Shown here piece after piece: positions 1-64,000 of a stretch of DNA of 64,000 bases (position 1 is the first letter of the stretch; every line of letters starts with the position of its first letter). The stretch is from positions 496,001 to 560,000 of the forward strand of contig CP144169.1 of assembly GCA_039636785.1 (NCBI GenBank), in the 5' to 3' direction. The notes beneath the pieces were generated by a model. The model ran no database searches. It had not been told where the DNA came from and worked only from the letters and a program-made list of their open reading frames with translations. This DNA comes from Micrococcaceae bacterium Sec5.7 (GTDB lineage Bacteria > Actinomycetota > Actinomycetes > Actinomycetales > Micrococcaceae). The position numbers and the translations under genes are program-made.

Positions 1-295
1 CGCCCTCCACCCCGGTGGCTTTGAAGGTCATCTCCGGGAACTTCTCGACGTCGAAGAAGTCGGCCCCGCGGACGTGGGCATCGCGGTTGGCATCTCCGGA
101 GTCGAAGCTGGCAGTCTGAACGGTGGCGTGCAGCGATGCGTCGGCCAGGGATTCGCGGACGCGGGCTTCAGCCGCAGCCTCGGTGAAACGTCCGCGGACT
201 TTGCTGATCCCGGCATGGCGCACCGTGAAACCGACTTCGCTGTGGGACATATCGAGCGTCCAGACGCCGGGGGCCAGGCCTGTGGGAAGAACCAT
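1..295 (-). CDS. YceI family protein, partial (3' end outside window)
   Basis: The visible 98 codons read like the N-terminal half of the YceI lipocalin-like family, which binds isoprenoid-type ligands in a beta-barrel. The start gives MVLPTGLAPGVWTLDMSHSE, followed by the typical VGFTVRHAGISKVRG strand and later SFDSGDANRDAHVRGADFFD and FPEMTFKA, all hallmarks of the family. No signal peptide is present, so this is the cytoplasmic actinobacterial form. The start is fixed by AGGAG at 303-307, seven bases upstream of the ATG. It is divergent from the ArsR-type gene. The last third lies beyond base 1. Confidence 0.9.
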   Translation of the reverse strand, partial: MVLPTGLAPGVWTLDMSHSEVGFTVRHAGISKVRGRFTEAAAEARVRESLADASLHATVQTASFDSGDANRDAHVRGADFFDVEKFPEMTFKATGVEG

Positions 296-402
296 TTCAC
301 ATCTCCTAAGTCGACGAAAATCCGGTTAAACCGGTGCTCTCCACACTCATTCAGCCGGCGCGGTAAGTCAAGGAGTTGGCGGTCAGGCTTTGCCGCAAAC
401 CA

Positions 403-441
403 TTGACATGTGACCAAATGGTCACCTATTCTGATCCAATG
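403..441 (+). promoter_or_regulatory. Promoter with ArsR-type operator in the spacer; predicted leaderless start
   Basis: TTGACA (403-408) and TATTCT (427-432) are 18 bases apart. The spacer holds the inverted repeat GTGACCA-AA-TGGTCAC (410-425). Transcription would begin about seven bases after the -10 box, which falls on the ATG at 439, so the transcript is predicted to be leaderless. An operator between -35 and -10 fits autorepression by the encoded ArsR domain. The boxes and repeat are seen; the transcription start is inferred. Confidence 0.7.
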
Positions 442-1191
442 GACACCGTGTTCAAAGCGCTGGCAGACCCCACCCGCAGGGAACTGCTGGATGAACTCTT
501 CACAGAAGACGGGCAGACCCTGACCGCGCTCCAAACGCGGTTCAGCATGACCCGGTTCGGGGTCATGAAGCACCTCAAACTGCTGGAAGAAGCAGGCCTG
601 GTGGTGACCCGCCGTCGGGGGCGTGAAAAGCTCCACTTCCTGAACCCGGTCCCGATCCGGCTCGTCCACGACCGCTGGGTGAGCAAATACGCAGAACCAT
701 GGGCCGCTGGACTCAGCGACCTCAAAACCAGATTGGAAAGTCCCATGGAAAAGATCTTCGAAATCTATATCAAGACCACCCCCGAACGGCTCTGGGAAGC
801 CATCACGGACAGTGAGATCCGCAGCAAGTACCAGTTCGGAAACACCCTCAAGTCTGACTGGACGCCGGGCTCGCGTTTTGAGATGGGCAATCCGAAAGCG
901 GGCGAGCTCCTCGGCGAGGGCGAGAACCTCGAGGTCGATCCCCCGCGACGGCTCGTGCAGACCATGCGCGCCCTCTGGGACGACGACGTCAAGGCCGAAG
1001 GCACCTCCCGCATCACCTGGGAGATCGAGCCGGTGGGCGACTCCTGCCACCTGACCGTCACGCATGACCAGCTCCGCGAGGGCGCCAACGATCAGCTCTT
1101 CGGCGGCTGGCCCATGATCCTCTCCGGACTGAAGACCTGGCTGGAGACCGGCGAACTGCTTACAACTCCGGGCTCGCTGATGTATACCTGA
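439..1191 (+). CDS. ArsR-family repressor fused to SRPBCC (AHSA1) domain
   Basis: A two-domain protein of 250 residues. Residues 1-95 are an ArsR winged helix (MDTVFKALADPTRRELLDEL start, MTRFGVMKHLKLLEEAGLV recognition region). From about residue 100 (MEKIFEIYIKTTPERLWEAI) it is an AHSA1/SRPBCC fold, a hydrophobic ligand pocket. Such fusions are common in actinobacteria and are thought to sense a small hydrophobic ligand directly. An in-frame ATG at 418 lies inside the operator and upstream of the -10 box, so the ATG at 439 is preferred. There is no cysteine-rich metal site of the classical ArsR kind. It probably regulates itself and possibly the divergent YceI gene; the ligand is unknown. 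Confidence 0.88.
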   Translation: MDTVFKALADPTRRELLDELFTEDGQTLTALQTRFSMTRFGVMKHLKLLEEAGLVVTRRRGREKLHFLNPVPIRLVHDRWVSKYAEPWAAGLSDLKTRLESPMEKIFEIYIKTTPERLWEAITDSEIRSKYQFGNTLKSDWTPGSRFEMGNPKAGELLGEGENLEVDPPRRLVQTMRALWDDDVKAEGTSRITWEIEPVGDSCHLTVTHDQLREGANDQLFGGWPMILSGLKTWLETGELLTTPGSLMYT

Positions 1192-1253
1192 CGCACCACC
1201 GCACCACCGCACCACCCAGGCGCCGCCGTCGCAATTCCGCTAACTGACCGCAG

Positions 1254-1486
1254 TTACCCCGTGGCGGGCGGGGCGGTGGAGCCCCGGACCACCAGTTCGG
1301 TGCCGAGTTCAATGCGCTGCGGGAGTTCCTCGTCCCCGTCCAGGTGCCGGAGCAGGGCCCGCGTGGCCGCCTCCGCCATCTGGACCACGGGCTGGCGGAT
1401 GGTGGTCAGCCCGGGCTCGATCCACTCGGCCGCCGGAATATCGTCAAAGCCGACAATGCTCAGGTCTTTGGGAATGCTCAGGCCCT
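1254..1486 (-). pseudogene. LacI-family regulator, C-terminal fragment
   Basis: Only the last 75 or so codons remain. They read GLSIPKDLSIVGFDDIPAAE, then WIEPGLTTIRQPVVQMAEAA and a normal C-terminal end, which is the effector-domain tail of LacI/GalR repressors. The DNA-binding domain and most of the sugar-binding domain are absent. The frame stays open upstream to 1679 but the residues there (MSEPLLGYGRGL...) have no LacI character and are the antisense of the GH3 fragment. Homology stops at about 1486, exactly where the plus-strand GH3 fragment begins. Confidence 0.8.
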
Positions 1487-1659
1487 TCACGGGGCTGGGG
1501 CTGGAACGGGTGGTGACGCCCGGCCTCATCAAGCTGCACGTGGCTACGTCGAGCACCAAAGACGTCCACACCCACGAGCTGATTCTGGACGGTCCGCGGC
1601 GCGTGGTGGGCTTCGACCGCCAGATGCTGACCCCGGTGGAGGTCAGTCCCCTGCCGTAG
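1480..1659 (+). pseudogene. GH3 beta-glucosidase, C-terminal fibronectin-III-like fragment
   Basis: About 59 codons with no start of their own read PFTGLGLERVVTPGLIKLHV, then ATSSTKDVHTHELILDGP and VGFDRQMLTPVEVSPLP before TAG. The pattern (FTG, VVEPG-like turn, hV-SS, LxGP-VG-DR, TPVxV) resembles the fibronectin type III-like tail of family 3 glycoside hydrolases. The catalytic domains are missing. It sits head to head with the LacI fragment, as expected if a deletion removed the divergent promoter and the 5' parts of a beta-glucosidase and its repressor. The GH3 assignment comes from motif memory and is moderate. Confidence 0.5.
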
Positions 1660-1781
1660 CCGAGCAGTGGTTCAGACATGAGTAGCGGTGTCCCATATAC
1701 GGTCGTTTTGGGTCCGAGAAGATGAAACTTCAGCCGACTGGACCAGCCTTACAAAGGACGCGTGGGGAACGGTTCGATCAC

Positions 1782-2195
1782 TTACGGCGCCTGATGTTGA
1801 TGCTGGTGTTGGTTCGCGTCGCCTGCCTTCTGAAGTCCGGCGGTCTTCGCGAGGTAGTTCCAGGCCGGGGTGTTGAGGGTGTGCCAGGCAGCGTGGGCTT
1901 CCCTTGCGGGCTGAGCAGCAGCTTTGGCGTCGCCCGCACTGAGCGCCGCGGCCAGCCGCCCGGCGGCGTCACTGAACGATTTCGCCTGCGGTTGGAGTTC
2001 GCCTGGCCAGGAAATGGAGGCGGCCGCGATCTGGGCGGCCCGTGCGCGGCTGGACCAAAACTCGTCGATGATGGGCGATTCTCCCCGGAGCGCCGTGTCG
2101 ATGCCATGGAAGCCAGCGCTGTCGATGTGGGAGAGGACGGCGATCATGCCGACAACATGGGTGGCGGTTTCGCTTGGATTGCTGTTGAGGGTCAT
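1782..2195 (-). CDS. Hypothetical helical protein, third gene of membrane operon
   Basis: A 137-residue protein without signal peptide or membrane segment that I do not recognise. It is helical and Ala-rich (AGRLAAALSAGDAKAAAQPA) with a conserved-looking stretch IDSAGFHGIDTALRGESPII and WHTLNTPAWNYLAK, and ends in a His/Gln tail (HQHQHQ). The ATG overlaps the stop of the upstream membrane gene (ATGA), so translation is coupled. The His tail might bind metal, but nothing else supports that. It is certainly part of the operon 2979-1782. Confidence 0.65.
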   Translation of the reverse strand: MTLNSNPSETATHVVGMIAVLSHIDSAGFHGIDTALRGESPIIDEFWSSRARAAQIAAASISWPGELQPQAKSFSDAAGRLAAALSAGDAKAAAQPAREAHAAWHTLNTPAWNYLAKTAGLQKAGDANQHQHQHQAP

Positions 2196-2770
2196 TGGAT
2201 TCTCCCTTTGGGGTTGTGGTGCTTCTGCATTGCCTGGTCGGCATCGGTTGCGAGCTGGAGCACTCTACGCTGCGCTCGTTGCCCGTAGCGGGTCATACCC
2301 CGCGGTTTGTACATCGACAGCGCCGTGGCCACGAGCAAAACCAGCAGGGCGGCACCGGCCTGGACAGCGACCTGGATTCTCAGCCCGCGGAGATTGGCAC
2401 CGGACAATGTCGTTTCTGCCGCAGCGTCTGCAACACCGCTAATCGGGCCCATGTGCACCAGCAAAACGACGGTGGCCAGGACGGTTATCAGGAGTTTAAT
2501 CAGGACCCAGTAGTACCGGAACAAGCCCCAGGTGGTGCCCAGTGAAGAGACAACCCCGGTGAACAACGATGCGAGTGCCAACGGGACAAGGACAAACCAG
2601 CCTATCAACCCCATCGCGAGATAGGCGGCCCGCACCACCTGAGCATCCGGGTTGGCCAGACCGGCGACGGCGAGAGCCAGGAAGGCAGCGACCGCGCCGA
2701 ACCAGCCGACTGAGGAAAGGACATGCGCGGTCAGCGCGACCTTGCGGAGGCGGGGTGTCATGTTCCTCAC
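2192..2770 (-). CDS. DUF2269-like integral membrane protein
   Basis: A 192-residue protein with four predicted membrane helices (about residues 12-35, 50-72, 83-105 and 133-153). The first helix contains ALTAHVLSSVGWFGAVAA, the His-containing signature of DUF2269-type proteins of unknown function; RYYWVLIKLLITVLATVVLL forms the third. GTG at 2770 overlaps the stop of the upstream small gene (GTGA); the ATG at 2761 is an alternative start. Its own stop overlaps the next ATG. The C-terminus is basic and cytoplasmic. The family assignment is from residue pattern only. Confidence 0.75.
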   Translation of the reverse strand: MRNMTPRLRKVALTAHVLSSVGWFGAVAAFLALAVAGLANPDAQVVRAAYLAMGLIGWFVLVPLALASLFTGVVSSLGTTWGLFRYYWVLIKLLITVLATVVLLVHMGPISGVADAAAETTLSGANLRGLRIQVAVQAGAALLVLLVATALSMYKPRGMTRYGQRAQRRVLQLATDADQAMQKHHNPKGRIQ

Positions 2771-2979
2771 GGCGTGTGGCCGCCCATGCCGCCGCCGGCC
2801 AGGTGACTGATGACAAACAACAGAACCAGGACGACGGCGATGATTCCAAACACCTTCACCCAGCGGGGCGGGCCGGCGACCGGTCCGCGACGGCGCCTCA
2901 CTCCGGTGTCGGGGTTGTGGCCATCCTTGGAGTCGCGGTCAGGGGGCAAGTCAGCCATGGAGGTATCCTCTTCTGCCAT
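2767..2979 (-). CDS. Small single-pass membrane protein, first gene of operon
   Basis: A 70-residue protein: an acidic then Arg-rich cytoplasmic N-terminus (DTGVRRRRGPVAGPPRW), one hydrophobic helix (VFGIIAVVLVLLFVISHL) and a short GGGMGGHTP tail. An alternative ATG at 2958 (MADLPPDRD) is preceded by AGAGG and may be the true start. It opens a three-gene operon with overlapping stop/start codons and is divergent from the TetR gene across a shared operator. The function is unknown; similar small proteins accompany DUF2269-like and copper- or cytochrome-related membrane genes, but no metal motif is seen here. Confidence 0.65.
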   Translation of the reverse strand: MAEEDTSMADLPPDRDSKDGHNPDTGVRRRRGPVAGPPRWVKVFGIIAVVLVLLFVISHLAGGGMGGHTP

Positions 2980-3012
2980 GCGTGGTCTTTACTGCGCTGA
3001 CACTACGTTATC

Positions 3013-3046
3013 GTGACACTCTGTATTAATCAAGACAGAGTGTCAC
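3013..3046. promoter_or_regulatory. Inverted-repeat operator between TetR gene and membrane operon
   Basis: GTGACACTCTGT (3013-3024) and ACAGAGTGTCAC (3035-3046) are perfect 12-base arms around a 10-base spacer. It lies between the divergent starts at 2979 and 3071/3074, the usual position for a TetR operator that controls both directions. A likely -10 box for the TetR gene is TATACT at 3062-3067, which places transcription at about the GTG at 3074. Confidence 0.8.
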
Positions 3047-3070
3047 GCCGTCGCCGTCTCGTATACTGGG

Positions 3071-3631
3071 GTGGTGCCGAAGCTGTGGAACGAGACAATC
3101 GAGGCGCACCGCGGTGCGGTGCGGCAGGCGATCCTGGACGCCGCGGCGGCCCTGGTGTCCGAGCGCGGGCTGCTGTCGGTGACCATGTCGCAGGTCGCCC
3201 AGGAGGCCGGTATCGGGCGCGCGACCCTCTACAAGTACTTCCCGAATGTCGAAGCAATACTTCTCGCCCGGCACGACCGCCAGGTTGCCGGCCACCTCGA
3301 ACACCTCGCCGCGGTCACGCAGGCGGGAGGCGATGCGGGCCACCAGCTGGAGGCAGTGCTCCACATCCACGCCGTGATGACCTACGAGCACCACGATTCG
3401 GCCATGGCCGCGATCATGCACCACGACGGTGTCCGGCAACGACAAGATTTATTCATTCAGGACGTGCTGCGTCGCGCCGCCGAATCCGGGGCTATCCGAG
3501 ACGACATGGCACCAGAGGAACTCGCAAGCTACTGTCTCCACGCCCTCACAGCGGCCGCAGAGTCGCCGTCGAGGGCAGCCTTGAATCGACTCGTCCAACT
3601 TACGCTCGACGGCCTGCGACCGAGGTCCTGA
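3071..3631 (+). CDS. TetR-family transcriptional repressor
   Basis: A 186-residue TetR/AcrR-type protein. Residues 15-62 form the helix-turn-helix (AILDAAAALVSERGLLSV, MSQVAQEAGIGRATLYKYF), followed by a helical ligand domain rich in His (HIHAVMTYEHHDSAMAAIMHHD). The start is GTG at 3071 or the adjacent GTG at 3074; TATACT at 3062-3067 would make the transcript leaderless at 3074. It probably represses itself and the divergent membrane operon through the 12-10-12 inverted repeat. The unusual His/Glu cluster in the ligand domain could hint at a metal or small cation, which is only a guess. Confidence 0.9.
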   Translation: MVPKLWNETIEAHRGAVRQAILDAAAALVSERGLLSVTMSQVAQEAGIGRATLYKYFPNVEAILLARHDRQVAGHLEHLAAVTQAGGDAGHQLEAVLHIHAVMTYEHHDSAMAAIMHHDGVRQRQDLFIQDVLRRAAESGAIRDDMAPEELASYCLHALTAAAESPSRAALNRLVQLTLDGLRPRS

Positions 3632-3634
3632 GCC

Positions 3635-3730
3635 GCCGGCCTGATCCTCATCGGCATGCCCGGGATCGAAAAATGGTTCAGCCGATACCCCCAGCTCAAC
3701 AGCAGGGTCGGTCTTGCTTGTGGATATTGA
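3635..3730 (+). pseudogene. Remnant of TniB/IstB-like transposition ATPase
   Basis: A 31-codon open piece with no start reads [20 protein letters not shown] then LNSRVGLACGY before TGA. This matches the sensor region of AAA ATPases of the TniB/IstB type ([23 protein letters not shown] is the usual form). Everything upstream and downstream of it is lost. It begins right after the TetR stop, so an old transposon end probably lay here. Confidence 0.5.
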
Positions 3731-3923
3731 TAGTGCCCAGGATGCGATTAACCTCAGATCCAGTTAGACCCGGATACTCCGTTTTCGCCAAGACGTCGCA
3801 AACGTCTGTGTCATCCGCATCGGGAACGGCTCGAGTCGCGGCATAAAGTCACACTCGCCTCGTCTGGCAGTGCGCTGGCGTCCATCATGGCCGTGGCCGC
3901 AGGGCAGCGGCCGGCCAGCGTGC

Positions 3924-4270
3924 TTAATCCGCAGGTGTTTTCCCGCCAGGTCTGGGCTGGGAAACAACGCCGTTGACAGCCCGCCGCTGGTCCGGATAGT
4001 GCTTGTCGAAGCGATCGCGCGCGATCCGTCCCAGCCTTTCTACAGTGTGCCAGCTCATGACCGCTAGTAGCAGGGTCAGCAGGATTGCCGAGACAGCCAC
4101 CAGCGGCGGCAGATCGGCTGTCGATCCGCCATTGAGCCAGAGAATGACGACATAGTTCCAGACGTACAGGGCGTAGGAAACTGTGCCCAGCATCTGCAAC
4201 GCGCGCGTCCACCTCGGCATCACACGGGTACGGGAGGCGGCCAGTACCACCAGGACGGCCGCGGCAGCCA
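3924..4270 (-). pseudogene. Acyltransferase family 3, C-terminal fragment
   Basis: About 115 codons with no start contain LGTVSYALYVWNYVVILWL and LVAVSAILLTLLLAVMSWHT, the last membrane helices of OafA/YrhL-type acyltransferases (the SYALYVWN box is characteristic). The N-terminal catalytic helices are missing. Homology stops at about 4270, where the plus-strand PRISE reductase fragment begins, so two divergent genes were truncated together. The fragment cannot be functional. Confidence 0.75.
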
Positions 4271-5282
4271 TGGCCAGGGAAATCTGATCAGCCACCTCCT
4301 GAAGGAGGGCGGCTGGAAGATCGTCGGGCTCTCCCGACGAGGCGGTGAGGACACAGAAAACGTCCGGCATATCGGCGTCGACCTGCTGAACAAGCAAGAC
4401 ACTGCAGCCAAGCTCAGCGGCCTTGCGGATGTCACCCACGTGTTCTATGCGGCCTATCAGGACCGCCCGGGCTGGGCCGAACTCGTCCCGCCAAACCTCG
4501 CCATGCTCGTCAACACCATCGATGCAATAGAGCCCGTTGCCGCTGACCTTCAGCATGTGAGCCTGATGCAGGGATACAAGGTCTACGGCGCCCATCTGGG
4601 TCCGTTCGCATCTCCGGCGAAAGAGGATGATCCGCCGCATATGCCGCCGGAGTTCAACGTCGACCAACAGCAATTCCTCGAATCCCGGCAGCAGGGCAAG
4701 ACATGGACCTGGTCGGCGCTGCGCCCCTCCGTCGTGTGTGGGATCGGCTTGGGCAACCCGATGAACCTGGCGATGGTAATAGCCATTTACGCGTCGATCA
4801 GCAAGGAACTCGGCATCCCGCTGCGCTTCCCCGGCAAGCCCGGCGCCTACAACACTCTGATCGAAATGACCGACGCCGGCATCCTCGCGAAGGCCACAGT
4901 GTGGGCTGCCACCGGCCCCGGCACAGCCAACCAGGCGTTCAACATCACCAACGGGGACATCTTCCGGTGGAGCAGCATGTGGCCGAAGATCGCCGCATTC
5001 TTCGACATCGATGTCACACCGCCCCTGCCCATGTCCCTGAACGAAGTCATGGCAGACAAACAAGAACTGTGGGACCGGATGGTTACCCGGCACGGGCTCC
5101 GGCCGACACCCTACGCCGACGTCTCGTCATGGCCGTTCGGCGACTTCGTCTTCGCCTGGGACTACGACATGCTCGCGGACGGGTCAAAAGCGCGACGCGC
5201 GGGATTCCATGAATACGTTGAAACTGAGAGCATGTTCATGAAAATCTTCACCGACCTGCGGGAACAACGCATCATTCCCTGA
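4270..5282 (+). pseudogene. PRISE-type SDR reductase (progesterone 5-beta-reductase/iridoid synthase-like), 5'-truncated
   Basis: The frame reads GNLISHLLKEGGWKIVGLSR, VRHIGVDLL, ADVTHVFYAAYQDRP, LMQGYKVYGAHLGPF, TWTWSALRPSVVCGIGLGN and a complete C-terminus at 5282. This is the PRISE group of short-chain dehydrogenases, which reduce activated C=C bonds with NAD(P)H. Only about 15 residues are lost, but they include the start and most of the glycine-rich nucleotide loop. The first in-frame start (GTG 4440) lies deep inside the Rossmann fold. The body is otherwise free of stops, so the truncation looks recent. It abuts the truncated acyltransferase. Confidence 0.75.
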
Positions 5283-5430
5283 CCCAAGACGTTGCCCGAC
5301 CGCGCCCGCCTCGTGTCCCCGATCCTGCGAACACCTGTGGTTAGACCCCCGTGGGCAGTTCCGGCTGCTCCGGGCCCCAACCACATGTCTTCATCGAAGG
5401 GCTTTTCACGCGCTGTCATACGCTGGACTC

Positions 5431-6207
5431 GTGATGAACGGTATACGGGTACTACTGGACGGCTCGGAAGTCAGCAGCGACGGTCTCGCCTATCTGGCCG
5501 CGGTGAATTATGGGCACTTCACAGCGATGCAGATCAGGGATGGGAAGGTGCGTTCTCCCGCGCAGCATCTGGAGCGCTTGCGCACTGCTCACGCTGAGCT
5601 GTACGGGACATCTATTGATGTCGGAAACGTGCAAGAGCAGATACGCCTGGCTGTCGCACAGGCCCCTGATTCGTATCTGCGTGTCACCTTGTTTGAGCCC
5701 ACCCCTGGACGGGTAATGGTGATGATTGCTCTTCGCCCCCCGGTGGATGCACCAACAGGCCCGCAATCTCTGCTGCCAGTCTCCTATCAGCGCCCCATGG
5801 CCCATATCAAGCATGTCGGCAGCTTTGCCCAGGTCCACTTCGGCCAGTTGGCCGGAGCCCAGGGATTTAGTGACGCCCTGCTCACAACGGATACCGGGGA
5901 GGTTTCCGAAACATCAATCGCCAACATAGGCTTCATCAGGCAGGACTCTGCAGTGATCTGGCCCTCGGCCCCCGCGCTTTACGGGATCACCCGGCAGGCG
6001 CTGGATACAGCCTTTGCAGCCCGCGGGGTCACCGTACTAAGGCAAAAAGTCACTCTAGGAGACCTCTCCGAATTCACCGGATCCTTCACTGCAAACTCGA
6101 CCGGAGTATCCGCTGTGGGCAGCATCGGGACCTACGGATTTCCCGACGTTGATTCAGCGGAACGTATCCTGGCCGTCCACGATTCACTTCCCTGGGAATC
6201 GTTCTGA
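5431..6207 (+). CDS. Class IV PLP-dependent aminotransferase/lyase
   Basis: A 258-residue fold-type IV PLP enzyme (branched-chain aminotransferase / D-amino acid aminotransferase / aminodeoxychorismate lyase group). The N-terminal lobe has DGLAYLAAVNYGHFTAMQIR and RSPAQHLERL; the PLP lysine is in HIKHVGSFAQVHF; the phosphate-binding region is DTGEVSETSIANIGFI. GTG at 5431 is followed at once by ATG at 5434; no clear Shine-Dalgarno is seen. The substrate cannot be told from sequence. It stands alone, with relics upstream and DUF309 convergent downstream. Confidence 0.85.
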   Translation: MMNGIRVLLDGSEVSSDGLAYLAAVNYGHFTAMQIRDGKVRSPAQHLERLRTAHAELYGTSIDVGNVQEQIRLAVAQAPDSYLRVTLFEPTPGRVMVMIALRPPVDAPTGPQSLLPVSYQRPMAHIKHVGSFAQVHFGQLAGAQGFSDALLTTDTGEVSETSIANIGFIRQDSAVIWPSAPALYGITRQALDTAFAARGVTVLRQKVTLGDLSEFTGSFTANSTGVSAVGSIGTYGFPDVDSAERILAVHDSLPWESF

Positions 6208-6377
6208 GCTTACCGGCCTACGGATGCTGATTCTGATCCCCGGGCACCTGTTTCGCACTGGACAATCGGCGACACGTGCACAGACCCGAGCAGCCTCCGA
6301 CGAGGCCTCGATTGCTCCGACAGGAGAGCATCCATAAGGATTCTCCGCCGCCTGCCGGGAGGATGCTGGTCGCCAGC

Positions 6378-6830
6378 TCAGTGGCCGGTGCGCATCCGAT
6401 CACGTGCGCAACTCACGACGGCGGACAAGTCGAGCCCGTAGGTCGGCCCTTCGCCGGAACCGTACTCCTCGAGTCGGGCCGCACCGCGCTCGAAGAGCCG
6501 GAGCGCGCCAACGCTGTTCCCCCGGGCGGCGTGGGTGAGCCCGACGCAGATCTGGGCGAGACCTTGCCAAAGGTTGCGTTCTTCGGCAGGCCCGGCTTTC
6601 CAGCGGGCCTCAAGTACCTCGTGGGCGGCGAAGGCCCGGCCAGCTTCCACCAGACTCCGGGCCGAGACCAACGTCTGCGCCGGCGGCAGCGGCTCTTCCG
6701 AGACCGGCTCGACGCCAGCGCTTCCGTACGGCAGCGGCCGCCCAAGAGCGTCACGTGGCCGGGCCTGCCGCGGGCGTCTTGAAGCATCCCGATCCCTGTC
6801 ACCGGTCATTGCAGTTTCCGCCCTGAGCAT
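6378..6830 (-). CDS. DUF309 family protein
   Basis: A protein of up to 150 residues with the DUF309 signature FAAHEVLEARWK, then LWQGLAQICVGLTHAARGN and LRLFERGAARLEEY. Members are small helical proteins of unknown function common in actinobacteria. An Arg-rich leader (residues 1-40) precedes the domain. ATG at 6830 or 6809 could be the start; neither has a strong ribosome site. The gene is complete and convergent with the aminotransferase gene. Confidence 0.82.
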   Translation of the reverse strand: MLRAETAMTGDRDRDASRRPRQARPRDALGRPLPYGSAGVEPVSEEPLPPAQTLVSARSLVEAGRAFAAHEVLEARWKAGPAEERNLWQGLAQICVGLTHAARGNSVGALRLFERGAARLEEYGSGEGPTYGLDLSAVVSCARDRMRTGH

Positions 6831-6863
6831 CCCTGGACCTTACCAACCTTCATACACCCAATG

Positions 6864-7168
6864 CTAAGACCCGGCCCTTCGAACATCCGTTCCGCCGCAA
6901 AGGATGCCGTCGGGACGGCGGCAGCGAGAGAAGAAATGATCACCGCTGGTCGCGTTGCAGGGGGTGGGGGGTGGGTGATCCGACGGTCCACTGACCTTGA
7001 GAAAACCGTTTCCGAGGAAGAACACCAGGCCTGGCGCATCACGACTCCCGAACTCCGGTAGATCGCCAGGCCCAACGTGTCCCGATAAAAAAGGTGGCTC
7101 CGCTCAGGTTCGGACGGATGAAGCAGGATGCGGCTCCCAATGACTTCTATGTTCTCCACCGCCGGCAT
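6864..7168 (-). pseudogene. VOC (glyoxalase-like) protein, frameshifted and truncated
   Basis: From ATG at 7168 the frame reads MPAVENIEVIGSRILLHPSE, PERSHLFYRDTLGLAIYR, a typical first half of a VOC metalloprotein. One base is missing near 7054; in the next frame the sequence continues EFGSRDAPGLVFFLGNGFLK and then loses similarity before TAG at 6864. The second VOC repeat is absent. The gene carries both a frameshift and a C-terminal loss. Confidence 0.7.
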
Positions 7169-7328
7169 CGGCCTGATAGGCCAGCAACGAGACGTAGCCC
7201 GGGGCAAAGTTGTCTGATAGCCACCGAGTGCGGCGGAGACTATGCCAGCTCTAGCTCCAGTCAGCCCGACAAATGCCCCGGACACCGAATACTCTCCCGG
7301 GAAATCCGCTGTCCGGGAAACTCCGCGG

Positions 7329-7640
7329 TCACCCCGCCGCCACCGTGAACTTCTGCTCGATGAACTTCAGCAACGGCCGGGAGTTCAGGCAGATCAGGTA
7401 CACCACGGGGCCGGCGATGAAGAGGACCTGCGCCACGCTGGTGACCGTCAGCAGGAACGCGGTGACGAAGAAGATGCCGGCGTTGCCCAGCGAGACCCGC
7501 TTCTGCGCGCCCAGGCAGTACAGCGAAAGGCGGTAGATGTCGCGGGCGCGGAAGGTGAAGCGGGACAGCAGCAGCAGGGCGGTCACCACAGCCGTTGCCA
7601 CCATCAGTCCGAGCACCAGCAGCGCGATCCGGACCGCGGG
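7329..7640 (-). pseudogene. DUF624 (YesL-like) membrane protein, C-terminal fragment
   Basis: About 100 codons: VRIALLVLGLMVATAVVTAL, RFTFRARDIYRLSLYCLG and LTVTSVAQVLFIAGPVVYLI form the last three helices of a YesL/DUF624-type membrane protein. These genes usually travel with ABC sugar importers and glycosidases. The N-terminal half is missing, and the upstream bases belong to the tail of the degraded GH42 gene, so this is a fused relic of a sugar-utilisation cluster. Confidence 0.6.
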
Positions 7641-7689
7641 CTGCACCGGGTTGCCTGAGCCCAGCTGCCGTTGCCGGTACGACGGCGGA

Positions 7690-8520
7690 CCTGGACTCCC
7701 AGCGGGCCGCCAGTTCGGGCTGGACCCCCGCTGCCTCGTATTCAAATTCCAGCAGCGGCTTCAGGAGGGTGTAGTCCACCCGCGCGGACAGGTATACCGC
7801 TGTTCCGTTCCCGAACGAGTTGCGGGTGACCGCCTGTGATCCCGCGAGCCGGCCGGAATCGTAGCTGGCGACCACGTCCGCCACTTCGGTGTGCAGGTGC
7901 TCAGTCCAGTAACTGGCGGAGGCGGTGCCGCCGTCGGCCGTTGTTAGTTTGACTCACCTTCACCCGCGAGCGGGTGCATTTCCTCGCTCCAGGCGCCCAG
8001 GACCTTACGCAGCGCGCCCGGGTAGCCGCCCAGGCGGATGGTGTTGGACTCGTCCACGATGCCGGAGAGGTAGGAGACCACCAGGCGGCCGCCGTCGGAC
8101 ACGTAATCCTCAAACCGCTGGGCGGCTTCATCGGTGAGCAGGTATGCAGCCGGCATGAGACCAGGCTGTACTGGCTGAGGTCGCGGGTGGTGTCCACGAA
8201 GTCCACGGTGATGTTGGCATCGAACAGCGGCCGGTAGAGCCGCAGCACTTCCTGGGCGTAGTTCGGGTCGGAGCGGGGCGAATTCCCCAGCTCCAGCGCC
8301 CACCAGCAGTCCCAGTCGAAGACGATGGCCATTTTGGCGGTGGAGCGGGTGCCCGTGAGGCCTACCAGGGCCTTCAGTTCGTTGCCGAGCTGGGTCACTT
8401 CGTGGAAGATTCGGGTGTTGGTGCCGGCGTGGCCCACCATGGCGGAGTGGTAGCGTTCCGTTCCGCCCTTTGCCTGCCGCCACTGGAAGAAAAGAATCGC
8501 GTCGGCAGCCCCGGAGAAGC
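7690..8520 (-). pseudogene. GH42 beta-galactosidase, degraded 3' half
   Basis: Pieces in three frames assemble into the C-terminal half of a family 42 beta-galactosidase. They are ADAILFFQWRQAKGGTERYH and MVGHAGTNTRIFHEVTQLGN, then KMAIVFDWDCWWALE; after a one-base loss near 8163, MPAAYLLTDEAAQRFEDYV and VVSYLSGIVDE; after another shift near 7950, ASASYWTEHLHTEVADVVAS and SFGNGTAVYLSARVD. The first 400 or so residues with the catalytic glutamates are absent. At least two frameshifts and a 5' loss make it nonfunctional, unless the shifts are sequencing errors. Confidence 0.78.
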
Positions 8521-8636
8521 TGCACCTTTGTTAACCTGCGGTCCAACTCCCGGCACACGGCAGGCCATCCAGCCCGCCTACCGTGGACGGTTGCCGGCGC
8601 AGCGCCGGTAACCGTCATCCAGGAGGAACCATCACC

Positions 8637-9692
8637 ATGCGCACAGTCCTTACCGCCGCGGCCGCCGCCGCGCTCATCGCCTCCCTGGCGAGCCCCGCCG
8701 TCGCCGCCCCAAACGCCGCAGCCGGCCCCGCGCCGTCGTCGGACGCCGCCGGCACCGCCGGGTCGGAAATCAAGACGAACGAACGCAACGGCTCCTTTGA
8801 CCTGCAGTCCCACCGCGGAGGCCGCGGCGAATGGACCGAGGAATCCCTTGCGGCGTTCGCCAACTCCCTGAAGCTGGGCGTATCCACCCTCGAGCTGGAC
8901 ACCCATCTGACCCACGACGGCAAGGTCATCGTCTGGCATGACGACACCATCCAGGCGAACAAATGCATCGACACCGCACCGGCCACTGCTGGAGACCCCG
9001 AGTTCCCGTATGTGGGCCGCCGCGTCGCGGAGCTGTCCCTGGCACAGGTCAAGACCCTCAACTGTGGCTTCACGCAGCTGCCCGGGTTCCCGGAGCAGGA
9101 CGTGGTGGACGGCAACCGGATCGCCGAGCTCAAGGACGTCTACCAGGTGGCCCGCGACCACCACGCCAAGAAGGTCCGGTTCAATGTGGAGACCAAGGTG
9201 GAGGACGGCAAGTCCGGCGGCGAAGGCATGGTGGCGCTGACCCGGGCCGTCGTGGCGGAGATCCAGGCTTCCGGCATGGCGGGCCGCACCACTGTGGAGT
9301 CCTTTGACTGGTCCTCGTTGAACCTGACCAAGAAGATCGCCCCGGGGCTTCCCCTGGTGGCCCTTTCGAGCGGTGATGCCTGGCTCCAGGTCGGCCAGCC
9401 CGGCGCCAGCCCCGATCTCGGCGGAATCGACATCGACGACTACGACGGCTCACTCGCCAAGGCCGCGGCAGCCCAGGGCTACGACGTCGTTTCCCCCGAC
9501 TTCAGCTCCGTCACACCTGCCATGATCACCGAGGCCCACGGGCTGGGCCTGCCCGTCATCCCCTGGACCGTCAACGCCAGGGCGGACATGGAGCGCATGA
9601 TGGATCTCGGTGTGGACGGCATCATCACGGACTACCCCACGCGTCTTCGGACACTCATGGAGGGGCACGGCCTGAAGCTGCCGAAGGCCTAA
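8637..9692 (+). CDS. Secreted glycerophosphodiester phosphodiesterase
   Basis: A 351-residue enzyme that hydrolyses glycerophosphodiesters to glycerol 3-phosphate and an alcohol. A signal peptide (MRTVLTAAAAAALIASLASP, cleavage near AVAAP) exports it. The TIM-barrel has the catalytic His-Arg in DLQSHRGGRGEWTEES, the metal-binding acids in TLELDTHLTHDG and the second His in VIVWHDDTI; it ends with PWTVNARADMERMMDLGVDG. AGGAGG at 8621-8626 fixes the ATG at 8637. It is likely cell-wall or secreted, used for phosphorus and glycerol scavenging. A strong hairpin follows. Confidence 0.95.
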   Translation: MRTVLTAAAAAALIASLASPAVAAPNAAAGPAPSSDAAGTAGSEIKTNERNGSFDLQSHRGGRGEWTEESLAAFANSLKLGVSTLELDTHLTHDGKVIVWHDDTIQANKCIDTAPATAGDPEFPYVGRRVAELSLAQVKTLNCGFTQLPGFPEQDVVDGNRIAELKDVYQVARDHHAKKVRFNVETKVEDGKSGGEGMVALTRAVVAEIQASGMAGRTTVESFDWSSLNLTKKIAPGLPLVALSSGDAWLQVGQPGASPDLGGIDIDDYDGSLAKAAAAQGYDVVSPDFSSVTPAMITEAHGLGLPVIPWTVNARADMERMMDLGVDGIITDYPTRLRTLMEGHGLKLPKA

Positions 9693-9716
9693 CAGCGGCG
9701 CACCCCGGACTGCAGC

Positions 9717-9758
9717 GCCCTGCCGGTTCGCTGCCTGGAAGCAGCGAACCGGCAGGGC
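9717..9758. terminator. Bidirectional hairpin terminator
   Basis: Perfect 18-base arms (9717-9734 and 9741-9758, beginning GCCCTGCCGGTTCGCTGC) around a 6-base loop lie between the convergent phosphodiesterase and formaldehyde dehydrogenase genes. The stem is GC-rich with only a short CACTTTA after it, as usual in actinobacteria. It probably serves both genes. Confidence 0.85.
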
Positions 9759-9776
9759 ACTTTAGCGAATCCCCAG

Positions 9777-9812
9777 GGTCAGTTGAGGTAGCCGGGTCAG
9801 CTGAGGTAGCCG
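9777..9812. repeat. 18-bp tandem duplication at the end of the formaldehyde dehydrogenase gene
   Basis: GGTCAGYTGAGGTAGCCG occurs twice in a row (9777-9794 and 9795-9812), differing at one base. On the minus strand the inner copy encodes the gene's end (GYLS-stop) and the outer copy repeats it as PGYLN-stop in the same frame. It looks like a small slippage duplication that left a spare stop codon. Confidence 0.75.
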
Positions 9813-11008
9813 TTCGGGTTCAGCACGTACTTTGTCGCAGCACCGGCGTCGAATTCGGCGTAGCCCTGCGGCGCCGCCTCGAGAGGGATCGCCTTGGCAT
9901 TGACGTTCTTCGCGATGCTTACCCTGTCGTGCAGGATCGCCATCATCAGGCCCCGGTTGTACTTCATGACCGGACACTGACCTGTGGTGAAACTCATCGA
10001 CTTGGCCCAGCCGGTGCCAAGGCTCAAGGACAAGGACCCCTTTTTCGCAGCCTCGTCCACGCCGCCCGGATCGCCCGTCACATACAGTCCGGGAATGCCC
10101 AGGGCACCGCCCGCCGCAGTGAGCTCCATGAGGGAGTTCAGCACGGTGGCCGGAGCTTCCTTGGCGCCGGAGCCGTGGCCCTTGGCTTCGAACCCCACAG
10201 CATCCACACCGCAGTCGACTTCCGGGATGCCCAGGATCTGCTCGATCTGTTCTGCCGGCCCGCCCTTGGTCAGGTCGACGGTTTCGCACCCGAAACTGCG
10301 CGCCTGTGCCAGCCGCTCCTCGTTCATGTCACCCACAATCACGACGGCGGCACCCAGCAGCTGCGCACTGGTCGCCGCAGCCAGGCCCACTGGACCGGCA
10401 CCGGCAATGTAGACAGTGGAACCGACGCCCACACCGGCGGTCACCGCACCGTGGAATCCCGTGGGAAAGATGTCGGAGAGCATGGTGAGGTCCAGCATCT
10501 TTTCAAGGGCCTGGTCCCGGTCCGGGAACTTCAGCAGGTTCCAGTCCGCATACGGCACCAGGACGTAGTTGGCCTGGCCACCCACCCAGCCGCCCATATC
10601 CACGTAACCGTAGGCGCTGCCGGGCCGGTCCGGATTGACGTTCAGGCAGATACCCGTTTTGCGTTCCTTGCAGTTCCTGCACCGGCCGCACGAGATGTTG
10701 AACGGGACGGAGCAGATGTCACCCACTTTGATGAATTCGACGCCCGGTCCAACTTCCACCACCTCGCCGGTGATTTCGTGGCCAAGCACCAGATTGGGCG
10801 GAGCTGTGGTGCGGCCGCGGACCATGTGCTGATCGGACCCGCAGATGTTGGTTGCAACGGTTTTCAGGATTACGCCGTGGGGCACCGCCCGCCCCACATT
10901 GGCCGGATTAACGCCCGGCCCGTCCTTAAGTTCGAAGCTGGGGTAATCAATGTCGATGAGTTCGACCTTGCCCGGCCCCTTAAATGCGACGGCTTTGTTG
11001 CCTGTCAT
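9797..11008 (-). CDS. fdhA: Glutathione-independent, zinc-dependent formaldehyde dehydrogenase
   Basis: A 403-residue medium-chain dehydrogenase of the Pseudomonas putida formaldehyde dehydrogenase type, oxidising formaldehyde to formate with tightly bound NAD. The catalytic zinc site is seen in ATNICGSDQHMVRGR and GHEITGEVVEVG, and the structural zinc site in CGRCRNCKERKTGIC. The nucleotide loop is YIAGAGPVGLAAA. The insert GGWVGGQANYVLVPYADWN is typical of this subfamily. AGGAGG (complement of 11013-11019) sits just upstream of the ATG. It is convergent with the phosphodiesterase gene. The cupin gene upstream on the same strand is 197 bases away and may or may not be co-transcribed. Confidence 0.93.
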   Translation of the reverse strand: MTGNKAVAFKGPGKVELIDIDYPSFELKDGPGVNPANVGRAVPHGVILKTVATNICGSDQHMVRGRTTAPPNLVLGHEITGEVVEVGPGVEFIKVGDICSVPFNISCGRCRNCKERKTGICLNVNPDRPGSAYGYVDMGGWVGGQANYVLVPYADWNLLKFPDRDQALEKMLDLTMLSDIFPTGFHGAVTAGVGVGSTVYIAGAGPVGLAAATSAQLLGAAVVIVGDMNEERLAQARSFGCETVDLTKGGPAEQIEQILGIPEVDCGVDAVGFEAKGHGSGAKEAPATVLNSLMELTAAGGALGIPGLYVTGDPGGVDEAAKKGSLSLSLGTGWAKSMSFTTGQCPVMKYNRGLMMAILHDRVSIAKNVNAKAIPLEAAPQGYAEFDAGAATKYVLNPNGYLS

Positions 11009-11205
11009 CTCTTCCTCCTGGTCTCACAGACCCTCCTCGTTGAAGGGCCGGCTCTGATTCATGAAGCGTTCTGATGCACTCTCCGGGGGCAGGCATCTGC
11101 CCGGCAGCCTTGAGGGCGTTTGGCCGAGTGTGGCTGTTGGAGGGTCTGGTCAGTCTAGAGGAGCAGATCCGTCGGGGTCTATGGGCGGAGGGCCGTGAAC
11201 CGAGG

Positions 11206-11538
11206 TCAGCCGATCTTCGCAACTGTCAGCAGGACCGCGGAGTCCTCTTCCGCATCCAGGCTGTGGAGCCCCTCGGGCATGATCAAAAGATCTCCGGCTT
11301 TCCCCTGCCATGAGTCGTCCCCGGCACGCAGTCGGACACATCCACGGAGGACAAAGATGGTGGCCTCCCCCGGGTTCTGGTGTTCGCTCAGGCTTCTGCC
11401 CGCCTTCAACGCGATGACGGTCTGGCGAAGAACCTTCTCGTGCCCGCCATACACCGTGTCGGCAGCCCGCCCGCTGCTGGCCGCGGACGCAGCCTCGAGT
11501 TGCTGGGAAGCCAGGGCGACGATCGATATTTTCTGCAT
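11206..11538 (-). CDS. Small cupin-domain protein
   Basis: A 110-residue single-domain cupin. The first metal motif is degenerate (GRSLSEHQNPGEATIFVLRG), and the second half has GKAGDLLIMPEGLHSLDAEE. It is the type often annotated as a cupin of unknown function or LuxR-associated protein. It is divergent from the nuclease-helicase gene (119 bases between starts) and upstream of fdhA on the same strand. No obvious Shine-Dalgarno is seen. Confidence 0.82.
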   Translation of the reverse strand: MQKISIVALASQQLEAASAASSGRAADTVYGGHEKVLRQTVIALKAGRSLSEHQNPGEATIFVLRGCVRLRAGDDSWQGKAGDLLIMPEGLHSLDAEEDSAVLLTVAKIG

Positions 11539-11657
11539 GCCACAACCGTACCCGCGAGCCGCCCGACAGGAACCGCCCAGAATGTCCGTGGGTGTTGCTA
11601 GATTCGAATGAGCGCTCTGGAACCATCCAGCGGCGAGGCTGCCAATGGGGAGGCCCC

Positions 11658-14600
11658 ATGTTTCTGCTCGAACCGCTCATTAGCGGTGGAACCCAGGATC
11701 TGGTGTTTTCCGCCAGTGATCTGGTGGCCGCCAGCGAGTGCGAATACCGCAGCCTCCGCATTCTGGACGAGAAGCTGGGCCGCTCCCCCAAGGCAGACTT
11801 TCCAGCCGACGAGATGCAAATACGCGCCGGTGCCTTGGGTGACGTCCACGAGCGCAGAGTACTGGACGGACTGATCACGAGGTACGGCGAATGGGACCCC
11901 ACGCGTGGGGCGGGCGTGTACTCGGTTGAACGCGGCACCACTGACCGCGAGGGACTTCTCGCAAAGAATGCGGAGACCGCCGAGGCTCTGAGCCTCGGTG
12001 CCGACGTCGTTTTCCAGGCGACGTTCTTCGACGGCGAGTTCATTGGCTACGCCGACTTCATCGTCAGGCAGGCCGAGGGCGAGGAAGCTCCCGGACGCTA
12101 CGCCGTCTGGGACACCAAACTCGCCCGCCACGCCAAGGTGGGCGCACTGCTGCAGCTAGCCGCCTACGGTGATCAGCTGATCAAACTGGGATTGGAGCCG
12201 GCCCCGCGGGTGACCCTGGTCTTGGGGAACCTGGAACAAAGTGTCCACTCTCTTACCGACCTGCTTCCGGTCTACCGCGAGCGCCGGGACCGGTTCCGCG
12301 CACTCACTGCCGCCCACCGCACCTCCGATTCTCCGGTGCACTGGCAGCAGCCAGGAGTGTCGCACTGTGGCCGGTGCGACTACTGCACCGAGCAGGTTGC
12401 CGAGCACCGCGACCTCCTCATGGTCGGCGGCATGACTTCGGTCCAGCGGAAAAAGCTGATCAACGATCACAAGGTCTCCACCATCGACGCCCTGGCGGAG
12501 CTGCCGGTCTCCAGGGCCAAGGGCTCTCTGGCGCGGTTGCGGTCCCAGGCCCGCATGCAGACCGGCCGCGAGGATCCCGACGGTTCCCGCACGTTCACCA
12601 AGGACGGCGAAGAGCACACCGTCACCTACAAAGTCCTGGCCGAGAACGCGCTCGCCGGCATCCCGGCGCCCAGCCACGGGGACATCTTCTTCGACTTCGA
12701 GGGCGATCCACTCTGGCAGGATTCCGCTGGCAAGTGGGGTCTCGAGTACCTGTTCGGCGTGATTGAAGCGCCGGAGCCTGGCTCTGAGCCTGATGCCGCC
12801 CCGCTGTTCAGGCCGTTCTGGGCCCACTCGCGGGCAGGCGAACGGCAGGCTTTCCTGGATTTCCTCGCCTACGTTGAGCAGCGGCGGACCAGGTACCCTC
12901 GCATGCACGTCTACCACTATGCCGCCTATGAAAAATCGGCCCTGCGCAACCTCTCCCTGGCCCACGTGGCCGGCGAGGACACAGTGGACGCGTGGCTGCG
13001 CGACGGATTGCTGGTGGACCTCTATGCCACGGTGCGTCAATCACTGAGGATCTCGGAAGCCTCGTACTCCATCAAGAAGCTCGAGCCCCTGTACATGGGC
13101 GACAACCTGCGGTCTGGTGACGTCAAGGACGCGGGCGCCTCCGTGGTGGCCTATGCCGCCTACTGCGGGGCCCGGGACGGCGGAGATGAAGCGGAGGCCG
13201 CCGCGGTCCTCGCCTCCATCTCCGACTACAACCAGTACGACTGCCTCTCCACGCTGCGCCTCCGCGACTGGCTGCTGCAGCTGCCCCGCCCCGCGGTGAA
13301 ACCGAAAGACCAGGATCCAGCGAACGACGGCGGGACCCGCCTGCCAGCCGGCACCCCCGCGGCCCCGGCCTCCGAACCGATCGCCGAGGAGCTGCGGCTG
13401 CAGGAGTATCTGGCCGGCCTTCCGGACAACCGAGCGTGGACCGACGATGAGCAGGCCATCGCCATGGTGGCCGCTGCAACGGGCTACCACCGGCGCGAAA
13501 AAAAGCAGTTCTGGTGGGAACACTTCGACCGGATCGACAACGACGTGGACGGCTGGTCGGAAAAGCGGAATGTCTTCCTCGTTGAAGACGGCCGCATTGT
13601 ACAGGACTGGGCCAAGGCAAAGCCGGCGGAACGCATGCTGACGCGGGTAGCCCGGCTGCGCGGAACCATGACGGAAGGTTCCGATTTCCGCGCGGGTTCC
13701 AAATGGTTCCGCATGTTTGATGCACCTGTGCCCGAAGGCCTCGAGAACTTCGACGGCGAGCCGCTGGCCCGGTCCGGGATATTCGCCACGGAAATCCTTG
13801 AGGTTGCCGCCGACGTCACTGATCCTCGCCTCACGCACATCACCATCGCGGAGAAGGCGAGCAAGAAAGTCCCTCCCTACTCTCAATTCCCCATGGCGCT
13901 CACGGAGGATCAGCCCGTCCCGACTGCCAGCATCGAGGCAGCGCTGACAGAGCTTGCCCGCCAGGTCGGCGGGACCCTGCCCTCGCTGCCCAGGCACGCC
14001 GGGCTGGACATCCTGCGCAAGGCGAGTCCGCGCCTGGGCACCCTCGCATCCCTGCCCGCCGTGGGGCATGATCAACAGGGCCAGGCCGACTACATCACGG
14101 CGATCGCCGCGGCAATCCGGGACCTGGACCGCTCGTACCTTGCGGTGCAGGGTCCTCCCGGGACAGGCAAGACGTATGTGGGCTCGCACGTCATCGCGCT
14201 GCTCATTGAGGGCGGCTGGAAGGTGGGTGTGGTGGGTCAGTCCCATGCCGTCGTCGAGAACATGCTCTGTACAGCCATCGGCACCGCGGGCGTTGATCCT
14301 GCACGGGTAGCCAAGAAACTCTCCACTCCCCATGACGTGCCGTGGAAGCGGACCACGGACAAAGACGTCGCCGCACTGCTGGCTTCGGACGGTGGGTGCC
14401 TTGTGGGCGGGACCGCCTGGACCATGACGGGGGGCTCGGTGCCCGCCGGCTCGCTGGACCTGCTGGTCATTGACGAGGCCGGGCAGTTCTCGCTGGCCAA
14501 TACTCTTGCCGTGGCGCGCTCGGCCAGGCGGCTGCTGCTGCTCGGTGACCCGCAGCAGCTGCCGCAGGTCACGCAGGGCTCGCATCCGCAGCCGGTGGAC

Positions 14601-15275
14601 GAGTCCGCGCTGGGCTGGCTGTCCGCCGGCCACCCCACGCTGCCGGCCGAACTGGGGTACTTCCTCGCCGACTCCTGGCGGATGCATCCCCAGCTCTGCG
14701 ATGCCGTGTCCCGCCTGAGCTACGACGGCAAGCTCGAATCGGCTCCGGCAGCCTTGCTCCGCCACCTGGACGGGCTGCCCGCCGGGGTGGAAACGGTGCT
14801 CGTGGAACACAGCGGAAGAACCACGTCCTCATCTGAGGAGGCAGCGGAGGTTGTCAGTCAGGCGTTGCGGCACATCGGCCTGGAATGGACGCCTGGCAGG
14901 GACGAAGTTTCACGGCCTCTGGCCGCAAGCGACGTGCTGGTGGTCGCCGCATACAACGCCCAGGTCCAGCTGATCCGGCGGGTATTGGATGCCGCCGGCC
15001 TTCCGGAGGCCCGGGTGGGCACCGTGGACAAATTCCAGGGCCAGGAGGCGCCGGTGGTCCTGGTGTCCATGGCCTGTTCGGCCATCGCCGAGGCCCCGCG
15101 CGGGGCTGAGTTCCTGCTGAACCGGAACCGCATCAACGTGGCCGTTTCGCGGGGACAGTGGCGGACTGTGATAGTCCGCTCTCCCGAACTCACCCACTAC
15201 ATGCCGACGAAGCCCGCCGGACTGGAGGAACTGGGCGCCTTCATCGGGCTCAGCGAATCGAAGACCGCCGAATAA
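11658..15275 (+). CDS. TM0106-family RecB-like nuclease fused to superfamily 1 helicase
   Basis: A 1205-residue two-part protein. The N-terminal part (to about 560) is the TM0106 type RecB-like nuclease: FSASDLVAASECEYRSL start, WDTKLARHAKVGALLQLAAY (RecB motif), a Cys cluster CGRCDYC that may hold an iron-sulphur or zinc site, and the RNase H-like DIFFDFEGDPLW. The C-terminal part is a UPF1/DNA2-type helicase: Walker A VQGPPGTGKTYVGSHVI, Walker B LLVIDEAGQFSLAN, LLLGDPQQLPQV, TVDKFQGQEAPVVLVSM and LNRNRINVAVSRGQW. GGGGAGG at 11647-11653 supports the ATG at 11658. It acts on DNA or RNA ends in the cytoplasm; its biological role is not established. All motifs are intact. Confidence 0.9.
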   Translation: MFLLEPLISGGTQDLVFSASDLVAASECEYRSLRILDEKLGRSPKADFPADEMQIRAGALGDVHERRVLDGLITRYGEWDPTRGAGVYSVERGTTDREGLLAKNAETAEALSLGADVVFQATFFDGEFIGYADFIVRQAEGEEAPGRYAVWDTKLARHAKVGALLQLAAYGDQLIKLGLEPAPRVTLVLGNLEQSVHSLTDLLPVYRERRDRFRALTAAHRTSDSPVHWQQPGVSHCGRCDYCTEQVAEHRDLLMVGGMTSVQRKKLINDHKVSTIDALAELPVSRAKGSLARLRSQARMQTGREDPDGSRTFTKDGEEHTVTYKVLAENALAGIPAPSHGDIFFDFEGDPLWQDSAGKWGLEYLFGVIEAPEPGSEPDAAPLFRPFWAHSRAGERQAFLDFLAYVEQRRTRYPRMHVYHYAAYEKSALRNLSLAHVAGEDTVDAWLRDGLLVDLYATVRQSLRISEASYSIKKLEPLYMGDNLRSGDVKDAGASVVAYAAYCGARDGGDEAEAAAVLASISDYNQYDCLSTLRLRDWLLQLPRPAVKPKDQDPANDGGTRLPAGTPAAPASEPIAEELRLQEYLAGLPDNRAWTDDEQAIAMVAAATGYHRREKKQFWWEHFDRIDNDVDGWSEKRNVFLVEDGRIVQDWAKAKPAERMLTRVARLRGTMTEGSDFRAGSKWFRMFDAPVPEGLENFDGEPLARSGIFATEILEVAADVTDPRLTHITIAEKASKKVPPYSQFPMALTEDQPVPTASIEAALTELARQVGGTLPSLPRHAGLDILRKASPRLGTLASLPAVGHDQQGQADYITAIAAAIRDLDRSYLAVQGPPGTGKTYVGSHVIALLIEGGWKVGVVGQSHAVVENMLCTAIGTAGVDPARVAKKLSTPHDVPWKRTTDKDVAALLASDGGCLVGGTAWTMTGGSVPAGSLDLLVIDEAGQFSLANTLAVARSARRLLLLGDPQQLPQVTQGSHPQPVDESALGWLSAGHPTLPAELGYFLADSWRMHPQLCDAVSRLSYDGKLESAPAALLRHLDGLPAGVETVLVEHSGRTTSSSEEAAEVVSQALRHIGLEWTPGRDEVSRPLAASDVLVVAAYNAQVQLIRRVLDAAGLPEARVGTVDKFQGQEAPVVLVSMACSAIAEAPRGAEFLLNRNRINVAVSRGQWRTVIVRSPELTHYMPTKPAGLEELGAFIGLSESKTAE

Positions 15276-15353
15276 ATCAGGTAAATTCAAGAAGTGGGAT
15301 TCAGGCCACCAACGCAGGGTCCCACAGCCACCCCTTTGAATGGATCCCTCCCC

Positions 15354-16658
15354 ATGTCTTCCGCTGCTCCTGCGCCCGCAATTGACCGTATCCCGCTCGG
15401 CGCGCTGCTGATCCTGGCGGCCATCGGCTTCACCGCCATCACCACCGAGCTCCTGCCGTCCGGGCTGCTCCCGCAGGTGAGCGCGGACCTCAACGTCGCG
15501 GAACCCGTGGCCGGCTACCTCACGGCCGGCTACGCTGCCATCATCGTGGCCACGGTCATTCCGGCCACCATGCTGCTGGCGCGCGTGCCCCGGAACGCCC
15601 TCCTGATCGCGCTGGTGCTCACGTTCGCAATCAGCAACGCCCTGGTGGGCCTCGTGTCCGACTTTGGCGCCGCCATGGCCGCCCGCCTGATCGGCGGCAT
15701 CGCCCACGGCCTGCTCTGGTCCACCATGGCGCCGTTCGTGGCAAGGATTGTCCCGGCGCCCAAAGTGGGCAAGGCCCTTGCCATTGTGTTCAGCGGCAAC
15801 AGCCTGGGCCTGGCCATCGGCGCACCGGTGGGAACGGCACTCGGCGGTTTGCTTGGCTGGCGCGCCTCGTTCCTGAGCCTCGCCGGCTCCGGCGTTGTCC
15901 TGGCGCTGCTGGCCGTGTGGCTGCTGCCCAGTGTGCGGCGGATCCCGGATGCCAAACGCCCCTCCCTGCGCAAGGCCGTCGCCCAGCCCGGGGTGAAATC
16001 CGTCGCCATTGCCTGGCCGTTGCTGCTGATGGCCCACTTCGCGCTGTTCACCTACATCGCGCCGTTCATCCGCGCAGCCGGCCTGCCGGACAGCAGCATC
16101 ACACTCTCCCTGACCGTCCTTGGCGTCGCCGGCCTGGTGGGCATCTGGTTTGCCGGAATCACCGTGGATTCGCGGCCGCGCCGTTCGCTCCTGATCACGA
16201 CGGCGGCAATCGCCGCATCGATGCTTCTGTTGCCCGTCGCCGGGGTCACCATCCCCGGCGCCATGGTGCTGATGGCCGTCTGGGGCGCAGGGCTGGGTGC
16301 GATCGGCATCTACAACCAGTCCGCCATCCTGCGTGCAGGCCGGGACTACAAGGAAGCCGCCAACGGCCTCACCGTGCTGACGATCCAGATCGGCATCACC
16401 ATCGGCGCGGTCTACGGAGCGGCCGCCCTCACCACCGCGGGACCGCTTTTGGTGCCCGTGGCCGCAGCCGTGCCCGTCGTCGTCGCATTCTTCATCGTGC
16501 TGGCCGGCCGCAAGCATGCCTACCCGCACGGCCCCCTGGAACCCAGCCCCGGGAAGACCGGCCACAGCGGGCGCAAGCCCGATGCCGCGTCCACTCAGCC
16601 GACCACGCGGAAACTCCCCGAGTCCCCCTCAGCCGGGGACAGCTCTTCGTCCACGTGA
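15354..16658 (+). CDS. MFS transporter (sugar-efflux / AraJ-like)
   Basis: A 434-residue major facilitator with about 12 membrane helices: IPLGALLILAAIGFTAITTE opens helix 1, the motif A region is RVPRNALLIALVL, then GGIAHGLLWSTMAPFVARIV and GAPVGTALGGLLGWRASFL, typical of the AraJ/SotB-type drug and sugar efflux group (the motif C-like GAPVGTALGG is clear). ATG at 15354 is chosen because the protein then starts just before helix 1; GTG at 15294 would add 20 residues. The hydrophilic C-terminus overlaps the convergent acylphosphatase gene by 64 bases. Confidence 0.87.
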   Translation: MSSAAPAPAIDRIPLGALLILAAIGFTAITTELLPSGLLPQVSADLNVAEPVAGYLTAGYAAIIVATVIPATMLLARVPRNALLIALVLTFAISNALVGLVSDFGAAMAARLIGGIAHGLLWSTMAPFVARIVPAPKVGKALAIVFSGNSLGLAIGAPVGTALGGLLGWRASFLSLAGSGVVLALLAVWLLPSVRRIPDAKRPSLRKAVAQPGVKSVAIAWPLLLMAHFALFTYIAPFIRAAGLPDSSITLSLTVLGVAGLVGIWFAGITVDSRPRRSLLITTAAIAASMLLLPVAGVTIPGAMVLMAVWGAGLGAIGIYNQSAILRAGRDYKEAANGLTVLTIQIGITIGAVYGAAALTTAGPLLVPVAAAVPVVVAFFIVLAGRKHAYPHGPLEPSPGKTGHSGRKPDAASTQPTTRKLPESPSAGDSSSST

Positions 16659-16897
16659 GCCACCCGGCCTGGGGCATCGGAGCTGAGCCAGCGCCGGAAT
16701 TCGATGATGACCGGCTGCGGACCCTCGGCAACCACGGCGACCGAGCCGTCGTCGTCGTTCCTCACAGAACCCGTCAATCCCAGCTCGTCGGCCTTCCGTG
16801 CGGTCCAGTAGCGGAACCCGACACCCTGGACAACGCCCGTGACGCGGGCCTTCAGGCGGACGTTCGCCGCTGAGTCCTGATCTGAGTATTCAGCCAT
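16595..16897 (-). CDS. Acylphosphatase
   Basis: A 100-residue enzyme hydrolysing acyl phosphates. The catalytic Arg is in VVQGVGFRYWT and the catalytic Asn in LTGSVRNDDDGSVAVVAEG, both in place; IEFRRWLSSDAPGRVAHVDE completes the fold. The size is normal. The 3' end overlaps the MFS gene on the other strand. It is divergent from the alpha-glucosidase gene. Confidence 0.95.
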   Translation of the reverse strand: MAEYSDQDSAANVRLKARVTGVVQGVGFRYWTARKADELGLTGSVRNDDDGSVAVVAEGPQPVIIEFRRWLSSDAPGRVAHVDEELSPAEGDSGSFRVVG

Positions 16898-17032
16898 GCT
16901 CCCAATCTAGCGCCGGCGGAATCATCGCGCACGGGGATCACGGGCGCCCTTCCCTGCCTGCCGCATCTGGTCAATAATCGAACCGAGCTCCATCATCAAA
17001 CTGCGTGCAAGCACCGAAGGAGAGTCAGCCCC

Positions 17033-18841
17033 ATGACCACCAATGCGGGGTCCGCCAGCCCGTACCCCACCCAGGAATCTTCGGACACCGAGGACGAGCT
17101 GACCCCCGACCCGGGCTGGTTCCGGAGCGCGGTGGTCTACCAGATCTATCCCCGCAGTTTCGCCGATTCCGACGGCGACGGCATCGGCGACCTCCCCGGC
17201 ATCATCAGCAAGCTGGACTATCTGCACAAGCTGGGGGTCGACGTCCTCTGGCTGTCCCCCGTCTATACCTCGCCGCAGGACGACAACGGGTACGACATCA
17301 GCAACTACCGTGACGTGGACCCCATCTTCGGCACCCTTGAGGACCTCCGGGAGCTCACCGACGGTCTGCACTCGCGGGGCATGAAGCTGGTCATGGACCT
17401 GGTTGTGAACCATACCTCGGACGAGCACCCGTGGTTCGCGGAATCGCGCTCCTCCAAGGACAGCCCCAAACGCGACTGGTACTGGTGGCGGCCGCCGCGG
17501 GATGGGATGGAACCCGGGACGCCAGGGGCAGAACCCAACAATTGGGGCTCGGCCTTCTCCGGCCCGGCATGGCACTACGACGAGGCCACCGGCGAGTACT
17601 ACCTCCACTTGTTCTCCAGGAAACAGCCGGACCTGAACTGGGAGAACCCGGTGGTGAGGGCCGCCGTTTACGACATGATGAACTGGTGGCTGGACCGCGG
17701 GGTGGACGGCTTCCGCATGGACGTCATCAACTTCATCTCCAAGGACACCTCCCTCCCTGACGGATCCAGGGCTGAGGGCAAGCTTTTCGGCGACGGCAGC
17801 CCGCACTACCTGTCCGGTCCCCGCATCCACGAGTTCCTCCACGAGATGCACCAGGAGGTCTTCGCCGGCCGGGACAAGCCGCTGCTCACCGTGGGCGAGA
17901 TGCCCGGCGTCACCGTGGAGGACGCGGTGCTCTTCACCGATCCGGCCCGGCACGAGGTGGACATGGTGTTCCAGTTCGAGCACGTGGCGCTGGACCAGGA
18001 GCGCGGCAACAAGTGGCAGCCGAAGAAGCTGCTGCTAACGGATCTGAAAAGGTCCCTGGGCCGCTGGCAGGACGGCCTGGCCGAACACGGCTGGAACAGC
18101 CTCTACTGGGGCAACCACGACCAGGCCCGTGCGGTGTCCCGTTTCGGCGACGACGGACACTACCGCGAGCTGTCGGCCAAAATGCTGGCGGGCATCCTGC
18201 ACCTGCACCGCGGAACACCCTATGTGTACCAGGGCGAGGAACTGGGCATGACCAATATGAGCTTCGGGGCGATCAGCGACTACCGCGACATTGAAGTCCT
18301 GAACCATCACCGCGAAGCCACCACGCACCTGGGCCACACCGACGCCGAGGTCCTCGCCGCCCTGGCACCCTTGAACCGCGACAACGCCCGCACCCCCGTG
18401 CAGTGGGATGCGAGCCGCCACGCAGGATTCACCACCGGCGCCCCGTGGATCGCCGTGAACCCGAACGCCAACCACATCAACGCAGGCGCCCAGGCGGATG
18501 ACCCCGACTCCGTATTCAGCTTTTACCGGGCGGTCATTGCCCTGCGCCACTCGGACCCTGTGGTCTCCGACGGCGACTTCACCATGCTGCTGCCTGAGGA
18601 CGAACACACCTACGCGTTCCAGCGCTCCTTGACGGGTTCCGGGCTGCTGGTCTTTGGAAACTTCTCGGGACAGGACCACACGGTGGACCTCGAGGGGGCT
18701 GGACTGGCAGGCAACGGGCTGGCGCACTACGAACTCGTCCTGGGCAACTATCCCGCCGGTGATTCTCCGGACGCCGTCCGCGGGCTGCTGCTGCGGCCGT
18801 GGGAGCTGAAGGTTTTCCGCACCACCAGAACAGCTACGTAG
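17033..18841 (+). CDS. GH13 alpha-glucosidase / oligo-1,6-glucosidase
   Basis: A 602-residue cytoplasmic glycoside hydrolase family 13 enzyme. Conserved regions in order: VVYQIYPRSFADSDGDGIGD (calcium/region VI), LVMDLVVNHTSDEHPWF (region I), GVDGFRMDVINFISKD (nucleophile Asp, region II), LLTVGEMPGV (acid/base Glu, region III) and NSLYWGNHDQARAVSRFG (region IV). The QPDLNWENP loop is typical of the alpha-glucosidase/isomaltase subfamily. AAGGAGAG sits just upstream of the ATG. No signal peptide. It releases glucose from maltose- or isomaltose-type sugars. A short Pro-rich gene follows after 10 bases. Confidence 0.95.
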   Translation: MTTNAGSASPYPTQESSDTEDELTPDPGWFRSAVVYQIYPRSFADSDGDGIGDLPGIISKLDYLHKLGVDVLWLSPVYTSPQDDNGYDISNYRDVDPIFGTLEDLRELTDGLHSRGMKLVMDLVVNHTSDEHPWFAESRSSKDSPKRDWYWWRPPRDGMEPGTPGAEPNNWGSAFSGPAWHYDEATGEYYLHLFSRKQPDLNWENPVVRAAVYDMMNWWLDRGVDGFRMDVINFISKDTSLPDGSRAEGKLFGDGSPHYLSGPRIHEFLHEMHQEVFAGRDKPLLTVGEMPGVTVEDAVLFTDPARHEVDMVFQFEHVALDQERGNKWQPKKLLLTDLKRSLGRWQDGLAEHGWNSLYWGNHDQARAVSRFGDDGHYRELSAKMLAGILHLHRGTPYVYQGEELGMTNMSFGAISDYRDIEVLNHHREATTHLGHTDAEVLAALAPLNRDNARTPVQWDASRHAGFTTGAPWIAVNPNANHINAGAQADDPDSVFSFYRAVIALRHSDPVVSDGDFTMLLPEDEHTYAFQRSLTGSGLLVFGNFSGQDHTVDLEGAGLAGNGLAHYELVLGNYPAGDSPDAVRGLLLRPWELKVFRTTRTAT

Positions 18842-18851
18842 GGAGTACAAG

Positions 18852-19037
18852 ATGACCATTCCGCCAACCCGCGAGCCCGACCCGTTTCCGCCTGAGCCGG
18901 GGCCCACGCCGGGCTCTCCGGATCCCACGAGTCCGTATCCGCCCGGCCCGGACCCTGATCCGGCACCCGGTCCTGGCCCGTTGCCTATTCCTGATCCCGG
19001 TCCCGTGCGCCCGAATCCGGACCCCACCCGGTTCTAG
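18852..19037 (+). CDS. Proline-rich 61-residue protein
   Basis: A small frame starts 10 bases after the alpha-glucosidase stop, with TAGGGAG as a ribosome site. It encodes an almost pure Pro/Asp/Gly peptide (PDPFPPEPGPTPGSPDPTSP, then PGPDPDPAPGPGPLPIPDPG) ending PNPDPTRF. It has no signal peptide or membrane segment and should be disordered and acidic. Its spacing and ribosome site suggest it is translated with the glucosidase. The function is unknown. Part of it could be a fortuitous GC-rich frame. Confidence 0.5.
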   Translation: MTIPPTREPDPFPPEPGPTPGSPDPTSPYPPGPDPDPAPGPGPLPIPDPGPVRPNPDPTRF

Positions 19038-19079
19038 GGCGTGGGGAAACCGACGCTGGGTCTCGCTCCCCGCCAGCCC

Positions 19080-19142
19080 CGGCCGTCTCGGCCGCAGGCT
19101 CACTCAGGAAAGCCGGCACCCGGCCGTCGTGGCCGCAGGCTC
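19080..19142. repeat. Imperfect 22-bp direct repeat downstream of the Pro-rich gene
   Basis: Two 22-base copies (19080-19101 and 19121-19142), each running CGGCCGTC-two variable bases-GGCCGCAGGCTC, are separated by 19 bases. They lie in the 115-base gap between the Pro-rich gene and the convergent X25 gene. Each holds a small GGCC-rich inverted repeat, so they could form weak terminator stems. Confidence 0.5.
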
Positions 19143-19152
19143 GACCACCAGG

Positions 19153-20061
19153 TCAGTTGACAGTGATGTCCCGGGTCCGGTGGTTGTAGATGACGGTGAC
19201 GCTGCCGCCGTCGTGGTGCAGTTCATGGTTGGCGCCATCAAAAGCACCGAATGCGCCGTAGTTCTCTTCCCACGCCCTGTTGAGTGCGATCTTGAAGGTG
19301 TAGTAACCGGCCGGCAGATCAGCGCTTAGTTTCCAGAGCTGATCCAGGACGTCCAATTCCATCTGGGCTTCGTCGTGCTTCGGATTCCAGTTCTCGGGCG
19401 CGCCGAGCAGCGTGTTGAAGTCACCCACGATTGCGACGGCGCCAGGCTGGTCAATGGTCTCGACGGCAGGAACCTCAGCCTGGGCGGACTTCGGCGTGGC
19501 CTTCCGCGTGCGCACAGCCTTGGTAACCGGCTTGGCTGCTTCTTCGACGAGCTCGACAGCCTTGTCCAAAGCCTTGTCCACGGCCTTGGCCGCCCTGGAC
19601 ATTACCTTTTCCGCCGTCTTCGGCTTCGCAGCAGGCTCCGCTGCGGGAGTCTTGGCGGCGGCCTTCTTCGCACGCGTCACAGGCTTCGCCGGCGGGGCCG
19701 TCGGAAGGGGAGTGCTGGCTGGGACCGGAGTACCGGCGTCGAGCGCTGCTGCAAACGTGGCCGCATCCGGGAACGCGACAGTGGCGCGCAGTCCCTCCTC
19801 CGGGATGGCCCAGCCGGAGCGGCCCTTGACCAGCCAGCCGGCCTTGACCAGTTTCGCCGTGGCCGTGGTGAGGGTCTTGTGGCCGCGCGGAATTCCTCCG
19901 CTGAGCAGCTCGGCCTCATGATCGTTGAACGGCACCCGCTCGGTTGCTTCTGCAAGCACAGCGCCGGCGTTCAAGATCTCCCCCTGCAACACCCCCTCTG
20001 CAAGAATATCCAGCACAGCCTTCAGACGAAGGTTGGTGTTCTCTGCAGTGTTCGTGCCCAT
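19153..20061 (-). CDS. Winged-helix / Lys-Ala linker / pullulanase X25-domain protein
   Basis: A 302-residue protein in three parts. Residues 1-105 look like a winged helix of the Mrr-N type (RLKAVLDILAEGVLQGEI, PRGHKTLTTATAKLVKAGWL). Residues 115-205 are a Lys/Ala/Pro-rich tract resembling histone H1 tails (AKKAAAKTPAAEPAAKPKTA, DKALDKAVELVEEAAKPVTK). Residues 210-302 match the X25 starch-module fold known from pullulanases (VAIVGDFNTLLGAPENWNP, LPAGYYTFKIALNRAWEENY, VTVIYNHRTRDITVN). AAGGAGA precedes the ATG. There is no signal peptide, so a carbohydrate-type module is placed in the cytoplasm on a basic, probably DNA-binding, protein. The alpha-glucosidase gene nearby makes a link to alpha-glucan or glycogen possible. 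The joint function is unknown. Confidence 0.8.
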   Translation of the reverse strand: MGTNTAENTNLRLKAVLDILAEGVLQGEILNAGAVLAEATERVPFNDHEAELLSGGIPRGHKTLTTATAKLVKAGWLVKGRSGWAIPEEGLRATVAFPDAATFAAALDAGTPVPASTPLPTAPPAKPVTRAKKAAAKTPAAEPAAKPKTAEKVMSRAAKAVDKALDKAVELVEEAAKPVTKAVRTRKATPKSAQAEVPAVETIDQPGAVAIVGDFNTLLGAPENWNPKHDEAQMELDVLDQLWKLSADLPAGYYTFKIALNRAWEENYGAFGAFDGANHELHHDGGSVTVIYNHRTRDITVN

Positions 20062-20510
20062 GGGTCTCCTTCAGAAGCGATTGTTCCAACTGAAGTGTGC
20101 CAAGAAAGTGTTAAATCCCGCGACTAGAAACGGTTAATTTTGTGTGTTTTGACCGACTGTGACGAAGATTACAGCGGAAGTGAGTCGGGGGTCTCGGATA
20201 CGGAGGATCTGATGGTGCCCGCTAGTCCCCCGAGGTGCCATCCAACCGTCGGCGCTGCAGGCCCTCATGCACAGTCGCGTCCGGCCGGCAGATCTCATCC
20301 GGCAGCCCTGGAAAGCGCGCACCGCCCGGGTTTGGTGGCGCCGAAACGCGATCGATCTTTACCTCCGTACGTGTCGACGGTCAGCGCCACTTCGGCTTCC
20401 GTCCACGGCTTCCCGGTCTCCCCCAGCTGCATGGGACCAGGCTACCCGGACTTATCCACACGCCGCCGCAAGCGCGGGCGCCTGCTTCCGGCATCAGCTA
20501 GCTTTGACTG
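20062..20510. other. 449-bp gap with little content
   Basis: Between the divergent X25-domain gene and the next hypothetical gene I see the AT-rich leader of the X25 gene (20062-20160) and one possible protein remnant (20367-20432, minus strand). No RNA gene, repeat or strong hairpin was recognised in the rest. Confidence 0.5.
20367..20432 (-). pseudogene. Possible N-terminal remnant of a DUF3883/HNH-type protein
   Basis: From an ATG at 20432 the first 22 codons read MQLGETGKPWTEAEVALTVD and then TY, close to the opening WT-DEVELTVDTYF seen in actinobacterial DUF3883 or HNH nuclease-like proteins. The similarity then stops. This may be the stump of a deleted gene. The evidence is one short motif from memory. 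Confidence 0.3.
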
Positions 20511-21224
20511 GTGGGGAAAAAACGCGAGGCAACAGACGACGATCAGTGGACAGCCCGGGACCAGGCCTTGTGGACGACGGCGGAACTCGCAGTTCTCGTT
20601 TCCCGCGGTCAACTTGAGCAACGCCAGGCAATTCCTGTTCCCTTCGCCATGCGCCTTGGCGGAACTGAGGAAAGGATCGTCGCGCACGGCGGCTTTCAGC
20701 TGCTGGCCTGGACCTCCCCCGGCGACGGTTCATACATGCATAACAACGGAATGATGCTCGCCACCGGGAAAGGCGGACTCGCCATGATGGCTGGGTTTGC
20801 CGCTGTGCAGGCGGCAGGGAACGCCTCCCGGCGCAGGCAGGCAGCTGACATGGCCCAGCCACGCTGGATACCGATCGACCACGGAACCTTGGCTGTGGGG
20901 AACTTCGGCTTCTACCTGCACTCACCCACCGGCATCCATGCCTGGGCGTGGGATGGCATCCATATGGCGTCCTTGACCGGACCCGGGCAGCTGACCATCG
21001 ATGGCATGTCAGAGAACGGCCCGGTGAAATGGATTCTGAATTCCCACTGGGCCGAGCTCGTTTTCATGCTGTGGGCGTCCGTCTGCAATCCGACCCATCC
21101 GCAGATGACGGGGCGGACCTGGTTGCCCCAGGACTGGCTAACCAAGGCAATGGTGTTCGCCATGAGCAACCAGGGCTATCCGTCGCACACCGCGTTCCAG
21201 GAAGTCGTGCGCGAACTGCGGTAG
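20511..21224 (+). CDS. Hypothetical protein
   Basis: A 237-residue soluble protein starting at GTG (20511), with no recognised domain. The body has a beta-rich core (RIVAHGGFQLLAWTSPGDGS, GTLAVGNFGFYLHSPTGIHA, SLTGPGQLTIDGMSENGPVK) and a helical end (TWLPQDWLTKAMVFAMSNQG). A Gly/Met-rich segment (GKGGLAMMAGFAAVQAAGNA) could be a membrane-associated or buried helix. Codon use and length support a real gene. The beta-rich core recalls PH-like or SHOCT-associated domains, but no specific call is justified. Confidence 0.6.
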   Translation: MGKKREATDDDQWTARDQALWTTAELAVLVSRGQLEQRQAIPVPFAMRLGGTEERIVAHGGFQLLAWTSPGDGSYMHNNGMMLATGKGGLAMMAGFAAVQAAGNASRRRQAADMAQPRWIPIDHGTLAVGNFGFYLHSPTGIHAWAWDGIHMASLTGPGQLTIDGMSENGPVKWILNSHWAELVFMLWASVCNPTHPQMTGRTWLPQDWLTKAMVFAMSNQGYPSHTAFQEVVRELR

Positions 21225-21349
21225 CAGCCATCCCGGATCCGCTGTTCCCGCGTCGCAGCAAGGGAATCCAGCTCGGCATTGCCCGCACGCACCAGCGATC
21301 TAGCACACCGTGGCCCTTGAGGGCACGGTCGGATCTGCGATCGGCGTGA

Positions 21350-22411
21350 TCAGTCTTTGTTGGAGAGCGTCCATCCGGGCGGGAGGGATTCAACGCTTTG
21401 CCACTCCGAGGACGGTGCCGCCTGGCTAAGAACATCGGCGAGCCAATATGTTTCATCAGGATTCCACCCCGCCAGCACAGTGCCTGAGTTCCCGACGGAC
21501 AGGGCTCGCCCGGCCGTACTGAGGTAGCCCACGGTTGTGAGGTGCACGGCGTCGTAGTCGGAGGCCACGGCGGACCAGTCCGGCATCAGCCAGGTCCTGT
21601 CAATGCCTGTTGTTCGCCACCAATCGTGGCGCTTTGAAAGGCTGACATTCATGGGATAGTTGGCCACCAGGTCCGTCCATGCCGTTGGCCCCGTTATTTC
21701 GTAGATACGGGATCCGGCCGCGGGTTTGAGTGGCCACACCCGGGCCCGCTTCCAACCGAGACTGTCTTCGACGAACATCAACTTTGCGGCCCCCAGCCCG
21801 CCCAGGCTCCTGGTTGTCGTCACGAGGTCAGATAGGGCCGGAGTCGACCACCATTGCCCGCTCCAAGGAGCGGCGGGGTCCCTCGGACGCTCCGCCGCCT
21901 GACGTTCATCGGCCAATGTCGCGTCTCTCCACCTGCCCAGGTTCCCTGCGGCGCCGGTGAGGCCGGGCGGTTTGAGCTTCTGTTCATCGGTCCACTGCAC
22001 GTAGCATTGCCGGTCCGGAGCCATGAGGCTTGACCACCACGATGCAGCCACAGTTTTGCAAAGCTCATCGGCAACGGGCCTGAGAGCCGCATGGACGGAC
22101 GGCAGCACGAGCAAAGCATCCGTCTCGTCGGGCTCCTGCCAGTAGCGGGCGGCATCAACTGCCTCCGCGAGTCCGGCCAGCAGTTCATGATCACCGGCCG
22201 ACGCGGCCGCTGCCATTGAGTCAGAGCGGCCCAACGCTTCGGTGAGGTCATCCAGAAGACCTGCATCTCCGGGCGACATGGCAGAGCGGATGGCCAGTGT
22301 CCACATTTCGGCTCGCGCAGACGTGAGAACGCTCAAGCAGAAGCGCCGGCCTCTCGGACCACTCAACAGATCATCACCAATCGCCCCCACGCCCATGACC
22401 CGAGCATACAA
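21350..22411 (-). CDS. Hypothetical protein
   Basis: A protein of 348 to 353 residues (ATG at 22411 or 22396) with no signal peptide and no recognised domain. It is Trp-rich (SGQWWSTPALSDLVTTTRSL, YPMNVSLSKRHDWWRTTGID, TWLMPDWSAVASDYDAVHLT). The C-terminal part is beta-rich and ends DETYWLADVLSQAAPSSEWQ. The pattern recalls conserved hypothetical proteins of Arthrobacter, but the function is unknown. It lies convergent with 20511-21224 and 37 bases upstream-side of the adenine deaminase stop, on the same strand. Confidence 0.65.
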   Translation of the reverse strand: MYARVMGVGAIGDDLLSGPRGRRFCLSVLTSARAEMWTLAIRSAMSPGDAGLLDDLTEALGRSDSMAAAASAGDHELLAGLAEAVDAARYWQEPDETDALLVLPSVHAALRPVADELCKTVAASWWSSLMAPDRQCYVQWTDEQKLKPPGLTGAAGNLGRWRDATLADERQAAERPRDPAAPWSGQWWSTPALSDLVTTTRSLGGLGAAKLMFVEDSLGWKRARVWPLKPAAGSRIYEITGPTAWTDLVANYPMNVSLSKRHDWWRTTGIDRTWLMPDWSAVASDYDAVHLTTVGYLSTAGRALSVGNSGTVLAGWNPDETYWLADVLSQAAPSSEWQSVESLPPGWTLSNKD

Positions 22412-22448
22412 GGGAGCTAAGGCCAGGCGTCTGCAACCACCGGCGCGC

Positions 22449-23504
22449 TCAGCCCCCGGACTGCGCCAATTCCTTCAGCAGCTCGGCCTTGCGTTCCTCG
22501 CTGGCGAACGATGACCGGATGGAGTTCGCTGCCAGGCGGACCCGGTCGAATTCGGACAGGCCAAGCACCGACTCCAGTTGTGCGAAGTTGTCGTCCACGT
22601 ACCCGCCAAAGTACGCGGGATCGTCCGAGTTCACGCACACGTTCAGTCCTGCGGCCAGCATCGCCGGCAGCGGGTGCTCAGCCATGGTATCCACGGCCCG
22701 CAGCCGGACGTTGGATAGCGGGCACACGGTCAGCGGCACCAGCTCCGCCACCAGCCGCTCCACCAGGACAGCATCTTCCATGCACCTGATGCCGTGGTCG
22801 ATCCGCTCCACGCCCAGTACGTCCAGCGCCTCGGAAATATACGACGGCGGGCCCTCCTCGCCGGCATGCGCGATCCTCCGCAATCCAGCGTCGCGCGCAC
22901 GCGCGAACAGCCGCTCGAACTTTGCCGGCGGGTTGCCCACCTCAGCCGAATCCAGCCCGATCCCGGCTATCGGGGCATCCATGGCCAACAGCTGCTCCAG
23001 GACTTCCAGCGCCGATTCCTCGGACAGGTCCCGCAGGAACGCCGCGATCAGCAACGTGGACACGCCAAAGTCCTCCAGCGAGGTAGCCAGCACCGAGGCC
23101 ACACCGTTCATGCACGTCGCCAGCGAGACGCCCCTGGACAGATGAGCCTGCGGATCCACCATGATCTCCGCATGCCGCACCCCCGCCGCAGAAGCCCGCG
23201 CCAGGTACGCCCGCGTCATGTCCGCGAAGTCCTCTTCCGTCTGCAGCACCGCCATGTTGGCGTAGTACAGGTCCAGGAAGGACTGCAGATCCGTGAAGTT
23301 GTACCGCGCCCTCAGCTCATCCAGCCCCGCATACGGCAGCGTGATCCCGTTGCGTTCGGCCAGTTCGAAAATCAGCTCCGGCTCCAGCGTCCCCTCGATA
23401 TGCAGGTGCAGTTCCGCCACCGGAAGCATTCCCGGCACGGTTACGCCGTCCGGATCCGGGACTGAAAGCGGCACCGCAGCGCCGTCGTCGTCGTACGTTT
23501 TCAT
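22449..23504 (-). CDS. Adenine deaminase (adenosine/AMP deaminase superfamily)
   Basis: A 351-residue metal-dependent amidohydrolase. Metal ligands are in LHLHIEGTLEPELIFELAER; substrate and catalytic residues are in AGIGLDSAEVG, IAHAGEEGPPSYISEAL (Glu of HAGEE), RIDHGIRCMED, VCPLSNVRL and VNSDDPAYFGGYVDDNF. The HIEGTLEP and SDDPAYFGGY motifs favour the adenine aminohydrolase (Aah1-type) subgroup over adenosine deaminase. The reaction is adenine to hypoxanthine in purine salvage. ATG at 23504 is chosen because the conserved domain starts 30 residues later; longer starts add Arg-rich sequence of no family character. Confidence 0.88.
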   Translation of the reverse strand: MKTYDDDGAAVPLSVPDPDGVTVPGMLPVAELHLHIEGTLEPELIFELAERNGITLPYAGLDELRARYNFTDLQSFLDLYYANMAVLQTEEDFADMTRAYLARASAAGVRHAEIMVDPQAHLSRGVSLATCMNGVASVLATSLEDFGVSTLLIAAFLRDLSEESALEVLEQLLAMDAPIAGIGLDSAEVGNPPAKFERLFARARDAGLRRIAHAGEEGPPSYISEALDVLGVERIDHGIRCMEDAVLVERLVAELVPLTVCPLSNVRLRAVDTMAEHPLPAMLAAGLNVCVNSDDPAYFGGYVDDNFAQLESVLGLSEFDRVRLAANSIRSSFASEERKAELLKELAQSGG

Positions 23505-23756
23505 CTGGCAAGGATAAGCACCCCGGCCGGCTGCACGCCACAGCCCGGGCCACAATCCAGCCACGGCCATGAATCTCGATTTGATAGCGGCAGCAGAGTG
23601 TCTTAGCGTGGAAGGCATGCCCGATCATCGGGCACACGAATGCCCGGTGCTGCCTCCACCAGAACTGCCCGGCCGGCAGACACCGCAGAATGACCTCTAT
23701 TCGTCAGGGGCGGGCAGTGGCGCGATAACGTCCGGGGACGGACCGAGCGCAGGTGA

Positions 23757-24473
<717 letters not shown>

Positions 24474-24563
24474 CGTCATTGCGACGCCAACAACTTGGCG
24501 CAGGATACTGATAGGCAGAGCCACAGCTGTTCAGCGTTCCAGGAACCTGCGCTAAATGAACGA

Positions 24564-24599
24564 CGCCGGAGGGCCCCGCACTGCTGGGGCACTCCGGCG
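24564..24599 (+). terminator. Hairpin terminator after the Rpf gene
   Basis: CGCCGGAG-GGCCCC pairs with GGGGC-A-CTCCGGCG around a short loop (24564-24599), followed by TTGTGTTT. It ends the Rpf transcript about 90 bases after its stop. Confidence 0.8.
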
Positions 24600-24639
24600 T
24601 TGTGTTTAACGTCCTGAGTGTTGTGTTTAAGGTCTGAGT
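24599..24639. repeat. Tandem duplication of about 20 bp next to the IS701 element
   Basis: GTTGTGTTTAACGTCCTGAG and GTTGTGTTTAAGGTCTGAG lie end to end (24599-24619, 24620-24639) just after the terminator and 14 bases before the IS701 target duplication. Confidence 0.6.
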
Positions 24640-24658
24640 GGGGGCCGCCGGACTAGTA

Positions 24659-24868
24659 CTACAGTCGCATTTGTAGGGTTGAGTTTCGGGCCCGGTAGTG
24701 GTGTCGTTTGGCGGTTTGTTGGTGTTTTCGGCGCCAGCGGGAACGCCCGAGGGTATGTTCGCGGCCGGGAAGCCGTGCCCAGATCAGGTGGGTGAGCAGG
24801 TGCCTGATCTCGGGCAGGGTAAGGGCTATGAGCTCGCCGTCGCCGGGATGAGGGCCCCCTTTTTTGAC
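24659..24868 (-). other. C-terminal part of the IS701 transposase in the -1 frame
   Basis: Continues the transposase with KKGGPHPGDGELIALTLPEI, then RHLLTHLIWARLPGREHTLG and a basic tail (SRWRRKHQQTAKRHHYRARN). Such tails are usual in IS701 transposases. It has no start codon that would make it an independent gene at the junction; translation depends on the frameshift at 24859-24865. Confidence 0.7.
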
Positions 24869-25992
24869 CGGGTGACGGTCAGGAAGGCGTGGGCGAGCAT
24901 GGACAGGGTGATGTGCCGGTACCAGCCTGTCCATTGCCTGACCTGGTAGTGATCCAGCCCGGTTTCGCCTTTGGAGGTCTGGAAGGTTTCCTCGATCGCC
25001 CACCGGGCGCCCGCGACGCGGGCGAGTTCACCCAGGCCGATGCGTTTCGGTCCGTGGCAGATGTAGTAGGCCACGTCCGTCGGATCGGCCAGGGAGCGGC
25101 GGGCCAGGAGCCAGTGCTCGCTTTTCGGGTCGTTGCGGCCGTTGATCCGGGCCCTGGCCCACGCATATCGACGGTCCCCTTTGGTGCCCAGGCCGGCGGA
25201 TCTGGTGCGCCAGGCCCGGCCGGAGAGGGACGCGATCAGCTCATCGGCACGGTGCTCGGTCCCCAGGGCGCCGGTCTTGGCGATGACGCGCTGGTTCATT
25301 GGCACCGCGAGGACATAGGAGACGCCGCGGTCCTCCAGGGATTTACGTAGCTTGGCGTGCTGGCCGTAGACGGCGTCGCCGGTCACCCAGGCCGCGGGCA
25401 CGCCCGCGTCCAGGGCTCGGATAATCATGGTGATGGCCAGTTCAGGCTTCGTGGCGAAGGCACGCTCTTCGGGGATGCCGGCGCCCATGCACCGCTCCCG
25501 GTCATCGGTCCAGGCCTTGGGCAGGTACAGTTCCCGATCCAGAAAGGTCCGCCCCGCCGGTGTCGAATAGGTCAGGAAAACACCGATCTGCGAGTTCTCG
25601 ATCCGCCCCGCCGTCCCGGAATACTGCCGGGCCACCCCGGCTGACCGGGCCCCTTTCTTCAGGAAGCCTGTTTCATCCACGATAAGCACCCCGTCATCGG
25701 AGCCGAGATGCTTCACGACGTAGGAGCGGAGGTCATCACGCACCGCGTCCGGGTCCCAGTCGGTGCTCGAGAGCAGCCGCTGCATCCGGTCCGGGATTAC
25801 CTGCCCGGCCCGTTCCGAGAGTGTCCAGGAATTCTTGCGCTCCTCGGACGAGAGCAGCCCCTTCAGATATGCCACCGCGTTCTCCCGCGGCTCCGACCTG
25901 GCAAACCGGCCACCGATCAGCTCCCGGATTTCCTCGAGCCCATCCGCCCACTCCTGCACCTCAGCCACACAAATATCATCGCTCACCGCCAA
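24826..25992 (-). CDS. IS701-family transposase, main frame
   Basis: 388 codons of a DDE transposase: MAVSDDICVAEVQEWADGLE start, VAYLKGLLSSEERKNSWTL, the first catalytic Asp in GVLIVDETGFLKKGARSAGV, the second in PAAWVTGDAVYGQHAKLR, and the Glu in ARWAIEETFQTSKGETGLDH. It stops after SKKGALIPATASS. The normal C-terminus of the family (PGDGELIALTLPEIRHLL and on) is present in the -1 frame (24659-24868). The two frames meet at an in-frame A-AAA-AAG heptamer (complement of 24859-24865), so a full-length product of about 446 residues would need a -1 shift. This could be programmed or an inactivating indel. Confidence 0.88.
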   Translation of the reverse strand: MAVSDDICVAEVQEWADGLEEIRELIGGRFARSEPRENAVAYLKGLLSSEERKNSWTLSERAGQVIPDRMQRLLSSTDWDPDAVRDDLRSYVVKHLGSDDGVLIVDETGFLKKGARSAGVARQYSGTAGRIENSQIGVFLTYSTPAGRTFLDRELYLPKAWTDDRERCMGAGIPEERAFATKPELAITMIIRALDAGVPAAWVTGDAVYGQHAKLRKSLEDRGVSYVLAVPMNQRVIAKTGALGTEHRADELIASLSGRAWRTRSAGLGTKGDRRYAWARARINGRNDPKSEHWLLARRSLADPTDVAYYICHGPKRIGLGELARVAGARWAIEETFQTSKGETGLDHYQVRQWTGWYRHITLSMLAHAFLTVTRSKKGALIPATASS

Positions 25993-26063
25993 GGATTAAC
26001 ACGGCAGCGACAGGAAATCCGATTAAAACGCCGACAAGCAACAAAATAAACACAACTGTAGTA

Positions 26064-26666
26064 CTAGGGCGCCACCTTCAGCTCCCGGACGATACGTACC
26101 TTCCACGCGGCGTCGTCGCTCGTGTCCAGCAGTGCCACCGTTCCGTGGGCGAGGTGCAGCGCAACCCGCTTGACGGCCAGAAGTTCAAGATAGAGGTGCT
26201 CGTTCATCCGGGCCGGGGAATCGATCACGAACTTTACGGCGTCGCGCATTTTTCGGTAATTGGCGCTGCGTTCGCGGTGCAGGTGCAGCTCGAGCATCCG
26301 GCGCTGACGCAGCCGCGGTTCATGTCGGTTCAGCCAGGACACCGCAGCGTGCACCCCCACCACGAGCGTCAGCGATACGGCGTAGATCCACCAGCCCGTG
26401 GACAACAGGAACAGCGGCAGGTTGGCAATGGCCACCAGCGCAATCACCAGCCGCAGCGCAACGAGCCGCCGGACGGTCAGCGCCACAGCACCCATCGCTG
26501 CCCGGAATCCGTGCTGTTCCTTCCGCGCTGCCGCCGGATCAATCGTGAATTCGTCCAGCACCAGGACGCCGTTCGCCTCGGGGCCAAGCATCAGGCCGTA
26601 CTTCGGCGCTGACGGCTGCGGTCCGTCGGTTGCGGGAACGTTTGTTGCTGCGGGCGTATTTGTCAT
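26064..26666 (-). CDS. Hypothetical protein with two membrane helices
   Basis: A 200-residue protein: a Pro/Ala-rich N-terminus, NGVLVLDEFTIDPAAARKEQ, two adjacent helices (RLVALRLVIALVAIANLPLF, WWIYAVSLTLVVGVHAAVSW) and a basic cytoplasmic C-terminal domain (LRQRRMLELHLHRERSANYR, LYLELLAVKRVALHLAHGTV, WKVRIVRELKVAP). Function unknown. The IS701 element inserted at its stop codon; the duplicated CTAG keeps TAG in place, so the protein is not altered. The ATG at 26666 is divergent from the MSMEG_6728-type gene. Confidence 0.7.
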   Translation of the reverse strand: MTNTPAATNVPATDGPQPSAPKYGLMLGPEANGVLVLDEFTIDPAAARKEQHGFRAAMGAVALTVRRLVALRLVIALVAIANLPLFLLSTGWWIYAVSLTLVVGVHAAVSWLNRHEPRLRQRRMLELHLHRERSANYRKMRDAVKFVIDSPARMNEHLYLELLAVKRVALHLAHGTVALLDTSDDAAWKVRIVRELKVAP

Positions 26667-26826
26667 GACAGGGCTTCCAGGACGCTGGGGTGAGTCCGGT
26701 AATCCTAGTGGCTGGAACGACACGCTGTATGCAGAGGTCCACGATGTGAACACCTTTATGTGGTATGGCGGTGTGGCGGCGGCCACTGCAATTGGCACAT
26801 CCGCTCCGGGGCCCCAGACTAAAGGG

Positions 26827-27732
26827 ATGCAGACTTTCCTCCCGTACCCCGATTTCCGGCAGAGCGCCGCCGCACTCGACACCGCCAGGCTCGGCAAGCA
26901 GCGCGTCGAAGCGCTGCAGATCCTCCGCGCGCTGGTGATCCCCGAGTACGGCTGGCAGTCCCACCCCGCGGTCCGGATGTGGATGGGCAACGTCCCCGCG
27001 CTGACCCTCTACGGCCTGGCCATGGTGGACGAATGGACCGAACGCGGCCACCCGGACAACACCCGGGCAAACATCACCGAGTTCGCTCCGCAGGCCGCCC
27101 ACCCGGATTACGCGGACAAGATCCCCATGCCCAAATGGCTGGGCGATCCCGAACTGCACCTCAGCCACCGCTCCAAGCTTCTCCACAAGGAACCGCGCTT
27201 CTACGCCTCCGTGTTCCCCGGCACGGAACCTGACGTGGAGTACATCTGGCCGGAGCCCCGGCACGAATTCCTGCCCGAGGATCCCATCGGCGAACGCCTC
27301 TGGATCCTCCGCGCCCCCGTTGGCGAAGGCGATCCCAAGCAGCTGGACACCGTCAGCCTCCCGCCCATTCGGCGCGCTGGTTCGGGCAGCGCCGACGCCG
27401 ACGACTACTCGCCCGTCTACGCCGATGACGGATCCCGCCGCCCCTCCAAGAAGCCCCGTAAATTGCCGCCAAAGCAGCTCGTCAAGAAGCCCACACGGAA
27501 ACGCCAGCAGCAGGAGGACGCGTTCTCCACGCTCCCGGGCAACACGCAGGTGGCTGTCCCCTTCGACGGCGGCAGAACCTTCGCGCTCGGAACCGTCCAG
27601 GGCCGCCCCATCACCGTGGAGGGCCGCTTCGCACGCAACTTCGAGGTCAGCGAAATCCTGGACCGCTCGGCCTTCGTTTACCCGGCCCTGCTGCAGGATC
27701 CGCGCGTCTTCTTCCCGGTTCCGGCCCTCTAA
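26827..27732 (+). CDS. MSMEG_6728 family protein
   Basis: A 301-residue cytoplasmic protein of the actinobacterial MSMEG_6728 type: MQTFLPYPDFRQSAAALDTA start, then RLGKQRVEALQILRALVIPE, YGWQSHPAVRMWMGNVPALT and PKWLGDPELHLSHRSKLLHK. These N-terminal 160 residues are the conserved part; the rest has a basic Lys/Arg/Pro linker (RRPSKKPRKLPPKQLVKKP) and a short C-terminal domain. The biochemical role is not known to me. The ATG at 26827 begins the conserved motif. The epimerase gene follows after 8 bases. Confidence 0.82.
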   Translation: MQTFLPYPDFRQSAAALDTARLGKQRVEALQILRALVIPEYGWQSHPAVRMWMGNVPALTLYGLAMVDEWTERGHPDNTRANITEFAPQAAHPDYADKIPMPKWLGDPELHLSHRSKLLHKEPRFYASVFPGTEPDVEYIWPEPRHEFLPEDPIGERLWILRAPVGEGDPKQLDTVSLPPIRRAGSGSADADDYSPVYADDGSRRPSKKPRKLPPKQLVKKPTRKRQQQEDAFSTLPGNTQVAVPFDGGRTFALGTVQGRPITVEGRFARNFEVSEILDRSAFVYPALLQDPRVFFPVPAL

Positions 27733-27740
27733 GCCTGCCC

Positions 27741-28616
27741 GTGACCATTTTGCTGGCCGGTTGCGGCGATCTGGGCACTGAGGCAGGGCTGCGGTTTGCC
27801 GCCGCCGGCCACCGCGTGGTGGGCTGGCGGCGCTCGCCGGCGAAACTTCCGGCAGCAATCGAAGGCGTCGCGGCTGACCTGGGTTCTGCCCAACTGCCGA
27901 CCATCCCGGCGGACACTACCGCCGCCGTCGTCGTTCTTGCTGCCGACTCCCCCACGGAAGCCGCCTACCGGGCGGCATACGTCCACGGGCTTGCTCACGT
28001 TCTGGATGCGCTGGAGCGCGACGGCGCACTGTCTGTCAGGCGGGTGCTTTTTGTCTCGTCCACCGCTGTCTACGGCGACGCCGGCGGCGGTTGGGTGGAT
28101 GAAAGCACGACGGCGGCACCCGGCGGATTCTCGGGCCGCATCTTGCGTGAGGCAGAGGATCTGCTTTTCCAGCGGCTGCGCGGGACGTCCGTTGCGCCTG
28201 TGGTGCTCCGGCTGGGCGGGATCTACGGCCCCGGGCGGACGCGGCTGATCGACCAGGTGCGCGGCGGGACTGCTGTGATTCCTGACTCGGTTCCTGACGT
28301 GCCGCGGTACACCAACCGCATCCACCGGGATGACGCCGCCGCCGCGATCGTGCAGCTGTGCACCATGGCCGCCAGCCCCTCTCCTGTTTACCTTGGCGTG
28401 GACAATGATCCCGCCGAGCTTGGCGACGTCCTGCGGTTCCTGGCGTCCGAGCTGGGACTGGAGGCCCCGCCGTCGGGCGTTGTTCCACCAGCGCGGGGCG
28501 GGAACAAACGGTGCAGCAACGCGCTGCTGCGCGGCACCGGTTTTGAGTTCACGTATCCGGGTTTCCGCGAAGGGTACCGGGAGATTCTTGCCGGGACCGG
28601 AGTACGGCACCCGTAA
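27741..28616 (+). CDS. NAD(P)-dependent epimerase/dehydratase (YeeZ-like SDR)
   Basis: A 291-residue extended short-chain dehydrogenase. The nucleotide motif is MTILLAGCGDLGTEAGLRFA with G-x-G-x-x-G; VLFVSSTAVYGDAGGGWVDE gives the active-site Ser and Tyr region; APVVLRLGGIYGPGRTRLID and YTNRIHRDDAAAAIVQL are typical. This pattern matches the YeeZ-like group of unknown substrate. GTG at 27741 starts 8 bases after the MSMEG_6728-type gene, so they are probably one operon. Confidence 0.83.
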   Translation: MTILLAGCGDLGTEAGLRFAAAGHRVVGWRRSPAKLPAAIEGVAADLGSAQLPTIPADTTAAVVVLAADSPTEAAYRAAYVHGLAHVLDALERDGALSVRRVLFVSSTAVYGDAGGGWVDESTTAAPGGFSGRILREAEDLLFQRLRGTSVAPVVLRLGGIYGPGRTRLIDQVRGGTAVIPDSVPDVPRYTNRIHRDDAAAAIVQLCTMAASPSPVYLGVDNDPAELGDVLRFLASELGLEAPPSGVVPPARGGNKRCSNALLRGTGFEFTYPGFREGYREILAGTGVRHP

Positions 28617-28686
28617 GCTGGCTACAACTGAACGTCGAGGGGAACGTCGAGCGGCTCTTCGATGTCGGTCTCGATGAAGGGGAACC

Positions 28687-29076
28687 ATGGATTTTCAGCA
28701 CATTATCGAGGCCGTGGGCCGGTTTATGGACTTTGCCGGCGTGGCCGTGATGGTGATCGGCGCCCTCGTCTCCATCCCCATGGCACTGCGCGGCTACCAG
28801 CCCCGGCGCCTGCCGCAGGGCGCCGAGTCCCTGTCCGTCTATCGCTCCTACCGCCAGCTGCTGGGCCGCTCCATCCTGCTGGGACTCGAACTCCTGGTGG
28901 CGGCCGACATCATCCGCACCGTCGCCGTCACCCCCACTTTTGAGAGCGTGGGCGTGCTGGCGATCATCGTGCTCATCCGGACGTTCCTGAGCTTCTCGCT
29001 CGAGCTCGAAATCACCGGACGGTGGCCTTGGCAGAAGGAGCCTGCTCCCTCCGCTGCCCGCGTACCTGCTCAATGA
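28687..29076 (+). CDS. DUF1622 membrane protein
   Basis: A 129-residue inner-membrane protein with three helices (residues 14-34, 56-77, 86-103). The family signature is seen in FAGVAVMVIGALVSIPMALR, YRSYRQLLGRSILLGLELLV, AADIIRTVAVTPTFESVGVL and IRTFLSFSLELEITGRWPW. Function unknown. GAAGGGGAACC upstream acts as ribosome site. Confidence 0.9.
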   Translation: MDFQHIIEAVGRFMDFAGVAVMVIGALVSIPMALRGYQPRRLPQGAESLSVYRSYRQLLGRSILLGLELLVAADIIRTVAVTPTFESVGVLAIIVLIRTFLSFSLELEITGRWPWQKEPAPSAARVPAQ

Positions 29077-29182
29077 ACGGAAGGGTGAACTCGGTCTCGA
29101 TCCGCTTCCAGGCGGCATCCCCGACAGTGCCGGTCATCATTCATGGCCGGGGAAGCGACGCAGTGCGGAAGCGACCAAAGAC

Positions 29183-29485
29183 CTAACCTTCACAGTCGGT
29201 GCAATAAGCATGGCTGGCCCTTTCGCGGGCGATCTGCGAACGGTGCCGGACCAGAAAGCATGAGTAGCAGGTGAACTCATCCTCTTTCTGCGGTATGACC
29301 GTGATAGTCAGTACCTCACCGGACAGGTCAGCGCCGGGCAGCTCGACACCTTCGGAGGTGTCGGCCTCGTCCAGTTCGCGCACGACGCTGCGGGCATCCG
29401 GGGCGTTCGCGGAGCGGAGGGCCGCCAGGGAGGCGTTGCGTGTTTCCGCGACATCGGATCGGACTTCGTCGTAATCGGTTGCCAC
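29183..29485 (-). CDS. DUF4193 family zinc-ribbon-like protein
   Basis: A 100-residue conserved actinobacterial protein: MATDYDEVRSDVAETRNASL start, acidic middle, and C-terminal paired cysteines in FTCYSCFLVRHRSQIARE and YCTDCEG, a likely zinc site. Function unknown, but it is usually found in the core genome of Micrococcales. The gene appears intact. Confidence 0.9.
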   Translation of the reverse strand: MATDYDEVRSDVAETRNASLAALRSANAPDARSVVRELDEADTSEGVELPGADLSGEVLTITVIPQKEDEFTCYSCFLVRHRSQIARERASHAYCTDCEG

Positions 29486-29617
29486 TGGTTTATTCTCTTT
29501 CCCGTTGTATCGACTTTCCGGGATTGAACGGTACCCTATGCGGCCGGGGGCCGGCTGCGATGGTACAGAATGCGTCCCCTGCGGGGAGGAGCTACCCGAG
29601 CAATAAACGGCGCGAGC

Positions 29618-29881
29618 TCATCTCTTGTAAACCTCGCGCCGGTGCGCGACCCGGACGACGGTGACGGTCAAGATGGTGTCCTCGGTCTCGAGGAGCACCC
29701 GGTAGTCCCCGATCCGGATCCGCCAAGCACTTTGTTCACCGGTCAGCTTCTTGCACGCCGTTGGGCGGGGATCGATTCCGAGTTCGGCGATCGAGACCAG
29801 AATTCCCCTTCGCGTGCTGGCGTCCAGCCTGCGGATCTCTTTGGCAGCCCTTGTGGTGAAATCGACCGTGTAGCCGGCCAC
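29618..29881 (-). CDS. RelE/ParE-family toxin
   Basis: An 87-residue toxin of the RelE superfamily: YTVDFTTRAAKEIRRLDAST, PRPTACKKLTGEQSAWRIRI and GDYRVLLETEDTILTVTVVR-VAHRREVYKR. The GDYRV core and the C-terminal HR-YKR basic residues, used by ribosome-dependent mRNA interferases, are present. GTG at 29881 starts two bases after the antitoxin stop, typical of a TA operon. The toxin frame is complete while the antitoxin frame carries a stop, which is unexpected. Confidence 0.9.
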   Translation of the reverse strand: MAGYTVDFTTRAAKEIRRLDASTRRGILVSIAELGIDPRPTACKKLTGEQSAWRIRIGDYRVLLETEDTILTVTVVRVAHRREVYKR

Positions 29882-29883
29882 GC

Positions 29884-30141
29884 CTAGAGCTCAGCCTGCA
29901 GCTCGGCCAGGCTCACGCGCCGGCCATGGTCGTCGGCCTTGGCCGCACGGAATTCGACAAGATCCACCGCCTCTTCGAGTTCCTCGAGGCGCGCAAAATC
30001 TTCCACACCTATCAGGACGGCGACAGGCTTGCCATGGCGGGTGATCTGCACGCGCTCACGTCAATAGTTTGCCCTGTTGACAACATCGGGCAGATGTTCG
30101 CGCAAAGCGCCTACAGTGACAGAGCTCGAGTCGATTTCCAT
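29884..30141 (-). pseudogene. Phd/YefM-family antitoxin with in-frame TGA
   Basis: From ATG at 30141 the frame reads MEIDSSSVTVGALREHLPDV-VNRANY, then TGA (complement of 30061-30063), then RERVQITRHGKPVAVLIGVE-DFARLEELEE and the toxin-binding tail VSLAELQAEL before TAG. Family members have Gly at the stop position (GGA to TGA is one base). The DNA-binding part is split from the toxin-binding part. Reinitiation at a GTG four codons later (VQITRHG) could still give a toxin-neutralising fragment, but this is speculation. Confidence 0.85.
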
Positions 30142-30164
30142 ACACACAGCTTGCGCCATTTCTA

Positions 30165-30191
30165 GCGTTTCGTACGTAAAGTACGAAACGC
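30165..30191. promoter_or_regulatory. Perfect inverted repeat upstream of the toxin-antitoxin genes
   Basis: GCGTTTCGTAC (30165-30175) and GTACGAAACGC (30181-30191) are perfect 11-base arms with GTAAA between. It lies 24 bases upstream of the antitoxin ATG. YefM/Phd proteins autorepress by binding paired palindromes with a GTAC core, and two GTAC cores are seen here. Confidence 0.75.
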
Positions 30192-30306
30192 GAAAAGACT
30201 GGCAGACACGGTTATTGAAGAGCCGGGAGTAGCCGGGCCAAATCGCGCGCTGCTTGCGGCGTGTCCGGTTAGCCCACTCCGATCGTTGTCGAGAGATACT
30301 CGGATC

Positions 30307-30588
30307 ATGACGCGACTGGAGTTCCGGCCGGACTACGGTCCGGGACCGTTATGGACCGAAGAAGGGAAGCCCGTCGATTTGCCATCGCTGGGTTTCCCGC
30401 CTGGACTGGTTGAGCGGGTCCGGTTGTGGAACTCCCAGTACGAAGAGGGCAAGATACCGATCAAAGGTCCGGGCGATACTGAGTGGATTGGAGAGGGAGT
30501 GGCTCTTCTCCGTCACATTCGCTCTGGCCTGTGCCATGGCGTCGACGTTGTGGTTACGGAGCCGTGGTGGGGTGAAGCACACCTCTGA
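30307..30588 (+). CDS. Hypothetical protein
   Basis: A 93-residue acidic protein, MTRLEFRPDYGPGPLWTEEG, then VDLPSLGFPPGLVERVRLWN, a helical segment and a C-terminal VVVTEPWWGE. It resembles small conserved actinobacterial proteins of unknown function with the same ending. ATG at 30307 is chosen over the GTG further up because the conserved region begins there. Nothing points to a role. Confidence 0.6.
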   Translation: MTRLEFRPDYGPGPLWTEEGKPVDLPSLGFPPGLVERVRLWNSQYEEGKIPIKGPGDTEWIGEGVALLRHIRSGLCHGVDVVVTEPWWGEAHL

Positions 30589-30643
30589 CCAGTTCAAAGC
30601 TGCCGCACGCGGGCTCCCAAGAACCGACCTATGGAGTGTGCAC

Positions 30644-31003
30644 ATGAATTCGACGGCAAGAGTTGAAATTGACCTTGTTGACGAGGAGCGGAAGCTGCTG
30701 TGGCGCGGGCTTCTGGAGTGGGGCGGGCCGGCTCGATGCAGCGAGGCGATGGCGATCGCCTTGGGATTTCGCGGAGTCGCTGATCTGCTGGAGGAAGGCC
30801 AGAGAATGGCCGACGACCTGAAGGCGGGACGGGCCCTGACAAGATGCGACTGGCGCCGCGCCCTCCTTGCCACCGAGGTCGCATTCGCTAGTGATGTTGT
30901 GGGTTCAGGGATCGACTGGTCCACAACGACGGGCATGGACGACGACCGAACGCTGAGAGTGCTTCGGTCGGCGCAGCGAAAGCTGGCCTCAGCCATAGAC
31001 TGA
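30644..31003 (+). CDS. Hypothetical helical protein
   Basis: A 119-residue soluble protein: MNSTARVEIDLVDEERKLLW, ARCSEAMAIALGFRGVADLL, LTRCDWRRALLATEVAFASD and a C-terminal DDDRTLRVLRSAQRKLASAI. It is helical with no membrane segment. I do not recognise a family. An upstream in-frame GTG would add about 10 residues. Confidence 0.6.
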   Translation: MNSTARVEIDLVDEERKLLWRGLLEWGGPARCSEAMAIALGFRGVADLLEEGQRMADDLKAGRALTRCDWRRALLATEVAFASDVVGSGIDWSTTTGMDDDRTLRVLRSAQRKLASAID

Positions 31004-31075
31004 AATCAGGAGTCACCGAGTGCTCAGGGCGCGCGTCGCTGCGGTCGTCGCGGGTTTGTGTGCTTCGATAGCGGC

Positions 31076-31489
31076 ATGTTCATCCTTCCGAGCTCGGAGA
31101 GTTCACTTCTCGTGCGCAATACCTTTAGCGACCAAGGCGGTTGGGAGAATGCGCGTTCCGCAGCGCTTGACGAGAACGAAGACGGCTTCCGCGCCTACTT
31201 GAAGGTCGTTGATGACAGTGTCTGGGATCGCGCCGGCTGGGAGCAAGTTCGCCAAGCGGCCCTGACGGCGCGTGAACATGCAGCGGTCCTGTTCATTGTG
31301 GACAGTCTTGCCCCTGAACACGATTACCCGATACAGGTCGTTGATTTGAGCGAAGAGTCGCGGCCACCTTTTCGATGCATCGCTCGTGAACTCTGGGGAG
31401 TCGATAACAACCTCAACCTCGCGAACATGGACTGGGAAGAGTTCGCGAACCGCACGGATCACCGCGGCGTCTTCAGAGGGTTCGTCTGA
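31076..31489 (+). CDS. DUF6924-like protein
   Basis: A 137-residue protein whose landmarks match an actinobacterial family I know as DUF6924: MFILPSSESSLLVRNTFSDQ start, YLKVVDDSVWDRAGWEQV, AVLFIVDSLAPEHDYPIQVV and the end LWGVDNNLNLANMDWEEFAN with VFRGFV. Function unknown. The 3' end overlaps by 17 bases the degraded integrase relic on the other strand. Confidence 0.65.
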   Translation: MFILPSSESSLLVRNTFSDQGGWENARSAALDENEDGFRAYLKVVDDSVWDRAGWEQVRQAALTAREHAAVLFIVDSLAPEHDYPIQVVDLSEESRPPFRCIARELWGVDNNLNLANMDWEEFANRTDHRGVFRGFV

Positions 31490-31800
31490 CCGTTCTTGTT
31501 GCGGCGACGTATTCGGCGTAGGACGCAGCTGAGTCGATGGCATGCCGTTCGATGGTGGCGGAGGAGTAGCCAAGGGCTTCAGCGATGAGGGGCACGGGTG
31601 CGATTTTTGTTAGCTCATGGAGGGTGCCGAGTCGGGCAGCGCTCGTGCTGAAGACTGATCGGAGGCGCTGCCGGAGGTGGCCCCGGGTGAATGTGCTGTC
31701 CGGGGGACATGCCGCGGAACACCCAGTTGCTGTTGGGATGTGCTGCGGTGAGGTCGCGGCCCGGGTCGGATGCCAGTTGTCGCCAGGGAGCGTCGAGTGG
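31473..31800 (-). pseudogene. Site-specific integrase, C-terminal remnant (frameshifted)
   Basis: Two frames give the tail of a tyrosine-recombinase-like integrase common in actinobacterial mobile DNA: RDLTAAHPNSNWVFRGMSPG and QHIHPG, then after a one-base shift near 31690 HLRQRLRSVFSTSAARLGTL, IAPVPLIAEALGYSSATIER and HAIDSAASYAEYVAATRT. The usual form is WLFPGRRAGQPMHPEYLRQRL followed by PAPVVAEALGY. The N-terminal part of a protein of the same type lies at 36700-37408 on the same strand. The relic is not functional. Confidence 0.65.
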
Positions 31801-31812
31801 TTCGGGGAGCCG

Positions 31813-32265
31813 CTATACGGTCGGCCTCACGCAGTCGGCTACCCTCCTCTGACAACCAACCCGACAACACCGAATTGGACGATGTCGTGCCACCGGGCCA
31901 ATGCGAGGGTCGGCAGAATCCGCGGATCCCTCACCGGACGTTGCGCTCATCGGGCAGTCGTAGCTGACGGATTCGTCCGTTGCCGCCCCTACCCCATGAC
32001 CGCGGGCCGCGCGCTTGAGCCAGATCCCGATCATCGGGTCGGATGACTCCGGGTTCGGTGCACAGTGACCCCAGTGCCAGCTCACAATGCTCAGGACCTC
32101 ACCAGATGCCGCATCTGCGATCGTGAGGCCACCGGGGCCGGCGGTGTCGCTTCGGGCAATCGTGCGCCGCGGGTCGCGCGGTCCCCAGTCGTCGAACTCT
32201 GAGTCAGCACCGGTCAGCTCCGGCAGGTCGCTTTCTTGCGTGACCCGCAACACCACAGCCGACAC
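31813..32265 (-). pseudogene. GNAT acetyltransferase, degraded C-terminus
   Basis: The first 95 codons read like a GNAT enzyme: MSAVVLRVTQESDLPELTGA, SGEVLSIVSWHWGHC and MIGIWLKRAARGHGVGAAT (the acetyl-CoA loop, usually R-x-x-G-x-G/A). Beyond that the expected motif (VEAHTDVENVAEQRALEKAGF) survives only as fragments in other frames (RNVR, then RWHDIVQFGVV). At least one frameshift ends the conserved fold. It lies inside the block flanked by integrase fragments. Confidence 0.6.
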
Positions 32266-32412
32266 TATCCGGCCATCCGAGAAGGGGGTACGAAGCGTCC
32301 GATGAGGGATACCCTACTGGGTGGCTCGACCGCCCTGCAGCGTGGAGGGCCGGCCGAAAGTGAGCAGTTTTGGAGTAGCGCCGGTCACGGAGCCATGCCT
32401 AGACTGATCGCC

Positions 32413-32583
32413 ATGGACGTCACCATCCACGCGAGCTTCCTCCCCCACAACCGCCCGGACGCCTCCCTGGCCTTCTACCGCGACACCCTCGGCTTCGAGG
32501 TCCGCAACGACGGCGGATACGGCGGGATGCGCTGGATCACGGTCGGCCCTGCCGACCGGCCCGGGACGTCCATCGTCCTTTAA
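32413..32583 (+). pseudogene. VOC-family protein, truncated to its first half
   Basis: 56 codons read MDVTIHASFLPHNRPDASLA, FYRDTLGFEVRNDGGYGGMR and WITVGPADRPGTSIVL, then TAA. Relatives continue for about 80 more residues from GTSIVLHPP, so the second metal-binding repeat is lost. TAGACT at 32399-32404 could be a -10 box for a leaderless start at 32413. The following VOC gene begins 48 bases later, so the second half was probably deleted when the two were joined. Confidence 0.7.
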
Positions 32584-32631
32584 GCTCGACAAGCCCCCGG
32601 GTCGATCTGACCCACGACTTCAGGAGTGACC

Positions 32632-32988
32632 ATGACCGGCTCTTCCACCGAGGGAATCAAGACCGTGCTGCATCCCGTGTCCGACCTGGCGACGGCCAAG
32701 GCGGTGTACACCGCCCTGCTCGGCGTACCGCCGCAGACCGACGGGCCCTACTACGTCGGCTTCGAGGCCGCGGGCCAGCACATCGGGCTGGTGCCGGGCG
32801 GTGGACCGCAGGGCATGACCTCGCCGGTGGCCTACTGGCACGTGCCGGACATCGAGGCGAAGCTGGCTGAGGTGACCGCCGCGGGTGCCACCGTGAAGGA
32901 GCCCGCGCACGACGTCGGTGGCGGCCGCTTGGTGGCCACCGTCACCGACGCCGATGGCAACGTCCTCGGGCTGCTTCAGGACCGGTGA
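32632..32988 (+). CDS. VOC-family metalloprotein (glyoxalase/bleomycin-resistance-like)
   Basis: A 118-residue VOC protein of two beta-alpha-beta repeats: IKTVLHPVSDLATAKAVYTA with the first His, GPYYVGFEAAGQHIGLVPGG, then AYWHVPDIEAKLAEVTAAGA and VATVTDADGNVLGLLQD. Length and repeats are complete. It may act in small-molecule detoxification or resistance. GTG at 32626 is two codons upstream. Its partner downstream is a UvrA-like gene, a pairing seen in resistance loci. G/C-rich third positions stand out even here, suggesting transfer from another actinobacterium. Confidence 0.85.
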   Translation: MTGSSTEGIKTVLHPVSDLATAKAVYTALLGVPPQTDGPYYVGFEAAGQHIGLVPGGGPQGMTSPVAYWHVPDIEAKLAEVTAAGATVKEPAHDVGGGRLVATVTDADGNVLGLLQDR

Positions 32989-33265
32989 GGGCCGGCCCCC
33001 CGCGCTCAGCGTCGTCGCGGCACATGGCCGCGCCGCATCCAGGCCTGGCGCGAGGTGAACGAGATGCCCGACCGCGAGCTGATGCGCGGCGGCCGCTGGT
33101 TGGTCTGACGCCCCGGCCGGGCCCGACGATCAGGTAGACAGCGGACCGTTGCAGCGACCGCGCCGACGAAGGAGAATCAGACGTACTGCTCGAAGCTGGT
33201 CAGATGGAGCCAGGCGACGCCGACGGAGACCGCGAAGGCGGCCCCGCGTAACAGATGGAGAGACG

Positions 33266-35656
<2,391 letters not shown>

Positions 35657-35708
35657 CCGAGGCCCTCGCTGACACACGCCCCGATCCCCCAATGGCGCCT
35701 GCCCTGTG

Positions 35709-36347
35709 TCAGGGATTCACTTTTCGGACATGGGTGGTCGCGGCATCTAACTCTGTTCCGGCAGTGCTTGCCGGGCGCAGTGGCGGAACAGGCGTGCCGG
35801 TGGCGTTCTCCACGAGCACCGAATGCTGCTCGCCTGGGCCAAAGGCGTTTCTTTCACCCCACTGGCGCAGGCCCAGGAGGATTGTGAAGAGGTCTCTGCC
35901 CCGTTCCGTGAGCAGGTAGTGCGAGCGCGTACCACCGTCGTTGCTGCGCTGCGTCAGGATGCCCTGCTCAACGAGGGCGCGGAGGCGGTCGGCCAGGATG
36001 TTTTTGGCAATCCCGAGGCTCTTCTGGAACTGGCTGAAGCGCGGCTGGCAGGCAATGAGATTTTCATCACGCATGATCCGGCGCACCAGTTCAGCTGAAC
36101 ACTCGGTCCCGGCGGCGGCCAGGTCCGCGTGGATCCGCCGGTACCCGTAGGTGCCGTCGGAATCGTCAAAGAAGCGGTGGATACGGGCTGCCAGGGCGTC
36201 CCTGCGGGCCGCGGTGGCCGATTGCGGGCGCTTGAGCCAGTGGTAGAACCCCGAGGTCGAGACGGCCAGCCAGAGGCACAGCTTCGTCACCGGATTCGTC
36301 TCGGACGGGTCATTCTTCTGGGAATCAATGTATTCATACTTGCTCAC
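35709..36347 (-). pseudogene. In-frame chimera: IS3 OrfB N-terminus fused to HxlR C-terminus
   Basis: A single open frame of 212 codons. Residues 1-103 are an IS3 OrfB start (CLWLAVSTSGFYHWLKRPQ, DGTYGYRRIHADLAAAG, LVRRIMRDENLIACQPR). Residues 104-212 are an HxlR-type MarR-like regulator without its N-terminal part (FSQFQKSLGIAKNILADRLR, LTQRSNDGGTRSHYLLTERG, LFTILLGLRQWGERNAFGPG). A deletion inside the IS reached into the HxlR gene and happened to keep the frame. GTG 36347 overlaps the OrfA stop by one base. The HxlR piece retains part of the winged helix, so the chimera could be made but is probably not a working regulator. Confidence 0.8.
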
Positions 36348-36683
36348 TACCGCTGCTCCCTCGCGAAGTAAGCGCTGGCTTTTTTCAAGAATAGATTCTC
36401 AGCCCGCAAGTCCTGGATTTCCTTCTCCAGTTCCTTCAACCTGGCCACATCGGCAACGGTCGCCGGGGTCTCGGTACCGCCATTGCTTTCACGGTATTTG
36501 ATCAACCAGCGACGCAGGGTCTCGGCCCCGACGCCATAGGCCTTGGCGACCTCTACGACAGGCTTGGAAGTGCTGATGACCTCACGGCACAAATCGTCCT
36601 TGAAGTCCTGGGTAAATGTACGACGTGACGCAGACATGCTGCTGTTCTCACTTTCAATGGAACCCCCATTTTAGGAGGGCCCA
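36038..36683. mobile_element. IS3-family element, truncated
   Basis: The OrfA end is bounded on the minus strand by TGGGCCCTCCTAAAATGGGG at about 36683, a typical TG-starting end. OrfA is intact and OrfB is cut after about 103 codons at 36038 where HxlR sequence begins. No opposite end or target duplication is seen, so the element cannot move by itself. Confidence 0.65.
36347..36637 (-). CDS. IS3-family transposase OrfA
   Basis: A 96-residue DNA-binding subunit: RRTFTQDFKDDLCREVISTS, VVEVAKAYGVGAETLRRWLI (helix-turn-helix) and a leucine-zipper end (VARLKELEKEIQDLRAENLF-LKKASAYFAREQR). It is complete, and its stop overlaps the start of the OrfB part by one base, as usual for frameshift-coupled IS3 genes. 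With OrfB truncated it has no partner here. Confidence 0.9.
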   Translation of the reverse strand: MSASRRTFTQDFKDDLCREVISTSKPVVEVAKAYGVGAETLRRWLIKYRESNGGTETPATVADVARLKELEKEIQDLRAENLFLKKASAYFAREQR

Positions 36684-36699
36684 CTGTCCGAAATCCCCA

Positions 36700-37408
36700 T
36701 AGCAGTCCAGTTTGCTTTGGCCCGTAGTTTGCGGAGTTGGTGCCAGGTGGCAAAGCGGCGCAGCAGCCGGGCGTGTTCGGGATCAGCCACGGCGGCCAGA
36801 TGGGTGTCCAGCCATCTTTCGAAGAGCAGGAGTTGCCGGTCCTTGAGGGGCAGGACTCCGCTTTGCATGAGCAGATCGTAGATAGGCGGCGGTTCTCCAG
36901 TTGGGCAGTTGCTGGAACGCTTCGTGGGTCAGTGCGAGCCGGCCGGTGGCAAGGTCCCCCAGCAGGGCCCGGGGCTGGGACTCCGGAGCCAGCCCAGCCC
37001 TAGGACCGGCCGCTGCATGGTCCTCAGCTGATCAAACAGCGGGAGCAGGGGTGGGTGGATGCGGCCAGTGCCGTCATCCAGCAGCGTCCTCAGCCGGTCG
37101 GTGAGGGTGCATCGTTCGCACAGTCTGCCGCCGAGCAAACGTCCTTCGAAGCGGCAACAGTTGCAGAAGAAATCGCGGGCAATTCCTGCACAGTCCCGGC
37201 AGACGGGCGCGCCTGCACTGTCCCGGCCCGGCAGTAGACGCCCGGGACCGCAGCCGGGGCAGGGACCGTAGGTGCGGGTGGCTTTGTCCAAGCAGGTCCG
37301 GCAGATTGGTCCGTCCGACCAGTTCGCCGCCTTGGCGGCCTGTCGGCCGCAGCGGGCACAGATGCGTATATGCCACCGCTCATATTTCGTGCGGGTCGAT
37401 GATTTCAT
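36700..37408 (-). pseudogene. Zinc-ribbon site-specific integrase, N-terminal remnant
   Basis: The first frame reads MKSSTRTKYERWHIRICARC, GRQAAKAANWSDGPICRTC, GPCPGCGPGRLLPGRDSAGA and FFCNCCRFEGRLLGGRLCER, with five Cys pairs that suggest tandem zinc ribbons. After a one-base loss near 36982 it continues ALLGDLATGRLALTHEAFQQ, and after a two-base loss near 36885 MQSGVLPLKDRQLLLFERWL and LLRRFATWHQLRKLRAKA. It then meets the IS3 end at about 36700. This is the N-terminal half of the large actinobacterial integrase type whose tail matches 31473-31800. Confidence 0.65.
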
Positions 37409-38279
37409 CGGTGACGGTGGCCGTGCTTTCTGCGGCCACGGCCACCAAAGTGGCGTAGCGGCGGTGCGGCTCGAACTTGGCCAGATCGGCGGGCGTCATC
37501 TGCCCGCCCTCACGGGCGATATTGAGCAGACGGTTCTGATGGACCTGGCGTTCGATGCCGGCGGGCAGGTCGAGCGCCTGCCAGGCTTTGAGTCGTTCAA
37601 TGTGTTCGAGCATGTGCCGTGAGTTCGGTTTCACCGGTGACTGGCGCAGCCAGGCAAGCCGGGTGGACTTTCGTTCTTCCCGGCGTTTGAGCAGATCGTC
37701 CAAACGCCTTCGGTGGTCGGCGGACAGGGCATCAGTCAAGGCGGCATAGATGCGGCGGTTGGCCCGCGTGATGGCTTCGGCGCAGATGCGTTCGATGACG
37801 TCCAATGCCGGAATCACGACGCGCCGGCGGCGTAGGGCGTCGAGCACGCTGCCGGCCAGCACGACGCCCTTGTCGGACTGCAGGGCCAGCTCCGTGGCCG
37901 AATGCAGGGCATTGCGGTAGTCGGTGAGGCCGAAAGGGTCCATGTCGAGGTATGTGCGCAGCTCAAGCAGATGCTCGCGGCGTGTTTCTTCCCGTGCGGC
38001 ATACGCCGGCCAACAGGCCGGGTCGATGCCAAGTTGCCCGCCGATCCAGTGCAACAGCGCTGCTGGGACATCGGCCTCGGCCGATAGACCTTGTCCGGGG
38101 AAGCGCAGCAAACACAACTGCGCAGCGACGCCTAAACGGTTCGAGTCGCCGCGTCTCTGGCGGATCATTGCCAGGTCGGATTCGCTGAATGTGTACTGCC
38201 GGATCACCTCATCCTCAGTATCGGACAGTGCGAGCAGACTCTCGCGCTCAGAGGCAGACAGGATCGAACGACGCGGCAT
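37380..38279 (-). pseudogene. tnpA: Tn3-family transposase TnpA, N-terminal third
   Basis: 299 codons of a TnpA of about 1000: MPRRSILSASERESLLALSD, FSESDLAMIRQRRGDSNRLG, AQLCLLRFPGQGLSAEADVP, QLGIDPACWPAYAAREETRR and WLRQSPVKPNSRHMLEHIER, all of the DUF4158/N-terminal DNA-binding region. The frame ends at VTDEIIDPHEI, where relatives go on to the DDE catalytic domain. The last 29 bases also encode the first residues of the zinc-ribbon relic in another frame. The catalytic domain is absent, so no transposition. Confidence 0.88.
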
Positions 38280-38366
38280 TGGTGTTCCTCTCGATAACGA
38301 AGGAAAAAAGGGGAACCGGGGATATTGAGGACCGGATGTCCTCTTTCGAAGGTGAGCATGCGGAGG

Positions 38367-38966
38367 TCAGCGAGTGATTGCACCGATTTTCTTGCGATGG
38401 GCGCGTTCAATGGCCCGGTAGACGGTGGACCGGCCGACGGAGAATAGCTCGGCCAGCTCGCTCATGGTGTGCTCGCCGGCTACGTGCAGTTCGACAAGAT
38501 GGGTTTCCTGCTTGAGAGAGAGCTTTGGCCGCTTCCCGCGCAGCCGTCCCTTGGCCTTGGCAACCTTCATTCCTTCGCGGGTGCGCATGCTGATGAGGTC
38601 GGCTTCGAACTCGGCAACCATCGCCAGCACGTTGAACAGCAGTTTGCCCATCGGATCGGTTGGGTCGTGGACAGAGCCACCAATGCTGAGTTTAATTTCG
38701 CGGCTGGCGAGGTCGTCTGCTATTTCGTGGGCGTCCCGGACGGAACGGGCCAAGCGGTCGAGTTTGGTGACGACGAAGGTATCCCCGGCCCGGCACGCTG
38801 CCAGGGCCTCACGCAGTCCGGCGCGGTTCTTGTTTCTGCCGGTGAATCCGTGATCAACATAGATTCGTTTCGGTTCTACGCCGAGGGTAGCCAGGGCGTC
38901 GCGCTGGGCGGTGAGGTCTTGCTCTTCCGTGGACACTCGGGCGTAGCCGACCAGTAGTTTAGACAT
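38367..38966 (-). CDS. tnpR: Tn3-type resolvase (serine recombinase)
   Basis: A 199-residue resolvase. The catalytic serine is in VGYARVSTEEQDLTAQRDAL; further active-site residues are in VVTKLDRLARSVRDAHEIA and VAEFEADLISMRTREGM; the C-terminal helix-turn-helix is MSELAELFSVGRSTVYRAIE. It resolves cointegrates at a res site, expected upstream of its ATG (beyond 38966). All motifs are intact. It lies 87 bases upstream of the truncated tnpA, the standard order of Tn21/Tn501-like units. Confidence 0.92.
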   Translation of the reverse strand: MSKLLVGYARVSTEEQDLTAQRDALATLGVEPKRIYVDHGFTGRNKNRAGLREALAACRAGDTFVVTKLDRLARSVRDAHEIADDLASREIKLSIGGSVHDPTDPMGKLLFNVLAMVAEFEADLISMRTREGMKVAKAKGRLRGKRPKLSLKQETHLVELHVAGEHTMSELAELFSVGRSTVYRAIERAHRKKIGAITR

Positions 38967-38973
38967 GCGGACC

Positions 38974-38993
38974 AGTGTGTCATATAAGGCCCC
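38974..38993. other. Possible Tn3-family end (GGGG-type inverted repeat)
   Basis: On the minus strand GGGGCCTTATATGACACACT starts at 38993 and runs toward the resolvase start. Tn3-family ends begin with GGGG. No matching opposite end was found because tnpA is truncated, so this is a suggestion only. Confidence 0.35.
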
Positions 38994-39062
38994 ATCACCG
39001 GTCAGTTCACCGGACGGGTCTTACGGGACGGTCGGCAGCCAGTGCTTGCAACGGTGCACTTC

Positions 39063-39110
39063 TGTCAGTTTCCGAAGTCGACTGCACAGAATGTCCAAAG
39101 CCGTCTGCAC
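39063..39110. repeat. Recombination-like sequence, copy A
   Basis: TGTCAGTTTCCGAAGTCGAC-TGCAC (39063-39087) and a weaker AAAGCCGTCTGCAC (39097-39110) lie upstream of the resolvase and 21 bases before the IS30 end. Similar copies occur at 50974-51099, next to another serine recombinase. They may be res or transposon-end sites. Confidence 0.55.
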
Positions 39111-39130
39111 AGCCCGCCCGTTGGGGGATC

Positions 39131-40383
39131 GGCGAATTCAGGCGGTCGTTGCAACGGCGGGTTTTTCTGGTTCAAATAGTAGCCGTTCCATGGCTTGGGC
39201 GGGGGTGATGCCGCCCAGGGTCTTGCGGGGTCGGGCGTTGAGTTCGGCTGCGACTTCGAGCAGCCGCTCGGGTGAGTGCACGGACAGGTCGGTGCCCTTG
39301 GGGAAGTACTGGCGCAGGAGTCCGTTGGTGTTCTCGTTGGTGCCGCGCTGCCAGGGTGAGTGCGGGTCGCAGAAGTAGATGTCCATGTTGGTCGCCATGG
39401 TGATCTGGCGGTGTTGGGCAAGCTCGGTGCCCTGGTCCCAGGTCAGCGACTTGCACAGGTGCTCCGGCAGGGTCTTGATCCTCGCCAGCAGGCCGTCACG
39501 GACAGCGACGGCGCCGTGGTCATCGGGCAGGTGGACCAGCATCGTAAACCGGGTCTGGCGCTCCACCAGGGTGGCGATGGCCGAGCGGCAGTTCGACCCC
39601 AGGACCAGATCCCCTTCCCAGTGGCCAGGGACGGCGCGGTCGGCGACCTCGGCGGGTCGTTCGCTGATCAGGATCATGTCCGGGATCTTCCCCGCCCGCT
39701 TGCCGGTGGGGCGTCTTGGCCGCCTCACGGCGCGGCCTGTGCGCAGGTGTTGGTGCAGGTCAGTGCGCAGGTGACCGCGGCCCTGCACATACAGCGCCTG
39801 GTAGATCGTCTCGGGACACACTTGCATCTCCGCCCGGTCCGGGAACGTCGTGGCGAGGTGGTCACTGATCTGCTCGGGACTCCACTTCACGCACAACTTG
39901 GCCTGTACCAGGGATGCCAGTTCCAGGTCATCGAACTTGCTGGCCTTGGGTCGGTGACCGCGCAGCTCGGCCCGTTTCTGCGCCGCATACGGCGCATACT
40001 TTCCCCGCCCCCGCGCGCCCGTCCCGGGGCCATTACGGCGCAGTTCACGGCTGACCGTCGATGCAGACCGCTTGAGCTGCGCTGCGATCGCCCGCACACT
40101 TATTCCGGCCAGGTGCAGGTCCGCGATCTGCAGTCGGTCATCCAGGCACAGGTACCGGCCCGAAGGTTCGGGTTTCTTGCGCGGGATCCGCCCGCCGGTC
40201 CCTTGACGCCAATGACGGCCAGTTCGTCGATCCACTCCAACAGCCTCGCACGCCGCGATCAGCGTCGAGCCCTGGGCCATCAACACCCAGAACCGGGCCT
40301 CCTTTTCGATCCGTTCCTTCTTCGACAACATGGGCAACACCTCACAATAAAAAGGGGTGTTGCAACGACCGATTGAACTCGCC
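39131..40383. mobile_element. IS30-family element, copy A
   Basis: The left end is GGCGAATTCAGGCGGTCGTT, and the right end on the other strand is GGCGAGTTCAATCGGTCGTT, about 25 bp of inverted repeat. ATC flanks both ends (39128-39130 and 40384-40386), a 3-bp duplication. Without the IS the target would read GGGGGATCCC, a palindrome of the kind IS30 prefers. It differs from copy B (59161-60413) at one noticed base (40140 against 60170), giving Asp or Glu in the transposase. Confidence 0.88.
39138..40331 (-). CDS. IS30-family transposase, copy A
   Basis: A 397-residue transposase: MLSKKERIEKEARFWVLMAQ start, DNA-binding helices LQIADLHLAGISVRAIAAQL and STVSRELRRNGPG, then the DDE domain with VPGHWEGDLVLGSNCRSAIA, SLTWDQGTELAQHRQITMAT and QRGTNENTNGLLRQYFPKGT (third acidic residue). 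It ends ERLLFEPEKPAVATTA. ATG 40331 is chosen because longer frames run into the inverted repeat. All catalytic motifs are intact. Confidence 0.93.
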   Translation of the reverse strand: MLSKKERIEKEARFWVLMAQGSTLIAACEAVGVDRRTGRHWRQGTGGRIPRKKPEPSGRYLCLDDRLQIADLHLAGISVRAIAAQLKRSASTVSRELRRNGPGTGARGRGKYAPYAAQKRAELRGHRPKASKFDDLELASLVQAKLCVKWSPEQISDHLATTFPDRAEMQVCPETIYQALYVQGRGHLRTDLHQHLRTGRAVRRPRRPTGKRAGKIPDMILISERPAEVADRAVPGHWEGDLVLGSNCRSAIATLVERQTRFTMLVHLPDDHGAVAVRDGLLARIKTLPEHLCKSLTWDQGTELAQHRQITMATNMDIYFCDPHSPWQRGTNENTNGLLRQYFPKGTDLSVHSPERLLEVAAELNARPRKTLGGITPAQAMERLLFEPEKPAVATTA

Positions 40384-40663
40384 ATCCCTTACCGGGACAC
40401 CTTGGGGCTTACTAAGAACGGATCCCGCTCTGCGTCGCGAAGATCAGGGCAACAGGAACGACACAGACTATGGAAGCCTTCTGCTCCTGCTTAGAGCGAC
40501 AGTCCCAACAATGCGGGTTCGACAGTCGCTGCCGTGTAAGGATGAACTCGACATGACGTCTAGTCATGCATGTGGTGACGCTACTTTGTGCATCGCGGGG
40601 CAGTGCTGAACTGATTAATCTCCTAGTAGCGCGCCCATTTATTCTTAAAATTGGGGTGTTAGC

Positions 40664-41244
40664 GTGGACAAGGTTGAAACGGTCTCTCACGGTGCAAGGT
40701 GGTTCCGAGCTGCACTGCAAGTCAATCCATTTGGATACGTTGGCCACCCCGCCCCAAGCCAGACTTTCACTACCGAAGCCGATTACAACGCCGCACTGCT
40801 CGACGAATGTGAGGCACAAGGCATCTCCGTGCTTGCCGTCACGGACCATTGGAAGGCAAGCACTGCGGCCGGCCTCATCACCGATGCAGAAAAGCGCAAC
40901 ATCACTGTTCTGCCGGGGTTTGAAGCAAACTGTAGTGAGGGATTTCACCTGCTGGTTATCTTCGAGGCGGGAACCGATCTCGACTTCATCACTGCGGCCA
41001 TTGGCGCCTGCGGACTACCTGCAGATGACCCGCATGGCCCTGGGGACAAATCGTTTGCGGACATAGTTGCGCAGATGGCGAGTAAAGGCGCATTGATCAT
41101 TCCCGCCCACGTCAACGTCGCGACCTCAGGCTTGCTTGCACGTGAATCAGGCAAACCGCTACAGAACATCATCAAGTCCGATTACATCTTGGCAATGGGA
41201 ACGACACCTTCTCAATTGCCCCACCCCTACGTGTCAGGGTTGGG
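40664..41244 (+). pseudogene. TrlF-type PHP-ATPase gene, 5' fragment (PHP domain)
   Basis: From GTG 40664 the frame reads MDKVETVSHGARWFRAALQV, NPFGYVGHPAPSQTF, LDECEAQGISVLAVTDHWKA, VLPGFEANCSEGFHLLVIFE and GALIIPAHVNVATSGLLARE. These are PHP-domain motifs (His/Asp metal ligands in VTDHW and PAHVN) as in the TrlF family, a PHP domain joined to an SMC-like ATPase. The fragment ends at PHPYVSGL where the IS3-type element starts. The rest of the gene lies at 42761-43365 and 45938-47422. The family's role is not settled; a defence or DNA-damage role is inferred from its make-up. Confidence 0.75.
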
Positions 41245-41348
41245 TGAGGCCAGTACCTCATAGCAACTTCGTCTAATTCGTAGGGCGAGAATCAGGAACA
41301 TCACTAATGTCTATCTCCACAATTTCCCCGGTGCGGGAAGATGGGTCC

Positions 41349-41744
41349 ATGAGTAATCCTGGCCCCCGCGCCGGTGGCCCGAGTCCTCGAAGGTCGTTCA
41401 CTCCGGCACAAAAATTAGCCCACCTGGACGCCTACCAGCAGGCCTGTGATGACGGCACCGGCGGCGGAGCCTACCTGCGGAGCGAGGGCCTGTATTCCTC
41501 GCAGATCACCGAGTGGCGCAAGCTCCGTGATGCCGGCGTGCTCGAGGGCAAAAAGCCCGGTGAGACGATCGGCAAACTCACTGCTGAACAAGCAGAAATC
41601 GCTCGTCTACGCCGGCAGCTGGAGGTGAGTGAACGCAAGCTGGCACGGACGGAAGCTGCGTTATCGATTATGGAAAAAGCACGACAGCTTTTGGAGGATA
41701 TCTCCGAAAGCGCGGAACAACAGCCCTGGTACAAGAAACCCTGA
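41349..41744 (+). CDS. IS3-type transposase OrfA
   Basis: A 131-residue helix-turn-helix and coiled-coil protein: RRSFTPAQKLAHLDAYQQAC, GGAYLRSEGLYSSQITEWRK, then a heptad segment EIARLRRQLEVSERKLARTE-AALSIMEKARQLLEDISE. It ends in EQQPWYKKP. OrfB is in the -1 frame and open through this end, so the two may be joined by frameshifting. ATG 41349 follows GAAGATGGGTCC. Confidence 0.85.
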   Translation: MSNPGPRAGGPSPRRSFTPAQKLAHLDAYQQACDDGTGGGAYLRSEGLYSSQITEWRKLRDAGVLEGKKPGETIGKLTAEQAEIARLRRQLEVSERKLARTEAALSIMEKARQLLEDISESAEQQPWYKKP

Positions 41745-41848
41745 CCAGAGCCTATACCGACCTTACAAAGGCGGACATTCCAACCAGGGAAGCGGCCCTC
41801 CTGGCCGGGATATCGAGGGCCACAGCGACCCGTAAGCCCCGGACACCG

Positions 41849-42745
41849 GTGACCGATTTGATGCCCGCCTCGGCCCCACTGAACAAGATCAGCCCAGCCG
41901 AACGCGCACGGATCCTGGCCACGGTGAATTCGGAGCGATTCGTGGACCTGCCGCCGGTCCAGATCTACGCCCAGCTCCTGGACGAGGGGATCTATTTGTG
42001 TTCAATCTCCACGTTCTACCGGGTTCTGGCCGAGAACAGCCAGGTCAAGGAACGCCGCCGGCAGGCACGCCATCCCCCCAGGACGATTCCGGAACTCATC
42101 GCGACAGGGCCCGGCCAGGTCTACTCCTGGGACATCACCAAACTCGCCGGTCCAGTGAAGGGGAAATACCTCGATTGCTACGTCATGATCGACATCTACT
42201 CCCGCTACATTGTCGGAGCCTACGTCCACGCCCATGAGTCCGGGGAGCTGGCGGTGGAGATGATGAAGGAGATCTTCGGCATTCACGGCATCCCGGAGAT
42301 CGTCCACGCCGACCGTGGGACGTCCATGACGAGTAAAACGGTTGCCGCATTGCTCTCTGACTTGGAGGTCACCCGGTCGCATTCTCGGCCCCGGGTAAGC
42401 AATGACAACCCGTACAGCGAGGCGTGGTTCAAGACGCTGAAGTTCGCTCCCGTGTTCCCTGAACGCTTCGGCTCGCTGCCCGATGCGAGGACCTTCATTG
42501 CGTCCTTCGTCGACGGGTATAACCACACTCATCGCCACACCGGAATAGGCCTGAACACCCCCGCAGATGTCCACTACGGCCTTGCCGCCGGCAAAGCCGT
42601 CGAGCGCTCGAAAACCCTGGCCGCAGCACGCCAGAGGAACCCCGAACGATTCGCCACCAGGAAGGACCCCAAAATCCTGGTCATCCCCGACACGGCATGG
42701 ATCAACAAACCAGCCGAGAAAAACGAAACAAAAGCAGCAGCCTAA
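41849..42745 (+). CDS. IS3-type transposase OrfB (rve integrase domain)
   Basis: A 298-residue catalytic subunit: QIYAQLLDEGIYLCSISTFY, PGQVYSWDITKLAGPVKGKY (first Asp), IHGIPEIVHADRGTSMTSKT (second Asp), PRVSNDNPYSEAWFKTLKFA (Glu) and FVDGYNHTHRHTGIGLNTPA. All three acidic residues are present. The frame is open upstream to about 41730 (VQETLTRAYTDLTKADIPTR), so the real product is probably an OrfA-OrfB fusion made by a -1 shift; the slippery site could not be assigned. Confidence 0.9.
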   Translation: MTDLMPASAPLNKISPAERARILATVNSERFVDLPPVQIYAQLLDEGIYLCSISTFYRVLAENSQVKERRRQARHPPRTIPELIATGPGQVYSWDITKLAGPVKGKYLDCYVMIDIYSRYIVGAYVHAHESGELAVEMMKEIFGIHGIPEIVHADRGTSMTSKTVAALLSDLEVTRSHSRPRVSNDNPYSEAWFKTLKFAPVFPERFGSLPDARTFIASFVDGYNHTHRHTGIGLNTPADVHYGLAAGKAVERSKTLAAARQRNPERFATRKDPKILVIPDTAWINKPAEKNETKAAA

Positions 42746-42760
42746 CTCCCACTGGCCTCA

Positions 42761-43365
42761 TTCGCCTTGACAAATTCCGCACGGGGATCAAGAAGCGATT
42801 CTTGAGAACAAGAAACCTTACCGGCGAGCACATCGACTTGTGGAAATTTATGCCGACGATGTCTCACACCCATCAGCGCTGAGCAGCGTCGGTGCCACCA
42901 CCTGGTTCAAGATGGCACGTCCCTCTCTACGAGGACTGCAGCACGCGCTTCGCACGCCTGAGACTCGAGTTCGCTTGACGTCACCGCCGCCCCTTCGCGG
43001 CACGCGGCTTTGCGCTATTTCGTGGATTGGAGGATTCCTTGACGGTCTTCGGATCCCAATCGGTCCTGAACTAACGGCACTGATCGGCGGCCGTGGCACC
43101 GGCAAATCTACGGTGATTGAAAGCTTGCGCTTCGCGCTGGACCAACCACCTATCGGCGAAGATGCGCTACATGACCACACCGGCGTCGTGCAAAAGGTAC
43201 TCGGCGCGGGAGCCATCGTGCGCCTAGAAATAGAGAAGTACGAGCCCACTCCGGCTCAATATGTCATCCAGCGAACCGTTGGTGACCCACCGTTGGTCTT
43301 CGACGCGAGTGGAACAAGAACGCAGCAGCTGCCAAGTGACATAGTTGGTGATTTTGAGGCATTTG
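42761..43365 (+). pseudogene. TrlF-type PHP-ATPase gene, middle fragment (Walker A)
   Basis: Continues the gene: LDKFRTG, then after an apparent one-base loss near 42785 GDQEAILENKKPYRRAHRLV, EIYADDVSHPSALSSVGATT, WFKMARPSLRGLQHALRTPE, LDGLRIPIGPELTALIGGRG-TGKSTVIESLRFALD (Walker A) and QYVIQRTVGDPPLVFDASGT. It stops at DIVGDFEAF, where the IS21 element inserted. Apart from the frameshift near the IS3-type junction it is clean. Confidence 0.75.
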
Positions 43366-43479
43366 TGAGTATTTGAAGCTTTGAGCGCCACCTGTTCGTG
43401 CGGTTCAGCGCCGGGGTTCGTGCGAGAGAGCGCCAGCGGTCGCGGGGCCTGGCGCCGCTGACGCTCTCCGTGACGGTTG

Positions 43480-44229
43480 CTAGGCGGTTGCGAGTGCTGT
43501 GTGCTCGCGCATGTTGTAATTGCCTGTCTCGACCCAGATCGTGTTGTGGATGATCCGGTCCATGATCGCGTCGGCGTGAACGCCGGAGCCGAGCCGCTGG
43601 TGCCAGTCCTTCTGCGAGTACTGGGTGCAGAACACTGTTGACGTCTCCCCGTAGCGGCGTTCCATCAGTTCCAGCAGCATGGTGCGCATCGATTCCGTGG
43701 GCCGATCCAGCAGCCACTCATCGATGACCAGCAGGGTGAATGCCGCATATTTGCGCAGGAACTTGCCGGATCCGCCAGGGGTGTCTTGGGCGGCGACCCA
43801 GGCTTCCTCGAGGTCGGGCATGCGGACGTAATGCGCGCGGATGCGGTGTTCGCATGCGCGTTTAGCCATCGCGCACCCCAGGTAGGACTTCCCCGACCCG
43901 GTGAACCCTTGGAAGACAACGTTCTGCTGCCGGGCCACGAACGAGCAGGTGCCGAGCTGGCTCAGCAGCGGCCGGTCAAGACCTCGCTCGTCGAGGAGGT
44001 CGATGCGGCGCAGGTCAGCGTTCGGGTAGCGCAGCCCCGCCCGCCGGATCAGGCCGGTGACTTTGGCATGGGTGAACGACGCGTAGGCGTCATCGACGAC
44101 CAGCCGGAGACGATCTTCGAACGGCAGGCTGATGCTCAGCGTCTCGTCTTGGGTATCTATGGCCTCCAGCAGCTCGCCCGCGTTCATCTCCCGCAGCTTG
44201 CGTTTGGTTTCCGTGTCCAGGCGGCTCAT
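43480..44229 (-). CDS. istB: IS21 transposition ATPase IstB
   Basis: A 249-residue AAA ATPase. Walker A is VVFQGFTGSGKSYLGCAMAK, Walker B FTLLVIDEWLLDRPTE; the N-terminal region has LREMNAGELLEAIDTQDETL and the C-terminal part RLGSGVHADAIMDRIIHNTI. It works with IstA during insertion. It overlaps istA by a 4-base stop/start (ATGA-type), so the two are coupled. Intact. Confidence 0.93.
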   Translation of the reverse strand: MSRLDTETKRKLREMNAGELLEAIDTQDETLSISLPFEDRLRLVVDDAYASFTHAKVTGLIRRAGLRYPNADLRRIDLLDERGLDRPLLSQLGTCSFVARQQNVVFQGFTGSGKSYLGCAMAKRACEHRIRAHYVRMPDLEEAWVAAQDTPGGSGKFLRKYAAFTLLVIDEWLLDRPTESMRTMLLELMERRYGETSTVFCTQYSQKDWHQRLGSGVHADAIMDRIIHNTIWVETGNYNMREHTALATA

Positions 44230-45779
44230 CGGGTCCCTCCTGCGTAGTAGGAGCTGCCGCGCACGTATCCGCCATCTTCGTCATCAGGCTCCTCGACGTG
44301 CCCGGTTTTGTCCTGCCCGGTGTCCAGGATCGGCCGCAGGTGGGCGTAACGGGGCGATCGTATCGGACCGCGCAGCGCGAGCTGGCATGCGGCTTCCACC
44401 CGGGCTGGTGAGAACCTACGAGACAGACGCAGCACCGCCAGGGCCGGGTCGTAGCCGGCTTCCTCGATGCGGACAGACTCGAAGATCTTCTCGATCACGG
44501 TCCCGGTCGCCGGTCCCATCCGTAACGCCCAGGCGTCGATCCGGGCCCGGTCCCAGGCTTGCCAGCTGTGCCCCTCGGGAAGGTCGGCTTCGTTCGTCCG
44601 ATACTGGTTCGTCGTCGTCACGGGCAGCAGCAGGTGGCTGGTCAGGCGCTCATCACCCCGATAGATCTCGAGCATGGTGTCCGTGACGCGAAGATCAACA
44701 TGCGCGCCGATGTGGGTGAACGGGACGGAGTAGAAGTTTTTTGACCAGACCACGTGTCCGTTCCGGCCTACTTTGCGCCCATATGTCCAGGTGCTGATCT
44801 CGAAAGTCACCGCCGGCAACGGTTGCAGCAGCGGCTTCTCCTCGGCCGTGAACACGCTCAGCCGGGAGCCCTCCCGCTTCTGGAACGGCTGTCGGTTGTA
44901 GGCATCGATCTGCTCCCGAACCCGGGCCCGCAGCTGCACCAGGCTGGTGAACTGCTCCTGCCTCAGACCCGCAATCACCCAGGTGGCGACGTGGGAGACA
45001 GTGTTTTCTACGCTGGCTTTGTCTTTCGGGTGCCGCACCCGGCCCGGTAGTACCGCCGCCGAATAATGCGCCGCCATCTCCCGATAAGCGTCGTTGAGGA
45101 CGACTTCGCCCTCGCGCGGGTGAGAGATCACCCCGGTCTTGAGGTTGTCGGGGACGAGCCTCGGGACCGTGCCGCCGAAGAATGCGAACATCGCCGCATG
45201 CGCGCGCAGCCACGACTCCTGCCGCATATCCAACGTCGCCTCCACGAACGCATACCTGCTGAACGGCAGGCACGCGACGAACAAATACACCTTCGAGACC
45301 TCTCCCGTTGCCGGGTCAACGAGCTGCATCGTCGGCCCGGACCAGTCGACCTCGACGCTGCGGCCGGCCTTATGGCCGACCCGAGACGACGCGCCAGTGA
45401 CGTTGGCGTAATCGCCGTAAAGCCTGCAGAACCGGTCATAACTCATCGCCGCTTGCCCGGCCCGACTGCACCCGTCGAGATACTCCTGGTGCAGCAGCTT
45501 CAACGTCACCCCAACCCTGGCCAGCTCGCGATGCACCTGGACCCAGTCCGGCTGCGCGAACACGCTCTCCCGCACCCCGCGACCGGGAAACAGCGCCAGA
45601 TACACCTCGCCCTCAGACTTCTCCGCAACATCGTCCCACCCGAGCCCGAGCTGATCCGCAGCATCGATCACCGCCTGAACGCTGTGCCTGGACATGCCCT
45701 GAGCAAGCGAGATCGCTCTGCCGGACAGGCCCTGGTTATGCAACTGCAAGACGAGCTTCGCCTTGATCTTCCGTACCAT
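44226..45779 (-). CDS. istA: IS21 transposase IstA
   Basis: A 517-residue DDE transposase: MVRKIKAKLVLQLHNQGLSG (helix-turn-helix start), GHKAGRSVEVDWSGPTMQLV (first Asp), RLVPDNLKTGVISHPREGEV (second Asp), RVRHPKDKASVENTVSHVAT (Glu) and a C-terminal domain AHVDLRVTDTMLEIYRGDER. The ATG at 45779 is preferred to the one at 45800 because family members start with this motif. Intact. Confidence 0.93.
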   Translation of the reverse strand: MVRKIKAKLVLQLHNQGLSGRAISLAQGMSRHSVQAVIDAADQLGLGWDDVAEKSEGEVYLALFPGRGVRESVFAQPDWVQVHRELARVGVTLKLLHQEYLDGCSRAGQAAMSYDRFCRLYGDYANVTGASSRVGHKAGRSVEVDWSGPTMQLVDPATGEVSKVYLFVACLPFSRYAFVEATLDMRQESWLRAHAAMFAFFGGTVPRLVPDNLKTGVISHPREGEVVLNDAYREMAAHYSAAVLPGRVRHPKDKASVENTVSHVATWVIAGLRQEQFTSLVQLRARVREQIDAYNRQPFQKREGSRLSVFTAEEKPLLQPLPAVTFEISTWTYGRKVGRNGHVVWSKNFYSVPFTHIGAHVDLRVTDTMLEIYRGDERLTSHLLLPVTTTNQYRTNEADLPEGHSWQAWDRARIDAWALRMGPATGTVIEKIFESVRIEEAGYDPALAVLRLSRRFSPARVEAACQLALRGPIRSPRYAHLRPILDTGQDKTGHVEEPDDEDGGYVRGSSYYAGGTR

Positions 45780-45937
45780 TACCGGTACTCCTTCCACCAC
45801 GTGGCCCTCACGCGGTGGAAGGAGCTTTTCAGGTGGCGCTCAACCACACCAACACTGGCGCTGACCAGCGCAAATCGTGGGCTCGGACCCCGGCGCTAAC
45901 CCGCACCACATATGGACCCCTCAAGAGCGAATATTCA

Positions 45938-47422
45938 GCATTTGGTCAGCATGAACTAGCGGAACTGGCTCACGACAAGAATATGCTCGCCGCTCTCATC
46001 CGCCGGCTCGGGGGTGATTTCGCCTCCGAACGGCGACGTCCAGGCCTAGTTGAGAAATCGGTCAAAAATCGTGCCGAGCTCAGCGAGACTGAAAGACTCC
46101 AGGAAGCGCTTGAAGCCGAGCTGGCCGCAATCCCCCGCTTGCAGGAGCAAGCAAACAAGTTCAACGAGACTGACCTGGGCTCCAAACTAGCTGCACAACG
46201 CAACATCACTCACGAACGGGCGATGTTTGATGAATTCGACCGACGAGTGCAAGCTGTCACTGACAGGATGGACTCCGTCGGTTCTAACTCGCTCGTCGAA
46301 GAACTTCGGACACAACTCCCCGAGTCCGCCGAGAGCAGCAGACGCGAGCACCTGGAAGCAGCGGCAAAGTCGGTAACTGATGCGGCGAATGTCATCGAGA
46401 CCGCGTTCGCTGCAATAACTCGAGCTATCCACACCGCTCGTACGGAACTAACGGTATCGAGGACCTCGTGGGCAAACGCTGTGGAACCAGATCTTCAAAC
46501 CCATGCGTCGACTATGCGCTTTTTAGTCGCGCAAGGTTACGAGCCTGACACCTATCTGAAGACCACGGCGGCCCTCACGGCGCTAACCCTTCGCGCGGAG
46601 GAGCGCAAAGCGCTTGACCTTCGTCATAAAAGTCTCCTAGTCGACCGGCAAGCACTACTCGGCGAGCTGGCCGTTCTGGATAGTGAGATCGTCTCAGATC
46701 TTCACAGGGCGATATCTGCAACCAACGCAGTGACCCGAGGCAAAGTGAATGTTCGACCCGTCCCGAATCCGGACCGTAGTTTGATCAGGTCAGTGATCGA
46801 GACGTATTTCAGAACACAGCGGACTCAGATAATGGCTGCAATAGAAGCCGAAGACTTCTCTGTTGCAAGCTTTGTGCAGGCAGTGCGCGGCGGCGTTCCA
46901 GCTTTGTTGAGCTACGGCATCACAGGCGCCCAGGCAGCCAACCTAGTTGGACACGGCGAACCGTTGCTGAGAGAGATGGAAGAGCATACTGTCGGGCTGG
47001 CCGTGGATGTCTTCCTCAACGTCGCGACCGATGGCGTGGAGCTCCGAAAGCTCGATGATTTGTCGAAGGGGCAGCGAGCCACAGCTCTTCTTTTACTACT
47101 CCTTGGCGTTTCAACAACACCGCTGGTCATCGATCAGCCGGAAGACGATCTCGACAATCGGTTCGTCTACGACGGCATCGTCCAGCACCTCCGGGACCTC
47201 AAGGGCACTCGGCAGATCCTAGTGAGCACACACAACGCCAACGTACCCGTTCTCGGAGACGCTGAGCTTGTTGTCGTCTTGGAGAGCGATGGTCGACGGG
47301 GCCGGACCGCAGCAGATGGCGTCGGCTCTCTCGATGAAGCGCCTATTCGGAAGTACGCAGAAAAAATTCTTGAGGGCGGTGAAGAAGCGTTCAGGGCACG
47401 GCGGCACCTCTACGGGTTCTGA
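45938..47422 (+). pseudogene. TrlF-type PHP-ATPase gene, 3' fragment (coiled coil and Walker B)
   Basis: Continues FGQHELAELAHDKNMLAALI, a coiled-coil stretch (LQEALEAELAAIPRLQEQAN, EHLEAAAKSVTDAANVIETA), KVNVRPVPNPDRSLIRSVIE, the ABC-type signature region LDDLSKGQRATALLLLLLGV and Walker B TPLVIDQPEDDLDNRFVYDG with LVSTHNANVPVLGDAELVVV. This is the SMC-like ATPase end, complete to its stop. The whole gene would encode about 880 residues. The fragment alone lacks Walker A and the PHP domain. Confidence 0.8.
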
Positions 47423-47719
47423 CGCGAAGTGATACTACGTTGGCCGGGCCTTTTTGACTCCTGGCATCGCTGGTCCTGCTGGATTAGGGTCCAGGTCCTT
47501 GCCTCTTATGGAATCACGGGCAATCCGCGACGTGGGACTCGTGATCATGAGCGCGGCAGCGCCTGCCCGTAAGCCGGTCCGTCGGTGGATCACGGCTTAG
47601 TCACCTTGCGAGCCTCGTTGTCGACGACTGGCTGGAGCAGGAAGGCCCGCTCGGCGAGGGTGCCCAGAGACGCTCGGTCCACGGGGGCGCTTTTCGCTGT
47701 TGGCGGCTATTGCGCGGGC
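47423..47719. other. Gap of about 300 bp after the TrlF-type gene
   Basis: No gene was recognised here. The plus strand has several short frames and the minus strand a weak LGTLAERAFLLQPVVDNEAR-like piece without family character. A serine protease tail follows. Confidence 0.4.
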
Positions 47720-47954
47720 TGGTGGGACGGTACCGGCCAACACGGACGGAACTCACGTCTGTGGACTTGACTCTGCCAATGCACCGACAATGATAGTGCA
47801 GTCTGGGGATAGTGGCGGCCCGGTCGTGTTCAAAGTCTCAGATGGCGTAAAGATCGCGGGTACGATCAGCGGTCAGTCAAACGGAGGCAACACAGTGTGG
47901 TTTGCGGACTCGGGTCTGCAGCAGCAAATCTTCGGCGTATCCCCAGCCCAATAG
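47720..47954 (+). pseudogene. Trypsin-like (S1) serine protease, C-terminal remnant
   Basis: About 77 codons contain TDGTHVCGLDSANAPTMIVQ, SGDSGGPVVFKVSDGVKIAG (catalytic Ser of the GDSGGP motif) and TISGQSNGGNTVWFADSGLQ. The His and Asp of the triad and the signal peptide are missing. The frame opens at an upstream GTG (47700) that has no ribosome site. It lies 7 bases before a lipoprotein gene start and may once have been its neighbour. Confidence 0.65.
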
Positions 47955-47961
47955 GATCAAA

Positions 47962-48143
47962 ATGAATCGGATCAGGCGCATCACTCTCGCGACACCTATG
48001 GCAGTCGCAATGGCTCTCAGCGCCCTCACAGGGTGCGCTAATTCGACCGCGGGTGCGCCTGATCCGACAGTTCCTGCAACATCCAAACCGATGGATTCCC
48101 ATCTGCCGACCCCCATTCAACCGGAGGGGAACGAGTTACCTAG
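47962..48143 (+). pseudogene. Lipoprotein gene interrupted by IS1182 element
   Basis: From ATG 47962 the frame encodes a lipoprotein leader MNRIRRITLATPMAVAMALS, ALTGCANSTAGA (lipobox LTGC) and a Pro/Thr-rich start of the mature protein ending NELP, then enters the IS1182 end at CTAG 48140-48143. After the element no clear continuation is recognised, though one frame stays open for some distance. The protein would be anchored outside the membrane; its function is unknown. Confidence 0.7.
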
Positions 48144-49885
48144 GTGCGTGGGTCAGTAGTGAGGGTGCCGGTTTTTAAAACGCCGGCGGATTAACCGGGG
48201 CCTGTTAGTGGCGGCTGGGAGAATCGGGGGTATGGATACCGGTTCTTCCGCGCAGGATGGTTTGTTTGACGAGTCTCTGGTGGGGCGGGTCGAGCAGCCC
48301 GCCGATGTGCCGATGGATGCCAATGGTGGGGCCAGGAAGCGCTTCAAGGCGTTCGTGCCGGATGCGGTGATGCTGGTCCCGCCGTCGCTGGAGGAGTGGT
48401 TGCCCCAGGGGCATCTGGCCCGGTTCATTGGTGAGCTTGTTGACGGGGAACTGGATCTGACCCGGTTCTATGCCTCCTATGCCAAGGCGAAAGGCCAGCC
48501 GCCGTATGATCCGCGGTTGATGCTGCGGATCGTGCTCTACGGATACTGCGTCGGGGTGCGGTCCTCGCGGGAACTGGAAAAGGCGTGCACGGACGTCGTC
48601 GCGTTCCGCTGGCTGGCCGCCCAGCAGGCCCCGGATTTCCGGTCCATCGGACGCTTCCGCGAACGCCACCTCGCCGCGTTGGCCAACGTGTTCCTCCAGG
48701 CGCTGGAACTCTGCCGGGCCGCGGGCATGGTCTCGTTGGGCCACGTCGCACTGGACGGGACGAAGGTCCGGGCCAACGCCTCGCGGCACAAGGCCATGAG
48801 CTATGCCCGGCTGACCGCGAAGCAGAAGGTGTTGGCCGATGAGATCAGTGACCTGATGGCGGAGGCCAAGACCGTGGACGCGGCCGAAGATGCCCGCTTC
48901 GGGCCGGGCAAACGCGGTGATGAACTGCCCGTCGAACTGGCCAACCGGGCCCGGCGCGCCGCCGCGATGGCCACCGCCCGGGAATCCCTCGAAGCCGAAG
49001 CCGCGGACAAGGCCCGCCGCGAGGCCGAGGCGAAGGCCCGGGACCGTGGGGATGATGACGAGGATGTCTCCGGCAAGGGCGAAGCGGCCGCGTCGGCGGC
49101 GGAACCGAAGCCCACGGCGCAACGCAACTTCACCGACCCTGACGCCCGGATCATGAAGACCGCGGACGGTTCCTACCACTACTGCTACAACGGGCAGACC
49201 GTCGTTGATAAAGATCACCAGGTCATCGTGGCCAGCGAGTTGAACAACACCGCGGTGGACGTGCAGCAACTGGTCCCGATGGTTCAGAACGCCCAAGAGA
49301 CCCTGAAGGCCATGCCCGGGAAGTGGAGCGCCGACGCCGGGTATTGCTCGGCGGCGAACCTGGAACACGTCAAAGACCTTGAAGCCAGTGGAACCACGGA
49401 GTTCTTCATCTCCACCAGGCGGATGAAACACGGACGCCCGGTCCCCGAATCACCCAGGGGCAGGATCCCGGCAAACGCCACCCCGGCCGAGCGAATGGCC
49501 CGGAAACTGAAAACGAAGAAGGGCCGGACGGTCTACGCCCGGCGCAAAGCCATCGTGGAACCGGTCTTCGGACAGATACACACCCGGCAAGGCAAACACG
49601 TTCTGTTGCGCGGGCTGGAGAAGGCTGCCGGGGAGTGGAAGCTGATGGCCGGCTGCCACAACCTGCTCAAACTCTTCAGTTACCGCACCGGCCCCGCCTG
49701 AACACGGCCCCGGGACGGGTGTCCCGGGATCGAGCCTGCACCACCGAACCGCTACCCATCGGAGCCTCCCGGCTTTCTCCCGCGAAAATGCCGGCGGCCG
49801 GCCCCCTTCCCAGGAAAAGGAGACCGCCCTCGGCCCGTCACGGCGCAAACCTGCGGAACCGTCAAACCACTACCGACTCACGCAC
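48144..49885. mobile_element. IS1182-family element, 1742 bp, with CTAG duplication
   Basis: Ends are GTGCGTGGGTCAGTAGTG at the left and, on the other strand at the right, GTGCGTGAGTCGGTAGTGG. CTAG flanks both (48140-48143 and 49886-49889). It encodes one transposase on the plus strand. The last 180 bases after the gene hold no other frame. Confidence 0.85.
48232..49701 (+). CDS. IS1182-family transposase
   Basis: A 489-residue transposase: FDESLVGRVEQPADVPMDAN, SLEEWLPQGHLARFIGELVD and YGYCVGVRSSRELEKACTDV (DUF772 part), GHVALDGTKVRANASRHKAM (first Asp), an Ala/Glu-rich middle (EAEAADKARREAEAKARDRG), TVVDKDHQVIVASELNNTAV, WSADAGYCSAANLEHVKDLE (second Asp) and YARRKAIVEPVFGQIHTRQG (Glu). All catalytic motifs are seen. 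ATG 48232 is chosen over GTG 48208. Confidence 0.93.
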   Translation: MDTGSSAQDGLFDESLVGRVEQPADVPMDANGGARKRFKAFVPDAVMLVPPSLEEWLPQGHLARFIGELVDGELDLTRFYASYAKAKGQPPYDPRLMLRIVLYGYCVGVRSSRELEKACTDVVAFRWLAAQQAPDFRSIGRFRERHLAALANVFLQALELCRAAGMVSLGHVALDGTKVRANASRHKAMSYARLTAKQKVLADEISDLMAEAKTVDAAEDARFGPGKRGDELPVELANRARRAAAMATARESLEAEAADKARREAEAKARDRGDDDEDVSGKGEAAASAAEPKPTAQRNFTDPDARIMKTADGSYHYCYNGQTVVDKDHQVIVASELNNTAVDVQQLVPMVQNAQETLKAMPGKWSADAGYCSAANLEHVKDLEASGTTEFFISTRRMKHGRPVPESPRGRIPANATPAERMARKLKTKKGRTVYARRKAIVEPVFGQIHTRQGKHVLLRGLEKAAGEWKLMAGCHNLLKLFSYRTGPA

Positions 49886-50117
49886 CTAGTTCAAGTTTCA
49901 GCACTCATCGATCAAAAATTCCGACTAGAAATCGAAGCCATCGCTACGCATCGCAACTAAATCTGACAAGAATCGACAACGCTGCACAACATGACCAGCC
50001 TTGGCACACCCGGACCTTCCCGCGGAGGGTTCGGTTATCGGACACGTCCCGACGGCTTCTTGCATCTGGGACAAGCCAAGATGCCCGGCGAGGGATCCTT
50101 GACCGGTCATCTGGAGA

Positions 50118-50696
50118 CTAGGCGTTCAGGAGCACAGTCGTTTGGGTTCCAGCATGCTTGAATCCCGCGCGGAGGGCCGTGCGGATGGAAGCGGTATTGT
50201 CCGTCCTGGCACGCCACTGCGGGACGAGGCCCAATGCCATGGCTTGGCCCGCGGCAATCGAAACGGCAGTGGCAGCATGTCCCTGCTGCCGCTGACCAGG
50301 TGCGGTGAGGACACCCATATGCGCCAGGCTGTCTTCCCAAATGTCGTATCCGCATCCTGCCAACGGAAGTGGCGTCGGCCCGTCGTCGTCCAATAGAACG
50401 AACGTATTCTTCATCTCGCTCAGGCCGACTTCTGCCGCGTCGTCCTGAGAGCAGGCGCGCTCCAACGAAAAAGCATGTTCTGGATCGCTGCTCACGGTCG
50501 GAACGAGGTCTGGGACGGATGGCACGGTGTCACAGAAATAGAGTCCTGCCTCGCCCAGTGGCTGTCCGCCATGCGGAGCGCTGATTTCCAGAAGTTTTGC
50601 ATGACTTGCGAGTTCTTGGTCGGCAAGGTCGCGGGCTCCTTCAATGGCCCACTTTGGTCCAAACACAACGCCTACCCCGAACAACGAAACAAACAT
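50118..50696 (-). CDS. GNAT-family acetyltransferase
   Basis: A 192-residue protein whose second half has GNAT character: NTFVLLDDDGPTPLPLAGCG, YDIWEDSLAHMGVLTAPGQR, QQGHAATAVSIAAGQAMALG (acetyl-CoA loop Q/R-x-x-G-x-A) and ARTDNTASIRTALRAGFKHA. The N-terminal half (GPKWAIEGARDLADQELASH) is less conserved. ATG 50696 is the best start, since the frame above it contains low-complexity Arg-rich sequence. The substrate is unknown. It is a lone gene among mobile DNA. Confidence 0.78.
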   Translation of the reverse strand: MFVSLFGVGVVFGPKWAIEGARDLADQELASHAKLLEISAPHGGQPLGEAGLYFCDTVPSVPDLVPTVSSDPEHAFSLERACSQDDAAEVGLSEMKNTFVLLDDDGPTPLPLAGCGYDIWEDSLAHMGVLTAPGQRQQGHAATAVSIAAGQAMALGLVPQWRARTDNTASIRTALRAGFKHAGTQTTVLLNA

Positions 50697-50973
50697 GAGC
50701 ACGGAACTATCGCTTTTCTCTCGGTAGATCCTCGTGCTTTCCCTGCCAAGGATTCTTGGGGTAGACCGAGGATCTGCGCCCAAGTCGTTTGAACCCTCAG
50801 GACGGTGGCGGGACTCAGCTGCATGCACCGAATCTATCGGAGCCAGCCGCCGCCGTCTGTTAATTCGCCGGGGCGATTGAACGGAAGACCGCAGTCGTAT
50901 GCGATGTGACCGCCCGTCCGTTAGCCGGTCCTCCACCGGCCGCCGCGCCATCTTGCTCCGCACTCTTCAAAAA

Positions 50974-51099
50974 GTGTCAGTTTCAGAAGTCGTCTGCACT
51001 GGATCCCGCGGAACTATGGGGCTTGTGCAGACGACTCCTGACACGGAAGCGTTCGAAGTCGCGTGCACCAACCGTCATTCTGTCTGAAGTCGCCTGCAC
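50974..51099. repeat. Recombination-like sequences, copies B, C and D
   Basis: GTGTCAGTTTCAGAAGTCGT-CTGCAC (50974-50999) faces an inverted partner GTGCAGACGACTCCTGACAC (51025-51044). GAAGTCGCGTGCAC (51055-51068) and GAAGTCGCCTGCAC (51086-51099) follow as direct repeats. The shared core GAAGTCGNNTGCAC also occurs at 39074-39087. They lie at the 3' end of the serine recombinase gene. Confidence 0.65.
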
Positions 51100-51137
51100 G
51101 AACCGCCACCGACGTTCGGGACTTTTTAGGTGTTCGG

Positions 51138-51731
51138 CTAGGTCTCGGCGGTCAGCGTCTCCGGCGGACGGGGCGGCAGGTAACGGTAGAGGCTGGAGCG
51201 GGTGATACCCGTGGCTTCGACGATCTCGGAGATGGACTGATTTTCCTGGTCGCGAAGGTGGACGGCATAGGCGAGCTTCGCTGGATCGATCACGCTGGGC
51301 CGGCCGATCCTTTTGCCTTTAGCAACGGCACGCGCGTGGGCCGCGCGTTCGATCGCGTAGGTTCGTTCCATTTGGCCGAAGAGCGCGAGCATCACCACTG
51401 CCAGCTGCGACATGGGATCTTCTGGATTGGCGGAATCAACCCGGATCGGGTCAGCCAGGTTCCGGACGCCGACACCGCGGCCCGCCAGATCGTGGATGAG
51501 GTTCAGGGTGTCCCGGACGGTACGGCCTAACCTGTCCAGGGTGTGCACCACGATAACGTCTCCATCGCGGGCCTGGTCGAGGGCTTCATGCAGTCCGGGC
51601 CGGTTTGTCGTGGATCCGGATTTCTTGTCCACATAGATATGTTTGGTGGGAATCCCCTCGCCGCGCAGTGCGTCGATCTGCCGGTCGAGGTCCTGTTTCG
51701 CGGTCGAGACGCGGGCGTACCCAATTTCCAT
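51138..51731 (-). CDS. Serine recombinase (resolvase/invertase)
   Basis: A 197-residue small serine recombinase: MEIGYARVSTAKQDLDRQID (catalytic Ser), HIYVDKKSGSTTNRPGLHEA, VIVVHTLDRLGRTVRDTLNL, VVMLALFGQMERTYAIERAA and a C-terminal helix-turn-helix (ISEIVEATGITRSSLYRYLP). Distinct from the Tn3 resolvase at 38367-38966. The ATG at 51731 gives a normal length. A perfect palindrome lies upstream at 51847-51870 and res-like repeats lie at its 3' side. It may belong to a transposon whose transposase is lost. Confidence 0.9.
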   Translation of the reverse strand: MEIGYARVSTAKQDLDRQIDALRGEGIPTKHIYVDKKSGSTTNRPGLHEALDQARDGDVIVVHTLDRLGRTVRDTLNLIHDLAGRGVGVRNLADPIRVDSANPEDPMSQLAVVMLALFGQMERTYAIERAAHARAVAKGKRIGRPSVIDPAKLAYAVHLRDQENQSISEIVEATGITRSSLYRYLPPRPPETLTAET

Positions 51732-51846
51732 GGAACCACTGTACCGATACTTATCCTGCACGCTCCGCACGGGACGTCTGAAAGAAGATAATTGTGGAAC
51801 GAAAAATCGGGGTGTGTCGCTATCTTTCGAAGGGGCATGCTTGGGC

Positions 51847-51870
51847 GTTCCACTTCCTAGGAAGTGGAAC
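51847..51870. repeat. Perfect 24-bp palindrome upstream of the serine recombinase
   Basis: GTTCCACTTCCT (51847-51858) is followed at once by its exact reverse complement AGGAAGTGGAAC (51859-51870), with no spacer. It is 116 bases upstream of the recombinase start. A centre of TA suits a serine recombinase crossover, but other roles (IS junction, operator) are possible. Confidence 0.75.
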
Positions 51871-52059
51871 ACCCTTCAGTTGCCCCGATTGTGGTTGTTC
51901 GTTCGAAATGGCTGCGGCCCCGGGCGAGGATCCATTGAGGGACGGCCGACTGGGCAGGCCGATAGTCATTCGACGCCGGCCATGTTGCCCCTGCCGGGAG
52001 GCAGGAGGGCATTTGCTTAACCCATGCCTGTCAGCGGGAGAGTGGGAACACGGTGCGTG

Positions 52060-52986
52060 TCAGCCCGGGCCTGGTTGGATAGGTGCTTGTTCTTGTTCGT
52101 GTTCGCGTGGATCGCTCGACGTGATGCCCGGCCCCTCGGGCCTCGTGCCGGTACGGGCTGCGCCTATGCCGGCAGCTACGACAAGGACTATGCCGATGAG
52201 GGCGCTGGTTCGGGGTGACTGGCCCAGAATGGTCGTCCCGATGATTAGAGCGATGGCGGGTTCAAGACTCATCAGTGTTCCGAATGCTGCGGAGGTCAGC
52301 CGCCGCAGGGCAAGCAATTCCAGGCTGAACGGGATCAGGGGCAGCAGCAATGCCAGGCCGGGGCTGATGATCAGGTCTTGCCAGTCGAGGTGACCAATTG
52401 CAAAGGGCCCGACGGTGACAGTCGCGACGATCGCGGCAACAGGCATGGAGACGCCCAGTGCGTGTAGGCCGGTCACCTCGTCGCCGGCCCTTTGAGTCAG
52501 GACGATGTAGCCCGCCCAGCAGGCTGCTGCACCCAGGGCCAGGAGGACGCCGACAGGGTCTGTTGTACCGTGCCATGGTTCGGTCAGTGCAAGTACCCCT
52601 GCTGCCGCGACCAGGGCCCACAACCGGGCCCTGCCCCGTCCGAGTGAGGTGGCCACCGATAAGGGTCCGAGGAACTCCAGCGCGCTGGCGGTGCCCAGCG
52701 GCAACCGCGTCACGGCGGCCATGAACATAATGGTCATCCCGGCGGTGGCGATCCCTAACAAGACGCACGTCAGCAGCGTGGAGCGCTTGAAGGCGGTTCG
52801 CCAGGGCCGGGTGATGGCGATCAGAATGAGCCCTGCCCAGAACAGGCGCAGCCACGCCACACCTGCCGCGCCGATCTGGTCTGTCAGGCCGATCGATGCC
52901 GCCAATCCGAGTTGGACGCAGCACATGGCTGCGAGAGCCATCGAGGTGCCGCCACGTAAACCGCTGGCCTGAAGACGGGAGTTCAT
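52060..52986 (-). CDS. EamA/RhtA-type drug-metabolite exporter
   Basis: A 308-residue exporter of ten membrane helices in two EamA repeats: LAAMCCVQLGLAASIGLTDQ, AWLRLFWAGLILIAITRPW, GTASALEFLGPLSVATSLGR (RhtA-like) in the first; GVLLALGAAACWAGYIVLTQ, LALLLPLIPFSLELLALRRL and LMSLEPAIALIIGTTILGQS in the second. The RLPLGTASALEFLGPL pattern matches threonine/homoserine exporters. An acidic tail ends in QAPIQPGPG. It is divergent from the LysR gene with 83 bases between, so that regulator probably controls it. Confidence 0.88.
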   Translation of the reverse strand: MNSRLQASGLRGGTSMALAAMCCVQLGLAASIGLTDQIGAAGVAWLRLFWAGLILIAITRPWRTAFKRSTLLTCVLLGIATAGMTIMFMAAVTRLPLGTASALEFLGPLSVATSLGRGRARLWALVAAAGVLALTEPWHGTTDPVGVLLALGAAACWAGYIVLTQRAGDEVTGLHALGVSMPVAAIVATVTVGPFAIGHLDWQDLIISPGLALLLPLIPFSLELLALRRLTSAAFGTLMSLEPAIALIIGTTILGQSPRTSALIGIVLVVAAGIGAARTGTRPEGPGITSSDPREHEQEQAPIQPGPG

Positions 52987-53069
52987 GTGATCAGTAGATA
53001 AGCCAGTCTTCATTCGTGTCCACGTGATAATTCAGGACATATCGTTCGCTGATCCTGCACAATAGGGAT

Positions 53070-53999
53070 GTGGAGATCCGTCGGCTGGAGCTGTTGCTTG
53101 AGTTGTCCCGTGCCGGTTCGATGCGCGAAGTCGCAGACCTGCTGGGCACAACCACGTCCACGGTGTCCCAGCAGATCGCGATGTTGAGCAGGGAGGCCGG
53201 GACAGCCCTTCTGGAACGGGAAGGCAGAAACGTCCGGTTGACCCAGGCAGGGCGCCGTCTGGCCGCTCACGCGGGAACGATCCTCGCGGCGGTCCAAGCC
53301 GCACGGCTGGACCTCGACCCCGGTGCGGAGCCCGCCGGCACGCTACGCGTGTCGGGGTTTGTCACTGCGATCCGCACATCACTGATGCCGATCATCATCC
53401 GGCTGGCGGAGAGCCACCCCGGCGTGCAGATTGTCGTCCAGGAACATGAACCGGCCGAAGCCCTCGCCCTGCTGGGCGCCGGTGAGGTTGATCTCGCCCT
53501 CACCTACGACTACAACCTGGCCCCGGCGCATGCTGATGCCAGGTTCGATTCCCTCCCGCTCTGGTCCACACCGTGGAGTCTGGGAGTCCTCACTGATGAG
53601 GCGAAGAACGTGCACGGCGACGCCCTTGCCGTCTTCAAGGCCTTCGCCGGCCACGACTGGATCGGCAACTCCCGCAACCAGGCAGATGAAGACGTCGTCC
53701 GAATCATCGCCTCCATGGCCGGATTCGAGCCATGCCTACGGCACAAATCAGACAGTCTCGACCTCGTCGAGGACCTCATTCTGGCCGGCATGGGCATCGG
53801 ACTGCTGCCGGCAACCCGCCGAACCCAAGCCGGGGTCACGCTGTTGCCCCTCACCCAACCCGGGGTCACGTTACGCGCCTACGCACTCACCCGCCACGGC
53901 AGCAGCACTTGGCCTCCACTGGCCCTGGCCCTGGGTGAGCTGGCCCGCGAACAAAACCGGACAATCCACTCGGTTGACCCGGTTCAACACCTCAAATAG
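53070..53999 (+). CDS. LysR-family regulator
   Basis: A 309-residue LysR regulator. Residues 1-60 are the DNA-binding domain (MEIRRLELLLELSRAGSMRE, TTTSTVSQQIAMLSREAGTA, RNVRLTQAGRRLAAHAGTIL); residues 90-290 the ligand domain (LRVSGFVTAIRTSLMPIIIR, LGAGEVDLALTYDYNLAP, LVEDLILAGMGIGLLPATRR). GTG 53070 starts the conserved region. It is divergent from the EamA exporter, a common regulator/exporter pair; an amino acid or similar metabolite is the likely signal. A clear T-N11-A box was not fixed. Confidence 0.9.
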   Translation: MEIRRLELLLELSRAGSMREVADLLGTTTSTVSQQIAMLSREAGTALLEREGRNVRLTQAGRRLAAHAGTILAAVQAARLDLDPGAEPAGTLRVSGFVTAIRTSLMPIIIRLAESHPGVQIVVQEHEPAEALALLGAGEVDLALTYDYNLAPAHADARFDSLPLWSTPWSLGVLTDEAKNVHGDALAVFKAFAGHDWIGNSRNQADEDVVRIIASMAGFEPCLRHKSDSLDLVEDLILAGMGIGLLPATRRTQAGVTLLPLTQPGVTLRAYALTRHGSSTWPPLALALGELAREQNRTIHSVDPVQHLK

Positions 54000-54000
54000 C

Positions 54001-54120
54001 TACGCGGTCGAGTACGTCAAGGGGCTGCTCTCTGAAGAGGGGCGGAAGAATTCCTGGACGCTTTCGGAGCTGTCCGGGCACCAGGTCCCGGACCGGATGC
54101 AGCGGCTTCTCGTTGAATCA
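54001..54120 (+). pseudogene. Fragment of IS701-family transposase
   Basis: 40 codons with no start or stop read YAVEYVKGLLSEEGRKNSWT and LSELSGHQVPDRMQRLLVES. This matches residues 40-80 of the IS701 transposase at 24826-25992 (VAYLKGLLSSEERKNSWTLS) but is a different member. It begins right after the LysR stop and is on the opposite strand to the full element. Confidence 0.75.
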
Positions 54121-54165
54121 ATCTCATGTGTCCAAAGCGTCCGGTGGGGACGGACGTGCCGGCTC

Positions 54166-55746
54166 TCACACGCGCAGGCTGGTCAGCCGGTCCAACGCAG
54201 CGCGGAGGTTGGTGTCCCCGGTGCCGCGGGCGCTGAGATAACCGTCGGGGCGTACGAGGATCCAGTCCCCCTCGGTCGCGGCGAGCGTGTCGTGTACCCG
54301 GCCGTCGGGATCCCACACCCCGCGGTCATCCTTATCCAGCCGCCGCTGACTGATCGTCACCTGGTCCAACCAGGCCGGTAGGGAGTTGGTGTCCGCGGTG
54401 ACCTGATCCTGACTGGTGGACTGCCTGCTCCCAGCGAAAACGAGCAGATGCCAGGCTGAGGTCCTGAGCGACCCGCGCAGTACGATCCAGCCGGGTGATT
54501 GGGCATCGGCTGCGGAGATTTGGGTGAGTCGCTGGCCGGGTCGTGGACCTTCACCTGACTCGTCGTCCGGCACCGTGAGTGGGCTGTCGGGGTAAGCGAT
54601 GCTCAGACCTGACGCGTTCCGGATGAGCTGGCGGATGAAGTCACGATCGGAGTTCTGGGTGTCCTTGGGGGTGGTGTCGACCATGGCCGAGTTCGTGACC
54701 GCGCCGGTGGAGGCGAGTAGGGCCTGGCCAATGGGAACGCGCTCGGCGTCGTAGGTATCGAGCAGCGCGGCATCGGCGTGTCCGTGTACGACCATGGCCA
54801 GCTTCCACGCCAGGTTGTGCGCGTCCTGGATGCCGGTGTTGAGGCCCTGCCCGGACGCGGGGGAATGAACATGGGCGGCGTCACCAGAAACGAAACACCG
54901 CCCGACGTGCATCGCGGGTACCGCGCGCTGCTGGATGGTGAACTTCGACGCCCAACTGGGGGTATCCACGGTGGTCTCGCGTCCCAGAGCCTGCGACAAC
55001 TTGGTGCTGAACTGCCGAGCGATCTGCTCGGGATGCTCAGGCTCTCCTTCGCCGGTCGTGTCCAGTAGCCGCCACTTGCCCGGATCCGGAAACGGGAACA
55101 GCATCAGCGCGCCGCCGGCTGGGGACAGCGAGTGCAGGCCATCTCGCTCCAGATTGGTGTGCACGATTGCATCGGCGATCAGCCAGGTGTGGGCGGCTTC
55201 GCCTGCCAGCGGGAGCTCGAGGATCTTGCGGACGGTCGAGTGTCCGCCGTCGCATCCCCAGAGGTATCGCGCACGAACGGTCTCCTGCCCCGCGCTGGAG
55301 CCATCGCCGCTGCGCAACATGACCGTGACGCCGTCAGCGTCGTGCTGGAACGACTCCAGCCTGGTGCTCCACTCCACTTCGATGCCGGCCGAAGCGGCAT
55401 ATCCGCGAAGCACGCGTTCGGTGATCACCTGATCGATATTGAACATGTATGGAAACCGGGTCACCAGGTCGCCGAAATCATAGTTGACCCGTGTCGCGCG
55501 GTCGGCCTGATGGCGGACGAACCCGTTGACTCTCGTTCCGTGCGGAGCGATGTCGCCGAGAATTCCGAGCTGATCGTAGATTTCCAGGCTGCGGGCGTGC
55601 GTGGCCAGCGCGCGGCTGGTCGTGGCCGGACCGGGCGCGGCATCCACCAAGCGAACCGAAACACCCCACCGGGCCAGTTGCCATGCGGCCATGAGTCCGA
55701 CCGGGCCGGCTCCTGCAACGAGGACGTCAACCTCATAATCTGTCAT
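54166..55746 (-). CDS. FAD-dependent aromatic hydroxylase-type monooxygenase
   Basis: A 526-residue flavoprotein of the PheA/TfdB/MhpA group. The FAD loop is VLVAGAGPVGLMAAWQLARW; the substrate domain has GCDGGHSTVRKILELPL; the second FAD motif is FVSGDAAHVHSPASGQGLNT and then GIQDAHNLAWKLAMVVHGHA; the C-terminal thioredoxin-like domain ends DWILVRPDGYLSARG. NADPH and oxygen hydroxylate an aromatic or polyketide-like substrate, not identified. ATG 55746 overlaps the membrane gene's stop (ATGA), so the pair is co-translated. Such enzymes can inactivate drugs such as rifampicin or tetracycline. Confidence 0.88.
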   Translation of the reverse strand: MTDYEVDVLVAGAGPVGLMAAWQLARWGVSVRLVDAAPGPATTSRALATHARSLEIYDQLGILGDIAPHGTRVNGFVRHQADRATRVNYDFGDLVTRFPYMFNIDQVITERVLRGYAASAGIEVEWSTRLESFQHDADGVTVMLRSGDGSSAGQETVRARYLWGCDGGHSTVRKILELPLAGEAAHTWLIADAIVHTNLERDGLHSLSPAGGALMLFPFPDPGKWRLLDTTGEGEPEHPEQIARQFSTKLSQALGRETTVDTPSWASKFTIQQRAVPAMHVGRCFVSGDAAHVHSPASGQGLNTGIQDAHNLAWKLAMVVHGHADAALLDTYDAERVPIGQALLASTGAVTNSAMVDTTPKDTQNSDRDFIRQLIRNASGLSIAYPDSPLTVPDDESGEGPRPGQRLTQISAADAQSPGWIVLRGSLRTSAWHLLVFAGSRQSTSQDQVTADTNSLPAWLDQVTISQRRLDKDDRGVWDPDGRVHDTLAATEGDWILVRPDGYLSARGTGDTNLRAALDRLTSLRV

Positions 55747-56819
55747 GGCAACCGGACTCCCTCAGTGTTAGCCGTGGCCCTGGTCGACCCGGGCTCTGGG
55801 TCGAGGGAGCCTTCGATGTGGACGACTTCCTGGTTGCGGAAGTGTCCGATCATGGTGAACAGGACCCCGGCGAGGGTCCATCCGGCCAGGACCAGCCAGG
55901 GGAACAGTGTGTTGGCATCCGGAAAATAGGAGAGGTCCCGCAGCAAGGTGGTCGAGGCTCCCGGGACTAACCATTGACCAATTGTGCCCCAGGGTCCGGG
56001 GAGGAACTGCATGGGTGCGGAGGCGGCAGAGATGGGGTTGGCGATCAGCATGGTGATCACGGCACCGACCGGGATACCCGCAGTGCCGATCAGTGCGTTG
56101 AGCCCGACGATGAATGAACTGGTTCCAAGCAGCGACAGCGCGGCGGCCAGACCGTTGAGCGCGACGTTTCCCTGCAGCACGCCGTAGAGCCCCTGCATCA
56201 CCAGCACAATGATGCCGCCGGCCAGGATTGAGTACAGGGCCAGGGCGCCCAGCCGGCGCCGGTTGCCCACCACCGTGAGCGAGACGAGGATGCCGCCGAT
56301 CATCCCGCCCATGGCCAGCGGGAAGCCCGCCAACGCCAGGCCGGTGCCTTTCGCATCTGACGCCGCGAGCGGAACGAGGTCGGTCACTATCACCTTCGGA
56401 GCCGCCGCCGGTGCGGACGCCCCGGCCTGGTTGATTTGGCTCTGGATCTGCTGGGCGACGCCGGTGAGGATCTGGCTCACCGCGGTGCCGTTTGCGGAGG
56501 CGGTGAGGACCTCGGGGGTCTGCCCCAGCACCACCGCACCGTAGGCGTCCCGAGAGCGTATGAGGGCCGTGGCCGCGTCCCTGCTGTCCACCGTGGTGAT
56601 CGTGAAGGTTCCGGCTGCCTTGTCCTCCAACGCCTTTTCCAGTGCCTGGACCTGCGCGTCCGGGCCAATGACGGCCAGGGGGATGTCCTTCGCCGAAGAC
56701 GTGACGCCGAACCAAGTGAAGGCGAGCAGGACCACACCAACAATGGCCGCGGCCGCGATCGCGATAAGGACCACGCGCGACCACTTGGTGTGCGGCGCGG
56801 CCGCAGGAACGATGGACAT
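55743..56819 (-). CDS. Membrane protein of the ABC-2/YhgE-Pip-like type
   Basis: A 358-residue protein: one N-terminal helix (VVLIAIAAAAIVGVVLLAFT), an extracytoplasmic domain (AKDIPLAVIGPDAQVQALEK, DAATALIRSRDAYGAVVLGQ) and five or six C-terminal helices (GFPLAMGGMIGGILVSLTVV, IVGLNALIGTAGIPVGAVIT, TLFPWLVLAGWTLAGVLFTM). This layout resembles ABC-2-type permeases or YhgE/Pip proteins. It lacks an ATPase partner here. It is the first gene of an operon with the monooxygenase and divergent from a TetR gene. Probably exports or handles a hydrophobic compound. Confidence 0.75.
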   Translation of the reverse strand: MSIVPAAAPHTKWSRVVLIAIAAAAIVGVVLLAFTWFGVTSSAKDIPLAVIGPDAQVQALEKALEDKAAGTFTITTVDSRDAATALIRSRDAYGAVVLGQTPEVLTASANGTAVSQILTGVAQQIQSQINQAGASAPAAAPKVIVTDLVPLAASDAKGTGLALAGFPLAMGGMIGGILVSLTVVGNRRRLGALALYSILAGGIIVLVMQGLYGVLQGNVALNGLAAALSLLGTSSFIVGLNALIGTAGIPVGAVITMLIANPISAASAPMQFLPGPWGTIGQWLVPGASTTLLRDLSYFPDANTLFPWLVLAGWTLAGVLFTMIGHFRNQEVVHIEGSLDPEPGSTRATANTEGVRLP

Positions 56820-56837
56820 GGGTTTCTCCCGACTAGT

Positions 56838-56904
56838 AAAAAGAATGATTATTCTCTATGGTGGATGACGGCAGGGGATCCTGTCAAGAACAACCATTCT
56901 TTTT
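56838..56904. promoter_or_regulatory. Inverted-repeat operators between TetR and membrane-protein operon
   Basis: AAAAAGAATG (56838-56847) has an exact inverted partner CATTCTTTTT (56895-56904), and the first contains the small palindrome AGAAT-GATT-ATTCT (56842-56855). The pair spans the gap between the divergent starts at 56819 and 56916. This suggests TetR binding near both promoters. Confidence 0.7.
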
Positions 56905-56915
56905 GAGGTGGCCGC

Positions 56916-57509
56916 ATGCCGAGAGTGACAGATGCCTACCGTCAGGCCCGCCGTCTGGAGATCGCGGCGGCGGCGTTGCGCTGCTTTGGCCGCAAGGGGT
57001 TCCAGGGAACCTCGATGGCCGACATCATTGCTGAGTCCAGGCTGTCGGCAGGTGCCATCTACAGTCACTTCAAGGGCAAGGACGAACTCATCGAGGTTTC
57101 CGTTCATGGGGTCCTGGACCACCTGTTGGATGAGATCAACGCGCTACGCTCGTCTGACCCGTTGCCCGAACCCCGTGAGGTGCTCAAAGCATTCCTGCAA
57201 AGCATCGGAAAGGACATCATCGAGCGCGGACTCCTCCTTCAGGTCTGGGCCGAGGCGATGACCGATCCGGGGCTGGCCCGTATAGCGGCCGGAACGGTCA
57301 CCGGGCTCAAGGAACTCTTCGCCGGTTACCTCATCACCTGGTACACCCAGTCCCGCGGGCTGTCACCCGCGGAAGCTTCCTCCCGCGCCGGGAAATACGC
57401 TGCGGTGATGCTGGGAGTGTGCCAGGGCTTCATCGTCCAATCCGCGCTAATCCCGGAGTTCGACGCCCAGGAATACCTCGCAGGACTCGGCGCGATCACA
57501 CCGGCCTGA
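56916..57509 (+). CDS. TetR-family regulator
   Basis: A 197-residue TetR regulator. The helix-turn-helix is IAAAALRCFGRKGFQGTSMA and DIIAESRLSAGAIYSHFKGK; the ligand domain has LKAFLQSIGKDIIERGLLLQ and YAAVMLGVCQGFIVQSALIP. TTGAGGTGG precedes the ATG. It likely represses the divergent membrane protein/monooxygenase operon and responds to the same compound they handle. Intact. Confidence 0.92.
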   Translation: MPRVTDAYRQARRLEIAAAALRCFGRKGFQGTSMADIIAESRLSAGAIYSHFKGKDELIEVSVHGVLDHLLDEINALRSSDPLPEPREVLKAFLQSIGKDIIERGLLLQVWAEAMTDPGLARIAAGTVTGLKELFAGYLITWYTQSRGLSPAEASSRAGKYAAVMLGVCQGFIVQSALIPEFDAQEYLAGLGAITPA

Positions 57510-57841
57510 CGGCTCGGGACGCCTCCGTCCTTCAGCGGCCGTCGCGAGACCTTCATACGAGGATCTCCCCCAACGAAATAAGACGCACTGCTGCGGCTCG
57601 GTCCGTGATCCAGCCGGCACACAGCCTCCAGAAACGGGCAGCACAGCCGAACCTTGACTGCTGCCGCAGCCATCGGAAACGGATCGAAAACCGCCAGCCC
57701 GCGCTGTGAAAAAACCGCCATTCCGAACCAACAGTCACAGCGGAGTGTCCCGCCGAGGGCGTTCCGGTTCCAAGGAACTGGGACGGCGCTTTGACAAGCC
57801 CAGTGCCTTACGGCACCGCTAGGCTCTATGCCTACGAGGTG

Positions 57842-58183
57842 ATGGGGGGAAACGTGGGAGTCTCTGACGACGGCTCTTCGGCAATGGAGTCGAAGCTTCG
57901 CCGCTATCCAGCGTTTGTCAGGTTCTGGTTGGCATCGACGGTGTCCGATTTCGGCACCTACATAACTACCTTGGCTTTGTCTGTCCTGATTTTGGTGACG
58001 ATGAACGGCACACCATTGGATCAGGGCCTGGTCAATGCTGCCAGGTGGACCCCGTATCTACTTTTCGGGCTGGTTGCCGGAGTCTGGATTGACCGGTTTC
58101 CCCGCCGAACGGTGCTCATCGGCGGAGACTGGGGTGCCCTGAAGATCTCGGCCAGCAGGACACATGGGTCTTGGAGTTCCTGA
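57842..58183 (+). pseudogene. MFS transporter, N-terminal fragment
   Basis: From ATG 57842 the frame reads MGGNVGVSDDGSSAMESKLR, RYPAFVRFWLASTVSDFGTY, ITTLALSVLILVTMNGTPLD and TPYLLFGLVAGVWIDRFPRR-TVLIGGD, the first two helices and motif A of an MFS exporter. It loses similarity after VLIGGD (about 58130) and ends at 58183. Ten helices are missing. The next 140 bases belong to another relic. Confidence 0.75.
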
Positions 58184-58272
58184 AACGTCCGGTAGAAGTG
58201 ACATTCCGCCAGGACACTCTTCAGTGGACGAGCGGAGCCGACACCCTCAGCTTCAAAAGCGCAGATTCCTGA
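58135..58272 (+). pseudogene. Short C-terminal remnant of an unknown protein
   Basis: A 45-codon frame overlapping the MFS fragment's end reads CPEDLGQQDTWVLEFLKRPV and EVTFRQDTLQWTSGADTLSF before TGA. It has the beta-strand rhythm of a META/HslJ-type domain end but is too short to name. It shows that a second gene was joined to the MFS stump by deletion. Confidence 0.35.
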
Positions 58273-58411
58273 ACGGCCGGAGGCTCCGTTGTGCGTTGCT
58301 GCCGGATTCCTGACCGCTCCAACCCTGGGATGCCTTGGACATGCTTCTCGTTGGGGGTGAAGATCATGGGCTTCCTATTTTTCCGATGCTCGACATGCGA
58401 GGCTTCATGCC

Positions 58412-58930
58412 ATGGGAAAGCCATTAGTATTCAGGATTGTCCCTATTGCCGGGCTGAGTTTCGGCGGTAGGGCTGCTGTCCTTCTTTGCCTCACGCTAGC
58501 GGCTACTGCGTGCACCCCTGAAAACCCTTTAGCTGGTTCCGCGAAGCCATCAACGACCAAGACTGAATGTGCATCACCATCGCGGATCGTAAAAAGTGCT
58601 GTCAACGGTACCGAAGTTGAGGGGACGTCTAAGGACGGAATCACGCTGTATGGCCAGGTTCAGTCGGAAGGATTCCTTCTGGCCTCTGAAGCCGAAAAGA
58701 AGATTGTTTGGCGCATCAGTGGCTCGGGCCGCCTAGCCGTGACGGTGACCCGACCCGGTGGCGACGAATCGGGTTTAGCCTGGGGTCCTGAACTTCACTC
58801 AGCAAGCAACTACGCCCGCCCCGGCGACGAATACGGCACAGCTCTAGTACTCGACCAGTCAGGATGCTGGAATATCAAATTCACCAGGGACTCCCGAACA
58901 GCTAATGTTTGGCTGCAGGTGGGCACCTGA
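58412..58930 (+). CDS. Hypothetical lipoprotein
   Basis: A 172-residue lipoprotein: the signal region RAAVLLCLTLAATACTPENP contains the lipobox ATAC, followed by a Ser/Thr-rich linker and a beta-rich domain with two Cys (KTECASPSRIVKSAVNGTEV, VWRISGSGRLAVTVTRPGGD, EYGTALVLDQSGCWNIKFTR). This recalls small actinobacterial surface lipoproteins of unknown role. The gene is complete, although it sits among relics. Confidence 0.72.
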   Translation: MGKPLVFRIVPIAGLSFGGRAAVLLCLTLAATACTPENPLAGSAKPSTTKTECASPSRIVKSAVNGTEVEGTSKDGITLYGQVQSEGFLLASEAEKKIVWRISGSGRLAVTVTRPGGDESGLAWGPELHSASNYARPGDEYGTALVLDQSGCWNIKFTRDSRTANVWLQVGT

Positions 58931-59160
58931 TCCTCGCCCAATCCCGAGCGGGCTGGTGCTCTGAGGTTTCGCTGGCGACCTCGCCTAGCCAGAGGGCGCC
59001 TTTGTTATGCACGGCATCCCCATTGACACGTCCTAAGACAGGCCTTGACCCTTCGTTGCAACGGCAACTGGCCTAACGCGACTTCGGATTTGGGACTGCC
59101 CCCGGTTCGGTTGACTCCTTACCTCAGACGCTGGGTGACCGAAGCGTCCGGTGAAGGATC

Positions 59161-60413
59161 GGCGAATTCAGGCGGTCGTTGCAACGGCGGGTTTTTCTGG
59201 TTCAAATAGTAGCCGTTCCATGGCTTGGGCGGGGGTGATGCCGCCCAGGGTCTTGCGGGGTCGGGCGTTGAGTTCGGCTGCGACTTCGAGCAGCCGCTCG
59301 GGTGAGTGCACGGACAGGTCGGTGCCCTTGGGGAAGTACTGGCGCAGGAGTCCGTTGGTGTTCTCGTTGGTGCCGCGCTGCCAGGGTGAGTGCGGGTCGC
59401 AGAAGTAGATGTCCATGTTGGTCGCCATGGTGATCTGGCGGTGTTGGGCAAGCTCGGTGCCCTGGTCCCAGGTCAGCGACTTGCACAGGTGCTCCGGCAG
59501 GGTCTTGATCCTCGCCAGCAGGCCGTCACGGACAGCGACGGCGCCGTGGTCATCGGGCAGGTGGACCAGCATCGTAAACCGGGTCTGGCGCTCCACCAGG
59601 GTGGCGATGGCCGAGCGGCAGTTCGACCCCAGGACCAGATCCCCTTCCCAGTGGCCAGGGACGGCGCGGTCGGCGACCTCGGCGGGTCGTTCGCTGATCA
59701 GGATCATGTCCGGGATCTTCCCCGCCCGCTTGCCGGTGGGGCGTCTTGGCCGCCTCACGGCGCGGCCTGTGCGCAGGTGTTGGTGCAGGTCAGTGCGCAG
59801 GTGACCGCGGCCCTGCACATACAGCGCCTGGTAGATCGTCTCGGGACACACTTGCATCTCCGCCCGGTCCGGGAACGTCGTGGCGAGGTGGTCACTGATC
59901 TGCTCGGGACTCCACTTCACGCACAACTTGGCCTGTACCAGGGATGCCAGTTCCAGGTCATCGAACTTGCTGGCCTTGGGTCGGTGACCGCGCAGCTCGG
60001 CCCGTTTCTGCGCCGCATACGGCGCATACTTTCCCCGCCCCCGCGCGCCCGTCCCGGGGCCATTACGGCGCAGTTCACGGCTGACCGTCGATGCAGACCG
60101 CTTGAGCTGCGCTGCGATCGCCCGCACACTTATTCCGGCCAGGTGCAGGTCCGCGATCTGCAGTCGGTCTTCCAGGCACAGGTACCGGCCCGAAGGTTCG
60201 GGTTTCTTGCGCGGGATCCGCCCGCCGGTCCCTTGACGCCAATGACGGCCAGTTCGTCGATCCACTCCAACAGCCTCGCACGCCGCGATCAGCGTCGAGC
60301 CCTGGGCCATCAACACCCAGAACCGGGCCTCCTTTTCGATCCGTTCCTTCTTCGACAACATGGGCAACACCTCACAATAAAAAGGGGTGTTGCAACGACC
60401 GATTGAACTCGCC
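59161..60413. mobile_element. IS30-family element, copy B
   Basis: Same ends and orientation as copy A; ATC flanks both sides (59158-59160 and 60414-60416). The target without the IS would read GGTGAAGGATCACC. The only base difference from copy A noticed is at 60170. The two copies are direct repeats 20,030 bases apart. Confidence 0.9.
59168..60361 (-). CDS. IS30-family transposase, copy B
   Basis: A 397-residue transposase identical in translation to copy A (39138-40331) except for Glu in place of Asp in LCLEDRLQIADLH. Its motifs (VPGHWEGDLVLGSNCRSAIA, SLTWDQGTELAQH, QRGTNENTNGLLRQYFPKG) are intact. The longer frame above the ATG at 60361 crosses the inverted repeat into flanking DNA and is not used. 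Confidence 0.93.
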   Translation of the reverse strand: MLSKKERIEKEARFWVLMAQGSTLIAACEAVGVDRRTGRHWRQGTGGRIPRKKPEPSGRYLCLEDRLQIADLHLAGISVRAIAAQLKRSASTVSRELRRNGPGTGARGRGKYAPYAAQKRAELRGHRPKASKFDDLELASLVQAKLCVKWSPEQISDHLATTFPDRAEMQVCPETIYQALYVQGRGHLRTDLHQHLRTGRAVRRPRRPTGKRAGKIPDMILISERPAEVADRAVPGHWEGDLVLGSNCRSAIATLVERQTRFTMLVHLPDDHGAVAVRDGLLARIKTLPEHLCKSLTWDQGTELAQHRQITMATNMDIYFCDPHSPWQRGTNENTNGLLRQYFPKGTDLSVHSPERLLEVAAELNARPRKTLGGITPAQAMERLLFEPEKPAVATTA

Positions 60414-60478
60414 ATCACCTTTCGGAATGGTGAGGCGTCCCGGTGGGTTCCCCTGCCGGTCACGGTTTTGTGTCGGCC

Positions 60479-60517
60479 GTCAAGTCGATTTGCGTGTGGA
60501 TCGCAAATCGACTTGAC
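60479..60517. repeat. Perfect 16-bp stem hairpin
   Basis: GTCAAGTCGATTTGCG (60479-60494) and CGCAAATCGACTTGAC (60502-60517) pair perfectly around a 7-base loop. It lies between IS30 copy B and the stop of the P-loop kinase. As a terminator for the kinase it lacks a U-run; a recombination or protein-binding site is also possible. Confidence 0.7.
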
Positions 60518-60552
60518 CTGACGTGGTGCCTTTACGGCCGGGCCTTGGCGCG

Positions 60553-61104
60553 TTATAGCGCCAGCGCACATACCAAGTTCGCGTAGGTCTCCTCGATGGC
60601 TCCGGAGCTACTGTGGATGACGGAAGCGGACGGCCGTTTTCGAAGTCCGCGGACCAGATCGTCGTACATGGACTCCAGCAGTTGCGAACCACCGCCTTGT
60701 TCCACGATTGCCTTAATCTGCCCGTGCCACGGGACATCATCCTCGGCGCCACGGTCGCCGAACCGCTCGACGGAACGCTCTTTCGTGTCCATGATGACAA
60801 TCTCTCGGAAGCCGCTGCCGGTCTCCTCAGCGAGGGCCCGGAAGATTGCAATCTCGTCGTCGGCGTCGAGGAACTGCGGCATGATGACGTCACGTCCTGC
60901 AGCAAGGTGCGCGGCAGCCATGCTGGCCGCGACGGGGCGGACTATCTCTCCGGTTCCCTGGAAGTCCTCTTGCCACCCACCAATCAGGCAGCGCACTTGA
61001 TCGATGTCCAGATTCAATGTGCCCGGGTGGCGATCGACGAACATCCTCGCCAGAGTTGACTTACCGATTCCCGGCGGGCCGTTCAGGAGAATCAGATCAG
61101 CCAT
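60553..61104 (-). CDS. P-loop kinase-like ATP-binding protein
   Basis: A 183-residue AAA/kinase-like protein. Walker A is LILLNGPPGIGKSTLARMFV; TLNLDIDQVRCLIGGWQEDF fits the NMP-kinase-like second motif, and AAGRDVIMPQFLDADDEIAI a Walker B-like strand. It resembles small actinobacterial nucleoside/aminoglycoside-type kinases or AAA_33 proteins of unknown substrate. ATG 61104 starts directly before the first strand (MADLILLNG). It stands alone between two IS30-family elements. Confidence 0.82.
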   Translation of the reverse strand: MADLILLNGPPGIGKSTLARMFVDRHPGTLNLDIDQVRCLIGGWQEDFQGTGEIVRPVAASMAAAHLAAGRDVIMPQFLDADDEIAIFRALAEETGSGFREIVIMDTKERSVERFGDRGAEDDVPWHGQIKAIVEQGGGSQLLESMYDDLVRGLRKRPSASVIHSSSGAIEETYANLVCALAL

Positions 61105-61236
61105 GAGTGGTTCCCACCGCATCCCACCGAGCCGAACGGTCTTACTGGTATTCGCATAGACGACACGCTAGCCGTACGCATGCGCCCCAGGCCACCAGCC
61201 CGTCACGCCCACCCGAGATAATGTCCGTTCAGCGTT

Positions 61237-62456
61237 CCTTGGGTTCTTGCGGTGATTGCAACACTTAGCGGATGGGTGTTGTCATGGCGGGGTATTCAAT
61301 TTATTTGAGGCCGGATCTTTTGCAGGTTTTTTGGTCCGGGATGCAGGCGGGTGATTTCATCACCGAAGCCGTGGCTCCGATCAATACGAGCCGGCGGACT
61401 GGGCGCCGGGTTCTCGCGGAGGCCGGGGGTGTCAGGCCCCGGCGGGGCCGGGATCTGAAGGGCCGTTGCCTGACCTTCGCCCAGCGAGAGGAGATCGCGG
61501 TGCTGCGCGCCCAGGGACGATCATTGCGGCAGATCGGGGCCGTGGTCGGCAGAGCGGCGTCGACGGTGTCCAGGGAGCTGCGGCGCAACTCGGTGGCAGG
61601 ATTGCCCTACCGGGCGACGTCGGCTCACGCGCTGGCGTATGAGCGGGCTTCGCGGCCGAAACCGGCGAAACTGCACACCAATCCGGTGTTGCGTGCGAAG
61701 GTGGAAGGGGACCTGAAAAAGAAGTACTCACCGGAGCAGATCGCAGGACGCCTGCAGGTTGAGTTTCCCGATGAGCCGGAGATGCGGGTGTCACCTGAGA
61801 CCATTTACCAGTCCCTCTACGTTCAGTCCCGCGGAGCACTCAACCGCGATCTGGCCGCGTGTTTGCGCACCGGGCGGGCTATCAGGCAGCCCTGCAGGAA
61901 GGCCGGCCAGCGGAAGAACCGGATCCCGGGGATGATCAATATCTCCGAACGCCCACCCGAGGTTCAGGACCGGGCCGTGCCAGGGCATTGGGAAGGGGAT
62001 TTAATCATCGGCAAGGGGAATCAGTCCGCGATCGGGACGCTGGTCGAGCGGACCACCAATTACACGATGCTCGTGCACCTGCCGGACGGGTACAAGGCCG
62101 AGCAGATGCGTGATGCGCTGACCGCGAAGATCAAGACGCTCCCCGAGGCGCTGCGGCATTCCCTGACCTGGGATCAGGGCATCGAGATGCAGGACTGGAA
62201 AACCGTGAAGATCGACACCGGCATCGAGATCTACTTCTGCGACCCGCACTCGCCCTGGCAGCGCGGCCTCAATGAAAACACCAATGGCCTGCTGCGCCAG
62301 TATTTCCCCAAGGGCACGGACCTGAGCATCCACAGCGCCGCAGATCTCGACTGGGTTGCCCAGGAACTCAACGACCGGCCGCGGAAAAGACTAGAGTTCA
62401 GGAAACCGATCGAACTGATCGAAAACCTCCTGTTGCAATGACCGCCTGAATCCGCC
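61237..62456. mobile_element. IS30-family element of a second type
   Basis: The right end on the minus strand begins GGCGGATTCAGGCGGTCATT; the left end reads CTTGGGTTCTTGCGGTGATT, sharing GCGGTSATTGCAAC. The ends resemble those of copies A and B (GCGGTCGTTGCAAC), but the transposase is different. Exact edges and target duplication are uncertain. Confidence 0.75.
61272..62441 (+). CDS. IS30-family transposase, second type
   Basis: A 389-residue transposase: VFWSGMQAGDFITEAVAPIN, RCLTFAQREEIAVLRAQGRS, VGRAASTVSRELRRNSVAGL (helix-turn-helix), VPGHWEGDLIIGKGNQSAIG (first acidic residues), SLTWDQGIEMQDWKTVKIDT and QRGLNENTNGLLRQYFPKGT. It differs from copies A and B across its length but shares the DDE motifs. 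ATG at 61272 or 61284 could be used. Intact. Confidence 0.92.
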   Translation: MGVVMAGYSIYLRPDLLQVFWSGMQAGDFITEAVAPINTSRRTGRRVLAEAGGVRPRRGRDLKGRCLTFAQREEIAVLRAQGRSLRQIGAVVGRAASTVSRELRRNSVAGLPYRATSAHALAYERASRPKPAKLHTNPVLRAKVEGDLKKKYSPEQIAGRLQVEFPDEPEMRVSPETIYQSLYVQSRGALNRDLAACLRTGRAIRQPCRKAGQRKNRIPGMINISERPPEVQDRAVPGHWEGDLIIGKGNQSAIGTLVERTTNYTMLVHLPDGYKAEQMRDALTAKIKTLPEALRHSLTWDQGIEMQDWKTVKIDTGIEIYFCDPHSPWQRGLNENTNGLLRQYFPKGTDLSIHSAADLDWVAQELNDRPRKRLEFRKPIELIENLLLQ

Positions 62457-62781
62457 GTTCCCCTAACGGACCTCACGCCGTCTTCCTTGGGCAAGCCGCG
62501 GACTAGCGATTACTTACCTCAACGCGGCCTTAGCGTACGATTTTTTCCGTTTTCTGAAGCGACCCCGACCCCATACCTACACCGAGCAGGTCCCGGTCAG
62601 TTCGGCACAACAGCGCCATGACACCCTGAACCGGGTCCTATATGTGCAAGGCCTTATCGGCCACGCACGCCAAGGACAGACCCGCTAAGTCCGGGGTGTA
62701 CCGGGACCCGTGCAACCGCAGGCATCTACCGCCCTGCTCCCCGTTCGAGTAGGGGTCCCACGTCCTTGGTGTTGGGGCTGC
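62457..62781. other. 325-bp gap without a recognised gene
   Basis: Between the IS30-family element and the lipoprotein gene I see one short plus-strand open piece (about 62533-62689; RPHTYTEQVPVSSAQQRHDT, LNRVLYVQGLIGHARQGQTR) that could be a gene remnant but matches nothing I know. No RNA or repeat was seen. Confidence 0.45.
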
Positions 62782-63243
62782 TCATGCTCCTGGGACCCTT
62801 CTCGATGTCCCTGCGACGAGGATGTTCTCAGTGACGGATTCGAAACCTTCCTTGACGATTTGTGAGGAGTCGTAATCATCCGGGACTAGGACCACGGAGA
62901 CGACACCCTTCATGGCGGTCCTGACGATTTCCTTCCCCGAATCGGACTGGTCGCTGCATCCGGTGATCCACAGGTCGGGCCGATCATCCGGGACGGCCGT
63001 CACACACGTGTACGTGTACTTCGTGGCCTGCGCGACGAAGTACCGGATGCCGTCTCTGGCAGCGAGAAGACGGGTAGTATGCTCTCCACGCATCATGACC
63101 GGGACACGCATGGGGAGGACGTCAGCGGTGGTCGCTTCACGGTCGAGTGCGCTGATTCGTGGGGGCGTTGATGTGCACGCAGTGAGTGAGAGCGCAGCGG
63201 TGATTGTCGTGGTGATGGCGGTTATGCGGGCAAGTCGTTTCAT
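62782..63243 (-). CDS. Hypothetical lipoprotein
   Basis: A 153-residue lipoprotein with signal MKRLARITAITTTITAALSL and lipobox LTAC, then a small domain (SALDREATTADVLPMRVPVM, RYFVAQATKYTYTCVTAVPD, DLWITGCSDQSDSGKEIVRT, VSVVLVPDDYDSSQIVKEGF). Two Cys could form a disulfide. It resembles small Micrococcaceae surface proteins; function unknown. The gene is complete. Confidence 0.75.
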   Translation of the reverse strand: MKRLARITAITTTITAALSLTACTSTPPRISALDREATTADVLPMRVPVMMRGEHTTRLLAARDGIRYFVAQATKYTYTCVTAVPDDRPDLWITGCSDQSDSGKEIVRTAMKGVVSVVLVPDDYDSSQIVKEGFESVTENILVAGTSRRVPGA

Positions 63244-63473
63244 GGCGCTGTCCCCTTCAGGCGTGGTCCCTGCCTGACCCTACCGGGCATGCCCCCGCTA
63301 CATGGGTACCGTTAAGGTCAGCGTCCGCTGAGTCTTTGAAATCTATGCCAAAACTTTCACGCCTTCAGCTGCGGAAGGGAGTCAACCCACTCGGGGTTTT
63401 GTGTTGGTGGGCAGCAAACGGGAAAGAATTTTCGCTGATTGCCCTGGGACGACGAAAACTGTTTGGCGGATCG

Positions 63474-63500
63474 GGAACCTTTTGGGGTCCTGCGGACACT
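63474..63500 (+). promoter_or_regulatory. Possible ECF-type promoter for the sigma-factor gene
   Basis: GGAACC (63474-63479) lies about 30 bases before the first ATG, with CGGAC (63494-63498) about 15 bases downstream of it. GGAAC plus a short CG-rich -10 is the form recognised by many ECF sigma factors, which often transcribe their own genes. This is pattern-based only. Confidence 0.35.
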
Positions 63501-63508
63501 ACAAGGTA

Positions 63509-64000
63509 TGAGGCTAATGGGGGAAACCGACGAAGACCTGTGGCGTAAGTGCATCGCAGGCGACGCTGATGCCTTCGGGGTCCTGTTCGACAGGCACGCC
63601 GACGCCGTATTCCGGTACTGCCTGTCCCGGTGTGGTTCCTGGCACGACGCGGAGGAACTCGTCTCGATTACCTTTTTGGAGGCGTGGCGGCAGCGGAACA
63701 GGCTTAAACCGGAGAGGGACACTGTCCTGCCGTGGCTGCTCGGGGTAGCAACGAACGCGAACCGCAACCGCGCCAGGGGAGCCCGGCGGCACGCCGATTT
63801 CCTTAGCCGGCTGCCGCACTCCGATCCCCGGCACGGCGAACCTGAAGCAGACCATGCGGAATCGGTCGCCTCGAGGCTCGACGCAGAGCGTGCCGTCCGC
63901 GAACTGCTTGACACGACGGCTGGGCTGAACGACGGGGAACGGGACGTTGTGATCCTGTGCCTGATGAACGGCGTCGGGCAGGAAGAAGCCGCCGAGGCCC
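63509..64000 (+). CDS. Sigma-70 family (ECF-like) RNA polymerase sigma factor, partial
   Basis: The visible 164 codons begin MRLMGETDEDLWRKCIAGDA and contain region 2 (AFGVLFDRHADAVFRYCLSR, DAEELVSITFLEAWRQRNRL, WLLGVATNANRNRARGARRH) and the beginning of region 4 (LDTTAGLNDGERDVVILCLM). This fits an ECF-type sigma factor, which redirects RNA polymerase to a small regulon. ATG at 63509 or 63518 starts it. The gene continues beyond base 64000, so its last part and any anti-sigma partner are not seen. Confidence 0.9.

Follow-up and report, generated by a model that had tools for sequence, protein, structure and literature searches.

Does a bacterial protein that joins a winged helix to an X25 module of the kind found in alpha-glucan enzymes represent a real and maintained combination, and, if so, what could it do inside the cell? 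The question is raised by a gene of Micrococcaceae bacterium Sec5.7, located on the minus strand at positions 19153..20061 of the window (the whole 64,000-nucleotide stretch of contig CP144169.1 analysed here), for which an earlier note, made from the sequence alone, had proposed a cytoplasmic link between DNA and an alpha-glucan.

A winged helix and an X25 module in one protein

The gene is an open reading frame of 302 aa with an ATG start, and its product starts with an Mrr_N-like winged helix and ends with an X25 module (PF22058), the two being separated by a low-complexity linker. The fusion put forward in the earlier note is real: Pfam, phmmer and the structural model identify the X25 half, and the model and the similarity to Mrr_N the winged helix. 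Only 3 open codons precede the ATG (the full open frame on the minus strand has 305 codons), leaving no room for a signal peptide, just as had been claimed. Neither Pfam, searched to E 1, nor PADLOC, searched to E 0.01, gave a nuclease domain in the protein, and Pfam detected no GH13 catalytic domain, so that the protein is not of the secreted amylolytic enzyme type. The whole protein has a net charge of −3 and a pI of 6.2. Searches of its own genome (4.40 Mb, two contigs) with the protein (E threshold of 1) and with the X25 family (E threshold of 1e-5) each recovered this gene and no other. Structure prediction, which the note had suggested as a check, recovered both the winged helix and the X25 fold; the full-length AlphaFold2 model has a mean pLDDT of 64.3, with values below 50 in the linker and at residues 53-57, 216-231 and 264-277.

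The winged helix covers residues 1-97 (19771..20061, minus strand), with the recognition helix predicted at approximately residues 59-74 and the wing at approximately residues 77-86, based on the model and on similarity to Mrr_N. Modelled alone, residues 1-120 reached a mean pLDDT of 86.5 and a pTM of 0.80 and displayed the helix and wing pattern of a winged helix. The Pfam Mrr_N profile (PF14338) matched each of the 7 members scanned with an E value of 10 or lower, the lowest being 1.8e-6. Two homologues, L038 and L040, scored 25.6 and 19.7 bits; the window domain itself scored 18.2 bits (E 0.0028), under the curated cut-off of 29.5, and the domain is described here as Mrr_N-like only. In a structure comparison with VIA-align, winged helices made up much of the match list, with Z values of 7-8; they include the DNA-binding NadR, PadR, IdeR and Hel308, as well as cullin WHB and Brr2, which do not bind DNA or are not known for it. 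Foldseek with the N-domain model gave nothing under E 0.001 and a sequence search of the PDB nothing useful, so the grounds for the assignment are the model, the VIA-align comparison and the similarity to Mrr_N, which together bear out the N-terminal winged helix of the earlier note.

Z values of 7-8 are common for this fold and do not decide function; the sequence is more telling. A profile of the N domain matched 13 of the 396 genomes searched in the phylum at E up to 0.01, and its 2 best matches outside the genus, L077 and L078, are restriction proteins that combine Mrr_N with Mrr_cat. The same profile matched proteins of 709-728 codons in 5 genomes of the family, and the 3 of these that were scanned (L133, L134 and L135, approximately 720 aa, from Micrococcaceae) carry Mrr_N and AAA_5 matches. 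For L133, the best PADLOC match is REase_II, which runs across the AAA part.

The C-terminal module (residues 205-302; 19156..19449, minus strand) proved to be an X25 module, as the note had held. Residues 209-297 match PF22058 at E 2.7e-20 with 72.7 bits, well above the curated cut-off of 27, and a phmmer search returned the pullulanase of B. acidopullulyticus (2wan; E 1.6e-9). A failure to match X25 profiles, which the note had named as grounds for refutation, thus did not arise. The X25 beta-sandwich is recovered in the model, in which residues 205-302 superimpose on 2wan with a Z of 10.8 and an rmsd of 2.1 over 84 aligned residues (VIA-align), followed by Amy703 (8jn0, Z 10.1), Sca5 (7rpy, 9.1), SusF (4fe9, 9.1) and SusE (4fem, 7.8). 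The term "X25" does not occur in the available portion of the Chem Rev review on alpha-glucans.

Conserved heads, a drifting linker and a probable cytoplasmic setting

In Sca5, maltotriose is contacted by W620, W661 and K654 (7rpy paper), and mutation of the W661 equivalent, W481 of Sas20d2, is reported in the available text of that paper to abolish binding. A profile built from 5 modules of the present family and 12 enzyme-borne actinobacterial modules matched Sca5 at E 2.1e-6 over 2 repeats, single repeats being weak matches (i-Evalues of 0.05 and 0.1). In the second repeat, which has the i-Evalue of 0.1 when taken alone, W225 (codon 19387..19389, minus strand), K257 and W264 (codon 19270..19272, minus strand) align with W620, K654 and W661 of X25-2b, using an offset of 477 for the Sca5 numbering that was worked out in this analysis; the aligned tryptophan pair lies 41 residues apart, matching the W620-W661 spacing, and the aligned lysine fits K654. 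N684 and N687 of Sca5 are not covered by this alignment. In the first repeat, W509 lies ahead of the aligned stretch and W555 is placed opposite Y268, not W264. The loops bearing W225 and W264 are among the parts of the model with a pLDDT below 50. W225, K257 and W264 are each kept in 75 of 75 homologues (L039 left out), and these 3 positions are the likely alpha-glucan contact residues of the module.

The winged helix is likewise conserved. R12, R59, K73 and K79 are present in all 75 homologues, position 62 is K or R in all 75, and position 81 is R in 73. These invariant basic residues lie where winged helices usually contact DNA. In the homologue alignment, the majority residue accounts for a mean fraction of 0.80 in the winged helix and 0.78 in the X25 module, compared with 0.42 in the linker.

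The linker (residues 117-204; 19450..19713, minus strand) is a Lys/Ala/Pro-rich tract of low complexity, neither the charge nor the length of which is conserved. The 88 residues include 14 Lys and 9 acidic residues, giving a net charge of +9, or +8 if the boundary is set at 118-204; the Lys/Ala tract of the earlier note is thus present, but its description as histone H1-like is too strong for a mildly basic segment. Among 76 distinct homologues, including the window protein, the net charge of the linker ranges from −20 to +15 and its length from 0 to 123 residues, with 3 proteins (L039, L040 and L103) having no linker at all. In a set of 74 homologues, compiled after L039, L107 and L041 had been dropped, 51 linkers have a net charge of at least +2 and were classed as basic, 15 with −3 or lower count as acidic, and 8 are neutral. 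On a tree of 51 rows (23 near-copies of the 74 left out; midpoint root only), the charge label requires 4 changes, 2 of which are forced by well-supported branches. Since the tract does not stay basic among the homologues and is strongly acidic in some, non-specific DNA binding through it is not general, and we reject it as a general DNA-binding part of proteins in many of which it is acidic, neutral or missing. Judging from these sequences, what evolution keeps is 2 globular heads on a free string. One of the dropped homologues, L107 (G499:C1:477099-477439), has its N domain split over 2 reading frames and looks like a broken gene.

Cysteine is wholly absent from 73 of the 76 distinct family proteins, that of the window included. 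By contrast, 2 cysteines are found in each of the 14 X25 modules encoded by 6 actinobacterial genes of the amylase/pullulanase type (L109-L114), which were chosen because they bear X25. All 6 genes encode an alpha-amylase catalytic domain and 3 encode further pullulanase domains; by eye, 4 (L110-L113) start with a signal-like hydrophobic stretch, L109 is truncated at its start and L114 has no clear one. Among the matches listed in an order-wide search, X25 outside the family sits in open frames of more than 900 codons. The lack of both a signal peptide and the cysteine pair fits a cytoplasmic protein, and members of the family are, to judge by these features, apparently cytoplasmic.

Both halves of the protein were matched in 36 of the 37 genomes searched in the genus, its own included (the exception is G033), which indicates that the combination is not a passing fusion. 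The 10 homologous loci with names all bear the label Arthrobacter. At the level of the family, the N-domain profile matches 127 of 295 genomes, 119 of which are counted as carrying the gene by these matches after setting aside 8 genomes with only matches at E 3e-11 or worse. A second, diverged protein of the winged-helix/X25 type is encoded in G589 (L137:1033-1797, minus strand), with E values of 2.8e-8 for the N domain and 3e-10 for X25 and with the WKENYG motif kept. Among 64 genomes picked to cover the genera, glgC was found above the cut-off in all 27 genomes with the gene and in 22 of the 37 without it (Fisher p 6e-5). This difference counts in favour of the linker function proposed below, with kinship and genome size as confounders.

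Neighbouring genes

The earlier note had drawn attention to an alpha-glucosidase gene just upstream. A GH13 alpha-glucosidase-type gene is indeed next door (17033..18841, plus strand), but it is convergent and lies on the 3' side of the winged-helix/X25 gene. Furthermore, tblastn detected no homologue of the GH13 gene at any of 30 homologous loci (sets of 10 and 20, 28 of them distinct, with L089 and L105 repeating L037 and L038), each covered by flanks of 4-6 kb that are in some cases cut short by a contig end. We thus consider the GH13 gene to be an incidental neighbour rather than part of the system. The 6 other neighbours scanned in the window gave no alpha-glucan family match; those identified include an acylphosphatase and an adenosine deaminase. 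Of the homologous loci in the set of 10, 6 also carry acylphosphatase and helicase genes, and adenosine deaminase is likewise present in 6; in L040 (5989-7643), the adenosine deaminase gene is directly downstream of the winged-helix/X25 gene and on the same strand, and it is close in L103 as well. Elsewhere in the window, a proline-rich open frame of 61 codons (18852-19037, plus strand) separates the GH13 gene from the winged-helix/X25 gene, a transposase with a DDE_5 domain is encoded at 24826-25992 (minus strand), and the gene at 33149-35656 (plus strand) encodes an ABC ATPase with a weak, sub-cut-off DnaJ-type zinc motif, which we take to be UvrA-like.

Possible functions and comparison with known systems

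The idea of a cytoplasmic protein uniting a DNA-binding-type with an alpha-glucan-type domain is upheld by the 2 domains, the retained contact residues and the missing cysteine pair, whereas the histone tract and the GH13 link that had accompanied it are lost. We tentatively favour, as the best explanation, a 2-headed cytoplasmic linker between DNA and alpha-glucan, although our confidence in it falls somewhat short of even. The Mrr_N-like winged helix would bind DNA, W225, W264 and K257 of the X25 module would hold the alpha-1,4-glucan chains of intracellular glycogen, and a flexible linker of free length would join the heads, so that the position of glycogen would be coupled to that of DNA. 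That the protein attaches to DNA, to glycogen and to both together is inferred. In its simplest form, such a protein would be a tether of glycogen to the nucleoid, akin to PhaF and AlgP for PHA and polyphosphate granules. The linker, which can be as short as 0 or as long as 123 residues, makes allostery between the heads unlikely, with either bridging or titration by glycogen being more likely; the retention of the likely contact residues in both heads, despite the drift of the linker, favours the same 2 options. The tether is ranked first and a titrated regulator second because the tether needs nothing else. A more specific version is possible but doubtful, namely, that this is the first glycogen-to-chromosome linker, built from a DNA reader of the restriction type and a starch-binding module of the pullulanase type, with which Micrococcaceae hold glycogen to the nucleoid or spread it along it and thereby share, at division, either the carbon store or the mechanical push of glycogen on the chromosome.

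Among the rivals, a transcription factor titrated by glycogen is the one that we would consider next, even if we think it unlikely. The winged helix would act on few operators, perhaps including its own promoter, and abundant glycogen would keep the protein on the polymer through X25 and off the DNA, so that expression would follow the store. The invariance of the recognition-helix and wing residues is in line with such a factor, and so is the region 5' of the gene: approximately 70 bp (20098..20166 in the window, minus strand) are conserved within the genus in an alignment of 52 upstream regions (49 distinct), and this element may be a promoter or an operator. Its 28-bp pattern, with up to 3 mismatches, occurs as exactly 1 site in 17 of 24 genomes, ending approximately 70 bp before the gene, and at no other gene in any of the 24 (a reversed control pattern gave 0 matches), as autoregulation could produce. 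The same exclusivity speaks against a wider regulator, since a second site was found nowhere in the 24 genomes and no regulon is seen, and we rejected the element as a regulon signal; in 7 of the genomes, including that of the window, the copy of which is too diverged, the pattern was not matched at all. A possible dyad operator was likewise rejected, the arms GGTCA/TWACC being present in just 33 of the 52 upstream regions. In 24 homologues from other groups, the upstream sequence matched the 16-bp core at no more than 11 of 16 positions; 2 loci from other genera, L092 and L094, partly keep the element by eye. The element was also considered as a riboswitch and discarded, with RNAalifold yielding no structure (energy 0); Rfam at gathering scores gave no match in window positions 16500-24600.

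Compared with either bridging or titration, an adaptor without a DNA role, in which the winged helix binds proteins or RNA and the product associates with glycogen, strikes us as rather improbable. The winged-helix fold also occurs in domains that do not act on DNA, cullin WHB being one, and in the helicase Brr2, and the net charge of the N domain is near zero (−2 in the window); both points favour such an adaptor. However, the best sequence relatives outside the family are the N domains of restriction proteins, with further ones inside the family, and the invariant basic residues occupy positions generally used for DNA contact.

The protein could also be a fusion with an unrelated role in which X25 is a relic that has lost its ligand. 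In the available text of the 7rpy paper, the Sca5 X25 modules taken singly do not bind maltooligosaccharides and the affinity of SusF modules is quoted as approximately 300 uM; a lone module may thus bind poorly. In the solved or enzyme-borne cases considered here, X25 is often in tandem. Such a relic would hardly be expected to retain W225, K257 and W264 throughout the homologues while the linker drifts, and we regard this explanation as quite improbable. Least credible by far is a defence factor, in which an Mrr_N-type reader of modified DNA would be combined with an X25 module recognising glucosylated phage DNA: Mrr_N-like domains do occur on restriction proteins, but PADLOC gave no match at E up to 0.01, a nuclease domain is absent, the gene is near-universal in the genus, its identified neighbours include acylphosphatase and adenosine deaminase, and the ligands for which X25 is known are alpha-1,4-glucan chains.

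In the open-licence literature, which was the scope of our search, with subscription papers beyond it, we recognised no published description of a winged-helix/X25 protein. The X25 module resembles those of the BaPul pullulanase (2wan), Sca5/Sas20 (7rpy), SusE and SusF in sequence and fold and, in the case of 7rpy, in the Trp/Lys ligand positions. Those proteins, however, act as enzymes or as scaffolds on the surface and frequently bear X25 in tandem, whereas here a single module is found without a catalytic domain or a signal peptide; compared with the enzyme-borne X25 modules of actinobacteria, the window protein also lacks the cysteine pair. The N domain is similar in sequence and in its predicted winged-helix fold to Mrr-type and AAA_5-type restriction proteins, from which the window protein differs in having no nuclease or ATPase domain, a sub-cut-off Mrr_N match and a near-universal presence in the genus. 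An alpha-glucan-type domain combined with a DNA-binding domain is also known from the plant beta-amylase-like transcription factors BAM7 and BAM8, which are eukaryotic and nuclear and the domains of which are unrelated to the winged helix and X25.

In E. coli, glycogen condensates displace the nucleoid and skew division, according to the available text of PMC12706056. Nucleoid linkers are described for PHA and polyphosphate granules in the available parts of PMC13052382 and PMC9239181, and the word "glycogen" does not appear in the available part of the former, a 2025 review of organelle positioning. As presented in those parts of the 2 sources, PhaF, PhaM, PhaH and AlgP each carry 1 store head and 1 DNA head per protein, an arrangement that the window protein would share. 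The available text of PMC9239181 gives net charges of +55 for AlgP and +35 for PhaF, compared with −3 for the window protein as a whole and approximately +8 for its linker, which is therefore no counterpart of a long, strongly basic H1-like tail. The domains of PhaF, PhaM, PhaH and AlgP are wholly different from those of the window protein, and the store in the present case would be glycogen; one conserved protein with a DNA-type and a glycogen-type head would allow a direct test of whether some bacteria control the relation between glycogen and the nucleoid.
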